A program made the translations under genes and the position numbers. A DNA stretch of 64,000 bases. Origin: Candidatus Liberimonas magnetica (GTDB lineage Bacteria; Elusimicrobiota; Endomicrobiia; Endomicrobiales; JAFGIL01). The notes under the pieces were generated by a model that was not told the DNA's origin, searched no databases, and saw nothing but the letters and a program-made list of their open reading frames with translations. The stretch covers positions 1 to 64,000 of the forward strand of contig JAJAPY010000001.1 of assembly GCA_020523885.1 (NCBI GenBank), in the 5' to 3' direction. Shown here in pieces: positions 1 through 64,000 of this stretch (position 1 is the first letter of the stretch; every line of letters begins with the position of its first letter).

Positions 1-1
1 A

Positions 2-829
2 CTTCAAGCATTGGATTCGATCTTAAGCTGCGGCGCTTCAAGGATCGTAGTGCCAAGCAATCTCCCTACGTTAGAAGCAATGCCGCAGGACCTGGCGGGT
101 ATAGAGATTATTGAGAGTATACGTAAAACTTTGAACCTGCGTGAGCCGAGCACAAAAGAAAAAGGCATGCTTGCTTTTAAGAAAGGAAAAACCCCGGTCC
201 TGGAGCTTAGTGAACCGGTATTTATACAACTTATATACAACCTGAAAAAAGCCGGTGAACCTGCGGCGGATAAAACGGCATTATTTCCTGCAACGGTTAA
301 ATTACTTGAAGCTGAAACATTTATTGATCCAGCCCAGCAGAAGGCATGGAATGAGTTTATGGCTGAAGCCGGCCGCTTTGTTGAGCAGGTTAATGCTGCA
401 AGCGATGCAGAAAAAGCTGAACTGTGCAGCCAGGCTTTTGAGTACATACACGGGGCTCTGGTGCCTCTTGGCTGGGAAGTCCTTAGACAGAAATATCCTA
501 AACTCAAAGCCATGGAGTTTGAGAATGAACAGACAAAACAGGCATTTATGTTAGCGGCGTTACAAGTGCTTCTCCAGGACCCGGAGCATAAGTTTAATTT
601 TGAGGGTGAAGGAAGCGACCTGTACGCCAGCCCGGAGAGCCGTAAGAGCCTGCATCAGGAGCTTATGCAAGGTATTCTTTATGATTCACAAACTGCGGAA
701 GCTATAATGAACAGCCTCCTGGTCTATGGCAGCTTAGTGCCCGACTTGTTAAACGATATAAAAACTATGACGGCTCCTGCAGCACAGGGAGCTTTAAAAG
801 GCGTTCTGGCGATTGCCAGCGCAGCTTAG
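2..829 (+). CDS. Unknown protein, 5' end cut by window edge
   Basis: The reading frame is open from the first bases of the window, so the true start lies upstream and about 275 C-terminal residues are visible. The product is Ala/Leu/Glu-rich and looks helical. I see no signal peptide, membrane segment, cysteine motif or nucleotide-binding motif, and I do not recognise the family. The last 20 residues are small and hydrophobic (it ends ASAA). The stop is followed within a base by a large palindromic repeat. It could be the tail of a long helical or scaffold-type protein. Coding status is supported by its length and the codon pattern, not by homology. Confidence 0.7.
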   Translation, partial: LQALDSILSCGASRIVVPSNLPTLEAMPQDLAGIEIIESIRKTLNLREPSTKEKGMLAFKKGKTPVLELSEPVFIQLIYNLKKAGEPAADKTALFPATVKLLEAETFIDPAQQKAWNEFMAEAGRFVEQVNAASDAEKAELCSQAFEYIHGALVPLGWEVLRQKYPKLKAMEFENEQTKQAFMLAALQVLLQDPEHKFNFEGEGSDLYASPESRKSLHQELMQGILYDSQTAEAIMNSLLVYGSLVPDLLNDIKTMTAPAAQGALKGVLAIASAA

Positions 830-973
830 CATTACTTCGTTAAGTCGAACGTTCCACGACAGTCTTTTTTCTTCGGTGTCTTTGCGAGGAGCGAAGCGAC
901 GTGGCAATCTCCAAAACGCCGAGATTGCTTCGTCTCCGGCTCGCAATGACAAACCTCACTTAACGAAGTAGTG
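830..973. repeat. Palindromic repeat, 'TTGCGAG' family, copy 1
   Basis: The outer arms are near-perfect inverted repeats (CATTACTTCGTTAAGT at the left, ACTTAACGAAGTAGTG at the right). Nested inside, at about 878-950, is a second inverted repeat built from TTGCGAGGAGCGAAGC and its complement. The same inner core recurs five more times in the window (near 23693, 28781, 43146, 44376 and 54078). It sits directly behind the stop codon of the upstream gene and could fold into a long hairpin. Confidence 0.9.
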
Positions 974-1237
974 TTAGGGTCTGCTGAAAAACTAATCCCG
1001 CAAAGCGGGATTACACAGATTACAAACTACGATTACACAGATACCTCCCGGTAAACCTCAAAAAACCACTATTCTTTTCTGAATTTTCCGGTGCAATTTT
1101 TATAATATGCTTCGCCAATGTAAACTAAAATTTACAACGTTTTCATAAAATGATATAAACTCTAGATAATAATAAAAGCAATGGCAGCACAAAAACAGCT
1201 TATCAGGTTAGAAGATCAAAAGAATGTGGGGCAAAGC
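974..1237. other. Intergenic region with small hairpin and GATTACACAGAT motifs
   Basis: No gene is supported here. A hairpin AATCCCGC-AAA-GCGGGATT lies at 994-1012, followed by two copies of a GATTACACAGAT-type word that recurs near 16270-16315. An in-frame upstream ATG for the next gene exists at 1181 but has no convincing ribosome binding site. Confidence 0.6.
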
Positions 1238-2710
1238 ATGAAAGAAAAAGTTGTAGTTGCATTAGACTTGGGTACAACGGGGAACAGGGCTATAGCATTT
1301 TCAAAAACGGGCGCAATAGCTGCAAAGTCTTATTATGAGTTCCCTCAAATATTTCCAAACCCGGGATGGGTCGAACATAACCCTATGGACATACTTGATA
1401 CCTGTATAAAAACATTAAAAGATGTCATTAATACCGCAGGTGCGGCAAATATAGATTCTATCGGCATTACGAACCAGAGAGAAACAACTATTATCTGGGA
1501 TAAAAACACAGGCAGGCCTGTCTATAACGCTATAGTATGGCAGTGCAGAAGGACTGAAGGTATCTGCAGCAGCTTAAAAGAACATAAGAAAGTTATAAAG
1601 CATAAAACCGGTTTGTTCCTTGACCCGTATTTCTCGGCGACAAAGATTAAATGGATATTTGACAATGTCGGGGGCGTAAAAGAAAAGGCACTGAAAGGAG
1701 AGCTGTTGTTCGGCACCCCGGAAACCTGGATATTGTGGAATTTGACCGGAAAGAAAGTTCATGCAACAGAGCCGAGCAATGCCTCAAGAACGCTTTTATT
1801 CAACATAAAAACCCTTGAGTTTGACGATGAACTGCTAAAGATATTTAATGTGCCAAAAAATATCCTGCCTGAGGTTAAAGACTCAGATTCGCTTTTTGGA
1901 TTTACCGATACCAAAATAACCGGAGCAGAAATTCCCATACACGGCATATTGGGAGACCAGCAGGCATCTTTGTTCGCTCATTGCGGCTGGGAAGACGGCT
2001 TGATCAAAGCTACTTACGGGACAGGGATATTTATTCTTACCGGCACTAAAGAAAAGCTTGTTAAAAGCGGTTCCTTGATAACGACCGTTGCCTGGAAGAC
2101 CGGAAAAACTGCCAGTTATGCCCTTGAAGGAAGCGTGTTCATGGGAGGGGCGTCTATTCAGTGGTTAAGGGATAATTTAAAGATAATAAGTTCTGCTTCC
2201 GAGACCGAAGAGACAGCAGGGTCTTTGAACGATAACGAAGGGGTTTATTTTGTCCCGGCTTTTCAAGGTCTTGGGGCTCCCTACTGGGACCCGGATGCCA
2301 GAGGGCTCCTTATCGGGCTTACTCGTAAATCAAGCAGGGCAAATATAGTAAGGGCTGTTGTAGAATCTCTTGCATATCAGGCTAAAGACGTAATGGAAAC
2401 AATGAAAAAAGATCTCAAAGATGATTTTAAGGTTTTGAGGGTTGATGGGGGCGCATGTGCTAACAATTTTCTTATGCAGTTTCAGGCGGACATACTTTCT
2501 TTGCCTGTTGAACGGCCGAAAGCTTTAGAGCTCACGGCGCTTGGTGCCGCAGGTATCAGTGCCATAGGCTCAGGTTTCTGGGACAGAAAAGACTTGGTAA
2601 ATATAAGGAATACTGAAAGAAAATTCATACCTGTAATGGATAAAAAGAAAGCGGAAATTTATTATCAAAAGTGGAAAGATGCAGTAGAAAGAAGCAAGAA
2701 ATGGAATTAA
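1238..2710 (+). CDS. glpK: Glycerol kinase
   Basis: FGGY-family sugar kinase that phosphorylates glycerol to sn-glycerol 3-phosphate with ATP in the cytoplasm. The N-terminus has the first phosphate-binding loop (LDLGTTGNRA). It is followed by GITNQRETT, the glycerol-kinase-typical GDQQASLF segment and YGTGIF, and then GLGAPYWDPDARG and the C-terminal VDGGACAN ATP-binding region. At 490 aa it matches the usual family length. I start at the ATG at 1238 rather than the in-frame ATG at 1181, because family members begin just before the first loop and a GGGG stretch precedes it. The loop reads GTTGN where many family members have GTTSS. No glpF or glpD lies next to it, so it appears to be a single-gene unit. 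Confidence 0.93.
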   Translation: MKEKVVVALDLGTTGNRAIAFSKTGAIAAKSYYEFPQIFPNPGWVEHNPMDILDTCIKTLKDVINTAGAANIDSIGITNQRETTIIWDKNTGRPVYNAIVWQCRRTEGICSSLKEHKKVIKHKTGLFLDPYFSATKIKWIFDNVGGVKEKALKGELLFGTPETWILWNLTGKKVHATEPSNASRTLLFNIKTLEFDDELLKIFNVPKNILPEVKDSDSLFGFTDTKITGAEIPIHGILGDQQASLFAHCGWEDGLIKATYGTGIFILTGTKEKLVKSGSLITTVAWKTGKTASYALEGSVFMGGASIQWLRDNLKIISSASETEETAGSLNDNEGVYFVPAFQGLGAPYWDPDARGLLIGLTRKSSRANIVRAVVESLAYQAKDVMETMKKDLKDDFKVLRVDGGACANNFLMQFQADILSLPVERPKALELTALGAAGISAIGSGFWDRKDLVNIRNTERKFIPVMDKKKAEIYYQKWKDAVERSKKWN

Positions 2711-2867
2711 TTAAAGTCAGTGAATAGTAAATAGTGAATGCTGAATAGTTCGAGGAATTTAATACATGCGACATGATCCCGTCGTAGGGGATAGAAAGAA
2801 ATGATCCTGATAATAAATCTACCAATAAGATATGGTATAATTATATAGTGACAAGAGGTATTTAAAT

Positions 2868-3536
2868 ATGGCAAAAGAAGCAAAAGCGCGACTTAAAATA
2901 AATAAACTTCTTGAAGATGCTGGTTGGAGATTTTTTGATTCTCATGAAGGCAAAGCCACTATAATTCTTGAAAACAATATCAAAATAACAGAATCTATCC
3001 TCAATGATATGGGGGAAGATTTTGATAAAGTAAAAAATGGTTATATTGATTTTCTTCTGTTGGACGAAAAGGGTTTTCCGTTTATTATTTTAGAAGCAAA
3101 AGCAGAAGATAAGAATCCTCTTTTTGGCAAAGAACAGGCCTGCAAATATGCGCTTTCACAAAACTGCCGATTTGTTATTTTATCTAATGGAAATATTCAT
3201 TATTTTTGGGATATAGAACGAGGCAATCCAAATGTCTTAAGCAGGCTCCCTTCACCTGAAACAGTAGAAGGATCTAAGAACGAGCTGCTGGATGAAGAGT
3301 TTGATAAATTTGACAGCCGTTACCTGCCAAAAGAAGAGTACTTTGATTACGCAAAAACCATGTTTAAAGCCTACATTGTTGACACCGAATTCAGGGAGAT
3401 TATTGAGAATGGTAATTTTGCTTACTTAAATGTTACACCATTCGGCGAATCTTTCAAAAAACTTTCACCCGAACTACGAAAAGCTATACTGGAATATGTA
3501 AAAGACTTTGTTTCACTTAACAGGTTTATCGCATGA
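2868..3536 (+). pseudogene. hsdR: HsdR remnant: N-terminal nuclease joined to C-terminal tail, motor domains deleted
   Basis: The first ~125 residues match the N-terminal nuclease of type I restriction R subunits, with a PD-(D/E)xK-like core (D61, E76-A-K78). The last ~80 residues (from LDEEFDKF through FKAYI and ending YVKDFVSLNRF) look like the extreme C-terminus of the same subunit. The DEAD/DEAH translocase domains that normally lie between are absent. The frame is intact, so this reads as an in-frame internal deletion giving a 222-aa product, against roughly 800-1000 aa for an intact subunit. A KilA-N gene and an hsdM stub follow. A residual nuclease is possible but there is no motor for restriction. 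The family call is secure; the deletion is inferred from recalled family architecture. Confidence 0.75.
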
Positions 3537-3554
3537 ATAAGGAAGGTGCAAAAA

Positions 3555-4370
3555 ATGAGCCAAATTAAAGTATTAGATACCGTTGTTTCTTTCTATTCAA
3601 AAGAACGGGATGATTATATTTGCCTTACAGATATCGCGCGCTATAAGGATTCAGAACGAACCGACTACATAATTCAAAATTGGCTTAGAAACCGCAATAC
3701 AATAGAGTTTCTTGGTATATGGGAACAGCTTAATAACCCATTTTTTAAACCCACCGAATTCGAGGGGTTTAGAAAACAGGCTGGAATTAATAGTTTTGTT
3801 CTTACCGCAAAACAGTGGATAGAAAAAACAGGCGCACGCGGCCTTATTTCAAAATCCGGAAGATATGGCGGTACTTATGCCCATAAAGATATAGCTTTTG
3901 AATTTGCTTCATGGGTTTCAGTAGAGTTCAAGCTTTATCTTATTAAAGAATTCCAGCGGTTAAAGGATGAAGAAATATCCGCAAAAAATCTGGGATGGAA
4001 CCTTCAGCGGACTCTTGCCAAAATTAACTATACCATTCATACAGATGCAATCAAAGAGAATCTTATGCCAAAAGAATTAAGCAAACAACAAATAACCATA
4101 GTTTACGCATCAGAAGCAGACCTGCTAAATGTTGCTCTTTTCGGCAAAACCGCAGCTGTGTGGCGCGCAGAAAACCCAAGTAAAGACGGCAATATACGCG
4201 ATTATGCAACAATGGAACAATTAGTGGTGCTCAGCAACCTTGAAAGCATAAACTCAGTTCTTATACGCCAGGGTATGGATTCATCGCAGAGAATACTAAA
4301 ATTAAATGAAGTAGCTATTGCCCAAATGCGCTCGCTCCTGTCGCATAACTCAATTAAAAGGTTGAAATAA
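3555..4370 (+). CDS. KilA-N domain DNA-binding protein
   Basis: The N-terminal ~110 residues match the KilA-N/APSES-type DNA-binding fold (YICLTDIARYKD, then IIQNWLRNRNTIEFLGIWE, then WIEKTGARGLISKSGRYGGTYAHKDIAFEFASWVS in outline). The C-terminal half is the helical region often attached in bacterial homologues that sit beside type I restriction genes. The ATG at 3555 is preceded by GGAAGG at 3541-3546; the GTG at 3546 is too close to that site. The stop overlaps the ATG of the hsdM stub (TAATG), so the two were translationally coupled. It is the only intact member of this decayed locus and may act as a regulator or an accessory immunity or phage-related factor. Confidence 0.82.
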   Translation: MSQIKVLDTVVSFYSKERDDYICLTDIARYKDSERTDYIIQNWLRNRNTIEFLGIWEQLNNPFFKPTEFEGFRKQAGINSFVLTAKQWIEKTGARGLISKSGRYGGTYAHKDIAFEFASWVSVEFKLYLIKEFQRLKDEEISAKNLGWNLQRTLAKINYTIHTDAIKENLMPKELSKQQITIVYASEADLLNVALFGKTAAVWRAENPSKDGNIRDYATMEQLVVLSNLESINSVLIRQGMDSSQRILKLNEVAIAQMRSLLSHNSIKRLK

Positions 4371-4530
4371 TGCTTGATACCGAAACAAAGCGAAGAATAG
4401 ACACTGCCGCGATATACTGGTAGGCAAAGTGCCGGACCCAAAAAGTCAGGTGGAACAGATAACAATTGCCCTTGTTTACAAGTTCATGGATGACATCATT
4501 AAGGGAAATGTACTCTATTGTTCAAAATAG
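4370..4530 (+). pseudogene. hsdM: HsdM N-terminal remnant, frameshifted and truncated
   Basis: Read from the ATG at 4370, the product begins MLDTETKRRIDTA and hits a TAG at about 4421. Restoring one base near 4411 (GCC-GCG to GCC-CGC) recovers the conserved HsdM N-terminus (RDILVGKVPDPKSQVEQI, then ALVYKFMDD). After FMDD the sequence diverges and stops at 4528-4530. The SAM-binding and catalytic motifs (GxG, NPPF) are missing entirely, so no methyltransferase activity is possible. Together with the deleted hsdR this shows the type I system is dead. No specificity subunit is present. Confidence 0.85.
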
Positions 4531-4735
4531 TTGATCCTGCCTGATAAATCCGATAACAATTAGAACAAAAAGGATTGAATTATTAATGGAAAAACGAAAG
4601 TACTATGTTAAAAGGTTTTCATATTGTAGATTTGGTAATAGGCGTAAAAAAGATAAATAATAAAAGACGGAGGTAGGAAGACAGTTTAGGAAAAATAAAT
4701 AGCGTTTAATAACACTATGTTAAAACGGGAGGAAC
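4531..4735. other. Intergenic region after the decayed restriction locus
   Basis: About 205 AT-rich bases with no supported gene. They may include unrecognisable debris of the restriction locus. A good ribosome binding site (GGGAGGAAC) for the parvulin gene lies at its end. Confidence 0.5.
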
Positions 4736-5017
4736 ATGTCTACAGCAAAAGCACGGCACATTTTGGTTTTAAACGAAGAAGAATGCAAGAACCTCAAAGC
4801 TCAAATAATGAAAGGGAGCGATTTTGCGGCAATTGCAAAGAAACATTCAAAATGCCCTTCAGGTAAACAGGGCGGGTATCTGGGCGAATTTTGCCAAGGC
4901 GAGATGGTAAAGGCATTCGATGAAGTCGTTTTTAAAGAAGAAATCGGCAAGATTCACGGCCCCGTAAAAACCCAGTTCGGTTACCACCTTATTGAAATAA
5001 TGGAAAGGGAGGACTAA
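4736..5017 (+). CDS. ppiC: Parvulin-type peptidyl-prolyl cis-trans isomerase
   Basis: A 93-aa single-domain parvulin that catalyses cis-trans isomerisation of Xaa-Pro bonds, probably cytoplasmic because there is no signal peptide. Family hallmarks are ARHILV at the N-terminus, FAAIAKKHSKCPSG, GGYLGEF, MVKAFDEVVF and the C-terminal QFGYHLIEI. The length matches E. coli PpiC (93 aa). A strong GGGAGG ribosome binding site sits 5 bases before the ATG. It appears monocistronic, with a palindromic repeat immediately downstream. Confidence 0.93.
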   Translation: MSTAKARHILVLNEEECKNLKAQIMKGSDFAAIAKKHSKCPSGKQGGYLGEFCQGEMVKAFDEVVFKEEIGKIHGPVKTQFGYHLIEIMERED

Positions 5018-5025
5018 TTGTTAAG

Positions 5026-5136
5026 AAAATGCAAAATGAAAAACTTAAAATTAAGGTGTCCCGCTTTGCGGGACTATTTTATAATTAATCCCGCCTTGGC
5101 GGGATACCATAATTTGCAATTTTCAATTTGCATTAA
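5026..5136. repeat. Palindromic repeat, 'GCAAAATG' family, copy 1
   Basis: The left arm is a run of AAAATGCAAAATGAAAA words and the right arm is the complement (AATTTGCAATTTTC). Two small hairpins lie between them (TCCCGCTTTGCGGGA and ATCCCGCCTTGGCGGGAT). The same architecture recurs near 6417, 15411, 31560, 33216, 45519 and 55791. Confidence 0.9.
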
Positions 5137-5208
5137 ATTCAGGCAGCGGTATTGAAGAAACCTCCGGCTCCTGCCGGAGAGGCTCCGCCGCAGAATGAGC
5201 ATAAAACC

Positions 5209-6408
5209 ATGAACGAACTTTTCAGGTCGTTACGCCATAAAAACTATAGGCTTTTTTTTATTGGACAGGTGATATCAACTATCGGTATTTGGCTCCAGAT
5301 GACAGCAGGGCCGTGGCTTGTTTACAGGCTTACGAACTCTGCTTTTCTTTTAGGGGTAGTGGGGTTTTTGGCCCAGGTCTTTGTACTTGTCCTTTCACCT
5401 TTAGCAGGCACGGTCGCAGACCACTACGACAGAAAAAAACTCCTTATGTTGACCCAGTCGCTTGCGATGCTGCAGGCTTTTGTCATGGGGATTCTGGTTC
5501 TGACCGGGCATATACAGCTCTGGCATATATTTGTACTTGTTGCTTTCATGGGGATAGTAAGCGCGTTCGATATGCCGGTAAGGCAGGCGTTCGTAGTTCA
5601 ACTGGTAGGCAAAGAGGACCTTATGAATGCTATAGGTTTAAACTCCTTCATTTTTAACAGTGCACGCATAATAGGGCCTGCTTTGGCAGGTATATTGATA
5701 GCTTCTGCCGGAGAAGGGATATGTTTTATCTTGAATGGGGTAAGCTACATTGCAGTTTTTATTGCAGTAGTATTGATAAAACCCATACCCGATCTAAGTT
5801 CCAACAATGATCAAGGGATCCTAAGCAAGTTTGTTTCGGGTTACAAATACATCCGGCGCTCAAAAAACATATATGCTCTTTTGTTCCTTCTTGCCATTAC
5901 AGGCATGACCGGCATTTTTCCTATGGCTCTTATGCCTATAATAGTAAAGGATATTTATAAAATGAATGCATCGGGGCTCGGTATTTTTATGTCGGCTATG
6001 GGGATAGGTGCGCTTTCAGGCACTATGATAGTCGCAGCAAGAAAATCCATAGAGAAACTCGAAAGGACTATTTATTTTTCTGCTTTATATTTTTCGTTTT
6101 TTGTCATCGCCTTCGGCCTGATAGAATTAAAAGCGGTAGCCTTACTTCTTTTGGTAGCGATAGGTTTTTTCCTGGTTCTACAGATGTCATTCACAAATAC
6201 ATTTATTCAGCTTACCGTAACGGATGAAATGCGCGGCAGGGTCATGGGTTTTTTTATAATGGCATTTATGGGGTTTGCTCCGATAGGAAGTTTAATGGCC
6301 GGTTCTCTGGCTCACAGGTTCGGAGTTCAGGTTTCCCTGGTTGTTGGAGGCACTATAAGCATTGTTGCTGCCCTGTTGCTGAAAGACAGGATACTCAAGG
6401 AGCAGTGA
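5209..6408 (+). CDS. MFS transporter, EntS-like exporter family
   Basis: About 400 residues with the 12-helix pattern of the major facilitator superfamily. The opening (FRSLRHKNYRLFFIGQ, then WLQMTAGPWLVYRLT) is characteristic of the EntS/MFS_3 exporter group, and an ADHYDRKKLL-type loop follows TM2-3. The likely role is proton-driven efflux of a small molecule across the inner membrane; the substrate cannot be told. I start at the ATG at 5209, since the in-frame TTG at 5152 would add a Pro-rich tail encoded by repeat-like DNA. It converges on ygiQ across a half repeat. Confidence 0.88.
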   Translation: MNELFRSLRHKNYRLFFIGQVISTIGIWLQMTAGPWLVYRLTNSAFLLGVVGFLAQVFVLVLSPLAGTVADHYDRKKLLMLTQSLAMLQAFVMGILVLTGHIQLWHIFVLVAFMGIVSAFDMPVRQAFVVQLVGKEDLMNAIGLNSFIFNSARIIGPALAGILIASAGEGICFILNGVSYIAVFIAVVLIKPIPDLSSNNDQGILSKFVSGYKYIRRSKNIYALLFLLAITGMTGIFPMALMPIIVKDIYKMNASGLGIFMSAMGIGALSGTMIVAARKSIEKLERTIYFSALYFSFFVIAFGLIELKAVALLLLVAIGFFLVLQMSFTNTFIQLTVTDEMRGRVMGFFIMAFMGFAPIGSLMAGSLAHRFGVQVSLVVGGTISIVAALLLKDRILKEQ

Positions 6409-6416
6409 AAAACTCA

Positions 6417-6480
6417 TTGCCTGCCGGAGCGGGATACTATAATTTTGCATTTTGCAATTTTCATTTTGCATTTAAGTTGG
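6417..6480. repeat. Half copy of the 'GCAAAATG' family repeat
   Basis: Only the right half is present (GAGCGGGATAC followed by ATTTTGCATTTTGCAATTTTC). It lies between the convergent MFS and ygiQ genes, and the missing arm means it cannot form the full hairpin. Confidence 0.75.
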
Positions 6481-6486
6481 ATTGTT

Positions 6487-8202
6487 CTATTTTCGTCTTT
6501 TGTAATGTTCTCTTCCCACCACAACTGCTTTTTGGGATTCCCGCTTTCCAAGGTCTTTTTCCACAAAAACTTCTTTACCGCTGTACGGGTCTATACCCGT
6601 ATGATAAATACAGGTGGAATAGGTTGAAGGAAGCGGAGTAAAAACCTGCACTTGTTCGGGAGTTATCTTTAACTCTCTTCTTGTATATTCCTTTAGATCG
6701 AACATTTCTTTTAATGTACACCCGGGATGGGCTGCGATAAGATAATAGGTGAGATACTGTTTAGGCGAGTATTCGCTTTTTTGCATATTTAATTTGTTGA
6801 ACTCATCCCTGAAGGTTTTTAAGGAATCTACGCCGGGTTTGCCCATAAGATCTAAGACCCCTTTAGCAATATGCTCGGGTGCAAGCTTAAGCTGGCCTGA
6901 AATATGGTTATTCACCAATTGTTCTATATATTTCTTTCCGCAGGTTTTATCGTTTATGACCATATCACAGCGTATGCCTGAAGCCACAAAAACTTTTTTG
7001 ATCCCTTCGATATTCATGATTTTATTTAAAAGGTTTAACTGCGGCCCGTGATTTATTGGCATCCGGCTGCAGATTGTTGGAAAAAGGCAGCGTTTCCCTT
7101 TACAGCTTCCTTTTTCCTGCTTGGCCTTGCATTCTATCATGTACATATTCGCGGTCGGGCCGCCGACATCGCTTAAATACCCCTTAAATCCAGTAAGTTT
7201 TGTGATCTCATAAACTTCTTTTAAGACAGATCCTTCGCTCCTGGATGTAACCGTCCTTCCTTGATGGACAGCGATAGAGCAGAAATTGCATTCGCCGTAA
7301 CAGCCCCTATGAGTTGCTACAGAAAACCTTATAGTCTCAAGAGCTTTTGTAGGGCCGCCTGCCCTGTAATAAGGGTGCACATCCCGTTCATACGGCAGGC
7401 CGGATATTTCATCAAGCTCTTCCTGCGTCAAAGGAAGGCTTGGCGGGTTTTGTATTAAGAACCTTGTGTCCTGTTTCTGGCACAGGCCTTTGGCAGTAAA
7501 GGCGTCGTTGTTCTCGTAAAAAGCTTTGAACATGGTGATAAACTCTGCGTTATTGGTTTTAACCGTTTCATAAGGCGGAAGGACAATGTAATCGTTTACG
7601 CATTCTTTTGAAATATAGCAAATACCTTTAATATCCTCATAACTTTTACCTTCTTTTAACCTTGAGGCCAGCTCCAGGGTGCTTTTTTCACCCATGCCGT
7701 AAACCAGGATATCTGCTTTTGCGTCAAAAAGGATGGAGCGTTTTACAGAATCAGTCCAGTAGTCATAATGAGCGATCCTTCTTAAGCTTGCTTCAATACC
7801 GCCTAAAATAATCGGTTTTGTATTCTTAAAGTATCTTTTAATAAGGTTGGAGTAGACTATTGCAGCTTTGTCAGGCCTTTTTGTATTTTCACCGCCGGGA
7901 GTAAAATCGTCGAATTTCCGCCTTTTTTTTGAAACCGTATAGTTCGCTACCATGGAATCCACCGAACCTGCGCTGACACCCCAGAAAAGTTCCGGCTCAC
8001 CCAATCTTGTTATTTCCGGGCCGCTCGTAACATCCGGCTGCGCTATAATGCCTATCCTGTAGCCTTTCTCGAACAGGAGGTTGGCGATTACGGCAACACC
8101 AATATATGAGCTGTCGATATAGGTGTCTCCTGTGACAAGAATGATATCAAGCTTGTCCCAGCCGAATTTTTCCATCTCTTCTTTAGTTGTAGGCAAAAAC
8201 AT
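6487..8202 (-). CDS. ygiQ: YgiQ family radical SAM protein (UPF0313)
   Basis: A 571-aa radical SAM enzyme of the YgiQ family, whose reaction is not established. The N-terminal half has the cobalamin-binding-like region typical of the family (GDTYIDSSYIG, GGIEASLRRIAHYDYW). The SAM-type [4Fe-4S] cluster motif is C301-YGE-C305-NF-C308, followed by SDVGGPTANMY and a Cys-rich stretch (CKGKRCLFPTIC). The late QVFTPLPSTYST segment is a strong family signature. The length is slightly short of the E. coli protein, which has a longer tail. It is encoded alone, convergent with the MFS gene. Annotation confidence is high; function is unknown. Confidence 0.93.
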   Translation of the reverse strand: MFLPTTKEEMEKFGWDKLDIILVTGDTYIDSSYIGVAVIANLLFEKGYRIGIIAQPDVTSGPEITRLGEPELFWGVSAGSVDSMVANYTVSKKRRKFDDFTPGGENTKRPDKAAIVYSNLIKRYFKNTKPIILGGIEASLRRIAHYDYWTDSVKRSILFDAKADILVYGMGEKSTLELASRLKEGKSYEDIKGICYISKECVNDYIVLPPYETVKTNNAEFITMFKAFYENNDAFTAKGLCQKQDTRFLIQNPPSLPLTQEELDEISGLPYERDVHPYYRAGGPTKALETIRFSVATHRGCYGECNFCSIAVHQGRTVTSRSEGSVLKEVYEITKLTGFKGYLSDVGGPTANMYMIECKAKQEKGSCKGKRCLFPTICSRMPINHGPQLNLLNKIMNIEGIKKVFVASGIRCDMVINDKTCGKKYIEQLVNNHISGQLKLAPEHIAKGVLDLMGKPGVDSLKTFRDEFNKLNMQKSEYSPKQYLTYYLIAAHPGCTLKEMFDLKEYTRRELKITPEQVQVFTPLPSTYSTCIYHTGIDPYSGKEVFVEKDLGKRESQKAVVVGREHYKRRK

Positions 8203-8222
8203 GTTAACCCCTTTATAGTTTC

Positions 8223-8308
8223 TTAGTTCGGAGTCTGGAGTTCGGAGTGAGTCAGAGACTCTAGACTTTGAATTTAAGGTTTTGGTTTTACTACGAACTC
8301 CGAACTAA
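8223..8308. repeat. Inverted repeat element with TTAGTTCGGAG / CTCCGAACTAA ends
   Basis: An 86-bp element upstream of ygiQ with perfect 11-bp inverted ends (8223-8233 and 8298-8308). A GAGTCTGGAGTTCGGAGT stretch and a GAGACTCTAGACTT stretch lie inside. It is a single copy in this window. Confidence 0.75.
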
Positions 8309-8347
8309 TATAATTTATCATATTTCATTTAATTAATCCAAGATCGT

Positions 8348-8376
8348 TTGCTATTATGTCAAATAAAGAGTATAAT
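8348..8376 (+). promoter_or_regulatory. Putative sigma70-type promoter for the gene at 8512
   Basis: TTGCTA at 8348-8353 and TATAAT at 8371-8376 are separated by 17 bases. The following ~130-base leader shows no recognised riboswitch. The rest of 8309-8511 holds no gene. Confidence 0.55.
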
Positions 8377-8511
8377 ATAAATAGAAGATAGAAATCGGAT
8401 GTACTTTCCAGATACAATTTCTACAAAAACCCCCTTTCTTATCATCCTGCAAAAAAGGTTCTGTCATGTTTTTAATTATGCGGGGGACAACGATTCCATG
8501 GGAGCAAGTCA

Positions 8512-9210
8512 ATGAAAACATTAGCAAAGCTTAATACAAAGAAAAAGAAACAAGAACCTGCTGCTATGCTTCAAGCAATTGTCTCAAATCCCGTTAATAA
8601 CCCGCAGGCGGACAGGAGCGATCCTTTTCTGTATTTATTGAATGCGACTTCAAACCGTATAAAAAAAGAACTTTATGCCATGTTCCGGACACCGCCCCAG
8701 ATCCTGAGAAAGTGTGAAACAAATTGTGAAAAAATGCAGGCTATTTATTTTTCCTGGGAACGCAGTATGCAGGAAGCCAGGGACGGGTTAAGGAAAATGG
8801 ATACATTCCTCTATTTAAGCCCGGTCAGCCCCAATATACAAAAAGATGTCAGGGCTTTTAATGAAACCATAAATAGAGGAAGGGAAGATATGGGCGAAAT
8901 AAAAAGAAGCCTGAACAATAAATGCAAGGGTATGTATAGAAGCCTAGACCCCAGAGGGAAATACAAGGATAACTTACTTGAAAATATCCATGAAGTCTCC
9001 GGTTCTTTGATGAAAGGGTGCAGAGAGATATATAATATCGCAAAGAGAAATCACAACTGCATGAGACAGGCATGCCACAAGGTCCTTGTAGAATACAATA
9101 AAACCATGCATAATGCCCCTCAGAAGCTAAAGAAAAATCAAATTCACAAATCATTTCCGATCTCGCCAAAAACGTATGAAACATTCATAGGCAAATGCCC
9201 CAAATGGTAA
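8512..9210 (+). CDS. Hypothetical basic helical protein
   Basis: A 232-aa product of unknown family. It is strongly basic and rich in Lys, Arg, Met and Cys (CETNCEKM, KGCREIYN, HNCMRQACHK), with an apparently all-helical pattern and no signal peptide or membrane segment. The spaced cysteines could bind metal or form disulfides, but they match no motif I know. It has its own predicted promoter and precedes the first TPR-radical SAM gene on the same strand, 115 bases away, with a separate promoter in between. A partnership with that enzyme is possible but unproven. Confidence 0.65.
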   Translation: MKTLAKLNTKKKKQEPAAMLQAIVSNPVNNPQADRSDPFLYLLNATSNRIKKELYAMFRTPPQILRKCETNCEKMQAIYFSWERSMQEARDGLRKMDTFLYLSPVSPNIQKDVRAFNETINRGREDMGEIKRSLNNKCKGMYRSLDPRGKYKDNLLENIHEVSGSLMKGCREIYNIAKRNHNCMRQACHKVLVEYNKTMHNAPQKLKKNQIHKSFPISPKTYETFIGKCPKW

Positions 9211-9229
9211 ATCTTCAAGAAAATCACCT

Positions 9230-9246
9230 GATTTGCTCCGCAAATC
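9230..9246 (+). terminator. Small hairpin after the gene at 8512
   Basis: A perfect 7-bp stem GATTTGC-TCC-GCAAATC. No T-run follows, so it may be only a weak terminator. Confidence 0.35.
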
Positions 9247-9253
9247 ACCTTAT

Positions 9254-9282
9254 TTAACAAATCAATAAAATAATAGTATAAT
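9254..9282 (+). promoter_or_regulatory. Putative promoter for the first TPR-radical SAM gene
   Basis: TTAACA at 9254-9259 and a perfect TATAAT at 9277-9282 with a 17-base spacer. The start codon at 9326 lies about 37 bases after the expected transcription start and has no Shine-Dalgarno sequence. Confidence 0.65.
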
Positions 9283-9325
9283 AAAACCGGATATATAGAT
9301 TTTATTGTTATAATTATCTATCAAA

Positions 9326-11884
9326 ATGGAAAATTATTTAGAAACAGGAAAAGCATTTACTCTTGAGAAAAATTATAAAAAAGCCTTAATGAATTTCAAA
9401 AAAGCTTTGGCTGTTGATCCTGGTCAAAAGTGCGTACACTTTGAGATAGGCAAGATATATTATGAAGAGCATAAATATGACCTGGCGATAGATGAGTTTT
9501 TAAAAGAAACAGAAATAAATCCGAAGTTCATTCTTCCATATCTGTTGATGGGGAAAGCCTATGTAAGCAAGGGCGAATTTAAAAAAGCTTTAAGCCGGTT
9601 TAGAAAGGCCAAAGGCCTGAGCAGGGGAGATAAAGAGACAGAAGAGATAGCCCCTTATGAGATGGGGCATGTATACCTCAGCCTGAAGGAATACGGCCCG
9701 GGCATAAAAGAATTAAAAACGGTCTTGAAATTAAATCCGATTCACCTAAATGCTCATTTGTTATTGGTAAACGCCTATAGAAATAAAGGCATGGACCAGG
9801 AAGCTTTAAGACAGTTAGAAGAGGCCGGGGAAATAAACAAAAAAGATAAAGAGGCGCAAGGACAGATACATTATGAAAGAGGGCTGATATACTACGGGCA
9901 AGAGAAATATGACCTGAGCGTAATTGAATTAGAAAAGGCCTTAGAATCAAACCCATGCCACGTAAATGCACAGTTATTATTAGCGGTACTGTATAAAAAT
10001 AAGAACAGGTACGAAGAAGCTTTGATACTGTTAGAAAAGGCCGAAGAAACGAGCAACGGGAATAAAGAGATAGACAATAGGGTGCATTATGAAAAAGGCC
10101 AGATATATTTCAGCCAAAAGAAATATGGCCTGAGCATAGAGGAATTAAAAAGGGCCGTGGAATTAGATCCCAGCCATATAAATGCCCGGCTGTTATTGGC
10201 GATAGTCTATGAAAATCACGGCCTATATGAAGATGCCTTAATTCAGTTAGACAAAGCAGCAGGAGAGAACAAAAGAGATAAAGGTATAAAAGCTCAGGAG
10301 CATTGTGAAAGAGCACATGTATATTTTAAGCAGCAAAGGTATGAGTTAAGCCTGAAAGAGCTGAACAAAGCGTTAAAACTGGACAGGTCAAATATAAAGG
10401 CGCGTTTATTGTTGGCTAAGATATACAAAGACCAAAAGAATTACGAAGAGGCTTTAAATGAATTTGACATTCTGACAGGTTTAAAAGAAACAGATATACA
10501 TACAAAACAGGAGATATCCTCTTTAAAGACAGAGATATATATAGAACAAAACAAGTATAACCTGGCAGGGAACGAAATAAAAAAAGCACTTGTCCCTGAT
10601 GACAAGAACGGCCTTTATCACCTGAGGTTAAGTAAATTCTACAGGTTAACCCAGGAATATGATAAAGCAATAAATGAACTTAATAAGGTGATTATATCGG
10701 AGGCAAGGGGCAGGAATACGGATGCTGAGATGTTTGACCAGATATTACAGCTTGCCAGGCAATGCAATTTATCTGGCGACCGCGCAAAAGCGGTACAGAT
10801 ATCTGAAAATGCATTGAACCTGGACCTGTCAGATCATCTTCCCATAAAAAATGCATTAACAAATGAAATCGAAATAGCGCAGAATAAAACAAAGATATCT
10901 TCAAAAATAAGGAATCTAAGTGTCACGTTAACTCATAAATGTAACCTGAATTGTAAAATGTGTGTTGTGAACAGGTCCTCAGGGCAGGAGATATCCCAAA
11001 AAGTTAAAATTGAAGTAATTAAGGCGCTGCCTTACCTGGAAAGGGTGTCCTGGACAGGCGGGGAAGTATTTCTGTATCCCGGTTTTAATGAATTACTTGA
11101 TGAAGCGATAAAATATTCCACAAAGCAGACTATTACCACCAACGGCATGCTCTTAGATGCAAATAAAATAACTAAAATAATAAAAAACAACATAAGGCTG
11201 ACAATCTCAATTGACGGTATAACTAAAGCGGTGTATGAAAATATAAGGCAAGGTGCAAAATATGATTTACTTATAGATAAACTTAATATGATAAATAAAA
11301 TCAAAAAAGAAATAAACCCGAAATACCGGATCGCCATAAATGTAGTAGTTGTTAAATCGAATTATCATCAGCTGGAGAAATTTGTTGAGTTTGCAAAAAA
11401 ATACGATATATTCTCCATAAATTTATTGACCTCTTTCATGAAGAATAGGGAAGATATTTCCCGCCTTGATAGCAGCACCTTGTCGGATATAGTAAAATCC
11501 ATAAAAAATGTGAAAGAGCTCTGCCGGAAATATAACATCTCCTATACCAATAATTCACCGGATAATCTATTAGTAAGCAATACAGGTATCATTGAGACGG
11601 ATCATCATGCTGTGACAGGAAACCTTCCGGAACCGGATCAAGCATTTAAATGCTATGCTCCCTGGAAATGCCTGACTGTGGCGGTTGACGGGAGTGTAAA
11701 ACCTACCACCCATTGCTTTTGTAAGAAGATAATAGGTGATTTGAACGAAGAGAGCCTTGAAGATATCTGGAACGGCAGAAAAATAGTGAAGTACCGAAAA
11801 AGCATATTGTCCGGAGCTATGGCAAAATATTGTAACCTGAATAAAATATATAAAAAGTTTCCTTTTGAACTATTGGATTATTAG
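9326..11884 (+). CDS. TPR-radical SAM-SPASM-like protein, paralogue 1 (852 aa)
   Basis: Residues 1 to ~500 are tandem TPR helix pairs arranged as ~72-residue double units (each with YEKGQIYF..KKY and NAxLLLAxxYxNxG signatures). A radical SAM domain follows, with cluster motif C539-NLN-C543-KM-C546, then WTGGEVFLYPGF (the GGE motif), TTNGMLLD and SIDG. The C-terminus is SPASM-like: C776, C782, HC797-F-C799, GDLNEESLEDIWNG and a lone C836 in CNLNK where many family members have CxxC. It is cytoplasmic with no signal peptide. By analogy, SPASM enzymes modify peptides or proteins, and the TPR array could recruit the substrate; the substrate is unknown. Two paralogues lie at 12088 and 19402. Confidence 0.88.
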   Translation: MENYLETGKAFTLEKNYKKALMNFKKALAVDPGQKCVHFEIGKIYYEEHKYDLAIDEFLKETEINPKFILPYLLMGKAYVSKGEFKKALSRFRKAKGLSRGDKETEEIAPYEMGHVYLSLKEYGPGIKELKTVLKLNPIHLNAHLLLVNAYRNKGMDQEALRQLEEAGEINKKDKEAQGQIHYERGLIYYGQEKYDLSVIELEKALESNPCHVNAQLLLAVLYKNKNRYEEALILLEKAEETSNGNKEIDNRVHYEKGQIYFSQKKYGLSIEELKRAVELDPSHINARLLLAIVYENHGLYEDALIQLDKAAGENKRDKGIKAQEHCERAHVYFKQQRYELSLKELNKALKLDRSNIKARLLLAKIYKDQKNYEEALNEFDILTGLKETDIHTKQEISSLKTEIYIEQNKYNLAGNEIKKALVPDDKNGLYHLRLSKFYRLTQEYDKAINELNKVIISEARGRNTDAEMFDQILQLARQCNLSGDRAKAVQISENALNLDLSDHLPIKNALTNEIEIAQNKTKISSKIRNLSVTLTHKCNLNCKMCVVNRSSGQEISQKVKIEVIKALPYLERVSWTGGEVFLYPGFNELLDEAIKYSTKQTITTNGMLLDANKITKIIKNNIRLTISIDGITKAVYENIRQGAKYDLLIDKLNMINKIKKEINPKYRIAINVVVVKSNYHQLEKFVEFAKKYDIFSINLLTSFMKNREDISRLDSSTLSDIVKSIKNVKELCRKYNISYTNNSPDNLLVSNTGIIETDHHAVTGNLPEPDQAFKCYAPWKCLTVAVDGSVKPTTHCFCKKIIGDLNEESLEDIWNGRKIVKYRKSILSGAMAKYCNLNKIYKKFPFELLDY

Positions 11885-12087
11885 ATTTAATTCAGGCTTG
11901 AAACTTGCCCTGAAAACTCAACAACATGCAAAGGCCGGTAAATACCCCGCCTGTGCAAAGCGTACCAGCGCTAAACGCACCTATTCAGCGCATCGCTGCT
12001 GCTTTTCGGCGGGCCACGGTAATTATCAGAGGGATTGGATTTTCAAAGTATTTTAATGGACGTAAAAAAAATTGAGGTGATTTGCAG
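11885..12087. other. Spacer between TPR-radical SAM paralogues 1 and 2
   Basis: A 203-base spacer more GC-rich than its flanks, with GCGCTAAACGC and TTCAGCGCATCGCTG-like words. I recognise no gene, RNA or repeat. The ribosome binding site GAGGTG at 12074-12079 favours a GTG start at 12088 for the next gene. Confidence 0.4.
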
Positions 12088-14211
12088 GTGAAGGATTATT
12101 TAGGAACAGGAAAATCGTTTGCTTCCAAGAAAGATTACAAAAAAGCCTTAATGAACTTTAAAAAGGCATTAGCTGAAGACCCTGATCAAAAGAACGTACA
12201 CTTTGAGATCGGCAAGGTATATTATGAAGAGCATGAATACGTCCAGGCTATAGATGAGTTTCTAAAAGAAATAAAAATAAACCCCCAGTTTATCCATGCA
12301 TATCTGCTGGCGGGGAAAGCGTATAAAAGCAGGGGCAGGCATGAAGAGGCCCTAAGCCAATTGAAAAAAGCCCAGGAAATAAACAGAGGAGATAAAGGAA
12401 TAGAAGAGCAAGTCCATTACGAAAAGGGGCAGATATATTTCGCACAAAAGAAATATGATCTAAGTATAGAAGAATTAATAAAAACCCTGGAACTAGGCCC
12501 AGCTAACATAAATGCGCAGTTATTATTAGCTATAGTTTATGAAAATCACGGAAGCTATGAAGATGCGTTAAAGCTGTTAGGCAAAGTGGCAGAAACAAAC
12601 AAAGGTGATAAAGGGATAAAAGCCGGGGAGTATTGTGAAAGAGCACTTGTCTATTTCAAGCAGAAAGAATATGAATTAAGCCTAAAAGAACTGAATAAGG
12701 CATTAAAGATAGACAAGCCAAATATAAAGGCTCATTTATTATTGGCTAAACTTTATAAGGAGCAAGGGGGGTATGAAGAGGCTTTAAAAGAACTGGGCTT
12801 ATTAACGGAGTCAGGCGCTCCCTCCAAGGAGATCAGGCAGGAAATATCCTATTTAAAGACAGGGATACATATTGAACAGCGCAAGTATGGTCTGGCAGAA
12901 AAGGAAATAAAAAAAGCAATAACCCTTGATGATAAAAACTGCCTTTATCATCTGGCCTTAAGTAAATTCTACATGCTGGCCCTTGACTATGATAAAGCAA
13001 TAAAGGAGCTTTATAAGGTAATGAGATCAGAAGAAAAGGACAGGAATACCGACAATGAAATGTTGGGTCAAATATTGCAATTAGCCTCGGAATGGGATAA
13101 GACTGGCGGCCGGTCCAAAGCCATACAAATATTTGAAAATGCCTTAAAGCTGAATTCTCCGGATAACACCTCCTTTAAAAACATCCTGACAAACGAAATT
13201 GAAATAGCTCATAATAAAACAAAGCTCGCTTCAAGGGTCAGGAAATTGAGTATTACTGTAACAAATCGCTGTAACTTGAACTGCAAAATGTGCGTTATGG
13301 ACAGGTCTGTGGTACGTGAAATATCAGAGAAGGTAAAAGACGAGATAATCGGTGCGCTGCCTTATCTGGAAAGGATAGCGTGGCTGGGCGGTGAAGTATT
13401 TTTGTACCGCGGTTTTAATGAATTGCTCGATGAAACAATAAAATACCCGGTAAAACAGACTGTTACTACCAACGGGCTGTTGTTAGATGAAGAAACGGCA
13501 GCCAGGATAATCAAGAATAATATATGGCTTGAAATCTCGATAGACGGCACAACTAAAGAAGTCTATGAAGCTATAAGGCGCGGTGCAAAATTCGATGTCC
13601 TGATAGAAAAACTTAATATGATAAATGCGCTTAAAAAAGAAATAAATCCGGGTTATAAAATGAGCATGAACGTAGTGGTGATCAAATCTAATTACCGCCA
13701 GCTGGAAAGTTTTGCTGAGTTTGCAGGGAAATACGGCATTTCTAACCTGAATTTCCTGATAGCTTTATGGAAAAGCAAAGAAGATATTGCAGGGTTGGAC
13801 GGCGATATCCTGGCTTCGATAAACAAGTCACTCAAAAACGTGGAAAGAAACTGTAAAAAATATAATATAAGGTTTACCAGGGATGCGCCCGATGACTATT
13901 TGAACCGGCCGTCAGCAAATAACAGTTGTTATCAAATAGGCGGGAACATTCAAGCTCGTAAAATTAAGAATTCCAAATGCTATGCCCCCTGGACAAGCCT
14001 GGTTTTAGACATACAGGGCGATGTAAAACCCGCTGCCCATTGTTTGTGCAGCGTGACAACAGGCAATCTAAACAAAGAAAGTCTTGATGAAATATGGAAC
14101 GGAAGAAAAATGGTCGCTTACAGAAAGATGATATTGTCCGGGGATATAGAAAAAGTATGCAATTTAAAAAAGAATTTTGGCAGGATACCTTTTGAATTGC
14201 TGCAATATTAA
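12088..14211 (+). CDS. TPR-radical SAM-SPASM-like protein, paralogue 2 (707 aa)
   Basis: Close relative of paralogue 1, lacking about 145 TPR residues, which equals two of the ~72-residue double-TPR units. The radical SAM cluster motif is C395-NLN-C399-KM-C402, followed by WLGGEVFLYRGF, TTNGLLLDE and SIDG. The SPASM-like tail has KCYAPW, HCLC, GNLNKESLDEIWNG and a single late Cys in VCNLKK. I prefer GTG at 12088 to TTG at 12082: GAGGTG is 8 bases before the GTG, and the resulting N-terminus (MKDYLGTGKSF) aligns with that of paralogue 1 (MENYLETGKAF). No promoter stands out in the 203-base spacer, so co-transcription with paralogue 1 is plausible. Confidence 0.87.
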   Translation: MKDYLGTGKSFASKKDYKKALMNFKKALAEDPDQKNVHFEIGKVYYEEHEYVQAIDEFLKEIKINPQFIHAYLLAGKAYKSRGRHEEALSQLKKAQEINRGDKGIEEQVHYEKGQIYFAQKKYDLSIEELIKTLELGPANINAQLLLAIVYENHGSYEDALKLLGKVAETNKGDKGIKAGEYCERALVYFKQKEYELSLKELNKALKIDKPNIKAHLLLAKLYKEQGGYEEALKELGLLTESGAPSKEIRQEISYLKTGIHIEQRKYGLAEKEIKKAITLDDKNCLYHLALSKFYMLALDYDKAIKELYKVMRSEEKDRNTDNEMLGQILQLASEWDKTGGRSKAIQIFENALKLNSPDNTSFKNILTNEIEIAHNKTKLASRVRKLSITVTNRCNLNCKMCVMDRSVVREISEKVKDEIIGALPYLERIAWLGGEVFLYRGFNELLDETIKYPVKQTVTTNGLLLDEETAARIIKNNIWLEISIDGTTKEVYEAIRRGAKFDVLIEKLNMINALKKEINPGYKMSMNVVVIKSNYRQLESFAEFAGKYGISNLNFLIALWKSKEDIAGLDGDILASINKSLKNVERNCKKYNIRFTRDAPDDYLNRPSANNSCYQIGGNIQARKIKNSKCYAPWTSLVLDIQGDVKPAAHCLCSVTTGNLNKESLDEIWNGRKMVAYRKMILSGDIEKVCNLKKNFGRIPFELLQY

Positions 14212-14304
14212 AAGATCAACCAGGTTGAAAACAAAGACATTAAATAGTATAATTTTTTAGTCGGTATATTGCCTGAGAGAACTTTTTCGTAAAAGGAGAA
14301 AATT

Positions 14305-15402
14305 ATGCCTAAAAAGGAAATTAAAAGGATCGGTGTTTTAACGGGCGGAGGCGACTGTCCCGGTCTTAATGCGGTTATTCGGGCTGTCGTAAAAAGCGCT
14401 TTTAATCTCGGCTGGGAGGTAATCGGCGTACGGGAAGGTTTTGAAGGGCTGCTTGACCTGTCCAAAATAGAAAAAATAGGCCCGGCTAATATAAGAGGGA
14501 TATTAAATCTCGGCGGCACTATACTCGGGACTACCAACAGGGGAAATCCGTTCATTTCAAAGAAAAAGGTCGGAGACAGCATTGAAGAGTATGACAGTTC
14601 CGATGAGGTGGTTAAGAATTTTAAACAACTCGGTCTTGACGCCCTTGTAGCGATAGGCGGCGATGGGACCCTCGGCATAGCATGCAAGTTCGTAGATAAA
14701 GGGATCCCTATAGTGGGTGTCCCAAAAACGATAGATAATGACCTGTCTTCGACAGTAATTACCTTCGGGTTCGATACCGCGGTCTCAAATGCGACTGATG
14801 CTCTTGATAAGCTTCATTCAACGGCCGAGAGTCACAGGAGGGTAATGGTCGTTGAAACAATGGGAAGGTATGCAGGCTGGATAGCCCTTAATTCAGGCGT
14901 GTCCGGAGGAGCCGATGTGATACTTATTCCTGAAATACCTTTTGAAATAGATAAGGTCTGCCAGGCGGTAGAAAAAAGATATAAAAATAATACTAATTTT
15001 GCCATTGTTGTTGTAGCCGAAGGTGCAAAACTTAAAGGCGGGGACATGTTCGTAAAGCAGGCAAAAGAAGCCGGCAAAGAACACCCTGTATTGGGCGGTA
15101 TATCAGACTGGGTATCAAAGGAAATAGAAAAAAGGACCGGGCATGAATCAAGGTCTTTGTCTCTGGGCCACCTGCAGAGAGGCGGCCATCCTACCACATT
15201 TGACAGGCTTTTAGCCACCCGCTTTGGCGCGTGTGCCGTACGGTTCATAAAAGAAGGCAAATTCGGCGTTATGGTGGCTTCGATACCTCCGGGTATGGAG
15301 GCAGTGCCTTTAAAAGAGGCTATAAGCAAGATGAAGAATGTGCCTGTTGACTGCGATACTATAACTTCTGCAAGGCAGCTCGGGATTTCTTTCGGTGATT
15401 AG
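14305..15402 (+). CDS. pfkA: 6-phosphofructokinase (group III / mixed-substrate type)
   Basis: Phosphorylates fructose 6-phosphate to the 1,6-bisphosphate in glycolysis. Motifs in order are LTGGGDCPGLNAVIR (residues 12-26), GGTILGTTNRG, IGGDGT (117-122), PKTIDND (140-146), METMGRYAGW-like VETMGRYAGWIAL and GHLQRGGHPT. At 365 aa it matches group III enzymes. The phosphoryl-donor signature is mixed: Gly in GGDGT points to ATP, while Lys in PKTIDND is shared with pyrophosphate enzymes, so donor preference is uncertain. An AAAGGAG ribosome binding site precedes the ATG. A strong terminator-like hairpin lies downstream, facing the convergent amidotransferase gene. Confidence 0.93.
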   Translation: MPKKEIKRIGVLTGGGDCPGLNAVIRAVVKSAFNLGWEVIGVREGFEGLLDLSKIEKIGPANIRGILNLGGTILGTTNRGNPFISKKKVGDSIEEYDSSDEVVKNFKQLGLDALVAIGGDGTLGIACKFVDKGIPIVGVPKTIDNDLSSTVITFGFDTAVSNATDALDKLHSTAESHRRVMVVETMGRYAGWIALNSGVSGGADVILIPEIPFEIDKVCQAVEKRYKNNTNFAIVVVAEGAKLKGGDMFVKQAKEAGKEHPVLGGISDWVSKEIEKRTGHESRSLSLGHLQRGGHPTTFDRLLATRFGACAVRFIKEGKFGVMVASIPPGMEAVPLKEAISKMKNVPVDCDTITSARQLGISFGD

Positions 15403-15410
15403 CGGTTATA

Positions 15411-15534
15411 CGGAAAATGCAAAATGATAAATGAAAAATTCAAAATTAAGGTGTCCGCTCTGGCGGACTTTATAAATAAATCCCGCCTTGGCGGGATACA
15501 GCAATTTTGCATTTTGCAATTTTAATTTTACAAT
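15411..15534. repeat. Palindromic repeat, 'GCAAAATG' family
   Basis: GGAAAATGCAAAATGATAAA at the left and ATTTTGCATTTTGCAATTTT at the right flank two hairpins (TCCGCTCTGGCGGA and TCCCGCCTTGGCGGGA). It sits in the convergent gap between pfkA and the amidotransferase. Confidence 0.88.
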
Positions 15535-15535
15535 T

Positions 15536-15562
15536 AAGTTAGGCCGCCAATGGCGGCTTAAC
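15536..15562. terminator. Bidirectional terminator hairpin
   Basis: The stem AAGTTAGGCCGCCA / TGGCGGCTTAACTT is followed by T-residues on the plus strand and preceded by A-rich sequence. It could terminate both pfkA and the opposing amidotransferase transcript. Confidence 0.75.
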
Positions 15563-15565
15563 TTT

Positions 15566-16264
15566 TTATATCGCTGTTATTTTTCTTTTTTGCAGCAATT
15601 TCCATTTAAGGTTTTTTACGGGGGGTTCAGAACACACAATGGACGAGTTTTTGTATTCACTCATGAAAAGAGTATAGTAAGCTGGCAGTTTTGTAAACTC
15701 CAGGTATGCGTAGAGGTTTTTACCGTCGCTAAAAAGAGATGTAAGCGAGGTGTGTTTTAAACTCTTTTCTATGTCTTTGAATGTTTTTTTAAATTTTGTT
15801 TTTATGCCGTTCCCTTTCTGGCTTAGTGCATATTTGAACAAAACTTCCGAATCAAGCGCGCCCTTCCCCGGCCCAAGTTCATTTTTAATTTCTTTTATGA
15901 GAGGTTTGTAATCAAGCACAGTACCGTTATGGCAGAATATAACGTTATTGAACTTGAACGGGTGCGTGTTTTTTACAAGGTTTGTGTTCTTCCATGCCGA
16001 TTTTCGCAGGTGTACGATCAGTATCTTTGAACGGTTTATTTTTCTTAACGCATTAAAAAACCTGTCTTTTTCCTTTAAAACAGATTTTGCACTTTTAATA
16101 ACACCTGCCCTGCCGTTTTTGTAGTATCCTATGCCCCAGCCGTCAAGATGGAAAGGCTTGTTATGAGGAGGGACTTTGCCTCTTTTGGCAAGCTCAAAGA
16201 AACCCTCAAGGAAAGTTTTGTGTACGTGATAACTATAATCTGTGATGCCTATCATCCTGCACAT
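15566..16264 (-). CDS. Class II glutamine amidotransferase (YafJ-like)
   Basis: An N-terminal nucleophile glutamine amidotransferase domain of 232 aa. Cys2 (MCRMIG) would be the catalytic nucleophile once Met1 is removed. DGWGIGYY, IVHLRKSAW and CHNGTV follow in the family order and would hold the glutamine. There is no synthase domain, so ammonia would be passed to a separate partner or the enzyme acts as a hydrolase, as in the YafJ group. It is cytoplasmic and monocistronic, converging on pfkA. The partner enzyme is not evident in the neighbourhood. Confidence 0.85.
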   Translation of the reverse strand: MCRMIGITDYSYHVHKTFLEGFFELAKRGKVPPHNKPFHLDGWGIGYYKNGRAGVIKSAKSVLKEKDRFFNALRKINRSKILIVHLRKSAWKNTNLVKNTHPFKFNNVIFCHNGTVLDYKPLIKEIKNELGPGKGALDSEVLFKYALSQKGNGIKTKFKKTFKDIEKSLKHTSLTSLFSDGKNLYAYLEFTKLPAYYTLFMSEYKNSSIVCSEPPVKNLKWKLLQKRKITAI

Positions 16265-16324
16265 GGTTGGTGTATCTGTGTAATCGCCGTTAGAAATCTG
16301 TGTAATCAGCGTTTAATATAAACC
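16265..16324. repeat. Short CTGTGTAATC direct repeats
   Basis: Two copies of CTGTGTAATC about 25 bases apart in the gap between spmB and the amidotransferase. They are related to the GATTACACAGAT words at 1011-1045. Confidence 0.5.
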
Positions 16325-16852
16325 CTAAAATATTAACTTAACAGTTAAGATAGCGACAAAAATACCGATTATATCGGATATAATGCAGACAGGGACAAGG
16401 AATTTGGAGTTTTTTATGCCGACCGCTCCGAGATATACGGCTAATACATAAAAAGTGGTCTCTGCGCTTCCGATTATTACAGCTACCATCATAGTCGCTG
16501 CGGAATCGACCCCGGCACTTTTTATAGTTTCAATAAAAACCCCCAGGCTTGCGCTTGAAGAAAGCGGTTTTAACAGCCCCGCGGCTATAACCTCGGCCGG
16601 GACCCCAAGAAAAGAAAGGCAGTATGCCAGAATATTTTTTAACGCATCAAAAGCGCCTGACGACTGGAAAACCTTTATTGCAACGAATATCGCCAGGATA
16701 TAAGGGAATATCCCTGCCACTATGCCAAGCCCGTCTTTTGCCCCTGAGACAAAAGAGGCATAAATATTCACTTTCTTGAATATTCCGTAGGTGAGGATAA
16801 ACAGCACAAATGCCGGGACAAGAATAAGCGAAAAATAATTTATGATTTCCAT
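16325..16852 (-). CDS. spmB: SpmB-like nucleoside-recognition (Gate) membrane protein
   Basis: A 175-aa integral membrane protein with about five hydrophobic helices and the Gate-domain pattern of spore maturation protein B (SGAKDGLGIVAGIFPYILA, then LLKPLSSSASLG). In Bacillus, SpmA and SpmB are needed for spore core dehydration; here the role must be different or broader because nothing else suggests sporulation. It overlaps spmA by 13 bases and is the last gene of a minus-strand operon ldcA-spmA-spmB. Context points to envelope or peptidoglycan physiology. Confidence 0.87.
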   Translation of the reverse strand: MEIINYFSLILVPAFVLFILTYGIFKKVNIYASFVSGAKDGLGIVAGIFPYILAIFVAIKVFQSSGAFDALKNILAYCLSFLGVPAEVIAAGLLKPLSSSASLGVFIETIKSAGVDSAATMMVAVIIGSAETTFYVLAVYLGAVGIKNSKFLVPVCIISDIIGIFVAILTVKLIF

Positions 16853-17424
16853 TTGTAAACCTTTTTGAACAGGAACAATATCCCAAGAGCTAAGGCCGCT
16901 GAGATAAAGGTCGAGATTATTGTAGGGGCTATTACCTTTGTGGGTTGGATAGAACCGTAATCCGCCAGTATGCCTATGACCGTAAAAGGTATGAGCTGGA
17001 TACTTGCCGTGTTTATGACTATAAAAAGCATCATTTCAAAAGAGACCTCTTCCTTGTTCGGATTGAGCTCCTGAAGGTCTTTCATGGCTTTTATTCCGAG
17101 CGGAGTCGCCGCGTTACCTACGCCGAGGAAGTTTGCCATAAGGTTCAGGGTAATAGAGATTATTGAAGGATGGTCTTTCGGGATATCCCTGAACAGGAAG
17201 TGTATGAAAGGCCTGAAAAGCCTCGAGATATGTTTTACAAGCCCGGAATCTTCTATTATTTTTGTAAGGCCCATCCACAAGCTTACGATGCCGAGCAAAA
17301 ATATAGATATCTCTACGGCGGATTTTGCCCCGTCAAAAAAAGATTTTGTAAAAGCATCAAAGTTATTGTTGAGGGCCGCAAATATTATGCTTACAAGTAT
17401 CAATAAATACCATATTATGTTCAT
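16840..17424 (-). CDS. spmA: SpmA-like nucleoside-recognition (Gate) membrane protein
   Basis: A 194-aa membrane protein of the SpmA family, with a long Gate domain. Family features include LWMGLTKIIEDSGLV near residue 50, then NLMANFLGVGNAATPLGIKAM in outline and NTASIQLIPFTVIGI. SpmA and SpmB are usually encoded together and are thought to form a paired membrane complex. Its start overlaps the ldcA stop by 4 bases (ATGA) and its 3' end overlaps spmB, so all three are translationally coupled. No transport substrate can be assigned. Confidence 0.88.
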   Translation of the reverse strand: MNIIWYLLILVSIIFAALNNNFDAFTKSFFDGAKSAVEISIFLLGIVSLWMGLTKIIEDSGLVKHISRLFRPFIHFLFRDIPKDHPSIISITLNLMANFLGVGNAATPLGIKAMKDLQELNPNKEEVSFEMMLFIVINTASIQLIPFTVIGILADYGSIQPTKVIAPTIISTFISAALALGILFLFKKVYKWKS

Positions 17425-18260
17425 AAGACTTTGAGCTGCTTCGTTCTTGTATCAAGAAGAACTCTTGCTCCTACGGGCAAAGTGATCTTGTTTTTTACAT
17501 GTCCGATATAGGGGCACGCAACAACTGGAAAAGTTATTTTCATCTGGCTTTTTATAATGTCGTAGACATTGCGTGTCTTTGAACCCCTGAAATCGCCGAG
17601 TATAAGGCCTTTTAGCCCTTTAAATTTTCCTGCGAGGATCCACTGCGTAAAATACCTGTCTATCTGATGCAGTTTTTCATCGACATCTTCGAAAAAAAGC
17701 ATTGAGCCTTTTGTCCTTATTTCCCAGCCGGTCGATATAAGCGCGGTCAAGGTCACGAGGTTCCCGCCTTTAAGTATTCCCGTCTGCGTGCCGCGGTTGT
17801 ATACTTCTACGGGGGCTCCTTTGAACAGGTCCTTTCCCTTCATGGTCCGGGTTATATTCATGAAAGAGTCAAGCGTAAAAGCTGGGGGCTTTTCGAAATT
17901 TATTACCATGGGCGAATGAAACGTTGTAAGCCCTGTTTTTTCATAGATCGAGTTTAAAAGAGTGCTTACATCGCTAAAACCCGCAAAGATCTTTGGATTC
18001 TTTCTGATAAGGTTAAAATCAATGAATGGAAGGGCTTTCATCGAACTATAGCCGCCGCGGCGGGCAAGTATTATGTCTACGTCCTTGTTCTTGAAGGCTT
18101 TGTTTATCTCTTCTGCTTTAAGGCGCGGCGATAAAAGATTTTTTGAGAAGGATTTGTTTAGAACGGCAAACCCGAGTTTTTCTATATTCTTTATCCCTGT
18201 ATTAAATTCATTTTTGTTTTTTAATGCCCAGCTAGGTGTGATTGTATATATGTTTTTCAT
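17421..18260 (-). CDS. ldcA: LD-carboxypeptidase (peptidase S66)
   Basis: Cleaves the L,D-bond between meso-diaminopimelate and D-Ala in murein tetrapeptides during peptidoglycan recycling. The S66 triad is visible: Ser96 in GFSDVS, Glu191 in FFEDVDE and His254 in GHVKNK. The N-terminus (ARRGGYSSMKALPFID) and LPVGA near the end also fit. At 279 aa it is a little shorter than E. coli LdcA (304 aa). No signal peptide is present, so it acts in the cytoplasm. It is the first gene of the coupled ldcA-spmA-spmB unit. An MccF-type immunity peptidase is the main alternative within the same family. Confidence 0.88.
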   Translation of the reverse strand: MKNIYTITPSWALKNKNEFNTGIKNIEKLGFAVLNKSFSKNLLSPRLKAEEINKAFKNKDVDIILARRGGYSSMKALPFIDFNLIRKNPKIFAGFSDVSTLLNSIYEKTGLTTFHSPMVINFEKPPAFTLDSFMNITRTMKGKDLFKGAPVEVYNRGTQTGILKGGNLVTLTALISTGWEIRTKGSMLFFEDVDEKLHQIDRYFTQWILAGKFKGLKGLILGDFRGSKTRNVYDIIKSQMKITFPVVACPYIGHVKNKITLPVGARVLLDTRTKQLKVL

Positions 18261-18372
18261 TCTGCATAATTTAACAAAATAATAATGAAAAAGTAAAGCC
18301 CTCGAGCGCTCCGGTAAGCTGAAAGAAAATAAATGTGATTTTTATTATTTATTTATATATAATTATGTACCG

Positions 18373-19128
18373 ATGTTCCATAACTCTTTATTAATCAGTA
18401 TATTCCTGCTGTCTGGTTTGCCCCTTTATGCCCAAGACATAGCAGGAGAGTTCAAAAGCGCAGTGCCTACAGAGTGGGGAGAAACTGTACCGGGAGTAAA
18501 GACCAGGATAAGTAAAAATGAAAAGATATTGGCCTTGACTTTCGATGCGTGCGGCTCTGCCAATGACGGGTATGATAAAAAGCTTATAGATTTTTTAACA
18601 AAAGAAAAAGTGCCTGCGACTTTGTTCATAACAGGCCGGTGGCTGGATAAATTCAAGAAAGAGTCGGAAGAGCTTTCCAGGAACAGCCTTTTTGAAATAG
18701 AAAACCACGGGCTTAACCATAAGCCTGCATCCGTCAAAGGCGCAGGTGTTTACGGGCTCGAAGGGACAAAAAACATCGGGGAGCTTATAGAGGAAGTAGA
18801 AAAAAATGCCTTAAAGATCGAGTCCCTGACAGGCAGAAAGCCGAAGTTTTTCCGTTCCGGCACGGCTTATTATGACGATATAGCTGTTAAGGTCATAAAA
18901 AAGCTCGGCTATGAAGCTGCAGGTTTTGGCGTTCTTGGAGATGCAGGCGCGACGTACAGCGCAAATAAGGTAAAGCAGCAGCTTCTTAATGCTCCAGCGG
19001 GCTCTATCATAATAATGCACATGAACCACCCTGAAAAGGATACGGCTAAAGGCGTTATCGGCGCAATACCAATATTAAAGAAAAGAGGGTTCAAGTTCGT
19101 AAAGCTGGAAGATTACCCTTTAGAGTAG
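18373..19128 (+). CDS. Secreted polysaccharide deacetylase (NodB/CE4 family)
   Basis: A 251-aa exported protein with a signal peptide over residues 1-20 (ending PLYA). The NodB fold is recognisable: TFDAC (Asp58), the metal-binding histidines in ENHGLNHKP (His112, His116), RSGTAYYDD and the late IIIMHMNHP motif. It would remove N-acetyl groups from peptidoglycan or an exopolysaccharide in the periplasm. The first motif reads TFDACG instead of the common TFDDG, so the usual second Asp is absent; this variant occurs in some family branches. TATAAT at 18358-18363 lies only 9 bases before the ATG, so the message may be leaderless. DUF3820 and radical SAM genes follow closely. Confidence 0.87.
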   Translation: MFHNSLLISIFLLSGLPLYAQDIAGEFKSAVPTEWGETVPGVKTRISKNEKILALTFDACGSANDGYDKKLIDFLTKEKVPATLFITGRWLDKFKKESEELSRNSLFEIENHGLNHKPASVKGAGVYGLEGTKNIGELIEEVEKNALKIESLTGRKPKFFRSGTAYYDDIAVKVIKKLGYEAAGFGVLGDAGATYSANKVKQQLLNAPAGSIIIMHMNHPEKDTAKGVIGAIPILKKRGFKFVKLEDYPLE

Positions 19129-19138
19129 GCAGACAATT

Positions 19139-19390
19139 ATGAATAAGGCAATATCCGACCGGGAATATTTCATAAAACTTTCAAAAGCCAGGATGCCTTT
19201 CGGCAAATATACAGGCACTCCTTTAATAGATATCCCGGAAGCCTATATCGTATGGTTCATAGGCAAGGGTTTTGCAAAAGGCGAACTGGGTGATATGCTT
19301 AAAATAATCTATGAGGCCAAGGTAAACGGGCTGGAATATTTGTTTGGCCCTGTAAGAGCAAAAAAAGAAACGCAAAAGAACGTTTTTTAG
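19139..19390 (+). CDS. DUF3820 family protein
   Basis: An 83-aa protein with the DUF3820 core (MPFGKYTGTPLIDIPEAYI, then WFIGKGF). The family is small and cytoplasmic, and its function is poorly defined; it is sometimes labelled a quorum-sensing-regulated virulence factor. It begins 10 bases after the deacetylase stop and ends 11 bases before the third radical SAM gene, so the three are probably one transcript. No catalytic residues can be named. Confidence 0.85.
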   Translation: MNKAISDREYFIKLSKARMPFGKYTGTPLIDIPEAYIVWFIGKGFAKGELGDMLKIIYEAKVNGLEYLFGPVRAKKETQKNVF

Positions 19391-19401
19391 GATAAACGGT
19401 C

Positions 19402-21126
19402 ATGGAAAAACTAAAAGATTATAATAAATACATAGATATTTATTTAGAAAATGGAAAAAAGCTTTTTAACCGGAAAAACTATCCCGAAGCCCTGTCTTTA
19501 TTCAGGAAGATATTGGCTATTGACCCGAATTATCCCGGCGTGCATTTTGAAATAGGCAAGGCCATTTATTATGGCCTGAAAAGGAACGATGCTGCGGCAA
19601 GAGAATTCCAGCTTGAATTGAAATTAAACCCGTCGCATATTTTCGCCAGTTTAATGCTTGGCATGGCCTATGCAGGGCTGGAGAGGTACGGTGAGGCATT
19701 GACTGTATTTAAGAAGGCGGTGAAGTTAGGCAAGGGCAACGCCGGGATAGAAGAAAAGGCACACTATGAACTGGCACAGATATATTTAAAGAAAATGAGA
19801 TATTCCGCCGCTGCCGGCGAATTAATAAAAGTAATAAAAATAAATCCTGAAAATGAGCATGCCCATTATTTGTTAAGTGTGGCATATAAATGCCAGGGGT
19901 TCTATGACAAGGCCTTAGAAGAGATCAGGTTGTCTGGAAAACATGCCGGAGAAGAAAAAGAACTGGAAAAGAAAATAAACCGCGATAAAATCGATTTGAT
20001 ACAGGGCCATAATTTAAAAGGTAATTATGCGAAAGCTTTAGAAGAGATAAAGAACGTAGAGGCAGCTGGCCCGAAGAACGCCAATTTATTGATGAATGAA
20101 CTTGAGATAGCTAAAAATAAAACAAGACTTCGTTCAAAAGTCAGGAGCCTGGATGTATCCTTGACGACTAACTGCAACATAAGGTGTAAAATGTGCAGCC
20201 TGTCAGAAATTCCCAAACAGGAAATATCTAAAAAAGTAAAAGAAGAGATAATCAAGGCATTCCCTTATTTAACCGACGTAACTTGGGTAGGGGGCGAAGT
20301 GTTCTTGTACCCTTATTTTAATGAGCTGCTGGATGAAGCGATAAAGCATAAAGTAAAACAGCATATAGACACGAACGGACTATTGATAGGCCGGGACATG
20401 GCTGTCAAGCTTATAGAGAACAATGTCTGCCTTACGTTCTCTATCGACGGCACAACAAAAGAAGTGTTCGAGGGTATACGGAAAGGGTCGAAATTCAGCC
20501 TATTAATGGAAAAATTAGATATGATAAATAAGTTAAGAGAAAAAATAAATCCTGATTACAGGATACAGATGAACACTGTGGTGATGAGGTCAAATTACCG
20601 CCAAATAGAAAGTTTCGTGGAGTTTGCGGCAGAATATAATATCAACGGGATAAATTACCTGATGCTGAACCCTTTTGGGCTAAAAGAGTACGATGAGGAT
20701 GTTTTTACGTTTAAAAGGGACGGCAAGATATTGTCCTTCATTTATACCGCCCTTAATAAAGCTAAAACCGCCTGCCGGAAACATAATATTGTTTTCACTT
20801 CTAACATGGCCCCCGAAGTACTGCTCCAGGGTTTTAAAGATAAAAAATATAAAACCGGAAGAAAAAAGAGAGGGGCGAAGCCCTGTAACTGCCTTGCGCC
20901 CTGGATCAGGTTGAGGATCGATTTTAATGGTATTGTATATCCTTATGCCAATTTTTTATGCCGGAATGCCATAGGCGATTTAAATTCTCAGGCCCTTGAA
21001 GATATATGGAACGGCAAAAAGATGATACAATACAGAAAGATGCTGATATCCGGAGCAGCCGAGAAAATATGTAGTTTAAAAAAGGTTTATAAAAGGATAC
21101 CGTTTGAATTATTATATTATACTTGA
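19402..21126 (+). CDS. TPR-radical SAM-SPASM-like protein, paralogue 3 (574 aa)
   Basis: Third and most diverged paralogue. Residues 1 to ~220 hold fewer TPR units, beginning with a short lead (MEKLKDYNKYIDIYLENGKK) absent from the others. The radical SAM motif is C258-NIR-C262-KM-C265, followed by WVGGEVFLYPYF, DTNGLLIG and FSIDGTTKEVF. The SPASM-like tail differs: CNCLAPW instead of CYAPW, NFLC instead of HCxC, then IGDLNSQALEDIWNG and ICSLKK. It sits at the end of a likely deacetylase-DUF3820-radical SAM operon, unlike the tandem pair at 9326 and 12088. Fewer auxiliary cysteines line up with paralogue 1, so the second cluster may differ. The substrate is unknown. Confidence 0.87.
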   Translation: MEKLKDYNKYIDIYLENGKKLFNRKNYPEALSLFRKILAIDPNYPGVHFEIGKAIYYGLKRNDAAAREFQLELKLNPSHIFASLMLGMAYAGLERYGEALTVFKKAVKLGKGNAGIEEKAHYELAQIYLKKMRYSAAAGELIKVIKINPENEHAHYLLSVAYKCQGFYDKALEEIRLSGKHAGEEKELEKKINRDKIDLIQGHNLKGNYAKALEEIKNVEAAGPKNANLLMNELEIAKNKTRLRSKVRSLDVSLTTNCNIRCKMCSLSEIPKQEISKKVKEEIIKAFPYLTDVTWVGGEVFLYPYFNELLDEAIKHKVKQHIDTNGLLIGRDMAVKLIENNVCLTFSIDGTTKEVFEGIRKGSKFSLLMEKLDMINKLREKINPDYRIQMNTVVMRSNYRQIESFVEFAAEYNINGINYLMLNPFGLKEYDEDVFTFKRDGKILSFIYTALNKAKTACRKHNIVFTSNMAPEVLLQGFKDKKYKTGRKKRGAKPCNCLAPWIRLRIDFNGIVYPYANFLCRNAIGDLNSQALEDIWNGKKMIQYRKMLISGAAEKICSLKKVYKRIPFELLYYT

Positions 21127-21209
21127 GTTGAATTATTAAATTTTAGTTGACTATTTCCGGTTAATAATCTACAATAGACAAAATATTTTGATATAAAGGA
21201 TAAAATTAA

Positions 21210-23492
21210 ATGGAAGGCGCGCTTTTTGTAATCAATAACATAGTCAAGGACGTAGATAAACCGCTTGATTCAGTAGTTAACACGGTAGTACTGCTTGAGG
21301 GCGGAGCTACGATCCCGTTCATTGCCAGGTACCGCAAGGAAAAAACCGGCAACCTGGATGAAACTGTCATAAGGAAGATATCCGACAGGCTTGAATATTA
21401 CAGGGAGCTTGAAGGAAGAAAAGATACTATTATAAAAAGCATAGAAGCCCAGAAAAAAATGACGCCTGAGCTGAAGAAAAAGATCCTTGATTGCGCAGAT
21501 AAGGCTACTCTTGAAGACATGTACCTGCCGTATAAACCCAGGATAAGGACAAGAGCTACCGTAGCTAAAGAAAAGGGCCTTGAACCGCTGGCTGATATAA
21601 TGATGAGCCTTGAGGCGGTAGACAAGACAAAACAGGATATAGCCGCACCGTTCTTGAACAAAGAAAAGGAAGTAGAAACTTATGAGCAGGCGATAAACGG
21701 CGCTAAGGATATCATAGCCGAGCGGATAGCGGATATGGCAAATGTCCGCGGCTGGATAAGGAACTATACCGCAGAAAACGGGGTCTTACAATCCGGGCCG
21801 AGAAAAGATTACAAAGATACAAAAACAAAATACAGCACTTATTATGATACGTCAGAGCTTATAAAAACAGCGCCGTCGCACAGGATCCTGGCTATAAGGA
21901 GGGGGACAAAGGAAGAGGTCTTGAGCTGGAAGATACTTGTAGATGAAAAACATATAACAGACCAGATAAAGACATATATTTTTAAGGCAAAGAACCTGTT
22001 TTTTAAACCGGAGATAGCCGAAGCTATAGAGGATTCTTACAGCCGCCTGATGGCGTTATCCATTTCAGTAGAAGTTTTTATGCAGGCGACCCAGAAAGCT
22101 GAAGAAGAAGCTATCAATGTGTTCTCAAAGAATCTGCGTAACCTGCTGCTTGCTCCTCCGGCGGGTTCAAAGATAACTATAGGCATTGACCCTGGCTACA
22201 GGACAGGGTGCAAGATAGCGGTTGTTGATGAGAAAGGCGATTTCAAGGAATTCAATACTATATACCCTACACCGCCGGAAAACGATGATGTGGGTTCTGA
22301 AGCCGTGCTAATGGATCTGATAGAGGAGTATGAGCCTGAACTTATAGCGATCGGCAATGGCACAGGCTCAAAAGAAACGGATCAGTTCGTAAAGGGGCTC
22401 ATAAAAAAGCATAACTTGAAGCTCTCATGCGTCATGGTAAGCGAGGCCGGGGCTTCGGTCTATTCCGCTTCTGAGACCGCCGGGAAAGAATATCCTGACC
22501 TTGACGTAACAGCCAGGGGTGCTATAAGCATTGCGCACAGGCTGCAGGATCCGCTGGCCGAGCTTGTCAAGATAGACCCGAAAGCGATAGGGGTCGGTCA
22601 ATACCAGCACGATGTAAACCAGAAAGAGCTTAAACGTTCTCTTGAGCTTACTGTCGAGTCCTGCGTTAACTACGTTGGAGTTGATTTGAACACGGCATCT
22701 ACCGAGCTGTTAAGCTATGTTTCAGGCATAGGGCGGGCTCTGGCCGAAAACCTTGTAGCTCAAAGAAGCGAGAACGGAAAATTCACAAAAAGGGACGAGC
22801 TTAGCAAGGTACCTAAACTCAGTCCCAAGGTGTTTGAGCAGTGCGCGGGGTTTTTAAGGATAAGGAACTCGGAAAACCCGCTTGATAATTCAAGTATACA
22901 TCCCGAATCATATCCTGTAGTTGAAAAAATGGCCAAGGACATGAATGCCACTGTAAAAGACCTGATCTCAAATAAATCCCTGGTTGATTCTATAAAAATA
23001 GATAACTATGTAACCGACACCATAGGGCTTCTTACTTTAAAAGATATAATAGCAGAACTTAAAAAACCCGGCCGCGACCCTAGAAAAGAGTTTTCAAGCG
23101 TGGAATTCTCATCTGAAATAAATAACCTTGAAGACCTCTCTCCCGGAATGATATTGACCGGCACGGTCACCAATGTCGCTAATTTCGGGGCTTTTGTAGA
23201 TATAGGGGTGCACCAGGACGGGCTTATCCATATTTCGATGCTGGCGGATGTTTTCGTTAAAAACCCGTACGACATTGTTGCTGTGGGAGACACGGTAAGC
23301 GTTGAAGTAATAGAAATAGATACGGAATTGAACAGGATCGCCCTAAAACGCCTCTCTGGAGGAAAAGGGCCTAATGCCGGCAGGTTCCAGGGAAAGAAAG
23401 AAAAGGGAAAAGGGAAAGGGCGCGATGCAGACCAGGGTTTTAAGATAGGCAGTTACCTCGATAATAGCTTTAGCCCGCCAAAAGAAGATTAA
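21210..23492 (+). CDS. tex: Tex family RNA-binding transcription accessory protein
   Basis: A 760-aa homologue of Tex/Spt6-like proteins. Domains in order: helical N-terminal region with IPFIARYRKEKTGNLDE, a YqgF/RNase H-like core (ITIGIDPGYRTGCKIAVVD, then IAIGNGTGSKETD), a helix-hairpin-helix region (VGVDLNTAS, YVSGIGRALA) and a C-terminal S1 RNA-binding domain (GMILTGTVTNVANFGAFVD, then DGLIHIS). The very end is a basic Gly/Lys-rich tail (KEKGKGKGR). Tex is cytoplasmic and linked to transcription and toxin gene expression. AAGGA precedes the ATG. It is a single-gene unit. Confidence 0.95.
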   Translation: MEGALFVINNIVKDVDKPLDSVVNTVVLLEGGATIPFIARYRKEKTGNLDETVIRKISDRLEYYRELEGRKDTIIKSIEAQKKMTPELKKKILDCADKATLEDMYLPYKPRIRTRATVAKEKGLEPLADIMMSLEAVDKTKQDIAAPFLNKEKEVETYEQAINGAKDIIAERIADMANVRGWIRNYTAENGVLQSGPRKDYKDTKTKYSTYYDTSELIKTAPSHRILAIRRGTKEEVLSWKILVDEKHITDQIKTYIFKAKNLFFKPEIAEAIEDSYSRLMALSISVEVFMQATQKAEEEAINVFSKNLRNLLLAPPAGSKITIGIDPGYRTGCKIAVVDEKGDFKEFNTIYPTPPENDDVGSEAVLMDLIEEYEPELIAIGNGTGSKETDQFVKGLIKKHNLKLSCVMVSEAGASVYSASETAGKEYPDLDVTARGAISIAHRLQDPLAELVKIDPKAIGVGQYQHDVNQKELKRSLELTVESCVNYVGVDLNTASTELLSYVSGIGRALAENLVAQRSENGKFTKRDELSKVPKLSPKVFEQCAGFLRIRNSENPLDNSSIHPESYPVVEKMAKDMNATVKDLISNKSLVDSIKIDNYVTDTIGLLTLKDIIAELKKPGRDPRKEFSSVEFSSEINNLEDLSPGMILTGTVTNVANFGAFVDIGVHQDGLIHISMLADVFVKNPYDIVAVGDTVSVEVIEIDTELNRIALKRLSGGKGPNAGRFQGKKEKGKGKGRDADQGFKIGSYLDNSFSPPKED

Positions 23493-23507
23493 AATTGGAT
23501 GAAACAG

Positions 23508-23600
23508 CATAACCCCGCCGCAAAATAAGTCCCGCCAGGGCGGGAATGAATGTTAATGACGGCGGGGTGTCATGTTGTTTAAAGGAGCCTACGGCTCCTG
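23508..23600. repeat. GC-rich hairpin cluster after tex
   Basis: Outer arms AACCCCGCCG and CGGCGGGGTG enclose an inner hairpin TCCCGCCAGGGCGGGA. A small hairpin GGAGCCTACGGCTCC follows at about 23584-23598. It resembles the ATGGCGGGATGTCA-type stretch at 41320-41410 and could contribute to tex termination. Confidence 0.7.
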
Positions 23601-23640
23601 CCAAAGGGATTCAACTTATACGGTCTAAAAAAATATGCGA

Positions 23641-23820
23641 GCGTGATTGCGATATCACGCTTTTTTCTTTTTGTTGGGTGCATCCCCGCACTTGTCATTG
23701 CGAGTGTCAGCGAAGCAATCTCGTTTTCTAATATTTGTTACGGCAAGATTGCCGCGCCCTTTGGGCTCGCAATGACAACAGTGGTAAAATGGGTTTACAA
23801 GTGCGGGAATGCACCCCTTT
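23641..23820. repeat. Nested palindrome, 'TTGCGAG' family, copy 2
   Basis: The core 23693-23777 (TGTCATTGCGAG to CTCGCAATGACA) is nested in a second pair of arms, GGGTGCATCCCCGCACTTG at 23676-23694 and its near-complement at 23799-23817. A small hairpin GCGTGATTGC-GATATCACGC precedes it at 23641-23660. This fills the gap before the LexA-like regulator. Confidence 0.88.
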
Positions 23821-23832
23821 TTGTCGTGACGC

Positions 23833-23886
23833 TTGACAAATTAAATTAGAGTATGTATAATCATAGTGTATAATAGGTGTATAACT
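23833..23886 (+). promoter_or_regulatory. Promoter and possible autoregulatory operator of the S24 regulator
   Basis: A textbook promoter: TTGACA at 23833-23838, a 17-base spacer and TATAAT at 23856-23861. The word TGTATAA occurs three times (starting near 23855, 23868 and 23878), overlapping the -10 box and leader. That is the expected place for an operator bound by the LexA-like product. Confidence 0.75.
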
Positions 23887-24510
23887 ATGGACAATATTGT
23901 TTTAACAGAAAAAGAAAAGGGAGCACTTCGTTCAATAAGAAGCTTCTTATTGAATAACGGACGCATGCCGTCAGTCCGTGAGCTAATGAATTATATGGAT
24001 TATAAATACCCTCGTTCTGTTTCATTGCTCTTTGAACAACTTACAAAAAAGGGTATTTTGAAACGAAAACCAGATGGCAAGGTCATGCTCGCAAACAATA
24101 ATGACAAAAAAGAAGTTAATGCTCAGACTGTAAATATTCCCTTGCTTGGTTCTGCTCCCTGCGGAACTCCAAACTTTGCCGAAGAAAATATTGAGGCAGT
24201 ATATCCTGTATCTGTTAAACTTGCACCGCCCCCGTACAAATATTTTCTTTTGAGAGCAAAAGGCGATTCAATGAATGAAAAGAGTATTGATGATGGTGAT
24301 TTACTTTTAGTTCGGCAGCAACAAACTGCAAAAAATGGCGATTGCGTGGTTGCTCTTATAGATGGCGAATCAACAATAAAAGAATTTCACAAAACTGATA
24401 ATGCAATTATCCTGAAACCCCGGTCGAAAAATGACAAACATAAAGCGATAATTTTAACGAGAGATTTACAGGTTCAGGGAGTTGTTGTAACGACGATTAA
24501 AGGTTTGTGA
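23887..24510 (+). CDS. LexA-like S24 family repressor/peptidase
   Basis: A 207-aa two-domain protein. Residues 1-70 form a winged-helix DNA-binding domain (LTEKEKGALRSIRSF, MPSVRELMNYM). Residues ~80-200 form an S24 peptidase domain with autocleavage site Cys92-Gly93 (GSAPCGTP), Ser128 (GDSMNE) and Lys165 (STIKEF) as the catalytic pair. LexA usually cleaves Ala-Gly; Cys-Gly is a known alternative in this superfamily. I start at the ATG at 23887 rather than 23866, because the latter overlaps the promoter region. It heads a small unit followed by two tiny ORFs and a type II restriction-modification pair, so it may be a damage-responsive controller of that system rather than the chromosomal LexA. 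Confidence 0.85.
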   Translation: MDNIVLTEKEKGALRSIRSFLLNNGRMPSVRELMNYMDYKYPRSVSLLFEQLTKKGILKRKPDGKVMLANNNDKKEVNAQTVNIPLLGSAPCGTPNFAEENIEAVYPVSVKLAPPPYKYFLLRAKGDSMNEKSIDDGDLLLVRQQQTAKNGDCVVALIDGESTIKEFHKTDNAIILKPRSKNDKHKAIILTRDLQVQGVVVTTIKGL

Positions 24511-24520
24511 AGGAGAAATT

Positions 24521-24679
24521 ATGCCGCAAGATTATGAAGGTTTGGACAATTGGATTCTGAAAGATGGACATAAGATTGACCTTGAAAAATGGACTTCAGA
24601 TCCAAGACTTGGAACACTATCATTTAATCTCAAATCATTAGGCAAGGAGTTGAGGCAATGTTTAAGCATTTGCCATTAG
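24521..24679 (+). CDS. Small ORF (52 aa) after the S24 regulator
   Basis: Begins 10 bases after the regulator stop with an excellent ribosome binding site (AAGGAGAAATT). The product starts MPQDYEGLDNWILKDG and is mixed charged and soluble, with no recognised domain. Its spacing and ribosome binding site argue for translation with the regulator. It might be a remnant of a longer gene. Confidence 0.5.
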   Translation: MPQDYEGLDNWILKDGHKIDLEKWTSDPRLGTLSFNLKSLGKELRQCLSICH

Positions 24680-24750
24680 GTTACATAACCAAATTGGATA
24701 GAAGTCCTGTACATGAGGTAGTAAATATATTGAATCCTAAAAAGGATTAA
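24658..24750 (+). CDS. Small ORF (30 aa) overlapping the preceding small ORF
   Basis: An ATG at 24658 with AAGGAG 8 bases upstream encodes a 30-residue peptide beginning MFKHLPLGYITK. It overlaps the 52-aa ORF in another frame, so one of the two may be spurious, or a single frameshifted gene may underlie both. The last codons coincide with a small AATCCT-AAAA-AGGATT hairpin. Confidence 0.35.
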   Translation: MFKHLPLGYITKLDRSPVHEVVNILNPKKD

Positions 24751-24831
24751 TCAGACAAACGTAGAATTTTATTTTGTTGTAAGGAAGAATTAAATATAAT
24801 ATAATTATAATAAATAGAGTGGTGAAAATAT

Positions 24832-26532
24832 ATGAAGCTTAATGATGTTATTAGCCTTGGGGTAGAACAAAAAAAAATGCGAACAACTATTACACTTGAT
24901 AAATTCTCTCATCAACCATATGTTCTGTCACGAGGCATAACAAAGGGAACTAATCTGGGATTGATAGCTTATGCCGAACGCATAGCGGAAGATTATTTAA
25001 ATAAGTCTTCTGCAAATGAAAGAAAATCAAAAGGGCAGTTTTTTACACCTCGGCAAGTCAGCTTGTTCATGGCCAGTTTGTTGAATATAGATAAGCAAAA
25101 GTTCAGTGTGTTAGATCCTGGAGCCGGGACAGGTATGCTCAGCGCTGCTGTCTGCGAAAGTATCCTGTCTTCCAGAAAGCAGATTGATTTCTCATTGGAT
25201 GCATATGAGACTGATTCAGAAGTGATTCCGCTGCTTGAAAATGTCCTTCATAAATGTCAGACTGTCCTTAGAGAAAATGGTCATAAATTCAAATATAGAA
25301 TTATTGCAAAAGATTTTATTTTGGATAACTCTCACCGGATAAAAACACAGCTTGATTTTGGAGAGAGAGAAACTTCATTATCTTATGATTATATAATTTC
25401 CAATCCTCCATATTATAAACTCAATAAAAACTCACCACAAACCCTTCTTTTAAATGAAATTGTGTCAGGTCAACCCAATATCTATACCTTTTTTATGACA
25501 TTGTCCCTTGATATGCTAAAGTCGGATGGAAAAATGATGTTTATCACTCCGAGAAGTTTTTGCTCAGGGTTATACTTCAAGCCTTTCAGGAAATGGTTGT
25601 TACAGCACGGGCAGATAACAAATATTCACATGTTTGAATCACGAAGTAATGTTTTTGGTAATGGCACTGTTTTGCAGGAAAGTATTATAACCGGAATAAT
25701 GCCCAAAAAGAATGAGGTTGAAAGCAATAAAGTAACAATCAGCACAAGTCAGGATGGCTCATTTCATAATCTGAAGAAGGTTGATATTGACTATCAAGAT
25801 ATTTTACATCAGATAAATGGTCAATTAATGATAAAGGTTCCAGTAACAAAGACAGATGTCAAAGTTCAGCATATAGTTAATTCATGGGAATATACATTAA
25901 AAGATTTTGGAATGAAAGTTTCGACAGGTCCGGTAGTTTCTTTCAGGGCTGAAAAATATTTATCTACTGAATTTATTGATGAAAATAAAACTGTCCCGCT
26001 TTTATGGATGCATAATATTCAAAACATGAATATTGTCTGGCCCATAGAAAAGAAGAAAAGAGGGCTTGCTATAAAATTAGAAAAAGGTACGGCTCCTGTT
26101 TTGGTTCCGGTAAAAAACTATGTTCTTGTCAAAAGGTTCAGTTCAAAGGAACAAAAAAGAAGATTGTATGCCGGGGTGCTATTAAAATCAAAATTCAAGT
26201 ATGATAAAGTGGGAATTGAAAATCACCTTAATTATATTTATAGATATCACGATATTCTCTCAACGGATGAGGTTTACGGAGTTGCGGGTATTCTAAACTC
26301 ATCTTTGATGGACATGTTTTTCAGGATGCTTAACGGTAGTACTCAAGTTAATGCTGTTGATATAGATAATTTGCCCCTGCCTTCTCTTGAAAAGATCAAG
26401 GAATTAGGGAAGACTATCATGGCAAGGAAACCTTCTATCGGGATAGAATTAGACAAAGTGATTATTGACGTTTTGGGAATAGATAATGATATTCTTCTGG
26501 AATTAAACGGAGGCAATGACGTAAATGAGTAA
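24832..26532 (+). CDS. Type II N6-adenine DNA methyltransferase (PstI/BsuBI-type)
   Basis: A 566-aa gamma-type adenine methyltransferase. Motif X-like SKGQFFTP comes first, then SAM-binding motif I DPGAGTG, then catalytic motif IV SNPPYY, followed by a C-terminal region expected to recognise the target (VYGVAGILNSSLMDMFFR near the end). It would methylate adenine in the site cut by the partner endonuclease. By family that is probably CTGCAG, but the sequence does not prove specificity. Its stop overlaps the endonuclease start by 8 bases. Codon use looks more AT-rich than the housekeeping neighbours, consistent with horizontal acquisition. Confidence 0.9.
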   Translation: MKLNDVISLGVEQKKMRTTITLDKFSHQPYVLSRGITKGTNLGLIAYAERIAEDYLNKSSANERKSKGQFFTPRQVSLFMASLLNIDKQKFSVLDPGAGTGMLSAAVCESILSSRKQIDFSLDAYETDSEVIPLLENVLHKCQTVLRENGHKFKYRIIAKDFILDNSHRIKTQLDFGERETSLSYDYIISNPPYYKLNKNSPQTLLLNEIVSGQPNIYTFFMTLSLDMLKSDGKMMFITPRSFCSGLYFKPFRKWLLQHGQITNIHMFESRSNVFGNGTVLQESIITGIMPKKNEVESNKVTISTSQDGSFHNLKKVDIDYQDILHQINGQLMIKVPVTKTDVKVQHIVNSWEYTLKDFGMKVSTGPVVSFRAEKYLSTEFIDENKTVPLLWMHNIQNMNIVWPIEKKKRGLAIKLEKGTAPVLVPVKNYVLVKRFSSKEQKRRLYAGVLLKSKFKYDKVGIENHLNYIYRYHDILSTDEVYGVAGILNSSLMDMFFRMLNGSTQVNAVDIDNLPLPSLEKIKELGKTIMARKPSIGIELDKVIIDVLGIDNDILLELNGGNDVNE

Positions 26533-27457
26533 AATAAAACAGGGCTTGGACATTTTGATAAAAATGGGAATTCCCAGAGCGCAGCAAAATGAGCGATCGT
26601 CTTTGACTTTGTTAGCTGTACTGAATATAAAAGAGAGAAGCCCGTGGTCAAGTGCGAAGAAACGATTAATTAGAATTCATGACATTTTAGGGTTTATTGA
26701 ATATAATTATAAAAAGAAGTATGCCGAGAATACCCGAGAAACCATAAGGAGACAAACCTTACAGCAGCTTGAACAGGCGGGAATCGTTGAAAGAAATTCT
26801 GATGATCCATCAAGACTAACCAACAGTCCCAACACAGTCTATAATATAACCAATGAAGCTCTGGAAGCGATACGAAAATACAATGATCCTTTATTTGAAA
26901 GAGCTCTTCATAGGTTTATTTCGGAAAAAGGACGGCTTATTGACAAGTATGATAGACGGAAAGCACAAAATCAAATAAAATTGGTTGTTCCGGATGGAAA
27001 GACTATCAATTTTTCTCCGGGGGAACACAACGAGCTGCAGATAAAAATAATCAAGCAACTGTTGCCGCGCTTTTGTGTGAATGCCGAACTTGTATATGTG
27101 GGTGATACAGCAAATAAACTACTTTTTATTAAAGATGAATTACTTAAGGATTTGAATGTCCCAATAACAAACCACGATAAACTGCCTGATATTGTTCTTT
27201 ATGATCGAGCCAAGAAACATTTATTTCTGATCGAGGCTGTAACATCACATGGTCCTATATCTCCCAAAAGACATGTAGAGCTGGAAAAAATATTAAAGGA
27301 TTGCAAAACCGTTAAGATATACATAAGTGCATTCTTGAGCTCTAGGGAATTCAAAAGACACTTTGATAATATCGCATGGGAAACGGAAGTCTGGATTGCA
27401 GAAAATCCTGACCATATGATTCACTTTAACGGACCTAACTTTTTTACTGCCTACTAA
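26525..27457 (+). CDS. BsuBI/PstI family type II restriction endonuclease
   Basis: A 310-aa endonuclease. The N-terminal ~130 residues are a winged-helix-like specificity region. The C-terminal nuclease domain carries the family signature: HNELQIKIIKQLLPRF, LVYVGDTANK, then KLPDIVLYD and LIEAVTSHGPI, whose Asp, Glu and following residues form the PD-(D/E)xK-type site. Family members cut CTGCAG leaving 3' overhangs. The gene overlaps the methyltransferase by 8 bases, ensuring methylase is made first. It stops one base from the stop of the convergent barrel gene, with no terminator visible in between. The system looks intact. Confidence 0.93.
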   Translation: MSKIKQGLDILIKMGIPRAQQNERSSLTLLAVLNIKERSPWSSAKKRLIRIHDILGFIEYNYKKKYAENTRETIRRQTLQQLEQAGIVERNSDDPSRLTNSPNTVYNITNEALEAIRKYNDPLFERALHRFISEKGRLIDKYDRRKAQNQIKLVVPDGKTINFSPGEHNELQIKIIKQLLPRFCVNAELVYVGDTANKLLFIKDELLKDLNVPITNHDKLPDIVLYDRAKKHLFLIEAVTSHGPISPKRHVELEKILKDCKTVKIYISAFLSSREFKRHFDNIAWETEVWIAENPDHMIHFNGPNFFTAY

Positions 27458-27458
27458 G

Positions 27459-28742
27459 CTAGAAAGTTATTCCAACTGTAAGTTCAATGTCAAACTTTGT
27501 ATTTAGGATACTATATTCTCTGTTTTGCTCTCCGATAAAAGAGTTTACCAGTAACCCGAAAGAAAAATCACTTAAATTCTTATAAGTAACTCCGCTCGAC
27601 AATATCCCTGAATTGTCGTTGCAGTTCCTTATGTAATTAAGGTTAAAGGTCATATCCGTAACTATAAACCTTCCTACGCTTATAAATACCGCGTCATAAT
27701 ACTTTGAATAATAGTTTTGGCTGTACAATCCGGATGCCAAAAAAAACATTTTTTTTGTCCCTGATATTGGTGTTCCGGAAAAAGAATAAATATTGTTGTC
27801 TCCGAAAACGTCATCGGTATATCCTGTGCCGTTGTAAAAAAACTCGTTCGTTACAGATATCCTGTCGTTAAAATTTCCGAGGTCAAAATATTTGGTCATG
27901 GCCAGGCTTGCCCTCGGCGACCACTGGCCATTAAGCCGGCCCGTTCTTAAAACCCCGTTCTCTTCTATCATCCTGTCGCTTATGTCGTCCTTTGAAACAC
28001 TTATTTCTCCCAGAAGGTCTATATGGAAAAGGCGGGAAGAAAAGTCATACCCGTAAGCCGGGGATTTTTGGCTTTTTAACCAGGTGGATAAAGCCATTTC
28101 GGTATTGCCGCATAAAAACTCGAACTTGAATGCGCCTGAAGCGTCTTCGGATTTATTTGCACCGTTTGTATCTATGAAACTGTAAAGATTATATTTCGTA
28201 CCAAAGGGCACGTGCACCTTTACACCGTAAGTGCCTTCCCTGTAGCCTATCTTTCTTATAAACGGTATTTTTTCGATATTGATAAAGTCCGTAGGGTTCC
28301 ATAAATAGCAGCGTCCCCACTGCAAAACCTGTTTTCCTGTGCGGAAATATACTTTCTTATCCAGGTTAAAGTCAAAAAACAACTCCCTCCAATAGGTAGT
28401 CGTTGCATTTGTCTGGGAATTGATGCCTATTTCAATGTTTGCAAAGACCTTCATCATGTTTTTTAAGCGCGCATCAAGAAAAAGGTTGCAGACCGTAAAA
28501 GTGTATAAAGAATCAGTTGTTGAACTGCTCAATAATACGTTGTTTATCATTGCGGAAGTAAGTTCGCCGGAAAATCCGATGCTCTTTTTTTCTTCCTTTA
28601 AAAGAGGCGGATTTTTAGAAGATGTGTTTTCCGTTATCATGGAATCCGGATTGGAGAAGTATTCGTTTTCGTTCTCTGCAAAACAGCAAAAGGAAAAAGA
28701 AGTAAGTATAAATGAAACAATAATATAACGTTTTATATGCAC
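27459..28742 (-). CDS. Outer-membrane beta-barrel protein (DUF1302-like)
   Basis: A 427-aa exported protein with a signal peptide (residues 1 to ~22, ending CCFA). An alternating hydrophobic pattern rich in Tyr, Phe and Asn follows to a C-terminal aromatic residue (VGITF), the usual last barrel strand. The segment FRTGKQVLQWGRCYLWNPTD resembles the strand motif of DUF1302-type barrels. The GTG start has a GGAGAG site upstream. It is the last gene downstream of the ABC ATPase, two permeases and a lipoprotein-sorting-like protein, suggesting it is the outer-membrane partner of an export pathway. A porin role cannot be excluded. Confidence 0.75.
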   Translation of the reverse strand: MHIKRYIIVSFILTSFSFCCFAENENEYFSNPDSMITENTSSKNPPLLKEEKKSIGFSGELTSAMINNVLLSSSTTDSLYTFTVCNLFLDARLKNMMKVFANIEIGINSQTNATTTYWRELFFDFNLDKKVYFRTGKQVLQWGRCYLWNPTDFINIEKIPFIRKIGYREGTYGVKVHVPFGTKYNLYSFIDTNGANKSEDASGAFKFEFLCGNTEMALSTWLKSQKSPAYGYDFSSRLFHIDLLGEISVSKDDISDRMIEENGVLRTGRLNGQWSPRASLAMTKYFDLGNFNDRISVTNEFFYNGTGYTDDVFGDNNIYSFSGTPISGTKKMFFLASGLYSQNYYSKYYDAVFISVGRFIVTDMTFNLNYIRNCNDNSGILSSGVTYKNLSDFSFGLLVNSFIGEQNREYSILNTKFDIELTVGITF

Positions 28743-28780
28743 ATTGCTCTCCGATTTTCTTAATCCTCACATAAAGAGCT

Positions 28781-28891
28781 TGTCATTGCGAGGAGTCCCG
28801 CCCTGGCGGGATAAACTCCGCGACGCGGCAATCTTGGTGTTTAAACGAAAAGACAAGATTGCTTCTCCCGCTTTGCGGGATCGCAATGACA
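28781..28891. repeat. Palindromic repeat, 'TTGCGAG' family, copy 3
   Basis: TGTCATTGCGAGGAG at the left and TCGCAATGACA at the right, with extra hairpins TCCCGCCCTGGCGGGA and CCCGCTTTGCGGG inserted. It separates the barrel gene from the lipoprotein-sorting-like gene. Confidence 0.9.
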
Positions 28892-28928
28892 CCTTTTAGG
28901 TTGGAACTGAGGATTACGATATTTGAGA

Positions 28929-29693
28929 TTACTTGCTTAAATTTTCAAGGTAAGCTTTAGTAAATATGCTGTCCTCAAGCTTTCCCATTATAATACTTGA
29001 TATATCAACTATTGTTTTATTGCCTTTTTCAAACTCATCAACAAATATCTGTTTTACCGGCATATACCTTCCGTCAATAATAGTGTATTTTATATAATAA
29101 GCGGTCTGCATGAGAGTGCCTGACATGGAATAGGATTCCTCTTTAAGTATAAGGTTGTTATCTTTTCGCACCCAGTACGTTTTTTTAGGATAGTCCACGT
29201 CATTGATTATGGCTTTGGCCTCGAACTTATAGACCGGTATCTGGCCTAAGACTTCTTCGCTAATTATTTCTTTCGAATCTTTGTCGAGGGCCGGAGCGTA
29301 CATTTCGGTAAGCTTCCTGTTTTCAAAATCTCCGCCGTGCGCGTCGCTGCCGCCGATGTTCTCGTCCCTGTTGATGTGCTGGAAAGTCCGTGTATTTTTG
29401 CGGTACATCCAGAAATTATCGCCCACGCGCAGGTACCCGTTGCCTTTTTCGTTTTCCGGGGCGGACATGATGATCAAAAAAGAATTATCCGAGTCCCTCC
29501 TGTAATACAGCATTTCTATTATTTTTGTCCCCTGGCCTACTTTCTGCTGGGTAAGAAGCACGTTTGCCCTGCCGTCGCCTTTTAACTCGTATATTTTTTC
29601 AATGGTTTTAAGTATAGGCATTACCCTGCTTTCGCAATAAGCATTAATAGATAAGAAAGCGATCATAAATGATGCAAAAAAAATGTTTTTCAA
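28929..29693 (-). CDS. Outer membrane lipoprotein-sorting-like protein (LolA-type fold)
   Basis: A 254-aa periplasmic protein with a signal peptide (residues 1 to ~20, ending NAYC/ESR). The mature part matches proteins labelled outer membrane lipoprotein-sorting protein: NGYLRVGDNFWMYRKNTRTF, GGDFENRKLTEMY and KKTYWVRKDNNLIL are typical. These LolA-fold proteins accompany FtsX-type ABC permeases and may carry a lipidic cargo to the outer membrane. The TTG start has GGAG upstream. It lies downstream of the permease at 29776 with a 70-bp palindrome between them. Confidence 0.87.
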   Translation of the reverse strand: MKNIFFASFMIAFLSINAYCESRVMPILKTIEKIYELKGDGRANVLLTQQKVGQGTKIIEMLYYRRDSDNSFLIIMSAPENEKGNGYLRVGDNFWMYRKNTRTFQHINRDENIGGSDAHGGDFENRKLTEMYAPALDKDSKEIISEEVLGQIPVYKFEAKAIINDVDYPKKTYWVRKDNNLILKEESYSMSGTLMQTAYYIKYTIIDGRYMPVKQIFVDEFEKGNKTIVDISSIIMGKLEDSIFTKAYLENLSK

Positions 29694-29707
29694 TGCTCCT
29701 CCATATT

Positions 29708-29778
29708 ATTAGCGTATAGCGGATAGCGTAGAGCGTATAGGAAGGTCAAAGACTTTAACTATCCGCTATACGCTATTA
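29708..29778. repeat. Inverted repeat with AGCGTATAGCGGAT ends, copy 1
   Basis: Perfect 14-bp inverted arms at 29711-29724 and 29761-29774. The right edge overlaps the stop codon of the permease gene (29776-29778). A related element lies at 59231-59329. Confidence 0.85.
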
Positions 29779-31542
29779 TTCAAAGTGGCCTAGCGCTTTT
29801 GCGGGAGAGAGGTTGGACGCTCTTCTCGCAGGAAAAAACGCGGCTATCGTCGTGATCAAAAGTATAAGTAAAATAGTGCCTACAACGGTCATGATCGTAG
29901 GCAGGAAATATAAATGGCTGTTAACTAAAAGCATTCCAAGCGGGTTGTCTTCCATGGTTATTTTTATTGAGCTTAAGCCCCACATGGCAAGAAATGCCAA
30001 CAATATGCCTGCAACCGAGGCTATCAGCGACAAAAACATCGTTTCAAGCAGGAATATGTTCCTCACGTCATTTTTCTGCATCCCTATGGCGCGGATAGTG
30101 CCTATTTCCCGCGTTCGTTCCCGTATGCTCAGGCGCAGTGTGTTTACAACGCCAAGCAGTATAATAAAAAAAAGAACCAGGACCGCCGAAAGAGTGATAA
30201 GGTTTAGCACGCCTTCGAGTTTCAAAATATCGCTTGCACTCTCATACATCGTGCGGACATCAACAAGAGTGGCTTTCCATTTTCTTTTAGCCATCTGCCT
30301 GTATTTATCCTTCAGCTCGTCCGTATTCTTTGTACGCGGCAGCAGCACGAACTCCGGAGCGATAAGGTCATACCAGGGGTTGTCTTTTTTCGGAACAAAG
30401 ACATGCGTATAATTATCATAGTGCTTTGGCAGGTTATCGTAATATGTTTCATAGAATTTATCTTCGTTTACAAGTATCACGTTTTGCCCTAAAGTTTTGC
30501 CCGGGTTATATACAGCTGAAACCTTGTATGCCGCAGCTGCTGTTCTGTTTTCAAGCTTCATATCATAAGTTACGGTAAAAGGTTCGCCTACTGAAAGCCT
30601 TAATGAGTTTTTCAAATCTTTAGGTATGATCACAGCGTTGTTCTTTAAAGCATTTTCAAGCGACCCGTCTGTAATATTCAGTAATTTTGAGATCTTATCC
30701 TTGGACTGTTTATCTGCTTTGTAACCGAGTATGACCACATCGGCTTTTTTGTCCTTGTTTTTTGCCGAAGCACAAATGATCGCAAGCTCGGAGTTGATCT
30801 TTGCATGGATCCTGTCAGCAAGCGGCACTGCATTTTTCTTGGGGTCCTTTATAGTTATATTTATATTACCTGACTCATAGGGCCTGAAACCCAGCATTTG
30901 TTTGGCATTGTTCAACTCAACAAAAACAACCGGCTGCATGAATATGTTTTCGTTTTTCATTATACCGACAATAGTGATTTTTGAAGCCTGGTCCTGCCCG
31001 AAAATATTGGGGTAACGGAGCCTTATAATGTCATTTTTCTTCACGTTCAAATACTTTGCTTTTTCCTCAGATATAATTCCCGGGTTTTCCATGTCTTTTT
31101 TTTCAAGGTCTTCCCAGGAACCTTCAATAAGGCGGTATGATTCCTTTATTTCCTTCTTAGTTTCATTGCTTACGTTGGCAGAGGTATCAACGCCAATAAA
31201 AATAATATTGTCTGCTTTACCGTTACCCAGCGCCTTGCAGAACATCCCTATGGCTTCATCGGCTTCAAGGACTATATCTTTTTCATCTTTTAAAAGATTA
31301 AAAAACCTTTCCTTATCCCTGCAGACTTCCCTTGAGACCATTCCCTTTTCATTAAAACTTATAGTAACATGCCCCGCAACCCACCTGATTATCTTGTTAA
31401 ACATTATATCCGATAGCCCGTGAGAAAAAGAGTTTGCGATGACAAGTATCATCACCCCGATGGCCATAGCCGAGCCCAGAAGTATATTGCGCCGTTTCTG
31501 GCGCAGCAGGTTGCGTAAACTTATCATCCCTAGTAATGGCAT
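29776..31542 (-). CDS. ABC transporter permease, FtsX/MacB-type (588 aa)
   Basis: Inner-membrane permease with the FtsX architecture: one N-terminal helix after RQKRRNILLGSAMAIG, a large periplasmic domain (residues ~45-420), then three C-terminal helices with the characteristic RERTREIGTIRAIGM coupling sequence and a final FPARRASNLSPAKAL. In LolC/E- or MacB-like systems such proteins extract or push substrates without moving them through the membrane. A GGAG site precedes the ATG. It pairs with the permease at 31651 and the ATPase at 33299. The cargo is not known. Confidence 0.9.
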   Translation of the reverse strand: MPLLGMISLRNLLRQKRRNILLGSAMAIGVMILVIANSFSHGLSDIMFNKIIRWVAGHVTISFNEKGMVSREVCRDKERFFNLLKDEKDIVLEADEAIGMFCKALGNGKADNIIFIGVDTSANVSNETKKEIKESYRLIEGSWEDLEKKDMENPGIISEEKAKYLNVKKNDIIRLRYPNIFGQDQASKITIVGIMKNENIFMQPVVFVELNNAKQMLGFRPYESGNINITIKDPKKNAVPLADRIHAKINSELAIICASAKNKDKKADVVILGYKADKQSKDKISKLLNITDGSLENALKNNAVIIPKDLKNSLRLSVGEPFTVTYDMKLENRTAAAAYKVSAVYNPGKTLGQNVILVNEDKFYETYYDNLPKHYDNYTHVFVPKKDNPWYDLIAPEFVLLPRTKNTDELKDKYRQMAKRKWKATLVDVRTMYESASDILKLEGVLNLITLSAVLVLFFIILLGVVNTLRLSIRERTREIGTIRAIGMQKNDVRNIFLLETMFLSLIASVAGILLAFLAMWGLSSIKITMEDNPLGMLLVNSHLYFLPTIMTVVGTILLILLITTIAAFFPARRASNLSPAKALGHFE

Positions 31543-31559
31543 ATTTTCTCCAAACTACT

Positions 31560-31643
31560 CATTGCAAATTGCAAATCGAGAAATTGCAAATTTCAAATAG
31601 AAAAGCAAGAAAGTCGTTAAACTTGCATTTTGCATTTTGCAAT
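31560..31643. repeat. Palindromic repeat, 'GCAAAATG' family, short form
   Basis: ATTGCAAATTGCAAAT at the left and ATTTTGCATTTTGCAAT at the right; the GC-rich inner hairpins are missing. It lies between the two permease genes. Confidence 0.75.
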
Positions 31644-31650
31644 AGTTGTA

Positions 31651-33180
31651 TCAGTCTCTTTGTATAGCATCAAGTGGAGTTATACTCCTTGCTATGCTGA
31701 CCGGATAAATAGCAGCTATAACAGTTACTAAAATTAATTGAAATATCGTAAGCGTGATATCTGAAAATTGAAGGATAGGGTGAAACGTATCTCCTCCGTA
31801 TAAAAGTTGTATCATGTCATTTTCAGAAGTGATCTTTAAAATAGGGATTATATTGACCGCAATAATGCCTAAGATGATCCCCAATCCGCCAAAAACAGAT
31901 GAAAGCATTCCTGTTTCTGCCCAAAACATGCCGCCTATAAAGCTTTTTCTTGCCCCTATGGCTCGCATCATGCCGATCTCGGACGAGCGCTCCAGCGCCG
32001 ACATTGAAAGCGTGTTTATGATTATTATTATCGCAACGCAGAACAGTATCGTGACAAACACGAACAAGGCGCTTTTTATTATTATGGTCATACTGCCTAC
32101 GGGCCCGATGGCTTTGTTCCAGGTGATAGCCCGCACTCCCAGCTTTTCATTTGAAAGTTCTGAATTTAGCTTTTTCAACGATATTTTTCTGGATACTCCG
32201 TTTTTCAACTTAACAAAAATAAGGTTATAAGCCCCTTCTTCAATATTCAATTCTGTTTTTGGTTTTGAGTCCTCTGCTTTAGCCAGCGTTATTTTCCTTT
32301 TACTGTCAACGAACATAGAACCGGATGAAAACAGGGAATCCATGTTAGAATCATCCGTTGAAAGAAGTTTTTTTTCTTCTTCGGGGATATCAATAGTTTT
32401 TGAGGCGGCTGAAAAATACCCCAGGCATTCGCGGTATGATTCGATATCGGCTATGCTGAAATGGCCGAATATCGTGTTCAACGCCAGGTATTTGATGACC
32501 CCCTTTACCTGGAAACGGATGTCGGTGGACGAATTTGTTTCATTCATCCCCATGAGTACTACGCTGGAAGAAAGAAGAAGCTCCTGTGAATCCTTGGTAA
32601 GATCTTTCTGGGCTTCTTTGCTTAAGTGTTCCTTTACTAATTTTCCGCCTTCCGGAATTACCCATTTATTCGTATATTTGTAATATTCCTCGCGCGCTGA
32701 AGTGGGGACGAGTATGCCTTTTTCGTTTTTGTTCAATAAACGGCCTTCGACTACCGTAATATTGCCCTGGAACATCTTCTGGTATTGTTCAAAATCAACG
32801 CCCAGGAGAAAGGCGAAACCAGGCTCATAGCCCTGGTCGCTTAAAGACATGGCCAAATTTTTTCCTGCGGGCAGGAATTTGTCTATATACTCTTGTTTTT
32901 GAAGAAGAGGTTTTATCTGCGGGTAGTTGGTAATAGGTTCTACCGTCCTTCCCATCATTTCAAATAAGACATTGTCGAATTTTTGTTTATCCGATATTAC
33001 GGCCAGGTCTCCCATGAAAGCATTTACGATATTATTCTCTATGCCTCTATTCATCCCGGAAATAACACCGTTTCCCATGGTCATAAGAAAAGATCCGAGA
33101 AGAAGTATAACCCCGATAATAAGGCTTTTTCCTTTATGCCGTAAAATATTGCGCCAGGCGATCGTGAAAATCAAATTCAT
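31651..33180 (-). CDS. ABC transporter permease, FtsX/MacB-type (509 aa)
   Basis: Second permease of the system: N-terminal helix after WRNILRHKGKSLIIG, a periplasmic domain to about residue 360, and three C-terminal helices with the coupling motif LERSSEIGMMRAIGA and IYPVSIARSITPLDA at the end. It is shorter in the periplasmic domain than its partner, suggesting a LolC/LolE-like asymmetric pair. AAGGAAA precedes the ATG. It is transcribed after the ATPase and before the second permease. Confidence 0.9.
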   Translation of the reverse strand: MNLIFTIAWRNILRHKGKSLIIGVILLLGSFLMTMGNGVISGMNRGIENNIVNAFMGDLAVISDKQKFDNVLFEMMGRTVEPITNYPQIKPLLQKQEYIDKFLPAGKNLAMSLSDQGYEPGFAFLLGVDFEQYQKMFQGNITVVEGRLLNKNEKGILVPTSAREEYYKYTNKWVIPEGGKLVKEHLSKEAQKDLTKDSQELLLSSSVVLMGMNETNSSTDIRFQVKGVIKYLALNTIFGHFSIADIESYRECLGYFSAASKTIDIPEEEKKLLSTDDSNMDSLFSSGSMFVDSKRKITLAKAEDSKPKTELNIEEGAYNLIFVKLKNGVSRKISLKKLNSELSNEKLGVRAITWNKAIGPVGSMTIIIKSALFVFVTILFCVAIIIIINTLSMSALERSSEIGMMRAIGARKSFIGGMFWAETGMLSSVFGGLGIILGIIAVNIIPILKITSENDMIQLLYGGDTFHPILQFSDITLTIFQLILVTVIAAIYPVSIARSITPLDAIQRD

Positions 33181-33215
33181 TTATTTTCCTTGAGATATTA
33201 AAACAAAGAATTGTT

Positions 33216-33303
33216 TATATAGTCCCGTAAAGCAGGACACCAAAATTTTGCATTTTTCAATTTGATATTTGCATTTAAGTTAGTCCCGCAGAGCGGGACT
33301 AAC
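33216..33303. repeat. Palindromic repeat, 'GCAAAATG' family, overlapping an ABC gene stop
   Basis: Contains TAGTCCCGTAAAGCAGGAC, ATTTTGCATTTTTCAAT and TTAGTCCCGCAGAGCGGGAC. The TAG stop of the ATPase gene (33299-33301) is part of the repeat, so the repeat edge sets the last residues of that protein. Confidence 0.82.
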
Positions 33304-33973
33304 TTGCTATTTGTCCGTCTTTTATTTTTGTTATATTACTTGCGTATTTAAGCACGTTTGCATCGTGTGTTGAAAAAATGAAGGTAGTTTTCTCTATTCT
33401 GTTCATTTCACGCATAAGCTCTAAAATAGAGGCTCCTGTGACCGAATCAAGGTTTGCGGTCGGTTCGTCAGCAAGCACTAGATCCGGGTTTGTAACAAGA
33501 GCCCTTGCGATAGCGACACGCTGGCGCTGGCCTCCTGAAAGCTCAGAGGGCCGGTGAACAGCGAATTCTTTCAGGCCGACCTCATCGATCAGTTGTTCAG
33601 CCCTTTTACGCACTTCGGCTTTAGAATACTTTTTCATGAGCAAAAGGGGGAATTCGACGTTTTCTATCACATCAAGAACCGGGATAAGATTAAATGTCTG
33701 GAAAATAAAGCCGATTTTGTTCAACCTTATATCAGTTATCTGCCTGTCGTTCAATGCGGTTATCTCATTGCCTCCTACTTTAACGCTTCCTTCAGTAGCA
33801 AAATCTATGCATCCGATCACATTTAATAGAGTAGTTTTTCCGCTGCCAGAAGGGCCTATTATGCTCATGAAGTCGCCCTGCTGGACCTCAAAATCGATCC
33901 CTCTTAAGGCATGTACTTTAGTGTTGCCGAGTTCGTAATCTTTTTTAAGCCCTTTTATTTCTATAATATTCAT
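33299..33973 (-). CDS. ABC transporter ATP-binding protein (LolD/MacB-type)
   Basis: A 224-aa ATPase that powers the two FtsX-type permeases. Walker A is GPSGSGKTT, the signature is LSGGQRQRVAIARAL, Walker B is LVLADEPT, and the H-loop is FSTHD. The N-terminal HALRGIDFEVQQGDF is typical of the LolD/FtsE/MacB group. I start at the ATG at 33973, which has GGAG upstream; an in-frame ATG 12 codons earlier is poorly placed. It is the first gene of the minus-strand operon ATPase-permease-permease-LolA-like-barrel. Confidence 0.93.
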   Translation of the reverse strand: MNIIEIKGLKKDYELGNTKVHALRGIDFEVQQGDFMSIIGPSGSGKTTLLNVIGCIDFATEGSVKVGGNEITALNDRQITDIRLNKIGFIFQTFNLIPVLDVIENVEFPLLLMKKYSKAEVRKRAEQLIDEVGLKEFAVHRPSELSGGQRQRVAIARALVTNPDLVLADEPTANLDSVTGASILELMREMNRIEKTTFIFSTHDANVLKYASNITKIKDGQIAS

Positions 33974-34086
33974 ATAGTTCTCCAAAGTTTGGGGATTCAA
34001 CAATCTCAATTAAGGAATTATAACAAAAAAGATTGAACAAATTCAATGTTGTTTTAGGGATGGTTTTAGGTAAGAAAAAGAAAAAA

Positions 34087-35166
34087 CTAAAGGGCGGCTT
34101 CTGCTTCGCTTACAAGCTCGTTCATGAGGTCATTTACTTTTACTATCTTATTGCAGCGGTAAACATTCTCTCCGCAGAAAGCAAAACCTTCGTCTAAGTT
34201 TCCCGCATAGGCATTGAGGAGTGCTTTTGCTATACAGTATGGCGCTGTTGAAGGGTTGCATGTTATCAGGCAATGGTATGGACAGCTGAACTGTACTTTA
34301 TTATTCTTATCCATGAAATTTCTTATAAAATCATTTTTTATTGCTCTGCCGGGCATCCCGACCGGGCTTTTAATTATGGTTATATCTTCTTTTTTTGCAT
34401 CAAGATAAGCCTGTTTAAATTTTTCAGATGCATCGCATTCTTCGGTGCATACAAACCGTGTAGCCATCTGGACGCCGGCTGCACCCATTTTAATGAATTT
34501 TGCTATATCTTCTCCTGTATAAATGCCGCCTGCAGCAATGACCGGGATTTTTTTGCCGTATTTTGTTTCCAATTCTTTAGTAAGAACCAGGACTTCTTCA
34601 ACTATTTTTTCAAGAGGGTGGTCTTCCATATGTTCAAGGTCTTCATGAGAGAATCCGAGGTGGCCGCCGGCAAGAATGCCTTCAACGATGAAAGCATCGG
34701 GAAGTTTAGCATATCTTTTGAACCACTTTTCAGCTATTATCCTGCCTGCCCGGGCCGAAGAAATTATAGGGACAAGTTTAGTGTTTGTGCCTTTTGCGTA
34801 CTCAGGAAGCATGAAAGGAAGGCCTGCACCCGAAACAAGCATGTCAGCACCTGCTTCTATGCATGCCTTTACTAATAAAGCATAATCAGTTTGGGCGACC
34901 AGCAGATTTACAGCTATGGGCCCGCCGTGAGCCAGTTTTTTTGCAAGTTTTATATTTTCTTCCAGAGCCTTAGCATTTAGGGGTGCATAATCTGCCTTGT
35001 TCTGCCCTTCAACCGGCCCTATGCCTACGCTTGATACAGTTCCTAATCCGGCGGCGTTAGTAACTGCAGAGGCAAGCCGTGCTTTAGAGATCCTTACTCC
35101 CATCCCGCCTTGAATGATAGGTATCTTTACTTCTATATCTCCAATCCTTAATACCGGTAATTTCAC
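34087..35166 (-). CDS. Nitronate monooxygenase family FMN enzyme
   Basis: A 359-aa TIM-barrel flavoprotein of the nitronate monooxygenase/FabK family. Diagnostic parts are PIIQGGMGVRIS at the N-terminus, VEGILAGGHLGF, VIAAGGI and AAGVQMATRF for FMN binding. The C-terminal Cys-rich part (CPYHCLITCNPSTAPYC) is shared by a bacterial subgroup whose physiological substrate is unclear. A GTG start is preceded by GGAGGAG. It may detoxify nitronates or act as an enoyl reductase; the sequence does not decide. It stands alone upstream of the ABC operon. Confidence 0.88.
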   Translation of the reverse strand: MKLPVLRIGDIEVKIPIIQGGMGVRISKARLASAVTNAAGLGTVSSVGIGPVEGQNKADYAPLNAKALEENIKLAKKLAHGGPIAVNLLVAQTDYALLVKACIEAGADMLVSGAGLPFMLPEYAKGTNTKLVPIISSARAGRIIAEKWFKRYAKLPDAFIVEGILAGGHLGFSHEDLEHMEDHPLEKIVEEVLVLTKELETKYGKKIPVIAAGGIYTGEDIAKFIKMGAAGVQMATRFVCTEECDASEKFKQAYLDAKKEDITIIKSPVGMPGRAIKNDFIRNFMDKNNKVQFSCPYHCLITCNPSTAPYCIAKALLNAYAGNLDEGFAFCGENVYRCNKIVKVNDLMNELVSEAEAAL

Positions 35167-35334
35167 TAAACTCCTCCAAAGATAATTAATATATTATTAT
35201 TTCTATCTGTATGTCACTCTTTTTTTTGGATTTTTTATAAGAGGTTGGCATAGCTGATATTTTTTCAGTTTTCCATTATAGCATATTTCTGAATATTTGT
35301 AAAAAATATTTCATTAAATATTTCATTAAATATT

Positions 35335-36807
35335 GGAAAGTTTGGGAACAAGGTATCCACCCCCCGGAAAGGTTAATATACATAAATGAAGTTGAAGTAA
35401 AGAAGTTAAGGCTGATAAGCCAGAGGGGGATTGGGGGATACCTCCCCCAAGAGCAGAATAGATTGGAAGAAAGTAAAAAGGTCTTTGAAAACAAAACGAT
35501 ATTGCCGAGCAAGGGATATAAGTACGAGGCAACGAATATAGGCCATACCTATGACAGTCGATATTGGAGTTGGGTTAGGATGAAGGGGAGTTATAGGGAA
35601 AAGGAAGAAGAAGAAAAGATGTCGGATAAGATAAAAGAAGCCGAGGCAATAATAAAGGGTTAAAGAAAGCGGCCCCTTAATTGGAACAGTATGATAGAAT
35701 ACTGTTGGAACCCAAGCAAGGAGGCCGTATTTGAGATATTATCAATTGGTGAGAGAAAAATCAAAGATGAATTTTAATTTAAGGTATCAGTTGGTAAAGG
35801 AAGCGCAAGAAAGCAATATAAGTGAGGCATCACGCAAGTTTGGTACGACGCGTAAAACGGTTAGGAAATGGGTAAGGCGGTATGAGGAGAAAGGGTTTGC
35901 CGGACTTGAAGAAGAGAGCAGGTCGCCAAAGACAACACCGCACAAGATGAAAGAAGAAGATGAAGCAAGGGTAGAAGAGGTAAGGAAACAGCTTAAGTGT
36001 AAATGGGGAGCGAGGAAGTTAAAGGATAGATTCAAACTTAATGGCAGTTATTCAGCTATACACCGAGTAATAAAGCAGAAAGGGTTATTAAAGCCGAAGA
36101 GGAAGAAGCACCGTAAGCGAAAGGATTTATCAGCGTTAAAGAAGAAGCTGGGGTTATGCAAGCGCAATCAGGTAGACACAAAAGATTTAAGTGATATATT
36201 GAATTACTGGCCGTATATGAAGCAGTTAAGCCTGCCGAGGTACGAATATACATATCGGGAATTATCTACAGGAGCATCTTTTTATTCCTATGCAGATGAG
36301 AACAATTCGTTATATGCTTCTATATTTGCAAGGTATGTAGCAGAACATTTAAAGAAATACGGGATAAAAGTTAATGAGATAGAATGGCAGAGCGACAATG
36401 GTTCTGAGTTTATAGGATCAGTCAGGAAGAAAACAAACCGGTTGAGTGCATTTGAGAAGGTTCTGCATGAATACGAGATATATCACCGGCGGATACCTCC
36501 CAGGGCTTCATACCTGCAGGGTGATGTAGAAACATTTCACCGGATAGTCGAAGATGAGTTTTATGATATAGAAACTTTTGACAGGGGCGAACCAGAGTTT
36601 TTAGGCAAGGCTTACGCATACCAACTATATTTCAATTATATGAGAAACAACAGATATAGGGAAAACAAGTCGCCGCTCGGTATATTAAAAGAGAGATTCC
36701 CTGAAACTAATCAGGGAATTTTAAATCTGCCGCCAGTAAGGCTTGAGGGTTTGTATAATTTTTGGTATAACAAAGCTGTAGGTGGATACCATGTACCTAA
36801 ACCCGCC
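35335..36807 (+). mobile_element. Insertion sequence with rve-type transposase (IS481/IS3-like)
   Basis: The terminal inverted repeats are 27 bp with 21 matches: 35335-35361 (GGAAAGTTTGGGAAC, then GGTATCCACC) and 36781-36807 (GGTGGATACC, then GTACCTAAACCCGCC). The flanks carry the same 16-bp word TATTTCATTAAATATT at 35319-35334 and about 36809-36824, likely a target-site duplication; the left flank carries an extra 12-bp tandem copy. The element is ~1.47 kb. The transposase occupies the right two thirds. The left ~370 bp hold a small charged ORF and an AACAGTAT/ATACTGTT hairpin at 35685-35706. It looks complete. Confidence 0.82.
35463..35663 (+). CDS. Small charged ORF inside the insertion sequence
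   Basis: A 66-aa ORF rich in Lys and Glu with no recognised domain (KGYKYEATNIGHTYDSRY, then a REKEEEEK run). It lies between the left inverted repeat and the transposase. It could be a passenger or a relic, and coding is uncertain. Confidence 0.3.
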   Translation: MEESKKVFENKTILPSKGYKYEATNIGHTYDSRYWSWVRMKGSYREKEEEEKMSDKIKEAEAIIKG

Positions 36808-36819
36808 CTATTTCATTAA
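35731..36819 (+). CDS. Transposase, HTH plus rve integrase core
   Basis: A 362-aa DDE transposase. Residues ~13-75 form a helix-turn-helix (ISEASRKFGTTRKTVRKW, then EEKGFAGLEEESRSP) as in IS481-like elements, followed by a basic linker and the rve catalytic core. Likely catalytic residues are the Asp in QVDTKDL, the Asp in QSDNGSEF and the Glu in DVETFHRIVEDEF. The TTG start is 6 bases after AGGAGG. The frame reads through the right inverted repeat and uses a TAA in the flanking duplicated target sequence (36817-36819), so the last residues depend on the insertion site. Confidence 0.88.
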   Translation: MRYYQLVREKSKMNFNLRYQLVKEAQESNISEASRKFGTTRKTVRKWVRRYEEKGFAGLEEESRSPKTTPHKMKEEDEARVEEVRKQLKCKWGARKLKDRFKLNGSYSAIHRVIKQKGLLKPKRKKHRKRKDLSALKKKLGLCKRNQVDTKDLSDILNYWPYMKQLSLPRYEYTYRELSTGASFYSYADENNSLYASIFARYVAEHLKKYGIKVNEIEWQSDNGSEFIGSVRKKTNRLSAFEKVLHEYEIYHRRIPPRASYLQGDVETFHRIVEDEFYDIETFDRGEPEFLGKAYAYQLYFNYMRNNRYRENKSPLGILKERFPETNQGILNLPPVRLEGLYNFWYNKAVGGYHVPKPALFH

Positions 36820-36924
36820 ATATTTAATTGACGAATATACACAAAAGATATAAAATATATACATCAATGCTTTTAATTGCGAAATACTGCTGTATAAGGT
36901 TTTAAGAAAGAAAACAAAATACCG

Positions 36925-38340
36925 ATGAACACTTTAAAAGAATTTATCGCAGTCGACTCAAAATTAAGAAAAGCAATTAAACAGCTGATTGTTATTTTTG
37001 TTTTACTTGTTTTTTATGTATTGACTGTTTGCTACATCTATTTTAATGAACAGAAAAAATCAATAATAGCGGAAAAACAAAACGACCTGCGAATAATAAC
37101 TGATCTTAAAGTAAACCAGATCGCTAACTGGCGGGCCGAACGTTTATCTGACGCCCTGGACATTTCTTCAAGGCTTGCAGAGAATTGTGAAGCCAGGCAG
37201 ATACTGCAGAATCCCGATTCTGAAAAAAGGAAGAAGCTGTTTTTATCCGTATTAAAACACCTGAAAGACAATTTAGAATATTCGGGTTTTTATTTAATTG
37301 ACCCTTCAGCGAAAGAGGTCGTCTCCGCACATAAGAAGGGCGAACCTCCGGGGGACTATTCAATTTCTCTTGCTGTCCAATCTTTAAAAGAGGATAAGAT
37401 CACTTTTTCTGACCTGCGCAGAAATGAAAAAACAAATGGCCTAGACCTTGATATTTATGCTCCGGTAAAAGGCAGGACTCCTCAAGGAGATATAGGCCTG
37501 GGCATACTGGTCTTAAGGCTGGACCCTTATCAATTTCTTTTCCCGTTCATTCAGTCCTGGCCTGCCCCGAGCAAGACCTTTGAGACCCTTATTGTCAGGA
37601 AAGAAGGAAATAAAGTATTGTACCTTAATGAATTGAGGCATGTAAAAAAAGCTGCTCTTTCTTTTGAAATGCCTCTTGATAGGAAAGATCTTCCTGCCGC
37701 GATGGCGCTAAGGGGCATAAAAGGAGTAATACAAGGCAAAGACTACCGGGGGGTAGATGTTATTGCTGCAAGCGGAGCTATCCCGGATTCTCCGTGGACA
37801 CTTATAGCAAAGATAGACGAGGACGAGATCTATGAACCTATAAAAGACAGGGCCTGGATCGTTTCAATAGCTGTATTTATTTTTTTCATTGCGATATTTG
37901 CTTTGATAGGGTTTTTATGGAACCGTCATATAGCTATTTTTTACAGGAAGCAATATGAATCGGAAATAGCCAGAAGGGCCCTGGTAAAACGGTATGATTA
38001 TCTGATCAAATATGCGAATGATATAATAATTCTATTTGACAAAGATCTAAAGATCATAGAAGCTAACGATAAAGCCTCTGAGGCTTACATGTATACGAAT
38101 GTAGAGCTCATGCAGATGACTATGAGGGATTTAAGAGCGCCGGAATCCATCCCAACAATAGAAGATGAACTAAAACAGCTGGAGGAAAAAGGGAGTATCG
38201 TGTTTGAGACGGCTCACAGGAGAAAAAACGGTACAAGATTCCCCGTAGAAGTAAGTGTACGTCTGATCATAATAGACTGGAAGGAATATTACCAGAGCAT
38301 AATCCGTGACATAAGCCCGCGAAAGAGCAAAGAAAAATAA
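36925..38340 (+). CDS. Membrane sensor with extracytoplasmic domain and C-terminal PAS, no output domain
   Basis: A 471-aa protein. TM1 is at about residues 18-38, followed by an extracytoplasmic sensor region (~40-310; VNQIANWRAERLSDALDI, then GFYLIDPSAKEVVSAHKKG) typical of receptor proteins. TM2 is at about 311-335. A PAS domain occupies ~350-465 (YANDIIILFDKDLKIIEAND, HRRKNGTRFPVEVSVRL). It ends right after the PAS, with no histidine kinase, GGDEF or other effector. Nothing resembling a kinase continues downstream, so this is either a short receptor signalling through a partner or a truncation product. It follows the insertion sequence by ~100 bases. Confidence 0.82.
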   Translation: MNTLKEFIAVDSKLRKAIKQLIVIFVLLVFYVLTVCYIYFNEQKKSIIAEKQNDLRIITDLKVNQIANWRAERLSDALDISSRLAENCEARQILQNPDSEKRKKLFLSVLKHLKDNLEYSGFYLIDPSAKEVVSAHKKGEPPGDYSISLAVQSLKEDKITFSDLRRNEKTNGLDLDIYAPVKGRTPQGDIGLGILVLRLDPYQFLFPFIQSWPAPSKTFETLIVRKEGNKVLYLNELRHVKKAALSFEMPLDRKDLPAAMALRGIKGVIQGKDYRGVDVIAASGAIPDSPWTLIAKIDEDEIYEPIKDRAWIVSIAVFIFFIAIFALIGFLWNRHIAIFYRKQYESEIARRALVKRYDYLIKYANDIIILFDKDLKIIEANDKASEAYMYTNVELMQMTMRDLRAPESIPTIEDELKQLEEKGSIVFETAHRRKNGTRFPVEVSVRLIIIDWKEYYQSIIRDISPRKSKEK

Positions 38341-38409
38341 TTTTCAAATTTTGCCAAATTGGCTAAATGCTGTTTAAAAAAAATATTTTCAAAGTATTTT
38401 CAAAGGGGC

Positions 38410-38439
38410 TTGACAAATCCATTTAAATATTGTAATATT
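38410..38439 (+). promoter_or_regulatory. Promoter and likely ArsR operator
   Basis: TTGACA at 38410-38415, a 17-base spacer and TAATAT at 38433-38438. AATATT-GT-AATATT at 38426-38439 overlaps the -10 box, and ATATTAAAT recurs at about 38459. This is the usual placement for autorepression by the ArsR-type product. Confidence 0.65.
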
Positions 38440-38484
38440 AAGATAGGCTGATAATGCGATATTAAATTTCTGAGGAGACTGAAC

Positions 38485-38748
38485 TTGGACTATCATAAAA
38501 AGAGCGAAGTTCTAAAAGCCCTTGGACATCCGGTAAGGTTAAAAATAACGTACTGGTTGTTAAATAATGATGGTTGCCATGTAAATAAAATGGTAGAAGA
38601 AATGGGATTACCGCAGTCCACTGTATCACAGCATCTCGGTATATTAAGGAGCAAAGTCATAATTGCTTACGAAAAAAAAGGAGTGCAGACTTGCTACAGC
38701 GTAATAGATGTACAGGTAAAAAAAATATTGGAAATACTTGATAATTAA
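38485..38748 (+). CDS. ArsR family winged-helix regulator
   Basis: An 87-aa ArsR/SmtB repressor. LKALGHPVRLKITYWLL opens the fold, and the recognition helix is LPQSTVSQHLGILRS, followed by a wing (KKGVQTCYSVID). Metal-sensing ArsR proteins often use Cys pairs or C-terminal His; here only two cysteines are present (in GCHVN and QTCYS), so it may sense redox or another metal, or act as a ligand-free repressor. The TTG start has GAGGAG 7 bases upstream. It heads a plus-strand cluster with DUF6132, thioredoxin and NicO-like genes that it probably controls. Confidence 0.88.
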   Translation: MDYHKKSEVLKALGHPVRLKITYWLLNNDGCHVNKMVEEMGLPQSTVSQHLGILRSKVIIAYEKKGVQTCYSVIDVQVKKILEILDN

Positions 38749-38850
38749 ATAATTATATATTTTTTAATTGTTATATCGTAATATCAATATATATAGAAAT
38801 AAAGGTTATATGATATATTATGAAAAAGCCTGACTAAAGAAGGGGGTAGC

Positions 38851-39192
38851 ATGAACAATAAAATGATTTTTCTTTTTGCTTTAATTTTCTCAGTAATAAT
38901 ATATACATCTGTTTCAATTACAGGATTCAAATTTCCGGAATTTGAGCTTAACATTAAAGGTAATTTGCTCGGAGGGCAAGACATTATCAGTAATATAGCC
39001 CCCTTTGGCCCCGGTAACGGGCTATATGTATATGAGGCCCTTGCGATTTTTAAATACCGTATATCAAATTTTGCCGGGCCGCTTTTTGGTTCAGGCTATA
39101 ACAATGATATGTTAATCGACAAAAATATCCTGAGGGACCAATGCAGGCCTATAATTATACATTATTATATACCTATTCTATATATGGGATAA
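38851..39192 (+). CDS. Hypothetical exported or membrane-anchored protein
   Basis: A 113-aa product with one N-terminal hydrophobic segment (residues ~5-25), either a signal peptide or an anchor, then a Gly/Asn/Ile-rich tail without known motifs. AGAAGGGGGTAGC precedes the ATG and supports translation. It lies between the ArsR gene and a palindromic repeat. The end (YYIPILYMG) looks arbitrary, so truncation by the repeat is possible. Confidence 0.5.
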   Translation: MNNKMIFLFALIFSVIIYTSVSITGFKFPEFELNIKGNLLGGQDIISNIAPFGPGNGLYVYEALAIFKYRISNFAGPLFGSGYNNDMLIDKNILRDQCRPIIIHYYIPILYMG

Positions 39193-39218
39193 GAGGCAGC
39201 GTAAAGCAGGGGAGGGAA

Positions 39219-39395
39219 GTAATTTCGAATTCCGAATACCGAATTTCGAAAAAATAACCAATAAGGCAAAACGGCAAAAAGAAAAACAGAGTCAAAGAGG
39301 CTTTGAAAAAACATTGAATTTGAAGTAAGTTTGCTGTTTTGAATATTAGATATTGTAGTTTTTTTCGATATTCGAAATTGCAGTTTCGAAATTAC
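39219..39395. repeat. Palindromic repeat, 'TTTCGAA' family, copy 1
   Basis: Perfect 11-bp ends GTAATTTCGAA (39219-39229) and TTCGAAATTAC (39385-39395) enclose AT-rich arms containing CGAATACCGAATTTCGAAA. A second copy lies at 57871-58030. Confidence 0.82.
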
Positions 39396-39468
39396 TGAAG
39401 TTAAAGGCGCAAGTAACAAAAAATAGTCAGATTTTTGACATTACGAAAAACATCTATAGGAGGTATGT

Positions 39469-39636
39469 ATGTTCATTAAAATACTGATAGCTGTAATTGC
39501 CGGCGGAGTGGCAGGGGGGATAGGCGGGCATTTTTTAAAATGTGCCGGAGGGACCTGCCCTTTGACATGTAATCCGTGGGGCGGTGCGGTATTTGGAATA
39601 ATACTTGCCATTTCATTTGTGTTAAATTTAGGCTAA
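39469..39636 (+). CDS. DUF6132 family small membrane protein
   Basis: A 55-aa protein with two hydrophobic segments and the conserved pair of cysteines in the loop (KCAGGTCPLTCNPWGG), as in DUF6132 proteins. These are found in many anaerobes beside thioredoxin or sulfur/metal transport genes; function is unknown. TAGGAGGT precedes the ATG. It ends 13 bases before the thioredoxin gene, so the two are likely co-translated. The extra Cys (TCNP) may matter for thiol chemistry with the neighbouring thioredoxin. Confidence 0.8.
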   Translation: MFIKILIAVIAGGVAGGIGGHFLKCAGGTCPLTCNPWGGAVFGIILAISFVLNLG

Positions 39637-39649
39637 AGGGAGACTAAAT

Positions 39650-40123
39650 ATGAAAATCCTTGAATTATCTTTTTTCATGTTTTTTGGAGCAGTCACAGTT
39701 TTGGGGTTTTCAAATTATTTTTATGGAACTTTAAAATCTTATGCAGGAACAAGAGAAAAATTAATAAAAGCTCCCATTGAATCAAACTCTATTGAATGGC
39801 AAACCTCGTTCGATAGAAGCCTAGAGTTCGCAAAGAAGACAAAAAAGCCTATAATGGCTGACTTTTATGCTGACTGGTGCGGATGGTGCAGAAAACTGGA
39901 TGAAACAACGTATCAGGATAATAATGTTATTGAATTATCAAAGAGATTTATCTGTGTAAAAGTAAATACGGACGCAGATATAGGTACCTCTTCCAAATAT
40001 AATGTCAGCGGCCTGCCCACGATCGTTTTCTTTTCTTATGACGGGAAAGTAACTAAGAAAGTGGTCGGATATAGACCAGGAGATTACTTTAGGACAGTAA
40101 TGGAAGAATTAACAAAAAAGTAA
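39650..40123 (+). CDS. Membrane-anchored thioredoxin-fold protein
   Basis: A 157-aa protein with an N-terminal membrane anchor or signal (residues ~5-25) and a thioredoxin domain carrying the redox motif WCGWC (ADFYADWCGWCRKLD), the cis-Pro in SGLPTIVFF and a C-terminal helix. It resembles the DsbD C-terminal or thioredoxin_7 group that works outside the cytoplasm. In context with DUF6132 and a metal transporter it may keep cysteines of an exported metalloprotein reduced. A terminator hairpin follows at 40210. Confidence 0.88.
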   Translation: MKILELSFFMFFGAVTVLGFSNYFYGTLKSYAGTREKLIKAPIESNSIEWQTSFDRSLEFAKKTKKPIMADFYADWCGWCRKLDETTYQDNNVIELSKRFICVKVNTDADIGTSSKYNVSGLPTIVFFSYDGKVTKKVVGYRPGDYFRTVMEELTKK

Positions 40124-40209
40124 CAGATTATTCGCCGTGCTCATGTTCTTATGTATCCTTCAAAATTTTGACTGGGGGGAAGGAATGAAAGATTAAATAC
40201 AAAAAATCT

Positions 40210-40247
40210 TGCCGGTGGGAACCCCCCTTCCTGCCGGCTTTTTTTGT
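40210..40247 (+). terminator. Rho-independent terminator after the thioredoxin gene
   Basis: TGCCGG / CCGGC stem with an AAGGGGGG-type partner inside the loop region, followed by TTTTTTTG. It ends the ArsR-led unit before the NicO-like gene. Confidence 0.72.
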
Positions 40248-40263
40248 TAAATTTAGTATCATG

Positions 40264-40468
40264 GGTGTCCAAATTAGACACCATGCTCCATCGAAAAGTA
40301 ATTTTTTAGATTTGAAATAACATTTTCTATCATTACTGTGAAACTTGTCCTCGAAAGTCTTAATCTGGGAGCAGGAATCCATCTCGATAAAAACTTTAAT
40401 TTCTGGATACCCGCTGGAGTTTACCCTCGAACGGCTTAAGCGGGGGCAGGTATGACACCTAATTTGGG
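40264..40468. repeat. 'VIPAKAGIQ' palindromic element, degenerate intergenic copy
   Basis: GGTGTCCAAATTAGACACC at the left and TATGACACCTAATTTGG at the right bound a copy closely similar to the element inside the polyferredoxin gene at 42057-42205. Shared inner words are TTTTTTAGATTTGAAAT, CAGGAATCCA and GGATACCCGCT. It is expanded and decayed in the middle. Confidence 0.85.
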
Positions 40469-40570
40469 AGCTATGTTTTTAGCATAATATGTCTATTTAA
40501 AATACTCTGCTTTGTCGAAAAATTTGACTTAACTGAAAATAAATATTAAAATTCTAAAAAAGAGCCCTTT

Positions 40571-41287
40571 ATGACAAATGAATTATATGCACTTTCTATA
40601 ACGGCACTCTCTCTAGGTTTTTTCCATACGATTGCAGGCCCTGACCACTACATACCGTTCATAGCTATGGCCAAGGCAAGGAACTGGCCGGTTTTAAAAA
40701 CAATTTGGATAACTTTTATTTGCGGTGCAGGCCATATTATGAGTTCTGTTGTACTGGGTATGATAGGTGTTTGTCTGGGCCTTTCAGTAAAAAAGCTGCA
40801 AATCATAGAATCTTTAAGGGGGGAGATAGCTGCCTGGGCCTTGATAGGTTTCGGGCTTTTATATTTTGTATGGGGACTGCGGCAAGCTTATAAAAATAAA
40901 ACCCATGCTCACTCTCATCTCCATGAAGAAGGGCTTTTGCACGAACATAAACATTCTCATATTGACGGCCACACACATGTGCATGAAGCAAACTATTCAA
41001 AAGCCAACATAACCCCATGGGTACTTTTTACTATATTTGTTCTTGGCCCGTGTGAGCCTCTCATCCCAATTGTAATGTACCCTGCTGCAACGGGAAATGT
41101 ATTTGGTACGGTACTTGTAACTGTGCTGTTCGGAGGTATAACGGTATTACTTATGATCGGGATCGTATTAGCTTCATCTTTAGGCATATCTTTTTTGCCG
41201 TTAAAAAAAATAGAACGCTATACTCACGCTCTAGCAGGCGGTTCTATCCTTTGCTGCGGCCTTGCAATAAAATTCCTCGGGCTCTAA
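40571..41287 (+). CDS. NicO/UreH-like metal transporter with His-rich loop
   Basis: A 238-aa integral membrane protein with about six helices. The first helix has HTIAGPDH (His19, Asp25, His26), related to the HxxxxDH motif of NicO-type nickel/cobalt transporters and the UreH/TauE-like group. A cytosolic or periplasmic loop at residues ~110-140 is packed with histidines (THAHSHLHEEG, then EHKHSHIDGHTHVHE), which fits transition-metal binding. GPCEPLIPI follows the loop. Substrate is probably Ni, Co or another divalent metal, and direction is unclear. It follows the ArsR/thioredoxin unit after a terminator and a repeat. Confidence 0.78.
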   Translation: MTNELYALSITALSLGFFHTIAGPDHYIPFIAMAKARNWPVLKTIWITFICGAGHIMSSVVLGMIGVCLGLSVKKLQIIESLRGEIAAWALIGFGLLYFVWGLRQAYKNKTHAHSHLHEEGLLHEHKHSHIDGHTHVHEANYSKANITPWVLFTIFVLGPCEPLIPIVMYPAATGNVFGTVLVTVLFGGITVLLMIGIVLASSLGISFLPLKKIERYTHALAGGSILCCGLAIKFLGL

Positions 41288-41304
41288 CCAAAACCACCTC
41301 AAAT

Positions 41305-41412
41305 TTATCAAAATGTTAATGATGGCGGGATGTCACCCATCCTTCGTTCGCCGCTGAACCAACGGCGGACGAGGGCATGGCGTTATCCATCCCGCTCTGC
41401 GTGACGGCTCTT
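41305..41412. repeat. GC-rich hairpin stretch between convergent genes
   Basis: Contains GATGGCGGGATGTCA and TCCGCCGTTGGTTCAGCGGCG-like inverted words around 41345-41375, resembling the cluster after tex at 23508. It could terminate both convergent transcripts. Confidence 0.55.
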
Positions 41413-41413
41413 G

Positions 41414-43108
41414 CTAAAGGGGTTCTACTTTTATAGCTCTTTTAGGTCTAGTCGGGCACATATACTGGCATGAACCGCAGCCTATACATAAGGTTTCATC
41501 CACAACGGGCGCACCAATTATTTTCCCATTGGCCAGGGTTTTCTTCTCGAGTTTTATAGCTTTATCTGGTATAGGGCATTGCTCTTCACAGACAATACAT
41601 TCGCTCACACCTGCCCAAGCGACACAGATATTTTTATCTATCTTTGCTTTTCCTATTTTTAATTTCTTTTTATGGTCCAGAGTTATTTTTTCTATAGCTC
41701 CGGTAGGGCAGACCTGAGTGCAGAGCTTGCAGTTATATTCGCAGCATGCAAGTTCCATCATCAGGTTTGGGGTCCAGATACCAGACAAACCGCTTTCAAG
41801 GACACACGGCTGCAGCACGTTTGTGATGCATACTTTCATGCAGTTGCCGCACCTTATGCACCTTTGTAGAAATTCCTTTTCTTCTATAGCTCCTGGCGGC
41901 CTTATGACTGGCCTTTTTTTAGAGGTTTTTTCAAATCCGAATATTGTTTTTTTTAAGCCCGCCAGAGAAAAAAATACCGAAGAACTAAACAAAAGGAATT
42001 GCGCCCGTGTGAGCCCTTTATCCTGGGCCAGATCAATGGTTTTATTCCTATTATAAGTGTCCAAATTGGACAATATAGTCCAATGAAAAGCTTTTTTTAG
42101 ATTTGAAATGACATTTTTTGTCATTCCTGCGAAAGCAGGAATCCAGCTTGATAAAAGCTTTATTTTTTGGATACCCGCTTTCGCGGGTATGACACCTAAT
42201 TTGGGCAGCAATGTATCTTTTTCAAAAGTAAATCTCGCTTTCTGTCCCGGGCACAAAGATATACAGTCCATGCACAGGATACATTCTTCTTTTATATAGG
42301 AGTTATCTTTTTTTATTGCGTTCATCCTGCAGATATTGCTGCAAACCGGGCATTCGCCTTCGCACGAAAAAACCTTACGTTTTAAAAAAGAAAATTTAGA
42401 AATAAACGCCAGTGTAGCGCCTAGAGGGCATAGATACCTGCACCAGAAACGTTTTTTAAAAAATACCAGGATAAGTATTAACGCCAGCTCCAGTAATATC
42501 AGCCAGGTATGAGGGAATGCCGGGTTTTTTATTTCAAGCAGAGCCCCTTTTGTGCTATCGTACAAGTTTTCAAGGGACGGCATATAATTCGTTGCTTTCA
42601 GCAGGAAAATAAATATTTTGTCGATCGAGATGTCCAAGAAAGGGTGGATAGCAAAAGAAAAACTCCTCACAAAAATAGTCAGCGGGTCAAGGGTCCAGGC
42701 GGCCTGTACCCCGAAAAGAGCAAATACCACAATTACTGCAAGAATAACGAATTTTGAATTCCTGGTTCCACCCGGTTCTTTTTCTTTATTCATTTTCTTA
42801 AAGAACGACAGGATAAAAGCCCAAAGGTCAAGCAGGCTCCCGAGCGGGCACAGCCAGCCGCAAAAGAACCTTCCGAATATCAAAGTCAGGACTAGAGTTA
42901 TTAAGGAGTAGGCCAAACCTGCCAAGAATACCTTTTCTGCCAGGGCGGTTATATACATAGCGAACGGGTCGAACTGAAAAAGTATGACAGGGTTTGTAAA
43001 GACGGACGCTGACCTTTTCATTGCCCATAGGATATAAACTATGAACAAGAAAAAACTTGCCTGGCTGAGAAACCTTAAATAAATGAGTCTTTTTGTATTT
43101 GTATTCAT
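41414..43108 (-). CDS. NapH/NapG-like membrane polyferredoxin carrying an inserted repeat
   Basis: A 564-aa iron-sulfur protein. The N-terminal half is NapH/NosR-type: membrane helices with CGWLCPLG and CRYLCPLG, then ferredoxin motifs CEGECPVCSNIC and CILCMDCISLCPG. The C-terminal half is NapG-like: a TRAQFLLF hydrophobic lead, then CIRCGNCMKVC, CKLCTQVCPTG, CIVCEEQCPIP and CIGCGSCQYMC clusters. It probably passes electrons from the quinone pool to a periplasmic partner, likely with the DUF362 protein upstream. Residues ~302-351 are encoded by a palindromic repeat (42057-42205), giving VIPAKAGIQ and WIPAFAGMT in the linker between the two halves without breaking the frame. Confidence 0.88.
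   Translation of the reverse strand: MNTNTKRLIYLRFLSQASFFLFIVYILWAMKRSASVFTNPVILFQFDPFAMYITALAEKVFLAGLAYSLITLVLTLIFGRFFCGWLCPLGSLLDLWAFILSFFKKMNKEKEPGGTRNSKFVILAVIVVFALFGVQAAWTLDPLTIFVRSFSFAIHPFLDISIDKIFIFLLKATNYMPSLENLYDSTKGALLEIKNPAFPHTWLILLELALILILVFFKKRFWCRYLCPLGATLAFISKFSFLKRKVFSCEGECPVCSNICRMNAIKKDNSYIKEECILCMDCISLCPGQKARFTFEKDTLLPKLGVIPAKAGIQKIKLLSSWIPAFAGMTKNVISNLKKAFHWTILSNLDTYNRNKTIDLAQDKGLTRAQFLLFSSSVFFSLAGLKKTIFGFEKTSKKRPVIRPPGAIEEKEFLQRCIRCGNCMKVCITNVLQPCVLESGLSGIWTPNLMMELACCEYNCKLCTQVCPTGAIEKITLDHKKKLKIGKAKIDKNICVAWAGVSECIVCEEQCPIPDKAIKLEKKTLANGKIIGAPVVDETLCIGCGSCQYMCPTRPKRAIKVEPL
42057..42205. repeat. 'VIPAKAGIQ' palindromic element inside the polyferredoxin gene
   Basis: Ends GTGTCCAAATTGGACA and TGACACCTAATTTGGG, with an internal TCATTCCTGCGAAAGCAGGAATCC hairpin split here as TCATTCCTGCGAAAGC and GCTTTCGCGGGTATGA arms. 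Both strands read the same peptide words, VIPAKAGIQ and WIPAFAGMT. At ~149 bp plus a base it keeps the host frame. Confidence 0.92.
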
Positions 43109-43131
43109 TTTATTGTAGTGTCTCTGAAATA

Positions 43132-43252
43132 ACTTTACATTTGACTGTCATTGCGAGCGAAGCGAAGCAATCTCAATGTTAAAAATTTATAGATTGCTTC
43201 GTCATTACATTCCTCGCAATGACAACTCTAATGAATATTCAAGTGTAAAGAT
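43132..43252. repeat. Palindromic repeat, 'TTGCGAG' family, copy 4
   Basis: The core 43146-43224 (TGTCATTGCGAGCGAAGC to CTCGCAATGACA) lies within outer arms CTTTACATTTGA and TCAAGTGTAAAG. It sits between the DUF362 and polyferredoxin genes. Confidence 0.9.
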
Positions 43253-43269
43253 CTGTTGATAATACTACA

Positions 43270-44265
43270 CTATGCAGTAAGTATTTTAATATTTGCTTCT
43301 TTAATGTTCATTTTGCCGAGCCCCATTTTATGAGCTATAGGGATACATTCTATATCCTCCGGTTTAAGCCCGAAAAGAGTTGTTGCATAAGAATCTGCAA
43401 GGACAGGGTCAGCGCTTGCTATGACCGTTTCTTTTTTTAAAACATCCTGCAGGTTCCCGCCTCTCGGCCCGTGGTTAAGGAGTATCCTGTAAGCGTCTAT
43501 TATGGTAAGGTCGGGCTGGATGAACTTTGTGACTTCTACAAGTTTATCGCTGATATTCCAGTGCATGGAACCCCTGGAACCTCCGCAAACGCCCATAAGG
43601 TTTTTCATTGACAAAGTGAGCCTTGTCAGGCTGTGGTGTTTGGCTATAGGCACATTGATAAAGCAATCGCATTTGACCGCATCGCGGTACATGGGCCAGT
43701 CCGACATGGCAGCTCCGTCAGGAAATTGCCCTGGATAAAATTTCCAGTCATCTACAAAAGATACGGACCCGCCTGCTTTTTTTACGGCATCCTGTATGCC
43801 GCTGTTATTGTAGCTCATGCCGGCTTCGTTGCAGGTGAAATCAAACACCTTGACTGTTTTAGCCCCGGCTTCAAAGCACATCTTTACTATCTCTGAAACG
43901 ACCTCGGGGTTGGTTGTTGCGGCATACTCAGGGGTCCTGTCCCAGCCGATGTTCGGTTTTACTACGACTGCCGCGCCTTTTTTAACGAACCTTTCCATCC
44001 CGCCCAGGGTTTGTACGGCTTTCCTTGTTATCTTGCCCGGGTCTTTGCCGGTAACGACTACCGCGTCATGTTCTGTTTTAACTATCATTTTTGTCCTGGG
44101 GGGGAGTTTCTCTGTAGTTTTGGCAAGGGCTTTTCTGACGTTGCTTGATGAAAAAAGAAGTGTTACAAGAAATGTGGCAGAGATCCTTAAAAAACTTTTC
44201 CTGGAATACTGCAATTTGAGGATCCTGTCTATAAATTCTTCCCAGAAAAAACCTTTTTTATCCAT
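43270..44265 (-). CDS. DUF362 protein with Tat-type signal
   Basis: A 331-aa protein of the DUF362 family, which is often fused to or encoded with 4Fe-4S ferredoxins. The N-terminus has a Tat-like signal with an RK variant of the twin arginine (SRKSFLRISATFLV) and a likely cleavage after KALA. The mature domain has VVVKPNIGWDRTPEYA, VFDFTCNEAGMSY, INVPIAKHHSLTRLTLSMKN in outline and IDAYRILLNHGPRGG. I start at the ATG at 44265 with AAGGAG upstream; a longer in-frame start would include repeat DNA. It follows tatA and tatC and precedes the polyferredoxin, suggesting a dedicated Tat-exported redox module. Function is unknown. Confidence 0.85.
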   Translation of the reverse strand: MDKKGFFWEEFIDRILKLQYSRKSFLRISATFLVTLLFSSSNVRKALAKTTEKLPPRTKMIVKTEHDAVVVTGKDPGKITRKAVQTLGGMERFVKKGAAVVVKPNIGWDRTPEYAATTNPEVVSEIVKMCFEAGAKTVKVFDFTCNEAGMSYNNSGIQDAVKKAGGSVSFVDDWKFYPGQFPDGAAMSDWPMYRDAVKCDCFINVPIAKHHSLTRLTLSMKNLMGVCGGSRGSMHWNISDKLVEVTKFIQPDLTIIDAYRILLNHGPRGGNLQDVLKKETVIASADPVLADSYATTLFGLKPEDIECIPIAHKMGLGKMNIKEANIKILTA

Positions 44266-44375
44266 TTGGAACTCCTTCTCCCGCTTCGTGGGATATATTT
44301 TTAGGTTTAAATTACAGCGATATGTATATAAAATCAACTTCCAATTTCCTGTGGTTTGCCACAAGATTATAGGGT

Positions 44376-44455
44376 TGTCATTGCGAGGAATGAAATGATG
44401 AAGCAATCCCGCCATGGAGAGATCACTTCTCCCGCTTTACGGGATCGCGATGACA
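44376..44455. repeat. Palindromic repeat, 'TTGCGAG' family, copy 5
   Basis: TGTCATTGCGAGGAATGA at the left and GGGATCGCGATGACA at the right, with CCCGCTTTACGGG inside. It lies between tatC and the DUF362 gene. Confidence 0.87.
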
Positions 44456-44511
44456 ATACCGCTTGATACCTCGCTCTCTTGCCGCAGGGTGATTCTCTCA
44501 AATCAGGTAGA

Positions 44512-45270
44512 TCAATCAACGTAATCAGAGATTGCAGGGTTTATCAGCAATCTTTTTTTTGTTTTTTCGATAAATACTACGGCTAAAATGCTTATTTCAT
44601 AAAGCGCAAGCATAGGCAGGGCAAAAAGCATCATATTAAAAATATCCGTTGTCGGAGTAATTACGGCTGCAATGACAAGAAGCCCGAAAAAAGCCTCTTT
44701 CCTTTTTCTTTTCATAAAAGATGACCTTAAAATCCCTGCCTGGGCAAGGAACGCGGATAATACAGGCATCTCAAAGACCACTCCTCCTAGAAGGATTATA
44801 GACAGGATGAAAGATATATAGCTGTCCAGAGTGAACATGGGGTTTGCGATTTTTTTGGATAAATTCACAAGGAAGGTTAAGCCTGCGGGCAATATCACAA
44901 AATACGTAAAAACTATTCCCGCAAGAAAAAGCGTTATTATCGGTACGAGCCAGACAGTAAATGAGCTGGATATATTTTCCGGAAGGCCGGGTTTTACGAA
45001 CTTCCATACCTGGTGAAATATCCCGGGGCTGCTTATTATGGCGCCCAAAAATAATGCGATCTTGAAATAGACTACGACTGCCTCGGTGGGTTTAAGGAGT
45101 ATTAAATTATCTACGCTGTTCTTTAGGGGGGCTTTCAGCAGCTCAAAAAAATAAGATGATATAAAAAATCCGATGCCTGTTCCAATGGCAAGGTAGAGCA
45201 GGCATACAAAAAGGCAGGTGCGCAGTTCTTCCAGATGGTCAAGAATGGTCAGTTTTTTTAAATCAGGCAT
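44512..45270 (-). CDS. tatC: Sec-independent protein translocase TatC
   Basis: A 252-aa polytopic membrane protein with six helices that recognises twin-arginine signals and forms the Tat translocon with TatA. Family signatures are the N-terminal DHLEELRTCLFVCL, LLKPTEAVVVYFKIALFLG, FHQVWKFVKPGL and FLAGIVFTYFVILPAGLTFL. The C-terminal part VITPTTDIFNMMLFALPMLALYE is typical. It lies 53 bases downstream of tatA and upstream of a Tat-signal-bearing DUF362 gene. No tatB is seen nearby, so a minimal TatAC system is likely. Confidence 0.95.
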   Translation of the reverse strand: MPDLKKLTILDHLEELRTCLFVCLLYLAIGTGIGFFISSYFFELLKAPLKNSVDNLILLKPTEAVVVYFKIALFLGAIISSPGIFHQVWKFVKPGLPENISSSFTVWLVPIITLFLAGIVFTYFVILPAGLTFLVNLSKKIANPMFTLDSYISFILSIILLGGVVFEMPVLSAFLAQAGILRSSFMKRKRKEAFFGLLVIAAVITPTTDIFNMMLFALPMLALYEISILAVVFIEKTKKRLLINPAISDYVD

Positions 45271-45322
45271 GTTGTAAACCTGATTACAGTGATATTTAAG
45301 GATTTATCACCGGAATCATTTT

Positions 45323-45502
45323 TTAGATTTTCTGCTCTTTATCGGTGTCATCGTCTTTTTCTTCTTCGCTGCTCACTGCTTTCTTGAATTCTCTTATAGA
45401 TTTTCCGAGGGATTTGCCTATCCCAGGAAGTTTTGTCGAACCAAATAACAAAAGAGCGATAAGAAAAAGTACAAGTATTTCCTGAAATCCAAGCCCTAAC
45501 AT
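45323..45502 (-). CDS. tatA: Twin-arginine translocase TatA/TatE subunit
   Basis: A 59-aa single-helix protein: short N-terminus, helix (QEILVLFLIALLLFG), the hinge FGSTKLPGIGKSLGKSI, then an amphipathic helix and a charged tail (EEEKDDDTDKE). I use the ATG at 45502, because GGAGG lies 6 bases before it and TatA proteins begin close to the helix; two upstream in-frame ATGs would place the ribosome binding site inside the gene. It is the first gene of the tatA-tatC-DUF362-polyferredoxin run. Confidence 0.93.
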   Translation of the reverse strand: MLGLGFQEILVLFLIALLLFGSTKLPGIGKSLGKSIREFKKAVSSEEEKDDDTDKEQKI

Positions 45503-45518
45503 ATAATCCTCCGGATTC

Positions 45519-45612
45519 ATTGCAAATTGCAAAATGCAAAATGCAAATTTTAAAACATCACATATTTATTTGTAGTATCACTGTAATCTTGTCGTTAAAT
45601 CACCGTAATCAG
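45519..45612. repeat. Short AAAATGCAAAATG arm and TGTAATC/GTAATC words
   Basis: One arm of the 'GCAAAATG' family (45519-45556), then TCACTGTAATC and TCACCGTAATC, words that recur at 45281-45310 and 46295-46380 around tatA, tatC and lysE. Confidence 0.6.
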
Positions 45613-45630
45613 AGTTTGTTTTAACAAACT

Positions 45631-46275
45631 CTAGAATATTTTTACCATGGAATCAATGAAGAAATAAACGGCTAAACATGCAAGAAAGACACCCAGGAAT
45701 ATATTGATCCATTTTATGAACCTGTTTGAAATGAATTTTTTTGCCCAGCTGATAATGACCGCAAATAGGACCAGGTAAAATGCAAGCCCCATGGCTCCCG
45801 ATATAACTACGATCAAAGTAAAGCTATAATGAGGCGACAGGTATAAGCCGATATCTGTGATCAGTTTTGCCGACAGGAGCCACCAGAAAATTATCACAGG
45901 GTTTGCAGCGCCCAGGGAAAGTCCTATCAAGAAAGACACGCGTTTGCTTCTCAAAATAAAGTGCTGCATATCTCCGATATGTATCCTGTTTGCGTGTCTA
46001 AAAGTATAAAATGCAAGTACCGCAAGGATCAAAGAGCTTGCAAGCGCGAAGAATCCCATGACAGTCTTATTCATGAGTAAAGGTACTATACCGAAAAAGG
46101 CAACGAATCCGTAAAACGAATCTGCAATGAAAGCTCCCGCTATTACCGCAAGGGCAGGTTTGATACGGTCATGCAAAGCGCGCTTTATAACTTCAACCTG
46201 CACCGAACCTGTAGGTATAGCGGCAAAGAGGCCAAGAATAAAAGAAACAAGAGCAAGCAAAGAAGCTTTAATCAT
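45631..46275 (-). CDS. LysE family translocator
   Basis: A 214-aa inner-membrane exporter with about six helices. The N-terminal GLFAAIPTGSVQVEVIKRAL and the GLSLGAANPVIIFWWL segment are the two half-site motifs of the LysE/RhtB family, which exports amino acids or related small molecules. The exact substrate is not predictable. AAGGATC precedes the ATG. It lies upstream of tatA on the same strand, separated by 128 bases of repeat-like DNA. Confidence 0.9.
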   Translation of the reverse strand: MIKASLLALVSFILGLFAAIPTGSVQVEVIKRALHDRIKPALAVIAGAFIADSFYGFVAFFGIVPLLMNKTVMGFFALASSLILAVLAFYTFRHANRIHIGDMQHFILRSKRVSFLIGLSLGAANPVIIFWWLLSAKLITDIGLYLSPHYSFTLIVVISGAMGLAFYLVLFAVIISWAKKFISNRFIKWINIFLGVFLACLAVYFFIDSMVKIF

Positions 46276-46680
46276 GATGATCCTTAATACAGCGATTTCA
46301 AAGAGAGATTACGGTGATTAACTGCAAGATGCCAGTGATTATATATCGTTGATGTATCACTGTAACCGGTTTTATGATCACCACATCCTGATGTTTATAT
46401 TATCCCGCCAAGTGGCGGGATGCCACGTTATTAAAAAGTCCCGCATAGAGCGGGATGATCCCTGCCAGAGGAGTTCCATATATATTATATTATTTTAAGA
46501 TTTTTTTCCAATATATATAATCGTAGTCAGGCAATCAGATAATATGAACGATGTAGCCGAAGAAAGTGGAACGATTTAGCTTAGTAAGCCTTCTAAACCC
46601 GCCAGCTTCAGAGGCTGGCGGATGAAGTGGCAGGCGCCTTTGGCGCCCCGTTGTACGTAGTTTAAAATTTAGAAATTTAA
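46276..46680. other. Repeat-rich intergenic region upstream of brnT
   Basis: No gene is supported. It holds GATTACGGTGATTA-type words (46305-46380), a hairpin ATCCCGCCAAGTGGCGGGAT near 46402-46421, TCCCGCATAGAGCGGGA near 46439-46456, a CCGCCAGCTTCAGAGGCTGGCGG hairpin split across about 46599-46621, and GGCGCCTTTGGCGCC near 46634-46648. These are clustered small hairpins of unknown role. Confidence 0.6.
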
Positions 46681-46694
46681 AATAAATATGCCAA

Positions 46695-46724
46695 TATGCA
46701 TAATTATATGCTATAATATGCATA
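46695..46724 (+). promoter_or_regulatory. Promoter with paired TATGCATA operator sites for brnTA
   Basis: Two perfect TATGCATA palindromes at 46695-46702 and 46717-46724 are 22 bases apart centre to centre, about two helical turns. The second overlaps a TATAAT -10 box (46712-46717). This fits cooperative autorepression by the BrnTA complex. Confidence 0.7.
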
Positions 46725-46733
46725 GGATTTAAA

Positions 46734-47024
46734 ATGAAATTAGCTCATTTTGAATGGGATTTAGATAAGGATGCAATAAACCGACAAAAACATAATGTAT
46801 CGTTTAGTCTTGCTCAACGTGCATTTGCTGATGTTAAACGTATTATATATGAAGATTTTAAACACAGTGATAATGAAAAGAGATATTATTGTTTTGGAAA
46901 AGTTGAAGATGAGATAATAACAGTCAGGTTTACGTATAGGGGGAATGTTATAAGAATTATAGGAGCTGGTTATTGGAGAAAAGGGAGAAAAATTTATGAA
47001 AAAGAAAATAACTTACACGGATGA
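46734..47024 (+). CDS. brnT: BrnT family toxin
   Basis: A 96-aa toxin of the RelE-like fold, expected to be an RNase that stops translation when free of its antitoxin. Family motifs are FEWDLDKDAINRQKHNVSF at the N-terminus, the LAQRAFADV helix and the strand IITVRFTYRGNVIRIIGAGYWRK in outline. His and Arg/Lys residues typical of the active site are present. The gene overlaps the antitoxin start by 29 bases, the usual toxin-first order for BrnTA. Confidence 0.92.
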   Translation: MKLAHFEWDLDKDAINRQKHNVSFSLAQRAFADVKRIIYEDFKHSDNEKRYYCFGKVEDEIITVRFTYRGNVIRIIGAGYWRKGRKIYEKENNLHG

Positions 47025-47226
47025 GCCAATTGAAGGAAAAAGGATTAAAGATTTTATTCCTTCACCGGAGAATCTTCTGTTCAAGGAAGAAAATGTTAGA
47101 GTAACGATAACGTTAAGCAAAAGAAGTATAGAATACTTTAAGAGATGGGCTAATAGACAGCATGCACATTACCAGACTATGATGCGGAAAGTCTTAGATA
47201 CTTATGCGATGCATCACGCCAAATAA
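46996..47226 (+). CDS. brnA: BrnA family antitoxin
   Basis: A 76-aa antitoxin. The N-terminal part would wrap the toxin, and the C-terminal RVTITLSKRSIEYFKRWA, then YQTMMRKVLDTYA, is a ribbon-helix-helix DNA-binding domain. It would bind the TATGCATA sites upstream of brnT as the toxin-antitoxin complex. It is translated from an ATG inside brnT. There is no sign of disruption, so the module looks functional. Confidence 0.92.
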   Translation: MKKKITYTDEPIEGKRIKDFIPSPENLLFKEENVRVTITLSKRSIEYFKRWANRQHAHYQTMMRKVLDTYAMHHAK

Positions 47227-47317
47227 GTTTGCAAGATTGATTTCCTTTATTCATTATCCTCTTTCTCTGCAGTGTTCACCCTTACCTGGCTCCATCCCCT
47301 ATTTCGATTTGCTTAGT

Positions 47318-47608
47318 TTACAATATATTCCCTGCCCACAATTTTTCCAAAAAGATTCGCCACGGTAATAGAGAAATCTTTCCAATAACTCTCTCCCGTT
47401 CTTCATTGCATACTAAAATTGCTTTTTTTGGTTTCATTTCTTCAATAAAGGCATTTAATGGCCTTAAATCGGTATAGTTAATTTTTTTAGCGCTTTTTAC
47501 TTCTATTGCTATCTCGCCTTCGGCAAGTATAAAATCCACTTCCAACCCGGATTTTGTCCTCCAGAAATTTATTGAATATTTTTTATCAGGAATATACTCT
47601 TGTTTAGT
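47318..47608 (-). pseudogene. C-terminal relic of a DUF4143 AAA-type ATPase
   Basis: About 97 residues match the C-terminal DUF4143 domain of AAA family ATPases (NFWRTKSGLEVDFIL, then IAIEVKSAKK and LPWRIFLEKLWAG at the end). The frame is closed upstream by a TAA at 47609-47611, and the N-terminal ATPase with its Walker motifs is absent, so this is a truncated remnant. A start inside it would not give a functional protein. It follows the BrnTA module on the opposite strand, typical of accessory DNA turnover. Confidence 0.82.
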
Positions 47609-47665
47609 TTAACTATTTAGGAGTATACTACATTTTAGATATTATCAATAATTGGCACATTACAA

Positions 47666-47696
47666 AAAAGAACTCCCATTAAGGGAGTTCTTTTCA
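47666..47696. terminator. Terminator-like hairpin
   Basis: The stem AAAAGAACTCCC / GGGAGTTCTTTT is perfect with A and T runs on either side, so it could terminate in both directions. No intact gene adjoins it now. It may be left over from the lost part of the ATPase locus. Confidence 0.7.
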
Positions 47697-48001
47697 CAGC
47701 GTACATAACTTTCAAAATATTTCTTCTTTCATATTCAAAGTCAAGAGTTGAGGTCTGACCCCATGACTGTTACAAAACCGCAGAGTCTAAGCGTCATTTA
47801 AATGAGGTTTTCGGATTTAATTTTTGAAGTATTTTAGAGACCAAGTTTGCCTAAGGAATTCCATTTGTTGGGCTATGCAAAAAGTAATATGGATATGAAT
47901 GTATTCTTAGATTTAACATAAACTATAATCAAAATATTAATTAAGCTTCATGTTTATGCTTTTTTATTCAATAATTCCTTGAATAATAAAGTATTTTTGA
48001 G
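47697..48001. other. AT-rich intergenic region
   Basis: No gene is supported. A GAGTTGAGGTCTGACCCC word at 47746-47763 resembles sequences I have seen near IS200-like transposases, but no transposase is present. The rest is low-complexity AT-rich DNA. Confidence 0.45.
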
Positions 48002-48017
48002 TGTGACTAAAGTCACA
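48002..48017 (+). promoter_or_regulatory. CRP/FNR-type operator (TGTGA-N6-TCACA)
   Basis: TGTGA-CTAAAG-TCACA is a perfect 16-bp palindrome matching the CRP consensus half-sites. It lies about 76 bases upstream of the transcription start expected from the -10 box at 48074 and is the only such site noticed in the window. Confidence 0.65.
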
Positions 48018-48073
48018 ATTGTTCAAAAAAAAATATTTTTCAGAAAACTATGGTTATTTTCAATATGATTTAC

Positions 48074-48079
48074 TATAAT
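48074..48079 (+). promoter_or_regulatory. Putative -10 box for the giant surface-protein gene
   Basis: A perfect TATAAT. The -35 position (48051-48056, TGGTTA) is poor, which fits an activator-dependent promoter served by the TGTGA site. Confidence 0.5.
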
Positions 48080-48128
48080 ATTATAGTCAGAGCATAACTA
48101 AATTTATGACTTACTACCTAATATTAAG

Positions 48129-51100
48129 ATGATGAAAATCAAGTATTTTATCACTATTTTGTTTTTTTTGATATTTCTTGCTGGCATATCGCATGCCGCA
48201 ATGAATAAAGAAAACATTAGCCTAGCTAGCGGTGAAATAACCCTATCGCCAGACCAGGATACGACTATACAGGGAAGTATGACTGTGATCACTGCTAAAT
48301 TGAGAAATAGCGGCGGCGATGCGACTACAATGGCGCTTCATAATGATGATGTATATGATGGGGCAGTTGATAATTATTCAAATTATCAATACGTAAATTT
48401 AGAGCAAAAGGTTGCTCAATCTTTTTACGCAACTAATCCTATCAGTTTTAAACTTTCGAAAATTTCATTAAGATGCAAAAGTTATTCTGTTATTGGAGGT
48501 GAGCTTAGGGTAGAATTAAGGGACAATAACGGAGGGAAGCCGGCAGGTACCTATCTTGAAAGAAAAATAATAACCGCTACGGACAATACAATAGACTGGA
48601 GAGACGCAACCGGATTTACTACCACACTGGCACCGGGAGTTCTTTACTGGATTGTAGTATATTCAGATGCATCCGATAATGAATGGAAGATTGGAGCTTA
48701 CAATGTAAGTACTTTTTCAAGGGGGCAGGTTGCTAATATTCTGCAAGGTTATTCTGAACCTGACTGGACCCAACGGTCAAGTTACGACCTCTTGTTCAGG
48801 ATAACCGGCTCTCCCCCTATACTGGTTCAATTCTATGACGGAGATCCTACTTCAGGCGGAGTCCAGATAAGTACTGACTCTACAATCTCTGCAGTCCCAA
48901 ACGATGCGTTCGGCCGCAACGTATCAGTACCATGGCGGGCTCATCCCGGAGGCGACCATAGTATTTATGTAAAAACTACATATGCAGGGATAGATAGTAT
49001 TACCCCGACTTCCAAAAGTTTTAGCATTTCTGTAGCCCCTCCTTCGGACATTAAGGACCTGACGGCATTAACTAAAACCGGGGGCAGGGCAAATTTGGGA
49101 GCAATTGATTTGCGATGGACGGCTCCGGGAGAAGACCTTTTAAGAGGGAAAGCTTCAGGTTATCTGCTGAAATATTCAAGCGCTGGTGTTATAACCAATG
49201 CAAATTTTGATGCTGTGCCTACGTACCCATTCAAGAACTTTCTTTCTACAAACTCCTACACTGCTGTTTTTGGAGGAGAGAAACAAACTATAACAGTCAC
49301 AGGCCTGTCAAGAGGCACTACCTACTGGTTTGCCCTAAGGGCAAAAGATAATGACGGACCTCTGCCTAATGCGCAGGGAACGGATACTCACTGGTCAGTG
49401 TGGTATTCATCTACATCTCCAGATACATCTTCTACTCCTTATATTTATAATCGGCTGGAAGCTGCCGCGGCATATAATATATCTCCGAACCCTCCGACTA
49501 GTGTGGTTATAGTCGCATCGAAAACTGCGGAGGGGCTCGGCCAGATAAATCTTTCGTGGACCGCACCGGCCAACCCTGAAGATTATATAGGCTACAGGAT
49601 ATACTGCGATTCAATGTCACACAGCAGTTTTGTTCCCTCGAAGAGGTTTATAGCGGGAGAATCTGCCACTACTAAATTTTATCATACAGACCTGCAGCAT
49701 TTTAATACTTACTATTACAGGATAGTGACTGTAGGGTGCGGGCCAATATTCTTAGAAAGTTCATATTCGACCGCTGTCTCGACTTCATGCAACCCGCCCT
49801 ATATGCCTACAGGTTTTCACGGCACAGCCGTTTCAATAAACACGATACGATGGAACTGGTTTGACAGAGCCAACGACGAGCAAGGCTATAGGATAATAAA
49901 TTCAACAGGCGGTATAGATGTTACTCTTAACAAAAACGTGACTTTCTGGATGGAACCGGGGCTATCCCTAAACACAGCATATACAAAATCTATCGTAGCC
50001 TATAATATATACGGCACAAGCCCGACAGTCGCTATATCAACAACCTGTTATACCCTTGCAAACCCGCCTATAATATCCCTGCCTGCCGGCCCGGGAGTAG
50101 ATTTTGTCACTATTAATACTGTTAGACTCGCGTGGGACTCTAATTCAAACCCGGCTCCTGCTACCCGTTACGGTATAATACGTTCGACCGGACCCGGCCA
50201 CTGGACAAGCACTACTACGTTAAAAGGGTTTAGCAATAATTGGATAGCTTCAAATTTCCTCGATACCGGGCTGACGCCTAATACCACTTACTTTTATAAG
50301 ATAAGGGCTTTTAACGGGGACGGTATACCTACTAATTACAATATAGAATTAACTACAAGGACAAACCCCGGGTCGCCTCCGACTCCTACGAACTTTGGAG
50401 GAGTCGCTCTTTCAACAGGTTCAATACAATGGAAATGGGTGGACAAGTCAAGCGGTACTTCCACTGAAGCCGGTTTTGAGCTCGTTAAAGAAGATCCTCC
50501 GCCTCCGCCTCCCAATAAATTACTTGCTGCCAATGTTACATACTGGTCAGAACCGAGTTTATCGGTCAATAGTGCTTATACAAGGTATGTAAGAGCGTAC
50601 AATGTTACCGGTTTTAGTGTCAGCGCTTCAAGCCTCATATATACCCTGGCCAACCCTCCGACCCAAAGTTATTTTCTGAATGTCGGATCTAACAGCATAA
50701 CTATAACCTGGGACCAAAACAGTAACCCGATGGACAATACAAGCTGGAGGCTATTGCGTTCCCTTGACAATAAATTTGTAAATACGTCAACGATCAATCT
50801 CGTCGGCCTGGCTATAAGCACTTATACGGATACGAACAGCGGTGCAGGTTTAACGCCGATGACACAATACTGGTATAAAATAAAAGCTATTAACGGGAAC
50901 GGCATCGGCACGGCCTATGACCATATATTAACAACAACCACAAAACCGGCCCTGCCAAAAGCTCCTGACAGGTTCGGAGGTATTGCCCTTTCGACAGGTT
51001 CTATTAACTGGGGATGGAGAGATAATTCAAAGATTACCAACAACCCCAAGGACAGAGAGCTGGGTTTTGAGGTAAGGCAGTTGATACCGGATACATTGAA

Positions 51101-54044
51101 AAAAACACTTAATGCTGACACAACTTTCTGGTATGAACCAAGCCTTCCCGGCCCTAATAAATTATATACCAGGTATGTAAAAGCGTTCAATGAAACAGGC
51201 TTTACCATAAGCGCTTCAAGCATGATATACACGCTTGCCAATAAGCCTCTTTCAAGCAGGGTGGCGGCGGGGTTAAAAGTAAGTTCCACTACCGTTCCCT
51301 TAAGCTGGTCGCAGAACTCAAACCCAACCGTGAACCCTGCTACACTGTATGGAATATTCAGGTCTTCGGATAATTTTCAAACAGATACTACAACTATCAG
51401 GAATTTCTCAAGCAATCCGCCGCTTACAGGATCTACATTCTTAGACACGAACCTCTTGCCGAACACCAGTTACTGGTACAAGCTATGCGCTTACAACGGC
51501 AACGGCATACCTACGGCTTTTGATGTAGTGGTAGCTACCAAAACCGACGATGCCCCTCCTATCGGCCCGGTAGATTTTCACGGACTGGCGGTTTCTACCA
51601 CCTCTATCCGGTGGTTGTGGACAGATATCGCGACTAACGAACGCGGCTACAGGGTTATGTATAAGGTTTCAGGAAGCAGTGACCAGATAAAGATAAGTTT
51701 ACCTGCAAACTCCACGTTCTGGTGGGAAAAGAGAGAAAACGGAAATCCGCTTACTTTGAATACTTCTTATTACAGGCAGCTGGAAGTCTGGAACAAACTG
51801 GGTTATAATGTTTCAAACTCCACTATAGCATTCACCCTTGCGCACCCGCCTACGGGAAGTTACTGGGTATCGGTGACATCGTATTCTATAAAGATGAAAT
51901 GGGAAGCAAACCTGGACCCCAGCCATACGATATGGGGGATAATACGTTCCCTTGACCAGTTCAGCGCCAGCACCGTTACTGTCAGGGATTTCTCAAATAA
52001 ACTTACAACTCTTAACTATACAAATACAGGGCTTCTTCCGTCCACGACCTACTGGTATAAAGTGCGAGCTTATAACGGCGACGGGGTGCCGACGACTTTT
52101 GACCTTATGTTTTCTACGGTAACAAACCCTGCTCCGCCTAATTGTCCGCAGAAGTTCATAGGCACGGCTCTTTCAACCTCGTCAATAAAGTGGGCTTGGA
52201 CAAAGCCGAACCCTCCGAACTCTGAAAACGGGTTTAGAATAAGAAGCAGTACAGGAGCTTTGGTTTCCAGGGTTTCGGCAAATACGACTGCTTATGTTGA
52301 AAATAAGTTAGCTGTAAACACCCGGTATTCAAGGTATGCCGAAAGCTATAATATTACTGCTTCAAGCCGCAGCAACACGGTCTTAAGGTATACCCTGGCA
52401 AGGCCTCCTACGGGAAGTTATATAATAAATGTCTCTCCTTTAAAGGTAACGATAGGCTGGAAGGTAAACGGCAACCCCGCGTACACTTCTTTCGGCCTTG
52501 TAAAGTCAACAGACAGCTTTACTCTGAGCAGTACTACGATTTTAGACTTTAGCGATACCTATAATACTACCTATTATATTGATACGGATGTTGTCCCTGC
52601 CACGACTTACTGGTACCTGGTGTGTGCCTATAACGGTGACGGGATCCAGACTCTGTACGACAGGTTAATATCCACAATGACCCACCCCGGTACGCCTAAA
52701 CCGCCTGCTGATTTTAAGGGTGTTGCGGTTTCTTCGACCGCGATAAAATGGAGCTGGACTAAATCAGCGTATGCCGACGGCTATTACATCAAAGACAGCA
52801 AAGGTAAAACAATGAACACAAAACAAACTCTTAAAGGCGACGCTACGTTCTATATAGAAAGTTCCTTAACCTACAATACCTCCTATTACAGGTATGCGTT
52901 AGCTTACAATATAACAGGGAGCAGCCCGAGCCTTCCTGCATCAAGGTATACCCTGGCGATCCCTCCGGATTTTTGGAAGACACATGGAAGCTCATCTACG
53001 TGGCATACTACAGACATAACCTGGAACAGAGAATGCGCAACCAGGCTTATGGTACAGATATCGACTTCTCCTACTTTTGACGTAAGCGTTACTACTTTAA
53101 CCTGGGTGAATGAAGTCTCTTCAAGCCCGTATACAGTTCGTCATTTGTATCTGGGCTCAACTTATTATTTCGGGCTGTGGGGGTATAACGGCGACCAGCT
53201 GCCGTCCCAAACAAGGACCGTGATAAAAGGGTTTTCAAAAAACCTGCCGAAAGATATCGTAAAAATAATGCCTGAGCTCGGAGGCAAGCAGACCTGGTAT
53301 GCTCTGATAAACAATACCCCTGTAAAGATGGAAGCAGTCGTACCGGCGCATACCGTAGAGATACCGGTCTATGTCATCATAACGCCTAACGCCATGAACA
53401 ACCCCCAACTCGTAGATACTACTACCATAAATACCGCCAATCTAAAGATAAACAAAGAAGTGAACAGGAATATTTTTATTCCTTCTGTCACAGAGTTTAA
53501 CATGTACGATTTTTACGGGAGCACGGTCGGCAGCTGGGCCAAGGATGTAACTATAACCCTATCGTACCCGGACGTAAATAATGACGCTCTAGTGGATGAT
53601 ACTGCAACGCAGTATAAAGTAAGAAACCTGTTCATGGCTTTCCTTGACCCTTTCTTAGAGTCCTGGACTGATGTTACCGGGCATGTGCATGATATCGTAA
53701 ACAAAAAGCTTACAGCCGATGTATCCCATTTTTCCATGTATGCAATCGTGGCAAGCGGGCCAAGAGGCGGGTTTTACGCAAGGGTCTATCCTAACCCGTT
53801 CAAACCTAACAGCAACCTGGGCCACACGGTCATGACTTTCACAAGCCTTCAGGTAGGCTCGACTTTAAGGGTCTACACTATGACAGGGACTCTTGTCTAT
53901 AAACTTGAAAATATAGAGTCGGTCGAGATAACCTGGGACGGGACAAACCAGTCCGGGAGGAAACTTGCCAGCGGGGTCTATATCTATGTGCTGTCGGATA
54001 AGACAGGGGCAACGATAAAGGATAAATTTGCAATAATCAGGTAA
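48129..54044 (+). CDS. Giant secreted protein with fibronectin-like repeats and C-terminal sorting-like module
   Basis: A 1971-aa exported protein with a signal peptide (residues 1 to ~23, ending ISHA). An N-terminal jelly-roll-like region (to ~230) and a CARDB/Ig-like segment precede fibronectin type III-like domains. From ~560 to ~1600 there is a regular alternation of A domains (FxGxAxSTxSIxWxW) and B domains (YxI..S.D.F, then TPxTxYWYKxxAxNGDGIPT), six A and five B, repeating about every 580 bp. The last ~90 residues (YPNPFKP, RVYTMTGTLVYKL, WDGTNQSGRKLASGVYIYVL) form a FlgD/T9SS type A-like C-terminal module. It is probably an adhesin or stalk-like surface protein. A PorV-like gene follows. 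Confidence 0.85.
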   Translation: MMKIKYFITILFFLIFLAGISHAAMNKENISLASGEITLSPDQDTTIQGSMTVITAKLRNSGGDATTMALHNDDVYDGAVDNYSNYQYVNLEQKVAQSFYATNPISFKLSKISLRCKSYSVIGGELRVELRDNNGGKPAGTYLERKIITATDNTIDWRDATGFTTTLAPGVLYWIVVYSDASDNEWKIGAYNVSTFSRGQVANILQGYSEPDWTQRSSYDLLFRITGSPPILVQFYDGDPTSGGVQISTDSTISAVPNDAFGRNVSVPWRAHPGGDHSIYVKTTYAGIDSITPTSKSFSISVAPPSDIKDLTALTKTGGRANLGAIDLRWTAPGEDLLRGKASGYLLKYSSAGVITNANFDAVPTYPFKNFLSTNSYTAVFGGEKQTITVTGLSRGTTYWFALRAKDNDGPLPNAQGTDTHWSVWYSSTSPDTSSTPYIYNRLEAAAAYNISPNPPTSVVIVASKTAEGLGQINLSWTAPANPEDYIGYRIYCDSMSHSSFVPSKRFIAGESATTKFYHTDLQHFNTYYYRIVTVGCGPIFLESSYSTAVSTSCNPPYMPTGFHGTAVSINTIRWNWFDRANDEQGYRIINSTGGIDVTLNKNVTFWMEPGLSLNTAYTKSIVAYNIYGTSPTVAISTTCYTLANPPIISLPAGPGVDFVTINTVRLAWDSNSNPAPATRYGIIRSTGPGHWTSTTTLKGFSNNWIASNFLDTGLTPNTTYFYKIRAFNGDGIPTNYNIELTTRTNPGSPPTPTNFGGVALSTGSIQWKWVDKSSGTSTEAGFELVKEDPPPPPPNKLLAANVTYWSEPSLSVNSAYTRYVRAYNVTGFSVSASSLIYTLANPPTQSYFLNVGSNSITITWDQNSNPMDNTSWRLLRSLDNKFVNTSTINLVGLAISTYTDTNSGAGLTPMTQYWYKIKAINGNGIGTAYDHILTTTTKPALPKAPDRFGGIALSTGSINWGWRDNSKITNNPKDRELGFEVRQLIPDTLKKTLNADTTFWYEPSLPGPNKLYTRYVKAFNETGFTISASSMIYTLANKPLSSRVAAGLKVSSTTVPLSWSQNSNPTVNPATLYGIFRSSDNFQTDTTTIRNFSSNPPLTGSTFLDTNLLPNTSYWYKLCAYNGNGIPTAFDVVVATKTDDAPPIGPVDFHGLAVSTTSIRWLWTDIATNERGYRVMYKVSGSSDQIKISLPANSTFWWEKRENGNPLTLNTSYYRQLEVWNKLGYNVSNSTIAFTLAHPPTGSYWVSVTSYSIKMKWEANLDPSHTIWGIIRSLDQFSASTVTVRDFSNKLTTLNYTNTGLLPSTTYWYKVRAYNGDGVPTTFDLMFSTVTNPAPPNCPQKFIGTALSTSSIKWAWTKPNPPNSENGFRIRSSTGALVSRVSANTTAYVENKLAVNTRYSRYAESYNITASSRSNTVLRYTLARPPTGSYIINVSPLKVTIGWKVNGNPAYTSFGLVKSTDSFTLSSTTILDFSDTYNTTYYIDTDVVPATTYWYLVCAYNGDGIQTLYDRLISTMTHPGTPKPPADFKGVAVSSTAIKWSWTKSAYADGYYIKDSKGKTMNTKQTLKGDATFYIESSLTYNTSYYRYALAYNITGSSPSLPASRYTLAIPPDFWKTHGSSSTWHTTDITWNRECATRLMVQISTSPTFDVSVTTLTWVNEVSSSPYTVRHLYLGSTYYFGLWGYNGDQLPSQTRTVIKGFSKNLPKDIVKIMPELGGKQTWYALINNTPVKMEAVVPAHTVEIPVYVIITPNAMNNPQLVDTTTINTANLKINKEVNRNIFIPSVTEFNMYDFYGSTVGSWAKDVTITLSYPDVNNDALVDDTATQYKVRNLFMAFLDPFLESWTDVTGHVHDIVNKKLTADVSHFSMYAIVASGPRGGFYARVYPNPFKPNSNLGHTVMTFTSLQVGSTLRVYTMTGTLVYKLENIESVEITWDGTNQSGRKLASGVYIYVLSDKTGATIKDKFAIIR

Positions 54045-54077
54045 TGATTGTTGAAATAATTCATAAGTCAGTAGTGT

Positions 54078-54155
54078 TGTCATTGCGAGCCGAAGGCGAA
54101 GCAATCTCGAAGTTAAATATATAGATTGCTTCGGCAAAAGGCGCCTCGCAATGAC
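54078..54155. repeat. Palindromic repeat, 'TTGCGAG' family, copy 6
   Basis: TGTCATTGCGAGCCGAAGGC at the left and GCGCCTCGCAATGAC at the right, separating the giant surface gene from the PorV-like gene. Confidence 0.88.
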
Positions 54156-54192
54156 GTTGTTGGGTTGTCAGTAAGGATATTCATTAAATACA

Positions 54193-55758
54193 ATGAAAAG
54201 ATTTTGGTTGTTCATCATTTTAATAACTTTTGTCTTTGCAGGTGCTTCGTTCTGCGATGAGAGTATAAACGACAATGCAGGGACGTCAAGTGCCCAGTAT
54301 TTAAAGATAGGCATCGGAGGAAGGCCTGCTGCGCTCGGGGATTCTTATGCGGCACTGTCGGACGACACTTTCGGGATTTTCTGGAACCCGGCAGGCGTAA
54401 ACAGGATAAGGTCCCTGGATGCCGGCTTCATGTATAATTCCTGGTTAGCCCAGATATCGCAGGAAGTCTTTTCCATATCAGTGCCGTTCAGCCTGTTTAA
54501 AGAACCCGATAAGGCCCTTCAAGTCGATTCCTACGGTGATGTCATTGAAAGCACCGCGACCCTTGTGTTCAGGCCGCACAGCACAATTTCGTTCGGAGCG
54601 GTCTTTGTCAACATGCCGCCTATCCAGGGCTCGGATATTTACGGCAACTATACTAATTCCTATGATGCCTACAGCATGCTGCTGCTCCTGTCTTACAGTT
54701 CAAGGTTGATCAGGGACGGCCTGAGCTGGGGTGTAACCGGGAAGTATGTAAAAGAACAGATTGAATCCGAAAGCGCTGCAGGGGAATGTTTTGACCTCGG
54801 CCTTGCCTACACTTCCGATGATGAGAGGCTCCTGTTAGGTTTGGTCCTTCAAAACATGTTCGGTGAAATGAAGTTCGTACGGGAATCTTTCTCATTCCCC
54901 AGGAATGTGAAAGCCGGCGCAGGGTATTGGGCCCTAGAAGAAAAGCTTCTTCTTGTAAGCGATATAAACAAAGCTGTGGATGAGAACTTCAAATATAGTT
55001 TCGGCCTGGAGGGATGCCCTTACAAAGACATAACTTTAAGGAGCGGATGGCAGTCGGTAAACGCCGCCACTTTCGGGTTTGGCGTCAAGTACGAGTCTGC
55101 ATTTTTTGATTACGCCTATGCGCCTTATGAGAACATCGGAGGCACGCACAGGATCTCGGCGCGGATAACATTCGATGCAAACCTGGGAATGGCTTTAAAG
55201 AGAAAACCGAAAGCAAAAGTCGAGGAAGTTGGCTTTTTGATCCATGATAGGGGCACTATCATAGGCAATGTCTCGGACAAGGACAACAATCCTTTAAAAG
55301 ACATGATAGTAAAGATATCCAAAGACGACAGGGAAATAGAAAGGCTCAAGACCAAAGAGGACGGGTTTTATAAGACGACCGAACTACCTGTAGGCACCTA
55401 TGAGGTCAAGGTCTGGGGTGAAGAATATGAGGCGGAGTACAAGAACGTCAAGATAGAGAATAAGACGGGATTCGTTGCCAACTTCAAGCTTCTCCCGCCT
55501 AAAAACGAGAACTACATAATCGGCATGATAGTCGATGCCAACGGCCAGGCTTTAAAGGATATAGTAGTCAAGGTTTCTATTAAGAAACAAGAGGTGACAA
55601 GGCTTATAACAGACAGGGACGGAACTTATAAGACGCCTGACCTGCCTTACGGAGTTTACGAAATAAAAATATGGAAACAGGATGAAGATAAAGCGATAAT
55701 AAAAAAATGCAGCGTTAGAAGAGGAAAGCCCACTCAGCTGGATATTACGTTTGAATAA
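54193..55758 (+). CDS. PorV/PorQ-like outer-membrane protein with two C-terminal carboxypeptidase-regulatory-like domains
   Basis: A 521-aa exported protein with a signal peptide (residues 1 to ~20). Residues ~30-340 match the PorV/PorQ barrel group (YLKIGIGGRPAALGDSYAA, then TFGIFWNPAGV), and the barrel ends near HRISARITFD. Two tandem CarboxypepD_reg-like beta-sandwich domains follow (IIGNVSDKDNNPLKDMIV and IIGMIVDANGQALKDIVV, each with a TKEDGFYKT or TDRDGTYKT loop). In type IX secretion PorV shuttles cargo with C-terminal sorting domains. Here the upstream surface protein is a candidate cargo, but no other secretion genes are in the window, so this is inference. Confidence 0.82.
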   Translation: MKRFWLFIILITFVFAGASFCDESINDNAGTSSAQYLKIGIGGRPAALGDSYAALSDDTFGIFWNPAGVNRIRSLDAGFMYNSWLAQISQEVFSISVPFSLFKEPDKALQVDSYGDVIESTATLVFRPHSTISFGAVFVNMPPIQGSDIYGNYTNSYDAYSMLLLLSYSSRLIRDGLSWGVTGKYVKEQIESESAAGECFDLGLAYTSDDERLLLGLVLQNMFGEMKFVRESFSFPRNVKAGAGYWALEEKLLLVSDINKAVDENFKYSFGLEGCPYKDITLRSGWQSVNAATFGFGVKYESAFFDYAYAPYENIGGTHRISARITFDANLGMALKRKPKAKVEEVGFLIHDRGTIIGNVSDKDNNPLKDMIVKISKDDREIERLKTKEDGFYKTTELPVGTYEVKVWGEEYEAEYKNVKIENKTGFVANFKLLPPKNENYIIGMIVDANGQALKDIVVKVSIKKQEVTRLITDRDGTYKTPDLPYGVYEIKIWKQDEDKAIIKKCSVRRGKPTQLDITFE

Positions 55759-55763
55759 AATAA

Positions 55764-55918
55764 AGTTAGGCCGCTAAAGGCGGCCGTACTAAAATGCAAA
55801 ATGCAAAATGAAAAATTCAAAATTGAGGTGTCCCGCTTTGCGGGACTTATTTGAATTATCCCGCTTTAGCGGGATACAATAATTTTGCATTTTGCAATTT
55901 TCATTTTTCATTTTCTTT
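55764..55918. repeat. Palindromic repeat, 'GCAAAATG' family, with terminator-like hairpin
   Basis: A TTAGGCCGCTAAAGGCGGCC hairpin at 55766-55786 is followed by AAAATGCAAAATGCAAAATG, two inner hairpins (TCCCGCTTTGCGGGA and ATCCCGCTTTAGCGGGAT) and the complementary ATTTTGCATTTTGCAATTTT arm. It is the most complete copy of this family. Confidence 0.9.
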
Positions 55919-55928
55919 ACATCAAATT

Positions 55929-57908
55929 ATGGTTAAAAAATTCATACGGCCTTACGGCTCCTGGAAATCCCCTCTAACATCAGATCTGATCGTATCTGAA
56001 ACAGTTAAATTGAGCGAGATAAATATTGACGGTAACGATGTGTATTGGCTGGAGAACCGCCCCTTCCAAAACGGCAGGAACGTTATAGTCAGGCTTGACG
56101 AGAACGGCAACATAAAAGACTCTATCCCCAAGGGTTTTAATGCAAGGACAAGGGCCCATGAATACGGCGGGGGGTCATACAAGGTAAGCAAAGGAGTTGT
56201 TTATTTTTCAAATTATAATGACCAAAGGATATACAGGTGCACCCCCGGCGACATTACGCCTCCCCAGCCGGTCACTCCGGAAGGGAATTACCGTTATGCG
56301 GACTTTGTAATAGACCAGGTGCAAAACAGGCTCATCTGTGTCAGGGAAGACCATACCTCCGGCAATTCAAACCCAACTAACAGTATCGTATCTATCTGTC
56401 TTGAAAAAGAAAACCCCGTAGAAGTCATAATCTCAGGCAATGATTTTTATTCTTCGCCAGGCATGAATTCCGACAATACGCATCTTTGCTGGCTTACCTG
56501 GAACCATCCGAATATGCCCTGGGATGGGACAGAATTGTGGGCCGGCCAGCTTTCAGCCGATGGAAAAATAGCTAAAAGCAAAAGGATAGCCGGTGCCAGA
56601 GGCGAATCAGTATTTCAGCCAAAATGGGATAGTGAGGGCTATATATATTTTGTTTCAGACAGGACAGGCTGGTGGAACCTGTACAGGTATAAAGACGAAA
56701 AGACCGAGGCCTTGTGCCCCATTGATGCAGAATTCGGCGCACCCCAGTGGGTTTTTGGCCTGTCCACCTATGCCTTTGTTACGGAAAACAGGATAATCTC
56801 CGCCTGCTCGAAAAACGGTGTCTGGAAACTGGGATTTATTAAAACAAGTGAAAAAAGGTTCGAATATTTAAAACTCCCGTACACAGAGGTATCAAGTGTT
56901 TGTTCCGCGAACAATTCGGTATATTTTATAGGAGGAAGCTTTAATTCGGCCTCTTCTGTAATCCAGCTCCGGATGGGTACCCTCGAAACTAAGGTCCTTA
57001 AGAGTTCAAATAAGATAAAACTCAATAATGAATTTATTTCTGAACCGGAAATAATAAAATACAAGACTGGAGATAACGAGGTTTCTCACGCTCTGGTCTA
57101 TTTGCCTAAAAACAGGGACTATAAAGGACCGGAAGGGGAAAAGCCTCCTTTGATAGTAAAAACTCACGGAGGCCCGACATCGTGCGTTCAGACGTCCCTG
57201 TCTTTTGAAACCCAGTACTGGACAAGCCGCGGGTTTGCCGTTGCAGACGTCAATTACCGCGGGAGCACAGGCTACGGCAGGGAATACAGGCAAGCCCTGA
57301 ACGGCAAGTGGGGAATAGCCGATGTCCAGGATTGCATAAATGCAGCAAAACACCTGGCCTCGTCCGGTATTGCTGACAAAAATTCATTGATAATAAAAGG
57401 CGGCAGTGCGGGCGGTTATACCACAATGTGCGCTTTGACTTTTCATGATACTTTTAATGCGGGGGTAAGTTACTACGGGGTAAGCGACCTGGATGCCCTG
57501 GCAAAAGAAACCCATAAATTCGAGTCCCGTTATCTTGATGCCCTGATCGGCCCCTATCCTGAAAAAAAGAATGTTTATTTTGAACGTTCGCCCATAAATT
57601 TTGCAAAAAAAATATCGTGCCCTATGCTTTTTTTTCAGGGGCTTGACGATAAGGTCGTTCCTCCCAGCCAGTCGCAAAGGATCTATGATGCCCTTTTAAA
57701 AAAAGGGCTGCCTGTAGCCTATAGCACATTTAAAGACGAACAGCACGGATTCAGGTCAAGCCAGAATATCAAGGCATGTTTTGAGGCCGAGCTTTATTTT
57801 TATTCAAAGATATTCAATATTAAAATACAGGATAAGATAAAACCGATAAAAATAGAAAATCTAAAAAAAGAAATCTCGAATAAGAAATCTCGAATTTCGA
57901 AAAAATAA
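55929..57908 (+). CDS. S9 family serine peptidase (prolyl oligopeptidase-type)
   Basis: A 659-aa peptidase. The N-terminal ~390 residues form a beta-propeller (WLTWNHPNMPWDGTELW, FVSDRTGWWNLYRY) and the C-terminal ~260 form an alpha/beta hydrolase with the nucleophile in GGSAGGYTT, an acid in GLDDKVVPP and the base His in DEQHGF. It hydrolyses short peptides or acyl-peptides and has no signal peptide, so it is likely cytoplasmic. I start at the ATG at 55929, because the longer frame is translated repeat DNA. The last ~13 residues and the stop come from the 'TTTCGAA' family repeat at 57871, so that tail is not native to the family. Confidence 0.9.
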   Translation: MVKKFIRPYGSWKSPLTSDLIVSETVKLSEINIDGNDVYWLENRPFQNGRNVIVRLDENGNIKDSIPKGFNARTRAHEYGGGSYKVSKGVVYFSNYNDQRIYRCTPGDITPPQPVTPEGNYRYADFVIDQVQNRLICVREDHTSGNSNPTNSIVSICLEKENPVEVIISGNDFYSSPGMNSDNTHLCWLTWNHPNMPWDGTELWAGQLSADGKIAKSKRIAGARGESVFQPKWDSEGYIYFVSDRTGWWNLYRYKDEKTEALCPIDAEFGAPQWVFGLSTYAFVTENRIISACSKNGVWKLGFIKTSEKRFEYLKLPYTEVSSVCSANNSVYFIGGSFNSASSVIQLRMGTLETKVLKSSNKIKLNNEFISEPEIIKYKTGDNEVSHALVYLPKNRDYKGPEGEKPPLIVKTHGGPTSCVQTSLSFETQYWTSRGFAVADVNYRGSTGYGREYRQALNGKWGIADVQDCINAAKHLASSGIADKNSLIIKGGSAGGYTTMCALTFHDTFNAGVSYYGVSDLDALAKETHKFESRYLDALIGPYPEKKNVYFERSPINFAKKISCPMLFFQGLDDKVVPPSQSQRIYDALLKKGLPVAYSTFKDEQHGFRSSQNIKACFEAELYFYSKIFNIKIQDKIKPIKIENLKKEISNKKSRISKK

Positions 57909-58030
57909 TCAATAAGACAAATAATCAAATCAGCAAAAGTAACAAAAGATTTTGTAGTTAAATTTTTTTGACTATTTGATATTTGAAATTGTCATTTTTT
58001 TTGAGATTCGTGCTTCGGATTTCGAAATTG
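57871..58030. repeat. Palindromic repeat, 'TTTCGAA' family, copy 2, overlapping a gene end
   Basis: AATCTCGAATAAGAAATCTC and CGAATTTCGAAA at the left, GAGATTCG and GGATTTCGAAATTG at the right. It encodes the last residues and stop of the S9 peptidase gene. It is related to the element at 39219-39395. Confidence 0.82.
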
Positions 58031-58046
58031 TTAATAAGGAACATTT

Positions 58047-59228
58047 ATGGCAATAGACCCTATCTGCGGCATGGCAGTAGATGAATCTACTAACTTGAAG
58101 ATAGGACATAAAGGGCAGGTTTATTATTTTTGCAGCCAGCGGTGCCTGCAGAAATTTGCAGCGCAAAACGCTATACAGTATAAAAGCGATAAAGGCGCTT
58201 CCTGCCCCGTATGCGAGGAAAAAGCATTTAAGTGGTACAGGAATAAAGTCTTTATCGTTTCTTCCGTGCTGTTAATAATTACTGCCCTGTCATTTTTCAT
58301 AGAGTTCCTTGAACCTTTCAGGTTTTCATTGTTCATGTATATAAGGATGATAGGGGCCGCTGTATTGATAGGATTGGCCATTGGCGGAGTTATAGACTAT
58401 TATATACCAAGGGAATATATTTCAAAGATATTGTCCAAGCCCCAAAAACGGACTATCTTTATGTCTGTATTTTTAGGTTTTTTAATGACAGCCTGCAGTC
58501 ACGGGATACTTGCTCTTGCCATACAGTTGTATAAAAAGGGGGCTTCGACACCTGCAGTGGTGAGTTTTCTTTTAGCCAGCCCGTGGGCAAATATGACTCT
58601 AACTATAATGCTTGTTGCGTTTTTCGGAGCAAAGGGGTTTTATATAATCATATCTGCTATTATCATTGCGGTCATAACAGGTTTTATATTCCAATTCCTT
58701 GAAGAAAAGGGCCTAGTAGAAACAAACCCGAATGCCGTTAGTGTCGATGAGAGTTTTTCGATACTAGCCGATATAAAAAAAAGATATGAAAATTACAGTC
58801 TTTCAGCTGAGAATCTATCAAAAGACTTAAAAGGAGTTTTTGAAGGCACCCTGTCGCTTTCAAACATGGTTCTTTGGTGGATACTTATAGGCATCGGGAT
58901 AGCGAGCGTTACCGCAGCCTATGTGCCGCATTCTGTTTTTCATCAGTACATGGGGCCTACGTTTACGGGTTTATTGATCACGCTTGCACTAGCCACGATA
59001 ATCGAAGTTTGTTCGGAAGGCTCAGCTCCTCTTGCCTTTGAGATTTACAGGCAGACCGGTTCGTTAGGCAACAGCTTTGTATTCTTAATGGCCGGGGTAG
59101 TAACGGATTATACGGAGATAGGGTTATTGTGGTCAAATATTGGCAGAAAAACCGCTGTCTGGCTGCCGATTGTGGCTGTGCCGCAGGTGCTGGTACTGGG
59201 AATACTTGCTAACTATTTGTTTAAATAA
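58047..59228 (+). CDS. Permease (DUF318/ArsP-like) fused to an N-terminal YHS metal-binding domain
   Basis: A 393-aa protein. Residues 1-40 are a YHS domain (DPICGMAVD, VYYFCSQRCLQKF), followed by a CPVC pair. From ~65 it has about ten helices of the predicted permease family DUF318 with TACSHGILALAIQLYKKG and SPWANMTLT, then EVCSEGSAPLAFEIYR and TEIGLLWSNIGRKT. Such permeases are implicated in copper/zinc or organoarsenical efflux, and the YHS/CxxC module would deliver the metal. The start has AAGGAAC upstream. The fused YHS suggests a heavy-metal efflux role in the inner membrane. The substrate is not certain. Confidence 0.87.
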   Translation: MAIDPICGMAVDESTNLKIGHKGQVYYFCSQRCLQKFAAQNAIQYKSDKGASCPVCEEKAFKWYRNKVFIVSSVLLIITALSFFIEFLEPFRFSLFMYIRMIGAAVLIGLAIGGVIDYYIPREYISKILSKPQKRTIFMSVFLGFLMTACSHGILALAIQLYKKGASTPAVVSFLLASPWANMTLTIMLVAFFGAKGFYIIISAIIIAVITGFIFQFLEEKGLVETNPNAVSVDESFSILADIKKRYENYSLSAENLSKDLKGVFEGTLSLSNMVLWWILIGIGIASVTAAYVPHSVFHQYMGPTFTGLLITLALATIIEVCSEGSAPLAFEIYRQTGSLGNSFVFLMAGVVTDYTEIGLLWSNIGRKTAVWLPIVAVPQVLVLGILANYLFK

Positions 59229-59230
59229 TC

Positions 59231-59329
59231 TTTAGCGTAGAGCGTACAGCGTTTAGCGTACAGGAAAAACCAAAAATACAATTTATTTTGATTTTACTAT
59301 CCGCTATCCGCTCTACGCTATCCGCTAAT
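59231..59329. repeat. Inverted repeat with TAGCGTAGAGCG / CGCTCTACGCTA words, copy 2
   Basis: The left arm TTTAGCGTAGAGCGTACAGCG pattern is split by a TTTAGCGTACAG repeat, and the right arm is ATCCGCTCTACGCTATCCGC. It is related to 29708-29778 and ends a few bases before the phoH ribosome binding site. Confidence 0.8.
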
Positions 59330-59344
59330 AAAAGGAGATTTCAA

Positions 59345-60649
59345 ATGGTAAAGACTTTTATCATCGATACGAACGTGTTGATCCATGACCCGAACGCATT
59401 GGCGTCTTTTAAAGACAATAAGGTTATAATCCCGATGGCCGTGATAGAAGAACTGGACGGTTTAAAAAGTGTAAGCGACGAAAGAGGCCAGAGTGCGCGT
59501 TCGATCATAAGAAAATTGAATGCATTAAGGAGTAAAGGCAAATTATCAGACGGCGTTAAGCTTGACGGCGGAGGGGTGTTAAAAGTAGAGCTTGATCAGA
59601 ATGTAAAACTGCCGTATGACTTCGTGACATCAAAGATCGACCACAGGATAATAGGTATCGCTTTGGAGATACAGAATAAAGGCGAGAAGCCGATATTTAT
59701 ATCAAAGGATATAAACCTGCGCATAAAGGCAGAGGCTCTCGGGCTTGAAACCCAGGATTACGAAAAAGCAAAGGTAAAGGTGGAAGAGCTCTACAAAGGG
59801 TGGCGGGAAATGACCCTTACCAGCGAAGAGATTGATTCTTTTTATAAGAACAAAAAGTTAAAGATAAACGGCGCATTCTTTCCGAATGAAGGCATTGTAA
59901 TGAGAGAGGCTAATAGCGGCTCTAAGAGCGCCCTTGCAAAATACAGCGTCAAAGACAAGTTGTTTGTGCCTCTTTTCCATATAAACACTATCCCCTGGGG
60001 GATTAAACCTCTTAATATGGAACAACGGTTTGCAATCGAACTCTTGCTGTGCGACGATGTATCTCTTGTGACTTTGATAGGCGTGCCGGGCGCAGGCAAA
60101 ACCCTGCTGTCGCTTGCCTGCGGCTTGCAGAAGATACTTGAGGAAAACAGGTACAGAAGGCTTCTTGTGGCACGGCCGATAGTCCCCATGGGCAAAGACA
60201 TAGGGTATCTGCCCGGCACAAAAGAAGAAAAACTGACTTCCTGGATGGGGGCTATATACGATAATCTTGAATTTTTGCTTCAAGGGTCTCACCCAGGCCA
60301 AAAAATAGAAGATAATAATGTCGAGTATTTTACCCAGACAGGCAAACTTGAAGTTGAGGCTTTAACCTACATCAGAGGCAGGTCCTTGCCTGAACTGTTC
60401 ATAATTATAGACGATGCCCAGAACCTTACCCCGCATGAGGTAAAAACCATAATCTCCCGTGCCGGTACAGGAACAAAGATAATCTTAACAGGAGACCCTT
60501 ACCAGATAGACAACCCGTATCTGGACGCATCATCCAACGGATTGACCTATCTAGTCGAACATTTCAAGGGCCAGCCTATTTTCGGCCATCTGCAGTTCAT
60601 AAAAAGCGAAAGAAGCAGCCTCGCGGCGCTGGCTTCGGAACTATTATAG
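59345..60649 (+). CDS. phoH: PIN domain-PhoH family ATPase (PhoH2-type)
   Basis: A 434-aa two-domain protein. Residues ~1-130 form a PIN ribonuclease domain (FIIDTNVLIHDPNAL, VIEELDGLKS). Residues ~200-430 form a PhoH helicase-like ATPase with Walker A GVPGAGKTLL, a VARPIVPMGKDIGYLPG segment, Walker B IIIDDAQN and sensor LTGDPYQID. PhoH2 proteins unwind and cut RNA and are sometimes linked to toxin-like control. I start at the ATG at 59345 with AAGGAG upstream. A long hairpin follows at 60661. Confidence 0.93.
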   Translation: MVKTFIIDTNVLIHDPNALASFKDNKVIIPMAVIEELDGLKSVSDERGQSARSIIRKLNALRSKGKLSDGVKLDGGGVLKVELDQNVKLPYDFVTSKIDHRIIGIALEIQNKGEKPIFISKDINLRIKAEALGLETQDYEKAKVKVEELYKGWREMTLTSEEIDSFYKNKKLKINGAFFPNEGIVMREANSGSKSALAKYSVKDKLFVPLFHINTIPWGIKPLNMEQRFAIELLLCDDVSLVTLIGVPGAGKTLLSLACGLQKILEENRYRRLLVARPIVPMGKDIGYLPGTKEEKLTSWMGAIYDNLEFLLQGSHPGQKIEDNNVEYFTQTGKLEVEALTYIRGRSLPELFIIIDDAQNLTPHEVKTIISRAGTGTKIILTGDPYQIDNPYLDASSNGLTYLVEHFKGQPIFGHLQFIKSERSSLAALASELL

Positions 60650-60660
60650 TACCTCACTAT

Positions 60661-60698
60661 CACCCCGGAGGTGGAAATATTACCACTTCCGGGGTGGT
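60661..60698 (+). terminator. Strong hairpin after phoH
   Basis: CACCCCGGAGGTGG and CCACTTCCGGGGTGG form a ~14-bp stem with an 8-base loop. No T-run follows, so it may be a processing or attenuation structure as much as a terminator. Confidence 0.65.
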
Positions 60699-60716
60699 TA
60701 CCGGGTTTCTAAAATT

Positions 60717-61970
60717 ATGTTAAAAAATAATGAATATGATGTTGTTGTTATAGGTGCGGGTGCTTCGGGGATGATGGCTGCGGGGCGAGCGGGTGAACTT
60801 GGCAAGAAAGTACTGCTTATAGAGCGAAATGACGTTCCGGGCAAGAAGCTGCTTATTACAGGCAAAGGCAGATGCAACCTTACGAATACCGGGGACTTGA
60901 ACGAATTTGTTGAAAGCTTCGGAAAGAACGGCAGGTTTCTGTACAGGGCTTTCAGTGAATTTTTTAACCAGGAGCTGATAGAATTTTTTAAAAAATACGG
61001 AGTAGAAACAAAGGTTGAACGCGGGGGGAGGGTTTTTCCCATAAGCGATGATTCAAACGACATAGTCAGGGCTTTGGAAAAATATTTAAAAAACAGCGGT
61101 GTTGCCGTCAGGTATAATTCAAGGCTGAAAGATGTTTTTGTAAAAGAAAATTCAGTAATAGGTATAAAACTGCACGATGAAACGGTTATAAGGGCGCCAA
61201 AGGCCGTAGTCGCTACGGGAGGCCTTTCATACCCGGCAACAGGCTCAACAGGGGACGGCTATGAGCTAGCCAGAAAATTAGCCCATACGGTCGTAGAACC
61301 GCGGGCCTCGCTTGTGCCGCTTGAAACAACAGAGAATTTCATAAAGGATATCCAGGGGTTGTCGTTAAAGAACGTAGAGGTATCCCTTTACAGCAATAAC
61401 AAAAAAATAGATTCGGAATTCGGAGAAATGCTTTTTACGCATTTTGGAATATCCGGGCCTACGGTTTTAAAGATAAGCAATAAAGCAGTCGTTTGCCTGG
61501 ATAAAAAAGAGAAAGTGGAAGTATCTATAAACCTGAAACCAAAACTTGACAGAGAAATCCTGGATAAAAGGCTTATAAGAGAGTTTGAAGAAAACAGTTT
61601 AAAGTCAATAAAAAACGTCATGAAAAACCTCCTGCCTCAAAGCCTGATCCCTGTTTTTATAAAACTACTTGCCCTGCCGGAAGATAAGAAATGCAACCAG
61701 ATAAATTCAAATGAACGCACAAAAATAACGGGCCTCTTAATGGACCTCAGGCTGCATATAAAAAAGGCACGGCCGATAAGTGAAGCCATTATTACAAAGG
61801 GAGGAATAGCTTTAAACGAGATAGACCCGCACACTATGGAGTCAAAAATAATTAAAGGCCTGTATTTTTGCGGGGAAATCATCGACATAGACGGCTGTAC
61901 GGGCGGCTATAACCTGCAGGCTGCATTTTCAACCGGATACCTGGCCGGAACTTATGTGGTAAAACTGTAA
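60717..61970 (+). CDS. FAD-dependent oxidoreductase (BaiN/YhiN, HI0933 family)
   Basis: A 417-aa flavoprotein. The FAD-binding Rossmann motif is VVIGAGASGMMAAGRAGE (residues ~10-27), then LLITGKGRCNLTN, ATGGLSYPATGSTGDGY and the C-terminal FCGEIIDIDGCTGGYNLQ with AFSTGYLAG, all HI0933 family signatures. Its reaction is unknown: BaiN itself has been implicated in bile acid dehydroxylation in some bacteria, but most family members lack that context. It begins 19 bases after the phoH hairpin. It is cytoplasmic. Confidence 0.92.
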   Translation: MLKNNEYDVVVIGAGASGMMAAGRAGELGKKVLLIERNDVPGKKLLITGKGRCNLTNTGDLNEFVESFGKNGRFLYRAFSEFFNQELIEFFKKYGVETKVERGGRVFPISDDSNDIVRALEKYLKNSGVAVRYNSRLKDVFVKENSVIGIKLHDETVIRAPKAVVATGGLSYPATGSTGDGYELARKLAHTVVEPRASLVPLETTENFIKDIQGLSLKNVEVSLYSNNKKIDSEFGEMLFTHFGISGPTVLKISNKAVVCLDKKEKVEVSINLKPKLDREILDKRLIREFEENSLKSIKNVMKNLLPQSLIPVFIKLLALPEDKKCNQINSNERTKITGLLMDLRLHIKKARPISEAIITKGGIALNEIDPHTMESKIIKGLYFCGEIIDIDGCTGGYNLQAAFSTGYLAGTYVVKL

Positions 61971-62220
61971 GGCTGAAAACAAAGGTAATATTTGTACATT
62001 ATTTTTTTTGTTTCAATATAGCAAAGTAAAAGAAAGTATGATATAATATGGCAAAACATAATATAACATATTATTGTTTAATTCAACAAAAGCTTCAAAA
62101 TAGACAGCCTTATCAAAAAAACAGGAGGTGATTAAATTATTTAAATAGGTAATACTACTATTTTTAGGGGCAATCAAATTGGTTTTTTATGGGGGAATTT
62201 ATTTTTAGTAAGGAGGGAAA
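61971..62220 (+). other. Long leader upstream of the porin-like gene
   Basis: TATAAT at 62042-62047 is a likely -10 box, giving a ~170-base leader. It holds two good ribosome binding sequences before the real one: AGGAGG at about 62124-62129 followed by a very short GTG frame, and AGGGG at about 62167 followed by a short TTG frame. The gene's own AGGAGG sits at 62212-62217. I see no known riboswitch. Confidence 0.45.
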
Positions 62221-63528
62221 ATGACGAAAAATGTAAAAAACTTGTTTATTTTAGCAGTACTTATCCTGGCTGGTAGAGGAATTATATTGGCAGAGCAAAA
62301 AAGAGTAGATCTAACCGTTGAAGACCTGTTATTTGCCGATGTTCAAAGTACTGGTGAGAGTAAGATCAGGATATTCGGTTATATGAATACCAATATTCAG
62401 AAAACGATAGGGGACCTGTCAGTTTCTAACGGGGTAACCCAAAAAACCGATGCACCCTTAGAATTCAGCACGCCTTATTTTAACCTGTTCATGAATACTG
62501 ATATAAATGAAAAGCTGAACACTCATGTGATTTTAAAGATGACAGGAAGCGACCTCCTGGAAGTAAGGAATATGTGGGGTAACTATAAATTATATACTGA
62601 TGTGTTTCAAATAAAGCTCGGCAAAATTTACAGGGATTTTGACCTTTACAACTCTAAGTTAGATGAAGTTCCTACATACCTGGGCATAGAACCGCCGGAA
62701 CTTTTTGATACAGACCATCTGCTTATCCCCAGGCTTACAACGTTCAACATACACGGTGATTTAAAGAATAATGATATCATCTATTCGTACAGCGTAGCTA
62801 CCGATAACGGAGAGGGCGGGCCCATTGAAAATTTAACTCCTCTTGGCTGGGATATAAGGGCAAATATCAAAGGTAAAACTGTAATCGGTTTTTCAGGCTA
62901 TGTTTCAAGCATTGGAAGCGGCAAAGCTGTCCCTGATATCGCGGTTGGCGACGGCTCCCCAAAGAACGGTGTCTTGCCCTGGATGGCAAATGACGATTAT
63001 AAAGTTTTCGGAGGCTTTGCACAAACTGAGTATAGAAGTTTTCTATTAAGCGTAGGGTACTATCAGGCAGACCATAAAGCTCAAAGAAACCCGGCGGACA
63101 TTATAACAATAGTCAATGCCACTAGTTTAAACCAAACACAGAGAGAAAGGTTCTTTGGAGCAAATGCATCAAAGGCCGATGCTGCCCTGACTACGGCAGA
63201 CGTTGTTACGGATGCCCCTTATTTAATTCAAACAGGGTATCTTGAGCTCGGGTATTTTATTGAGACAAAGTACGGCGAAATCGCGCCATATTTATTTTGG
63301 GACTGGATGCAGGATCCTGAAGTAATCGCTAAAAAGAAATACGGCGGGGACAATGAATGCGGCATTGCAGATAACGGCGTATTTTATAAAAGCACTATAG
63401 GAGTAGTTTACAGGCCGACTAAAGATATGGCTGTTAAACTGGATACCAGTACTCACTATCAGAAATATAACGGCAAAGACGAATCTTACCCGGAAATACG
63501 CGGTGATGTATCGTTCCTTTTTAAATAG
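62221..63528 (+). CDS. Porin-like outer-membrane protein
   Basis: A 435-aa exported protein with a signal peptide (residues 1 to ~24, ending IILA). The mature part has an alternating aromatic/polar barrel pattern (FGYMNTNIQKTIG, YFNLFMNTDINEKLNTHVILKM, FQIKLGKIYRDFDLYN) and ends with an aromatic Phe followed by Lys. The early FGRxxxDFD-like strand resembles phosphate-selective or DcaP-type porins. It may transport anions or another small solute. It is a single gene with a long leader and a strong hairpin terminator after it. Confidence 0.78.
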   Translation: MTKNVKNLFILAVLILAGRGIILAEQKRVDLTVEDLLFADVQSTGESKIRIFGYMNTNIQKTIGDLSVSNGVTQKTDAPLEFSTPYFNLFMNTDINEKLNTHVILKMTGSDLLEVRNMWGNYKLYTDVFQIKLGKIYRDFDLYNSKLDEVPTYLGIEPPELFDTDHLLIPRLTTFNIHGDLKNNDIIYSYSVATDNGEGGPIENLTPLGWDIRANIKGKTVIGFSGYVSSIGSGKAVPDIAVGDGSPKNGVLPWMANDDYKVFGGFAQTEYRSFLLSVGYYQADHKAQRNPADIITIVNATSLNQTQRERFFGANASKADAALTTADVVTDAPYLIQTGYLELGYFIETKYGEIAPYLFWDWMQDPEVIAKKKYGGDNECGIADNGVFYKSTIGVVYRPTKDMAVKLDTSTHYQKYNGKDESYPEIRGDVSFLFK

Positions 63529-63546
63529 TTTTTGTATTGTTGAAAA

Positions 63547-63582
63547 ACAAACCCCAGGATAGGACCTATCCTGGGGTTTGTT
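63547..63582 (+). terminator. Perfect long hairpin after the porin-like gene
   Basis: AACAAACCCCAGGATAGG, one loop base and the exact complement form an 17-18 bp stem. It is followed by TTC rather than a long T-run, but the stem alone should pause RNA polymerase. Confidence 0.75.
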
Positions 63583-63698
63583 CATGTGGAACCCCTTCGG
63601 CAGGAGCTGGACTTCGTATTAAATAATAGAAACACTGAAGGAACTCAGCTTGACGATTATATATTAAATTAGTAGAATTTCAGTCAGGAGGGTAGTAT

Positions 63699-64000
63699 AT
63701 GAATGATCATAAAGAAGTCCAGTTCGCTCAATTGCTTGACATGAACAGTACTACCGCCGTTTTTGAAGAAGTAAAATATAATTTTATCCATTACTATCCT
63801 ATACGAGAATTCCTCGAAGTCAGGGCTGCATTTAAATGCTTTAATGACCTCTACGACGGAAACTATCCCGGTTACGGAAAATGCAAGACCAAATATCATG
63901 ACAAGATACACACCACGGATGCGCTTCTTTCCATCTCCAGGCTCATAGACGGCTATAACCTGGAAAACCGTACTAAACTGCAACTTAGCAGGGTAAAGAC
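63699..64000 (+). CDS. HD-domain phosphohydrolase, 3' end cut by window edge
   Basis: An ATG at 63699 with CAGGAGGGT upstream opens a frame that stays open to the window edge, giving 100 residues. The first part is AVFEEVKYNFIHYYPIREFLE, then KTKYHDKIHTTDALLSISRLIDGY, where HDKIHTTD is the start of an HD metal-binding domain. Such enzymes act as metal-dependent phosphohydrolases in second-messenger metabolism. The rest of the domain lies outside the window. A similar frame on the opposite strand here is an antisense shadow. Confidence 0.8.
   Translation, partial: MNDHKEVQFAQLLDMNSTTAVFEEVKYNFIHYYPIREFLEVRAAFKCFNDLYDGNYPGYGKCKTKYHDKIHTTDALLSISRLIDGYNLENRTKLQLSRVK

What the first reader, a model, noticed from the sequence alone, without database searches (positions are those of the whole stretch)
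23833..27457. LexA-like S24 regulator attached to a PstI/BsuBI-type restriction-modification pair
A complete LexA-fold regulator (cleavage site Cys92-Gly93, Ser128, Lys165) with its own strong promoter and TGTATAA repeats sits upstream of an intact methyltransferase and endonuclease. Type II systems usually use short helix-turn-helix C proteins, so a self-cleaving controller would link restriction to DNA damage.
Basis: partly seen in the sequence, partly recalled or inferred. Interest (0 to 1): 0.65.

Follow-up and report, generated by a model that had tools for sequence, protein, structure and literature searches.

The report
LexA-type switch for antiphage defence cassettes
A self-cleaving, LexA-like repressor with its own operators heads a restriction-modification operon in an Elusimicrobiota genome, and its relatives in many bacterial phyla head other antiphage systems, which suggests a portable DNA-damage switch for bacterial immunity that I found no earlier description of.

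Summary
In detail: a consensus sigma-70 promoter with three TGTATAA repeats (23833-23884), a 207-aa LexA-type protein with intact Cys92-Gly93/Ser128/Lys165 (23887-24510), an Eco57I/N6-type methyltransferase (24832-26532) and a BsuBI/PstI endonuclease (26525-27457). It is not the cell's SOS LexA: the genome has two other LexAs and a recA, and the TGTATAA tandem occurs in all 3.39 Mb only here and before an 89%-identical paralogue that heads a different R-M cassette. Homology between the two copies starts at the -35 box and stops at the regulator's stop codon; the 55-bp promoter-operator is 54/55 identical against 69% at third codon positions (P = 4e-8). The larger result: this regulator group (Cys-Gly cleavage site in 40 of 42, Ala-Gly in housekeeping LexAs) heads defence cassettes in about 33 of 42 assessable loci across many phyla (R-M, CBASS, Bub-like, OLD-like). 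Close regulators carry unrelated cargo, and regulator-methyltransferase fusions exist. Pairing with BsuBI/PstI itself is a minority case (3 of 11 in the phylum). Best reading: a RecA-triggered repressor module, a fourth kind beside CapW/BrxR, CapH+CapP and CapK+CapS. DNA-damage induction is inferred, not shown.

The parts
23833..23861 (+). sigma-70 promoter TTGACA-N17-TATAAT of the regulator
   Evidence: 12/12 consensus match; conserved in the C24 paralogue
23854..23884 (+). putative operator: three TGTATAA repeats (23854-23860, 23867-23873, 23878-23884), overlapping the -10 box and ending 2 bp before ATG
   Evidence: tandem unique in the genome to two promoters; 23832-23886 is 54/55 identical in the paralogue; TGTATA tandems in 15 of 41 group promoters, 0 of 35 controls
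23887..24510 (+). LexA-type S24 regulator, 207 aa (P0001), cleavage site C92-G93, catalytic S128 and K165
   Evidence: TIGR00498, PF00717, PF01726; PDB 3k2z E = 8e-25; alignment; fold search
24521..24679 (+). small ORF of 52 aa, unknown; may form one frameshifted gene with the next
   Evidence: ORF list; no family; no relative in held loci
24658..24750 (+). small ORF of 30 aa, unknown, overlapping the previous one in another frame
   Evidence: read from the sequence; no relative found
24832..26532 (+). N6-adenine DNA methyltransferase of the BsuBI/PstI R-M system, 566 aa (P0002)
   Evidence: PF07669 Eco57I, PF02384 N6_Mtase; PADLOC MTase_II 414 bits
26525..27457 (+). BsuBI/PstI-type restriction endonuclease, 310 aa (P0003), overlapping the methyltransferase gene by 8 bp
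   Evidence: PF06616 201 bits, PF17728 152 bits; PADLOC REase_II 337 bits
23801..23814 (+). terminator-like hairpin just upstream of the promoter, possibly insulating it from the upstream gene
   Evidence: pattern scan only; weak

Best explanation
The locus is an R-M operon headed by a portable promoter-operator-repressor module. The repressor, a LexA-type protein, binds the tandem TGTATAA sites over its own promoter and so represses itself and, by read-through, the methyltransferase and endonuclease behind it (inferred from operator position and co-direction). When DNA is damaged, by phage attack or by the endonuclease cutting an under-methylated host, RecA filaments trigger cleavage at Cys92-Gly93 by Ser128/Lys165 and the whole operon is derepressed (inferred from the LexA family mechanism). 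The same regulator group is attached across phyla to other R-M types, CBASS, Bub-like and OLD-like systems and to mutagenesis genes, so it is a general damage switch that defence cassettes acquire and swap.
For: Complete LexA-type protein with intact catalytic residues. Separate housekeeping-type LexAs and a recA in the genome. Operator tandem found only at this promoter and that of the paralogue. Module copied with its promoter but not its cargo; operator more conserved than the coding sequence. Group heads R-M, CBASS, Bub-like or OLD-like cassettes in about 33 of 42 loci, while upstream neighbours and control LexAs do not. Cargo swapping between close regulators. Regulator-methyltransferase fusions. 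Group-wide Cys-Gly site and TGTATA tandems. Some members head umuC-dnaE, imuA-imuB-dnaE2 or recA, the classic targets of a damage regulator.
Against: No expression, binding or cleavage data. The regulator and the methyltransferase are 321 bp apart, and a weaker promoter-like site (24777-24805, 10/12) could drive the R-M genes on its own. Eight of 11 BsuBI/PstI loci of the phylum show no S24 regulator. RecA-independent LexA-like proteins exist (IrvR, PMC7101444). The window's operators are direct repeats, not the inverted repeats typical of LexA.
Confidence: 0.66

Rival explanations
1. A C-protein-like autoregulatory timer: the LexA-like protein sets the delay and ratio of methyltransferase and endonuclease when the cassette enters a new host, and RecA-triggered self-cleavage plays little part.
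For: Position of the operators over its own promoter fits autoregulation; R-M systems often need such a timer (PMC13373217 introduction); a RecA-independent LexA-like protein is known (PMC7101444).
Against: Cleavage site and catalytic pair are kept (C/A 18:1, G, S and K 19/19); the same group heads CBASS and other systems without a modification enzyme to be timed, and SOS genes.
Confidence: 0.18
2. It is a phage- or element-type repressor that controls a mobile element, with the R-M genes as passengers.
For: The paralogue lies on a contig with mobile-element-like genes; recombinases lie near some relatives (L062; two upstream genes).
Against: The genes directly behind it are the defence genes themselves, in varied hosts and contexts, without common phage genes; operator tandem found nowhere else in the genome; fusions to methyltransferases.
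Confidence: 0.08
3. Chance neighbourhood inside defence islands: a LexA gene and R-M genes that happen to lie side by side.
For: Defence genes cluster; the link to BsuBI/PstI is a minority case.
Against: Enrichment only on the downstream, co-directional side; about 33 of 42 group loci against almost no control LexA; fusions.
Confidence: 0.03
4. It is an ordinary SOS LexA with a wide regulon that happens to precede R-M genes.
For: Scores above the lexA equivalog cut-off; some relatives head recA, umuC-dnaE or imuA-imuB-dnaE2.
Against: Two more LexAs in the genome, one grouping with the single LexA of a family-level relative; no TGTATAA tandem elsewhere in the genome, recA included; repeated association with defence.
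Confidence: 0.05

Closest known systems
LexA SOS repressor (TIGR00498; PDB 3k2z, 1jhf)
   Same: Domain order, DNA-binding and S24 domains, catalytic Ser/Lys, self-cleavage site, operators over its own promoter
   Different: Cys-Gly instead of Ala-Gly cleavage site; local operators only; heads an R-M operon; the genome has other LexAs
CapH+CapP, CapW/BrxR and CapK+CapS immune-operon regulators (PMC13373217, PMC9122588, PMC9122601)
   Same: [quoted passage not shown] repressors tied to DNA damage (shown for those, inferred here)
   Different: One self-cleaving LexA-type protein that would use RecA, instead of a WYL domain, a separate protease or a kinase; R-M cassettes are the commonest cargo here
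C (controller) proteins of type II R-M systems
   Same: Autoregulated regulator gene in front of R-M genes
   Different: C proteins are short helix-turn-helix proteins without a peptidase domain (general knowledge); this one has an S24 domain
BsuBI/PstI R-M systems (PF06616, PF17728)
   Same: Endonuclease and methyltransferase families
   Different: Most phylum members lack any LexA-like regulator (8 of 11 here, one of them cut off at the contig end)
UmuD / umuDC-type mutagenesis operons
   Same: S24 domain; UmuD also has a Cys-Gly cleavage site (general knowledge); some group members head polymerase genes
   Different: UmuD has no DNA-binding domain and is not a repressor; this protein has one

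Membership tests
LexA family (S24 self-cleaving repressors) | N-terminal winged-helix LexA DNA-binding domain | tested here: met
   PF01726 32.4 bits, cut-off 23.7
LexA family (S24 self-cleaving repressors) | S24 peptidase domain with cleavage-site Gly and Ser/Lys pair | tested here: met
   PF00717 94 bits; G93, S128, K165 invariant in 19 relatives
LexA family (S24 self-cleaving repressors) | Score above the curated lexA equivalog cut-off | tested here: met
   TIGR00498 154.2 against 110.95 bits
LexA family (S24 self-cleaving repressors) | RecA-stimulated self-cleavage | not testable with these tools
   Needs a biochemical assay
SOS master regulator LexA | Operators in front of recA and other SOS genes | tested here: not met
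   TGTATAA tandem only at the two R-M-linked regulators; recA at C1:329903 has none
BsuBI/PstI type II R-M system | BsuBI/PstI endonuclease (HTH and nuclease domains) with adjacent N6 methyltransferase | tested here: met
   PF06616, PF17728, PF07669, PF02384
BsuBI/PstI type II R-M system | Recognition of CTGCAG | not testable with these tools
   Needs a cleavage or methylation assay
[quoted passage not shown]
   About 33 of 42 group loci head R-M, CBASS, Bub-like or OLD-like cassettes
DNA-damage-responsive immune-operon regulators (CapW/BrxR, CapH+CapP, CapK+CapS type of role) | Homology to one of the three known regulator families | tested here: not met
   Pfam and NCBIfam show only LexA/S24 domains, no WYL, metallopeptidase or kinase domain
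DNA-damage-responsive immune-operon regulators (CapW/BrxR, CapH+CapP, CapK+CapS type of role) | Derepression of the operon on DNA damage | not testable with these tools
   No expression data

The most novel reading that the evidence does not exclude
A fourth, undescribed kind of immune-operon regulator: a phylum-crossing group of Cys-Gly LexA-type repressors with TGTATA operators that travels as a promoter-repressor module, is attached interchangeably to R-M, CBASS, Bub-like and OLD-like systems, is at times fused to the methyltransferase, and couples these defences to RecA-sensed DNA damage.
Probability: 0.55. Interest if true: 0.82.

Novelty: new variant of a known kind. Interest (0 to 1): 0.7.

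Why it matters
R-M systems are usually thought of as constitutive or timed by C proteins. A self-cleaving LexA-type controller would make restriction, and other suicidal defences, inducible by DNA damage through the cell's own RecA, and would act as a safety loop when the endonuclease cuts its host. That the same module heads R-M and abortive systems across phyla gives a simple genomic mark (Cys-Gly LexA plus TGTATA tandem) for finding damage-inducible defences, including new ones among the unknown cargo.

Tried and rejected
1) That it is the genome's only LexA: rejected. 2) A conserved regulator-BsuBI/PstI pairing: only 3 of 11 phylum loci, with different S24 lineages. 3) An operator in front of the methyltransferase: no TGTATAA there. 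4) A relaxed operator scan for a wider regulon: four extra sites, no more than the reversed-pattern control. 5) A relative for the small ORFs: none in held loci. 6) A LexA-type inverted repeat in the window's operator: not seen by eye; the perfect palindrome TGTATACAATTGTATACA does occur in the Omnitrophota relatives L070, L074 and L086. 8) A BsuBI/PstI search in Omnitrophota failed for want of a genome handle. 9) Searches of annotated plasmids and phages with the regulator gave only LexA-level similarity, about 31-36% identity in the listed rows. 10) Literature searches for LexA/S24 control of R-M or CBASS gave nothing; two papers I asked for are not held, so priority is not settled. 11) The AF2 model (pLDDT 78, pTM 0.56) supports the separate domains only; linker and cleavage loop are low.
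Full report
OBSERVATION. The window holds, in one direction, a 12/12 sigma-70 promoter (23833-23861), three TGTATAA repeats (23854, 23867, 23878), a 207-aa LexA-type protein (23887-24510), two small ORFs, an Eco57I/N6-type methyltransferase (24832-26532) and a BsuBI/PstI endonuclease (26525-27457) that overlaps it by 8 bp. No terminator-like site was found between regulator and endonuclease on this strand; one lies just upstream of the promoter. By sequence the nearest solved structure is Thermotoga maritima LexA, and the fold search agrees domain by domain (model confidence moderate).

NOT THE SOS LEXA. G000 (3.39 Mb, 98% complete) holds four good S24 proteins: the window's, an 89%-identical paralogue on contig 24, and two more distant LexAs at C1:290 kb and C8. 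In the tree the C1 protein groups with the single LexA-like protein found in a relative of the same family (G001), apart from the window's group. One recA exists. The pattern TGTATAAN{3,6}TGTATAA occurs in the whole genome only at the window promoter and the contig 24 paralogue's promoter, and never in reversed form. A relaxed pattern adds four single sites, no more than the reversed control. So the likely regulon is local.

A PORTABLE MODULE. The contig 24 copy heads a different R-M cassette (N6_Mtase/TaqI_C 568 aa, N6_N4_Mtase 272 aa). DNA homology begins at the -35 box and ends at the regulator's stop codon. The 55-bp promoter-operator is 54/55 identical, while third codon positions of the regulator are 69% identical (P = 4e-8; P = 0.002 against the whole-ORF rate). 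The operator is thus under constraint, and promoter plus regulator is the unit that was copied.

RELATIVES. A scan of 84,980 species genomes and two viral-contig hits gave about 44 relatives at roughly 37-60% identity, in Omnitrophota, Elusimicrobiota, Zixibacteria, Ignavibacteria, Bacteroidota, Acidobacteria, Goldbacteria, Calditrichota, Verrucomicrobiota and candidate phyla. Of 42 assessable loci (window and paralogue included; contig-end and duplicate loci left out) I count 18 with DNA methyltransferase or R-M genes, 12 with CBASS, 2 with a multiubiquitin-ThiF (Bub-like) operon and 1 with an OLD-like ATPase. Four head SOS genes (umuC-dnaE in L075 and L076, imuA-imuB-dnaE2 in L083, recA in L095) and five are other or unknown. 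Domains were confirmed per protein for most loci or in tallies (N6_N4_Mtase 8, D12 6, SMODS 5, C5 methylase 3, SAVED 3, DpnI 2, DpnII 2). L082, L084, L088, L102, L103, L106 and L148 rest on tallies, similarity or reading of the sequence. Genes on the upstream side of the same regulators show at most one D12 and one C5 methylase and no SMODS in the top list. Of 36 lower-identity LexAs used as control, 31 have no co-directional gene of 100 aa or more within 250 bp; the only clear operon among the rest, L112, is itself CBASS by reading of its sequence.

MARKS OF THE GROUP. The cleavage site is Cys-Gly in 40 of 42 group members, Ala-Gly in the housekeeping LexAs tested, and Cys-Gly in the CBASS-linked L112 and the BsuBI-linked G087 protein. 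At least two TGTATA copies lie within 60 bp of the start in 15 of 41 group members against 0 of 35 controls (shuffles: mean 0.17, maximum 2), with 10-13 bp spacing and the last copy mostly 7-9 bp before ATG. Regulators 82-85% identical (L071, L073, L088) head three different R-M cassettes; the same holds for L070/L074/L086 and L093/L094/L096, and L105 (methyltransferase) and L108 (CBASS) share 71%. LexA_DNA_bind + S24 + methyltransferase fusions occur in G007 (beside BsuBI/PstI) and G002, and an N6_N4-S24 fusion in a Wolfebacterium. The G007 and G002 fusions lie on the housekeeping side of the tree, so recruitment of S24 regulators to R-M probably happened more than once. Deep branches of that tree are only moderately supported.

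BsuBI/PstI. Eleven phylum loci pass the cut-off. Three have an S24 regulator directly upstream: the window, G087 (gap of 4 bp) and G007 (the fusion). The other eight show none, one of them cut off at the contig end. The R-M system therefore does not need it.

MECHANISM. Shown: anatomy, conservation, association, module copying. Inferred: repression at the TGTATAA sites, read-through into the R-M genes, RecA-triggered cleavage, induction by DNA damage. For an R-M system the logic would be a boost on phage attack and a rescue when under-methylated host DNA is cut, since methyltransferase and endonuclease rise together. The main rival is a timer without damage sensing, because a RecA-independent LexA-like protein is known (PMC7101444, abstract seen).

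NOVELTY. PMC13373217 lists CapW/BrxR, CapH+CapP and its own CapK+CapS as the damage-responsive regulators of immune operons and mentions no S24 protein. My searches of the open library found no LexA-type regulator of R-M or CBASS, but subscription papers are mostly not held, so priority remains open. I class it as a new variant of a known kind: a LexA-family repressor in the role of an immune-operon regulator.

Noticed in passing
L054:4413-6104 (-), L067:5344-6942 (+), L107:9200-10396 (+): S24 regulators fused to DNA methyltransferases: LexA_DNA_bind + S24 + D12 (beside BsuBI/PstI genes), LexA_DNA_bind + S24 + N6_N4, and N6_N4 + S24.
   Followed up: partly
L101:10611-10832, L084:3491-3733, L097:3104-3346, L058 just after 6291: A small DUF2188 protein (Pfam hit tested for L101 only, the others by likeness) often sits between or near regulator and defence cargo; the window has unrelated small ORFs in that slot.
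   Followed up: partly
window 23676-23816: An imperfect palindromic element (20-nt arms, 95% complementary, 101 nt apart) containing GCGAAGCAATCTCG directly upstream of the promoter; further copies of that 14-mer at 920, 43162 and 54096 (0.03 expected), so probably a dispersed MITE-like repeat.
   Followed up: partly
L095:9851-11559: In a Goldbacterium an S24 domain with an excisionase-like helix-turn-helix in place of the LexA domain lies directly upstream of recA.
   Followed up: no
L086:10630-11565: The regulator is followed by a 50-aa remnant of a Dam-type methyltransferase and a DpnI-type gene, as if the cargo had been exchanged in place.
   Followed up: no
L062:3233-5801: In G003 the relative of this regulator lies beside a comM gene that appears cut short next to a serine recombinase, with another R-M cassette behind it.
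   Followed up: no
L081:3652-12128; L104:10625-13821: Regulator-headed operons of large unknown proteins (L081) and of a metallo-beta-lactamase-fold protein with others (L104): candidate undescribed defence systems.
   Followed up: no
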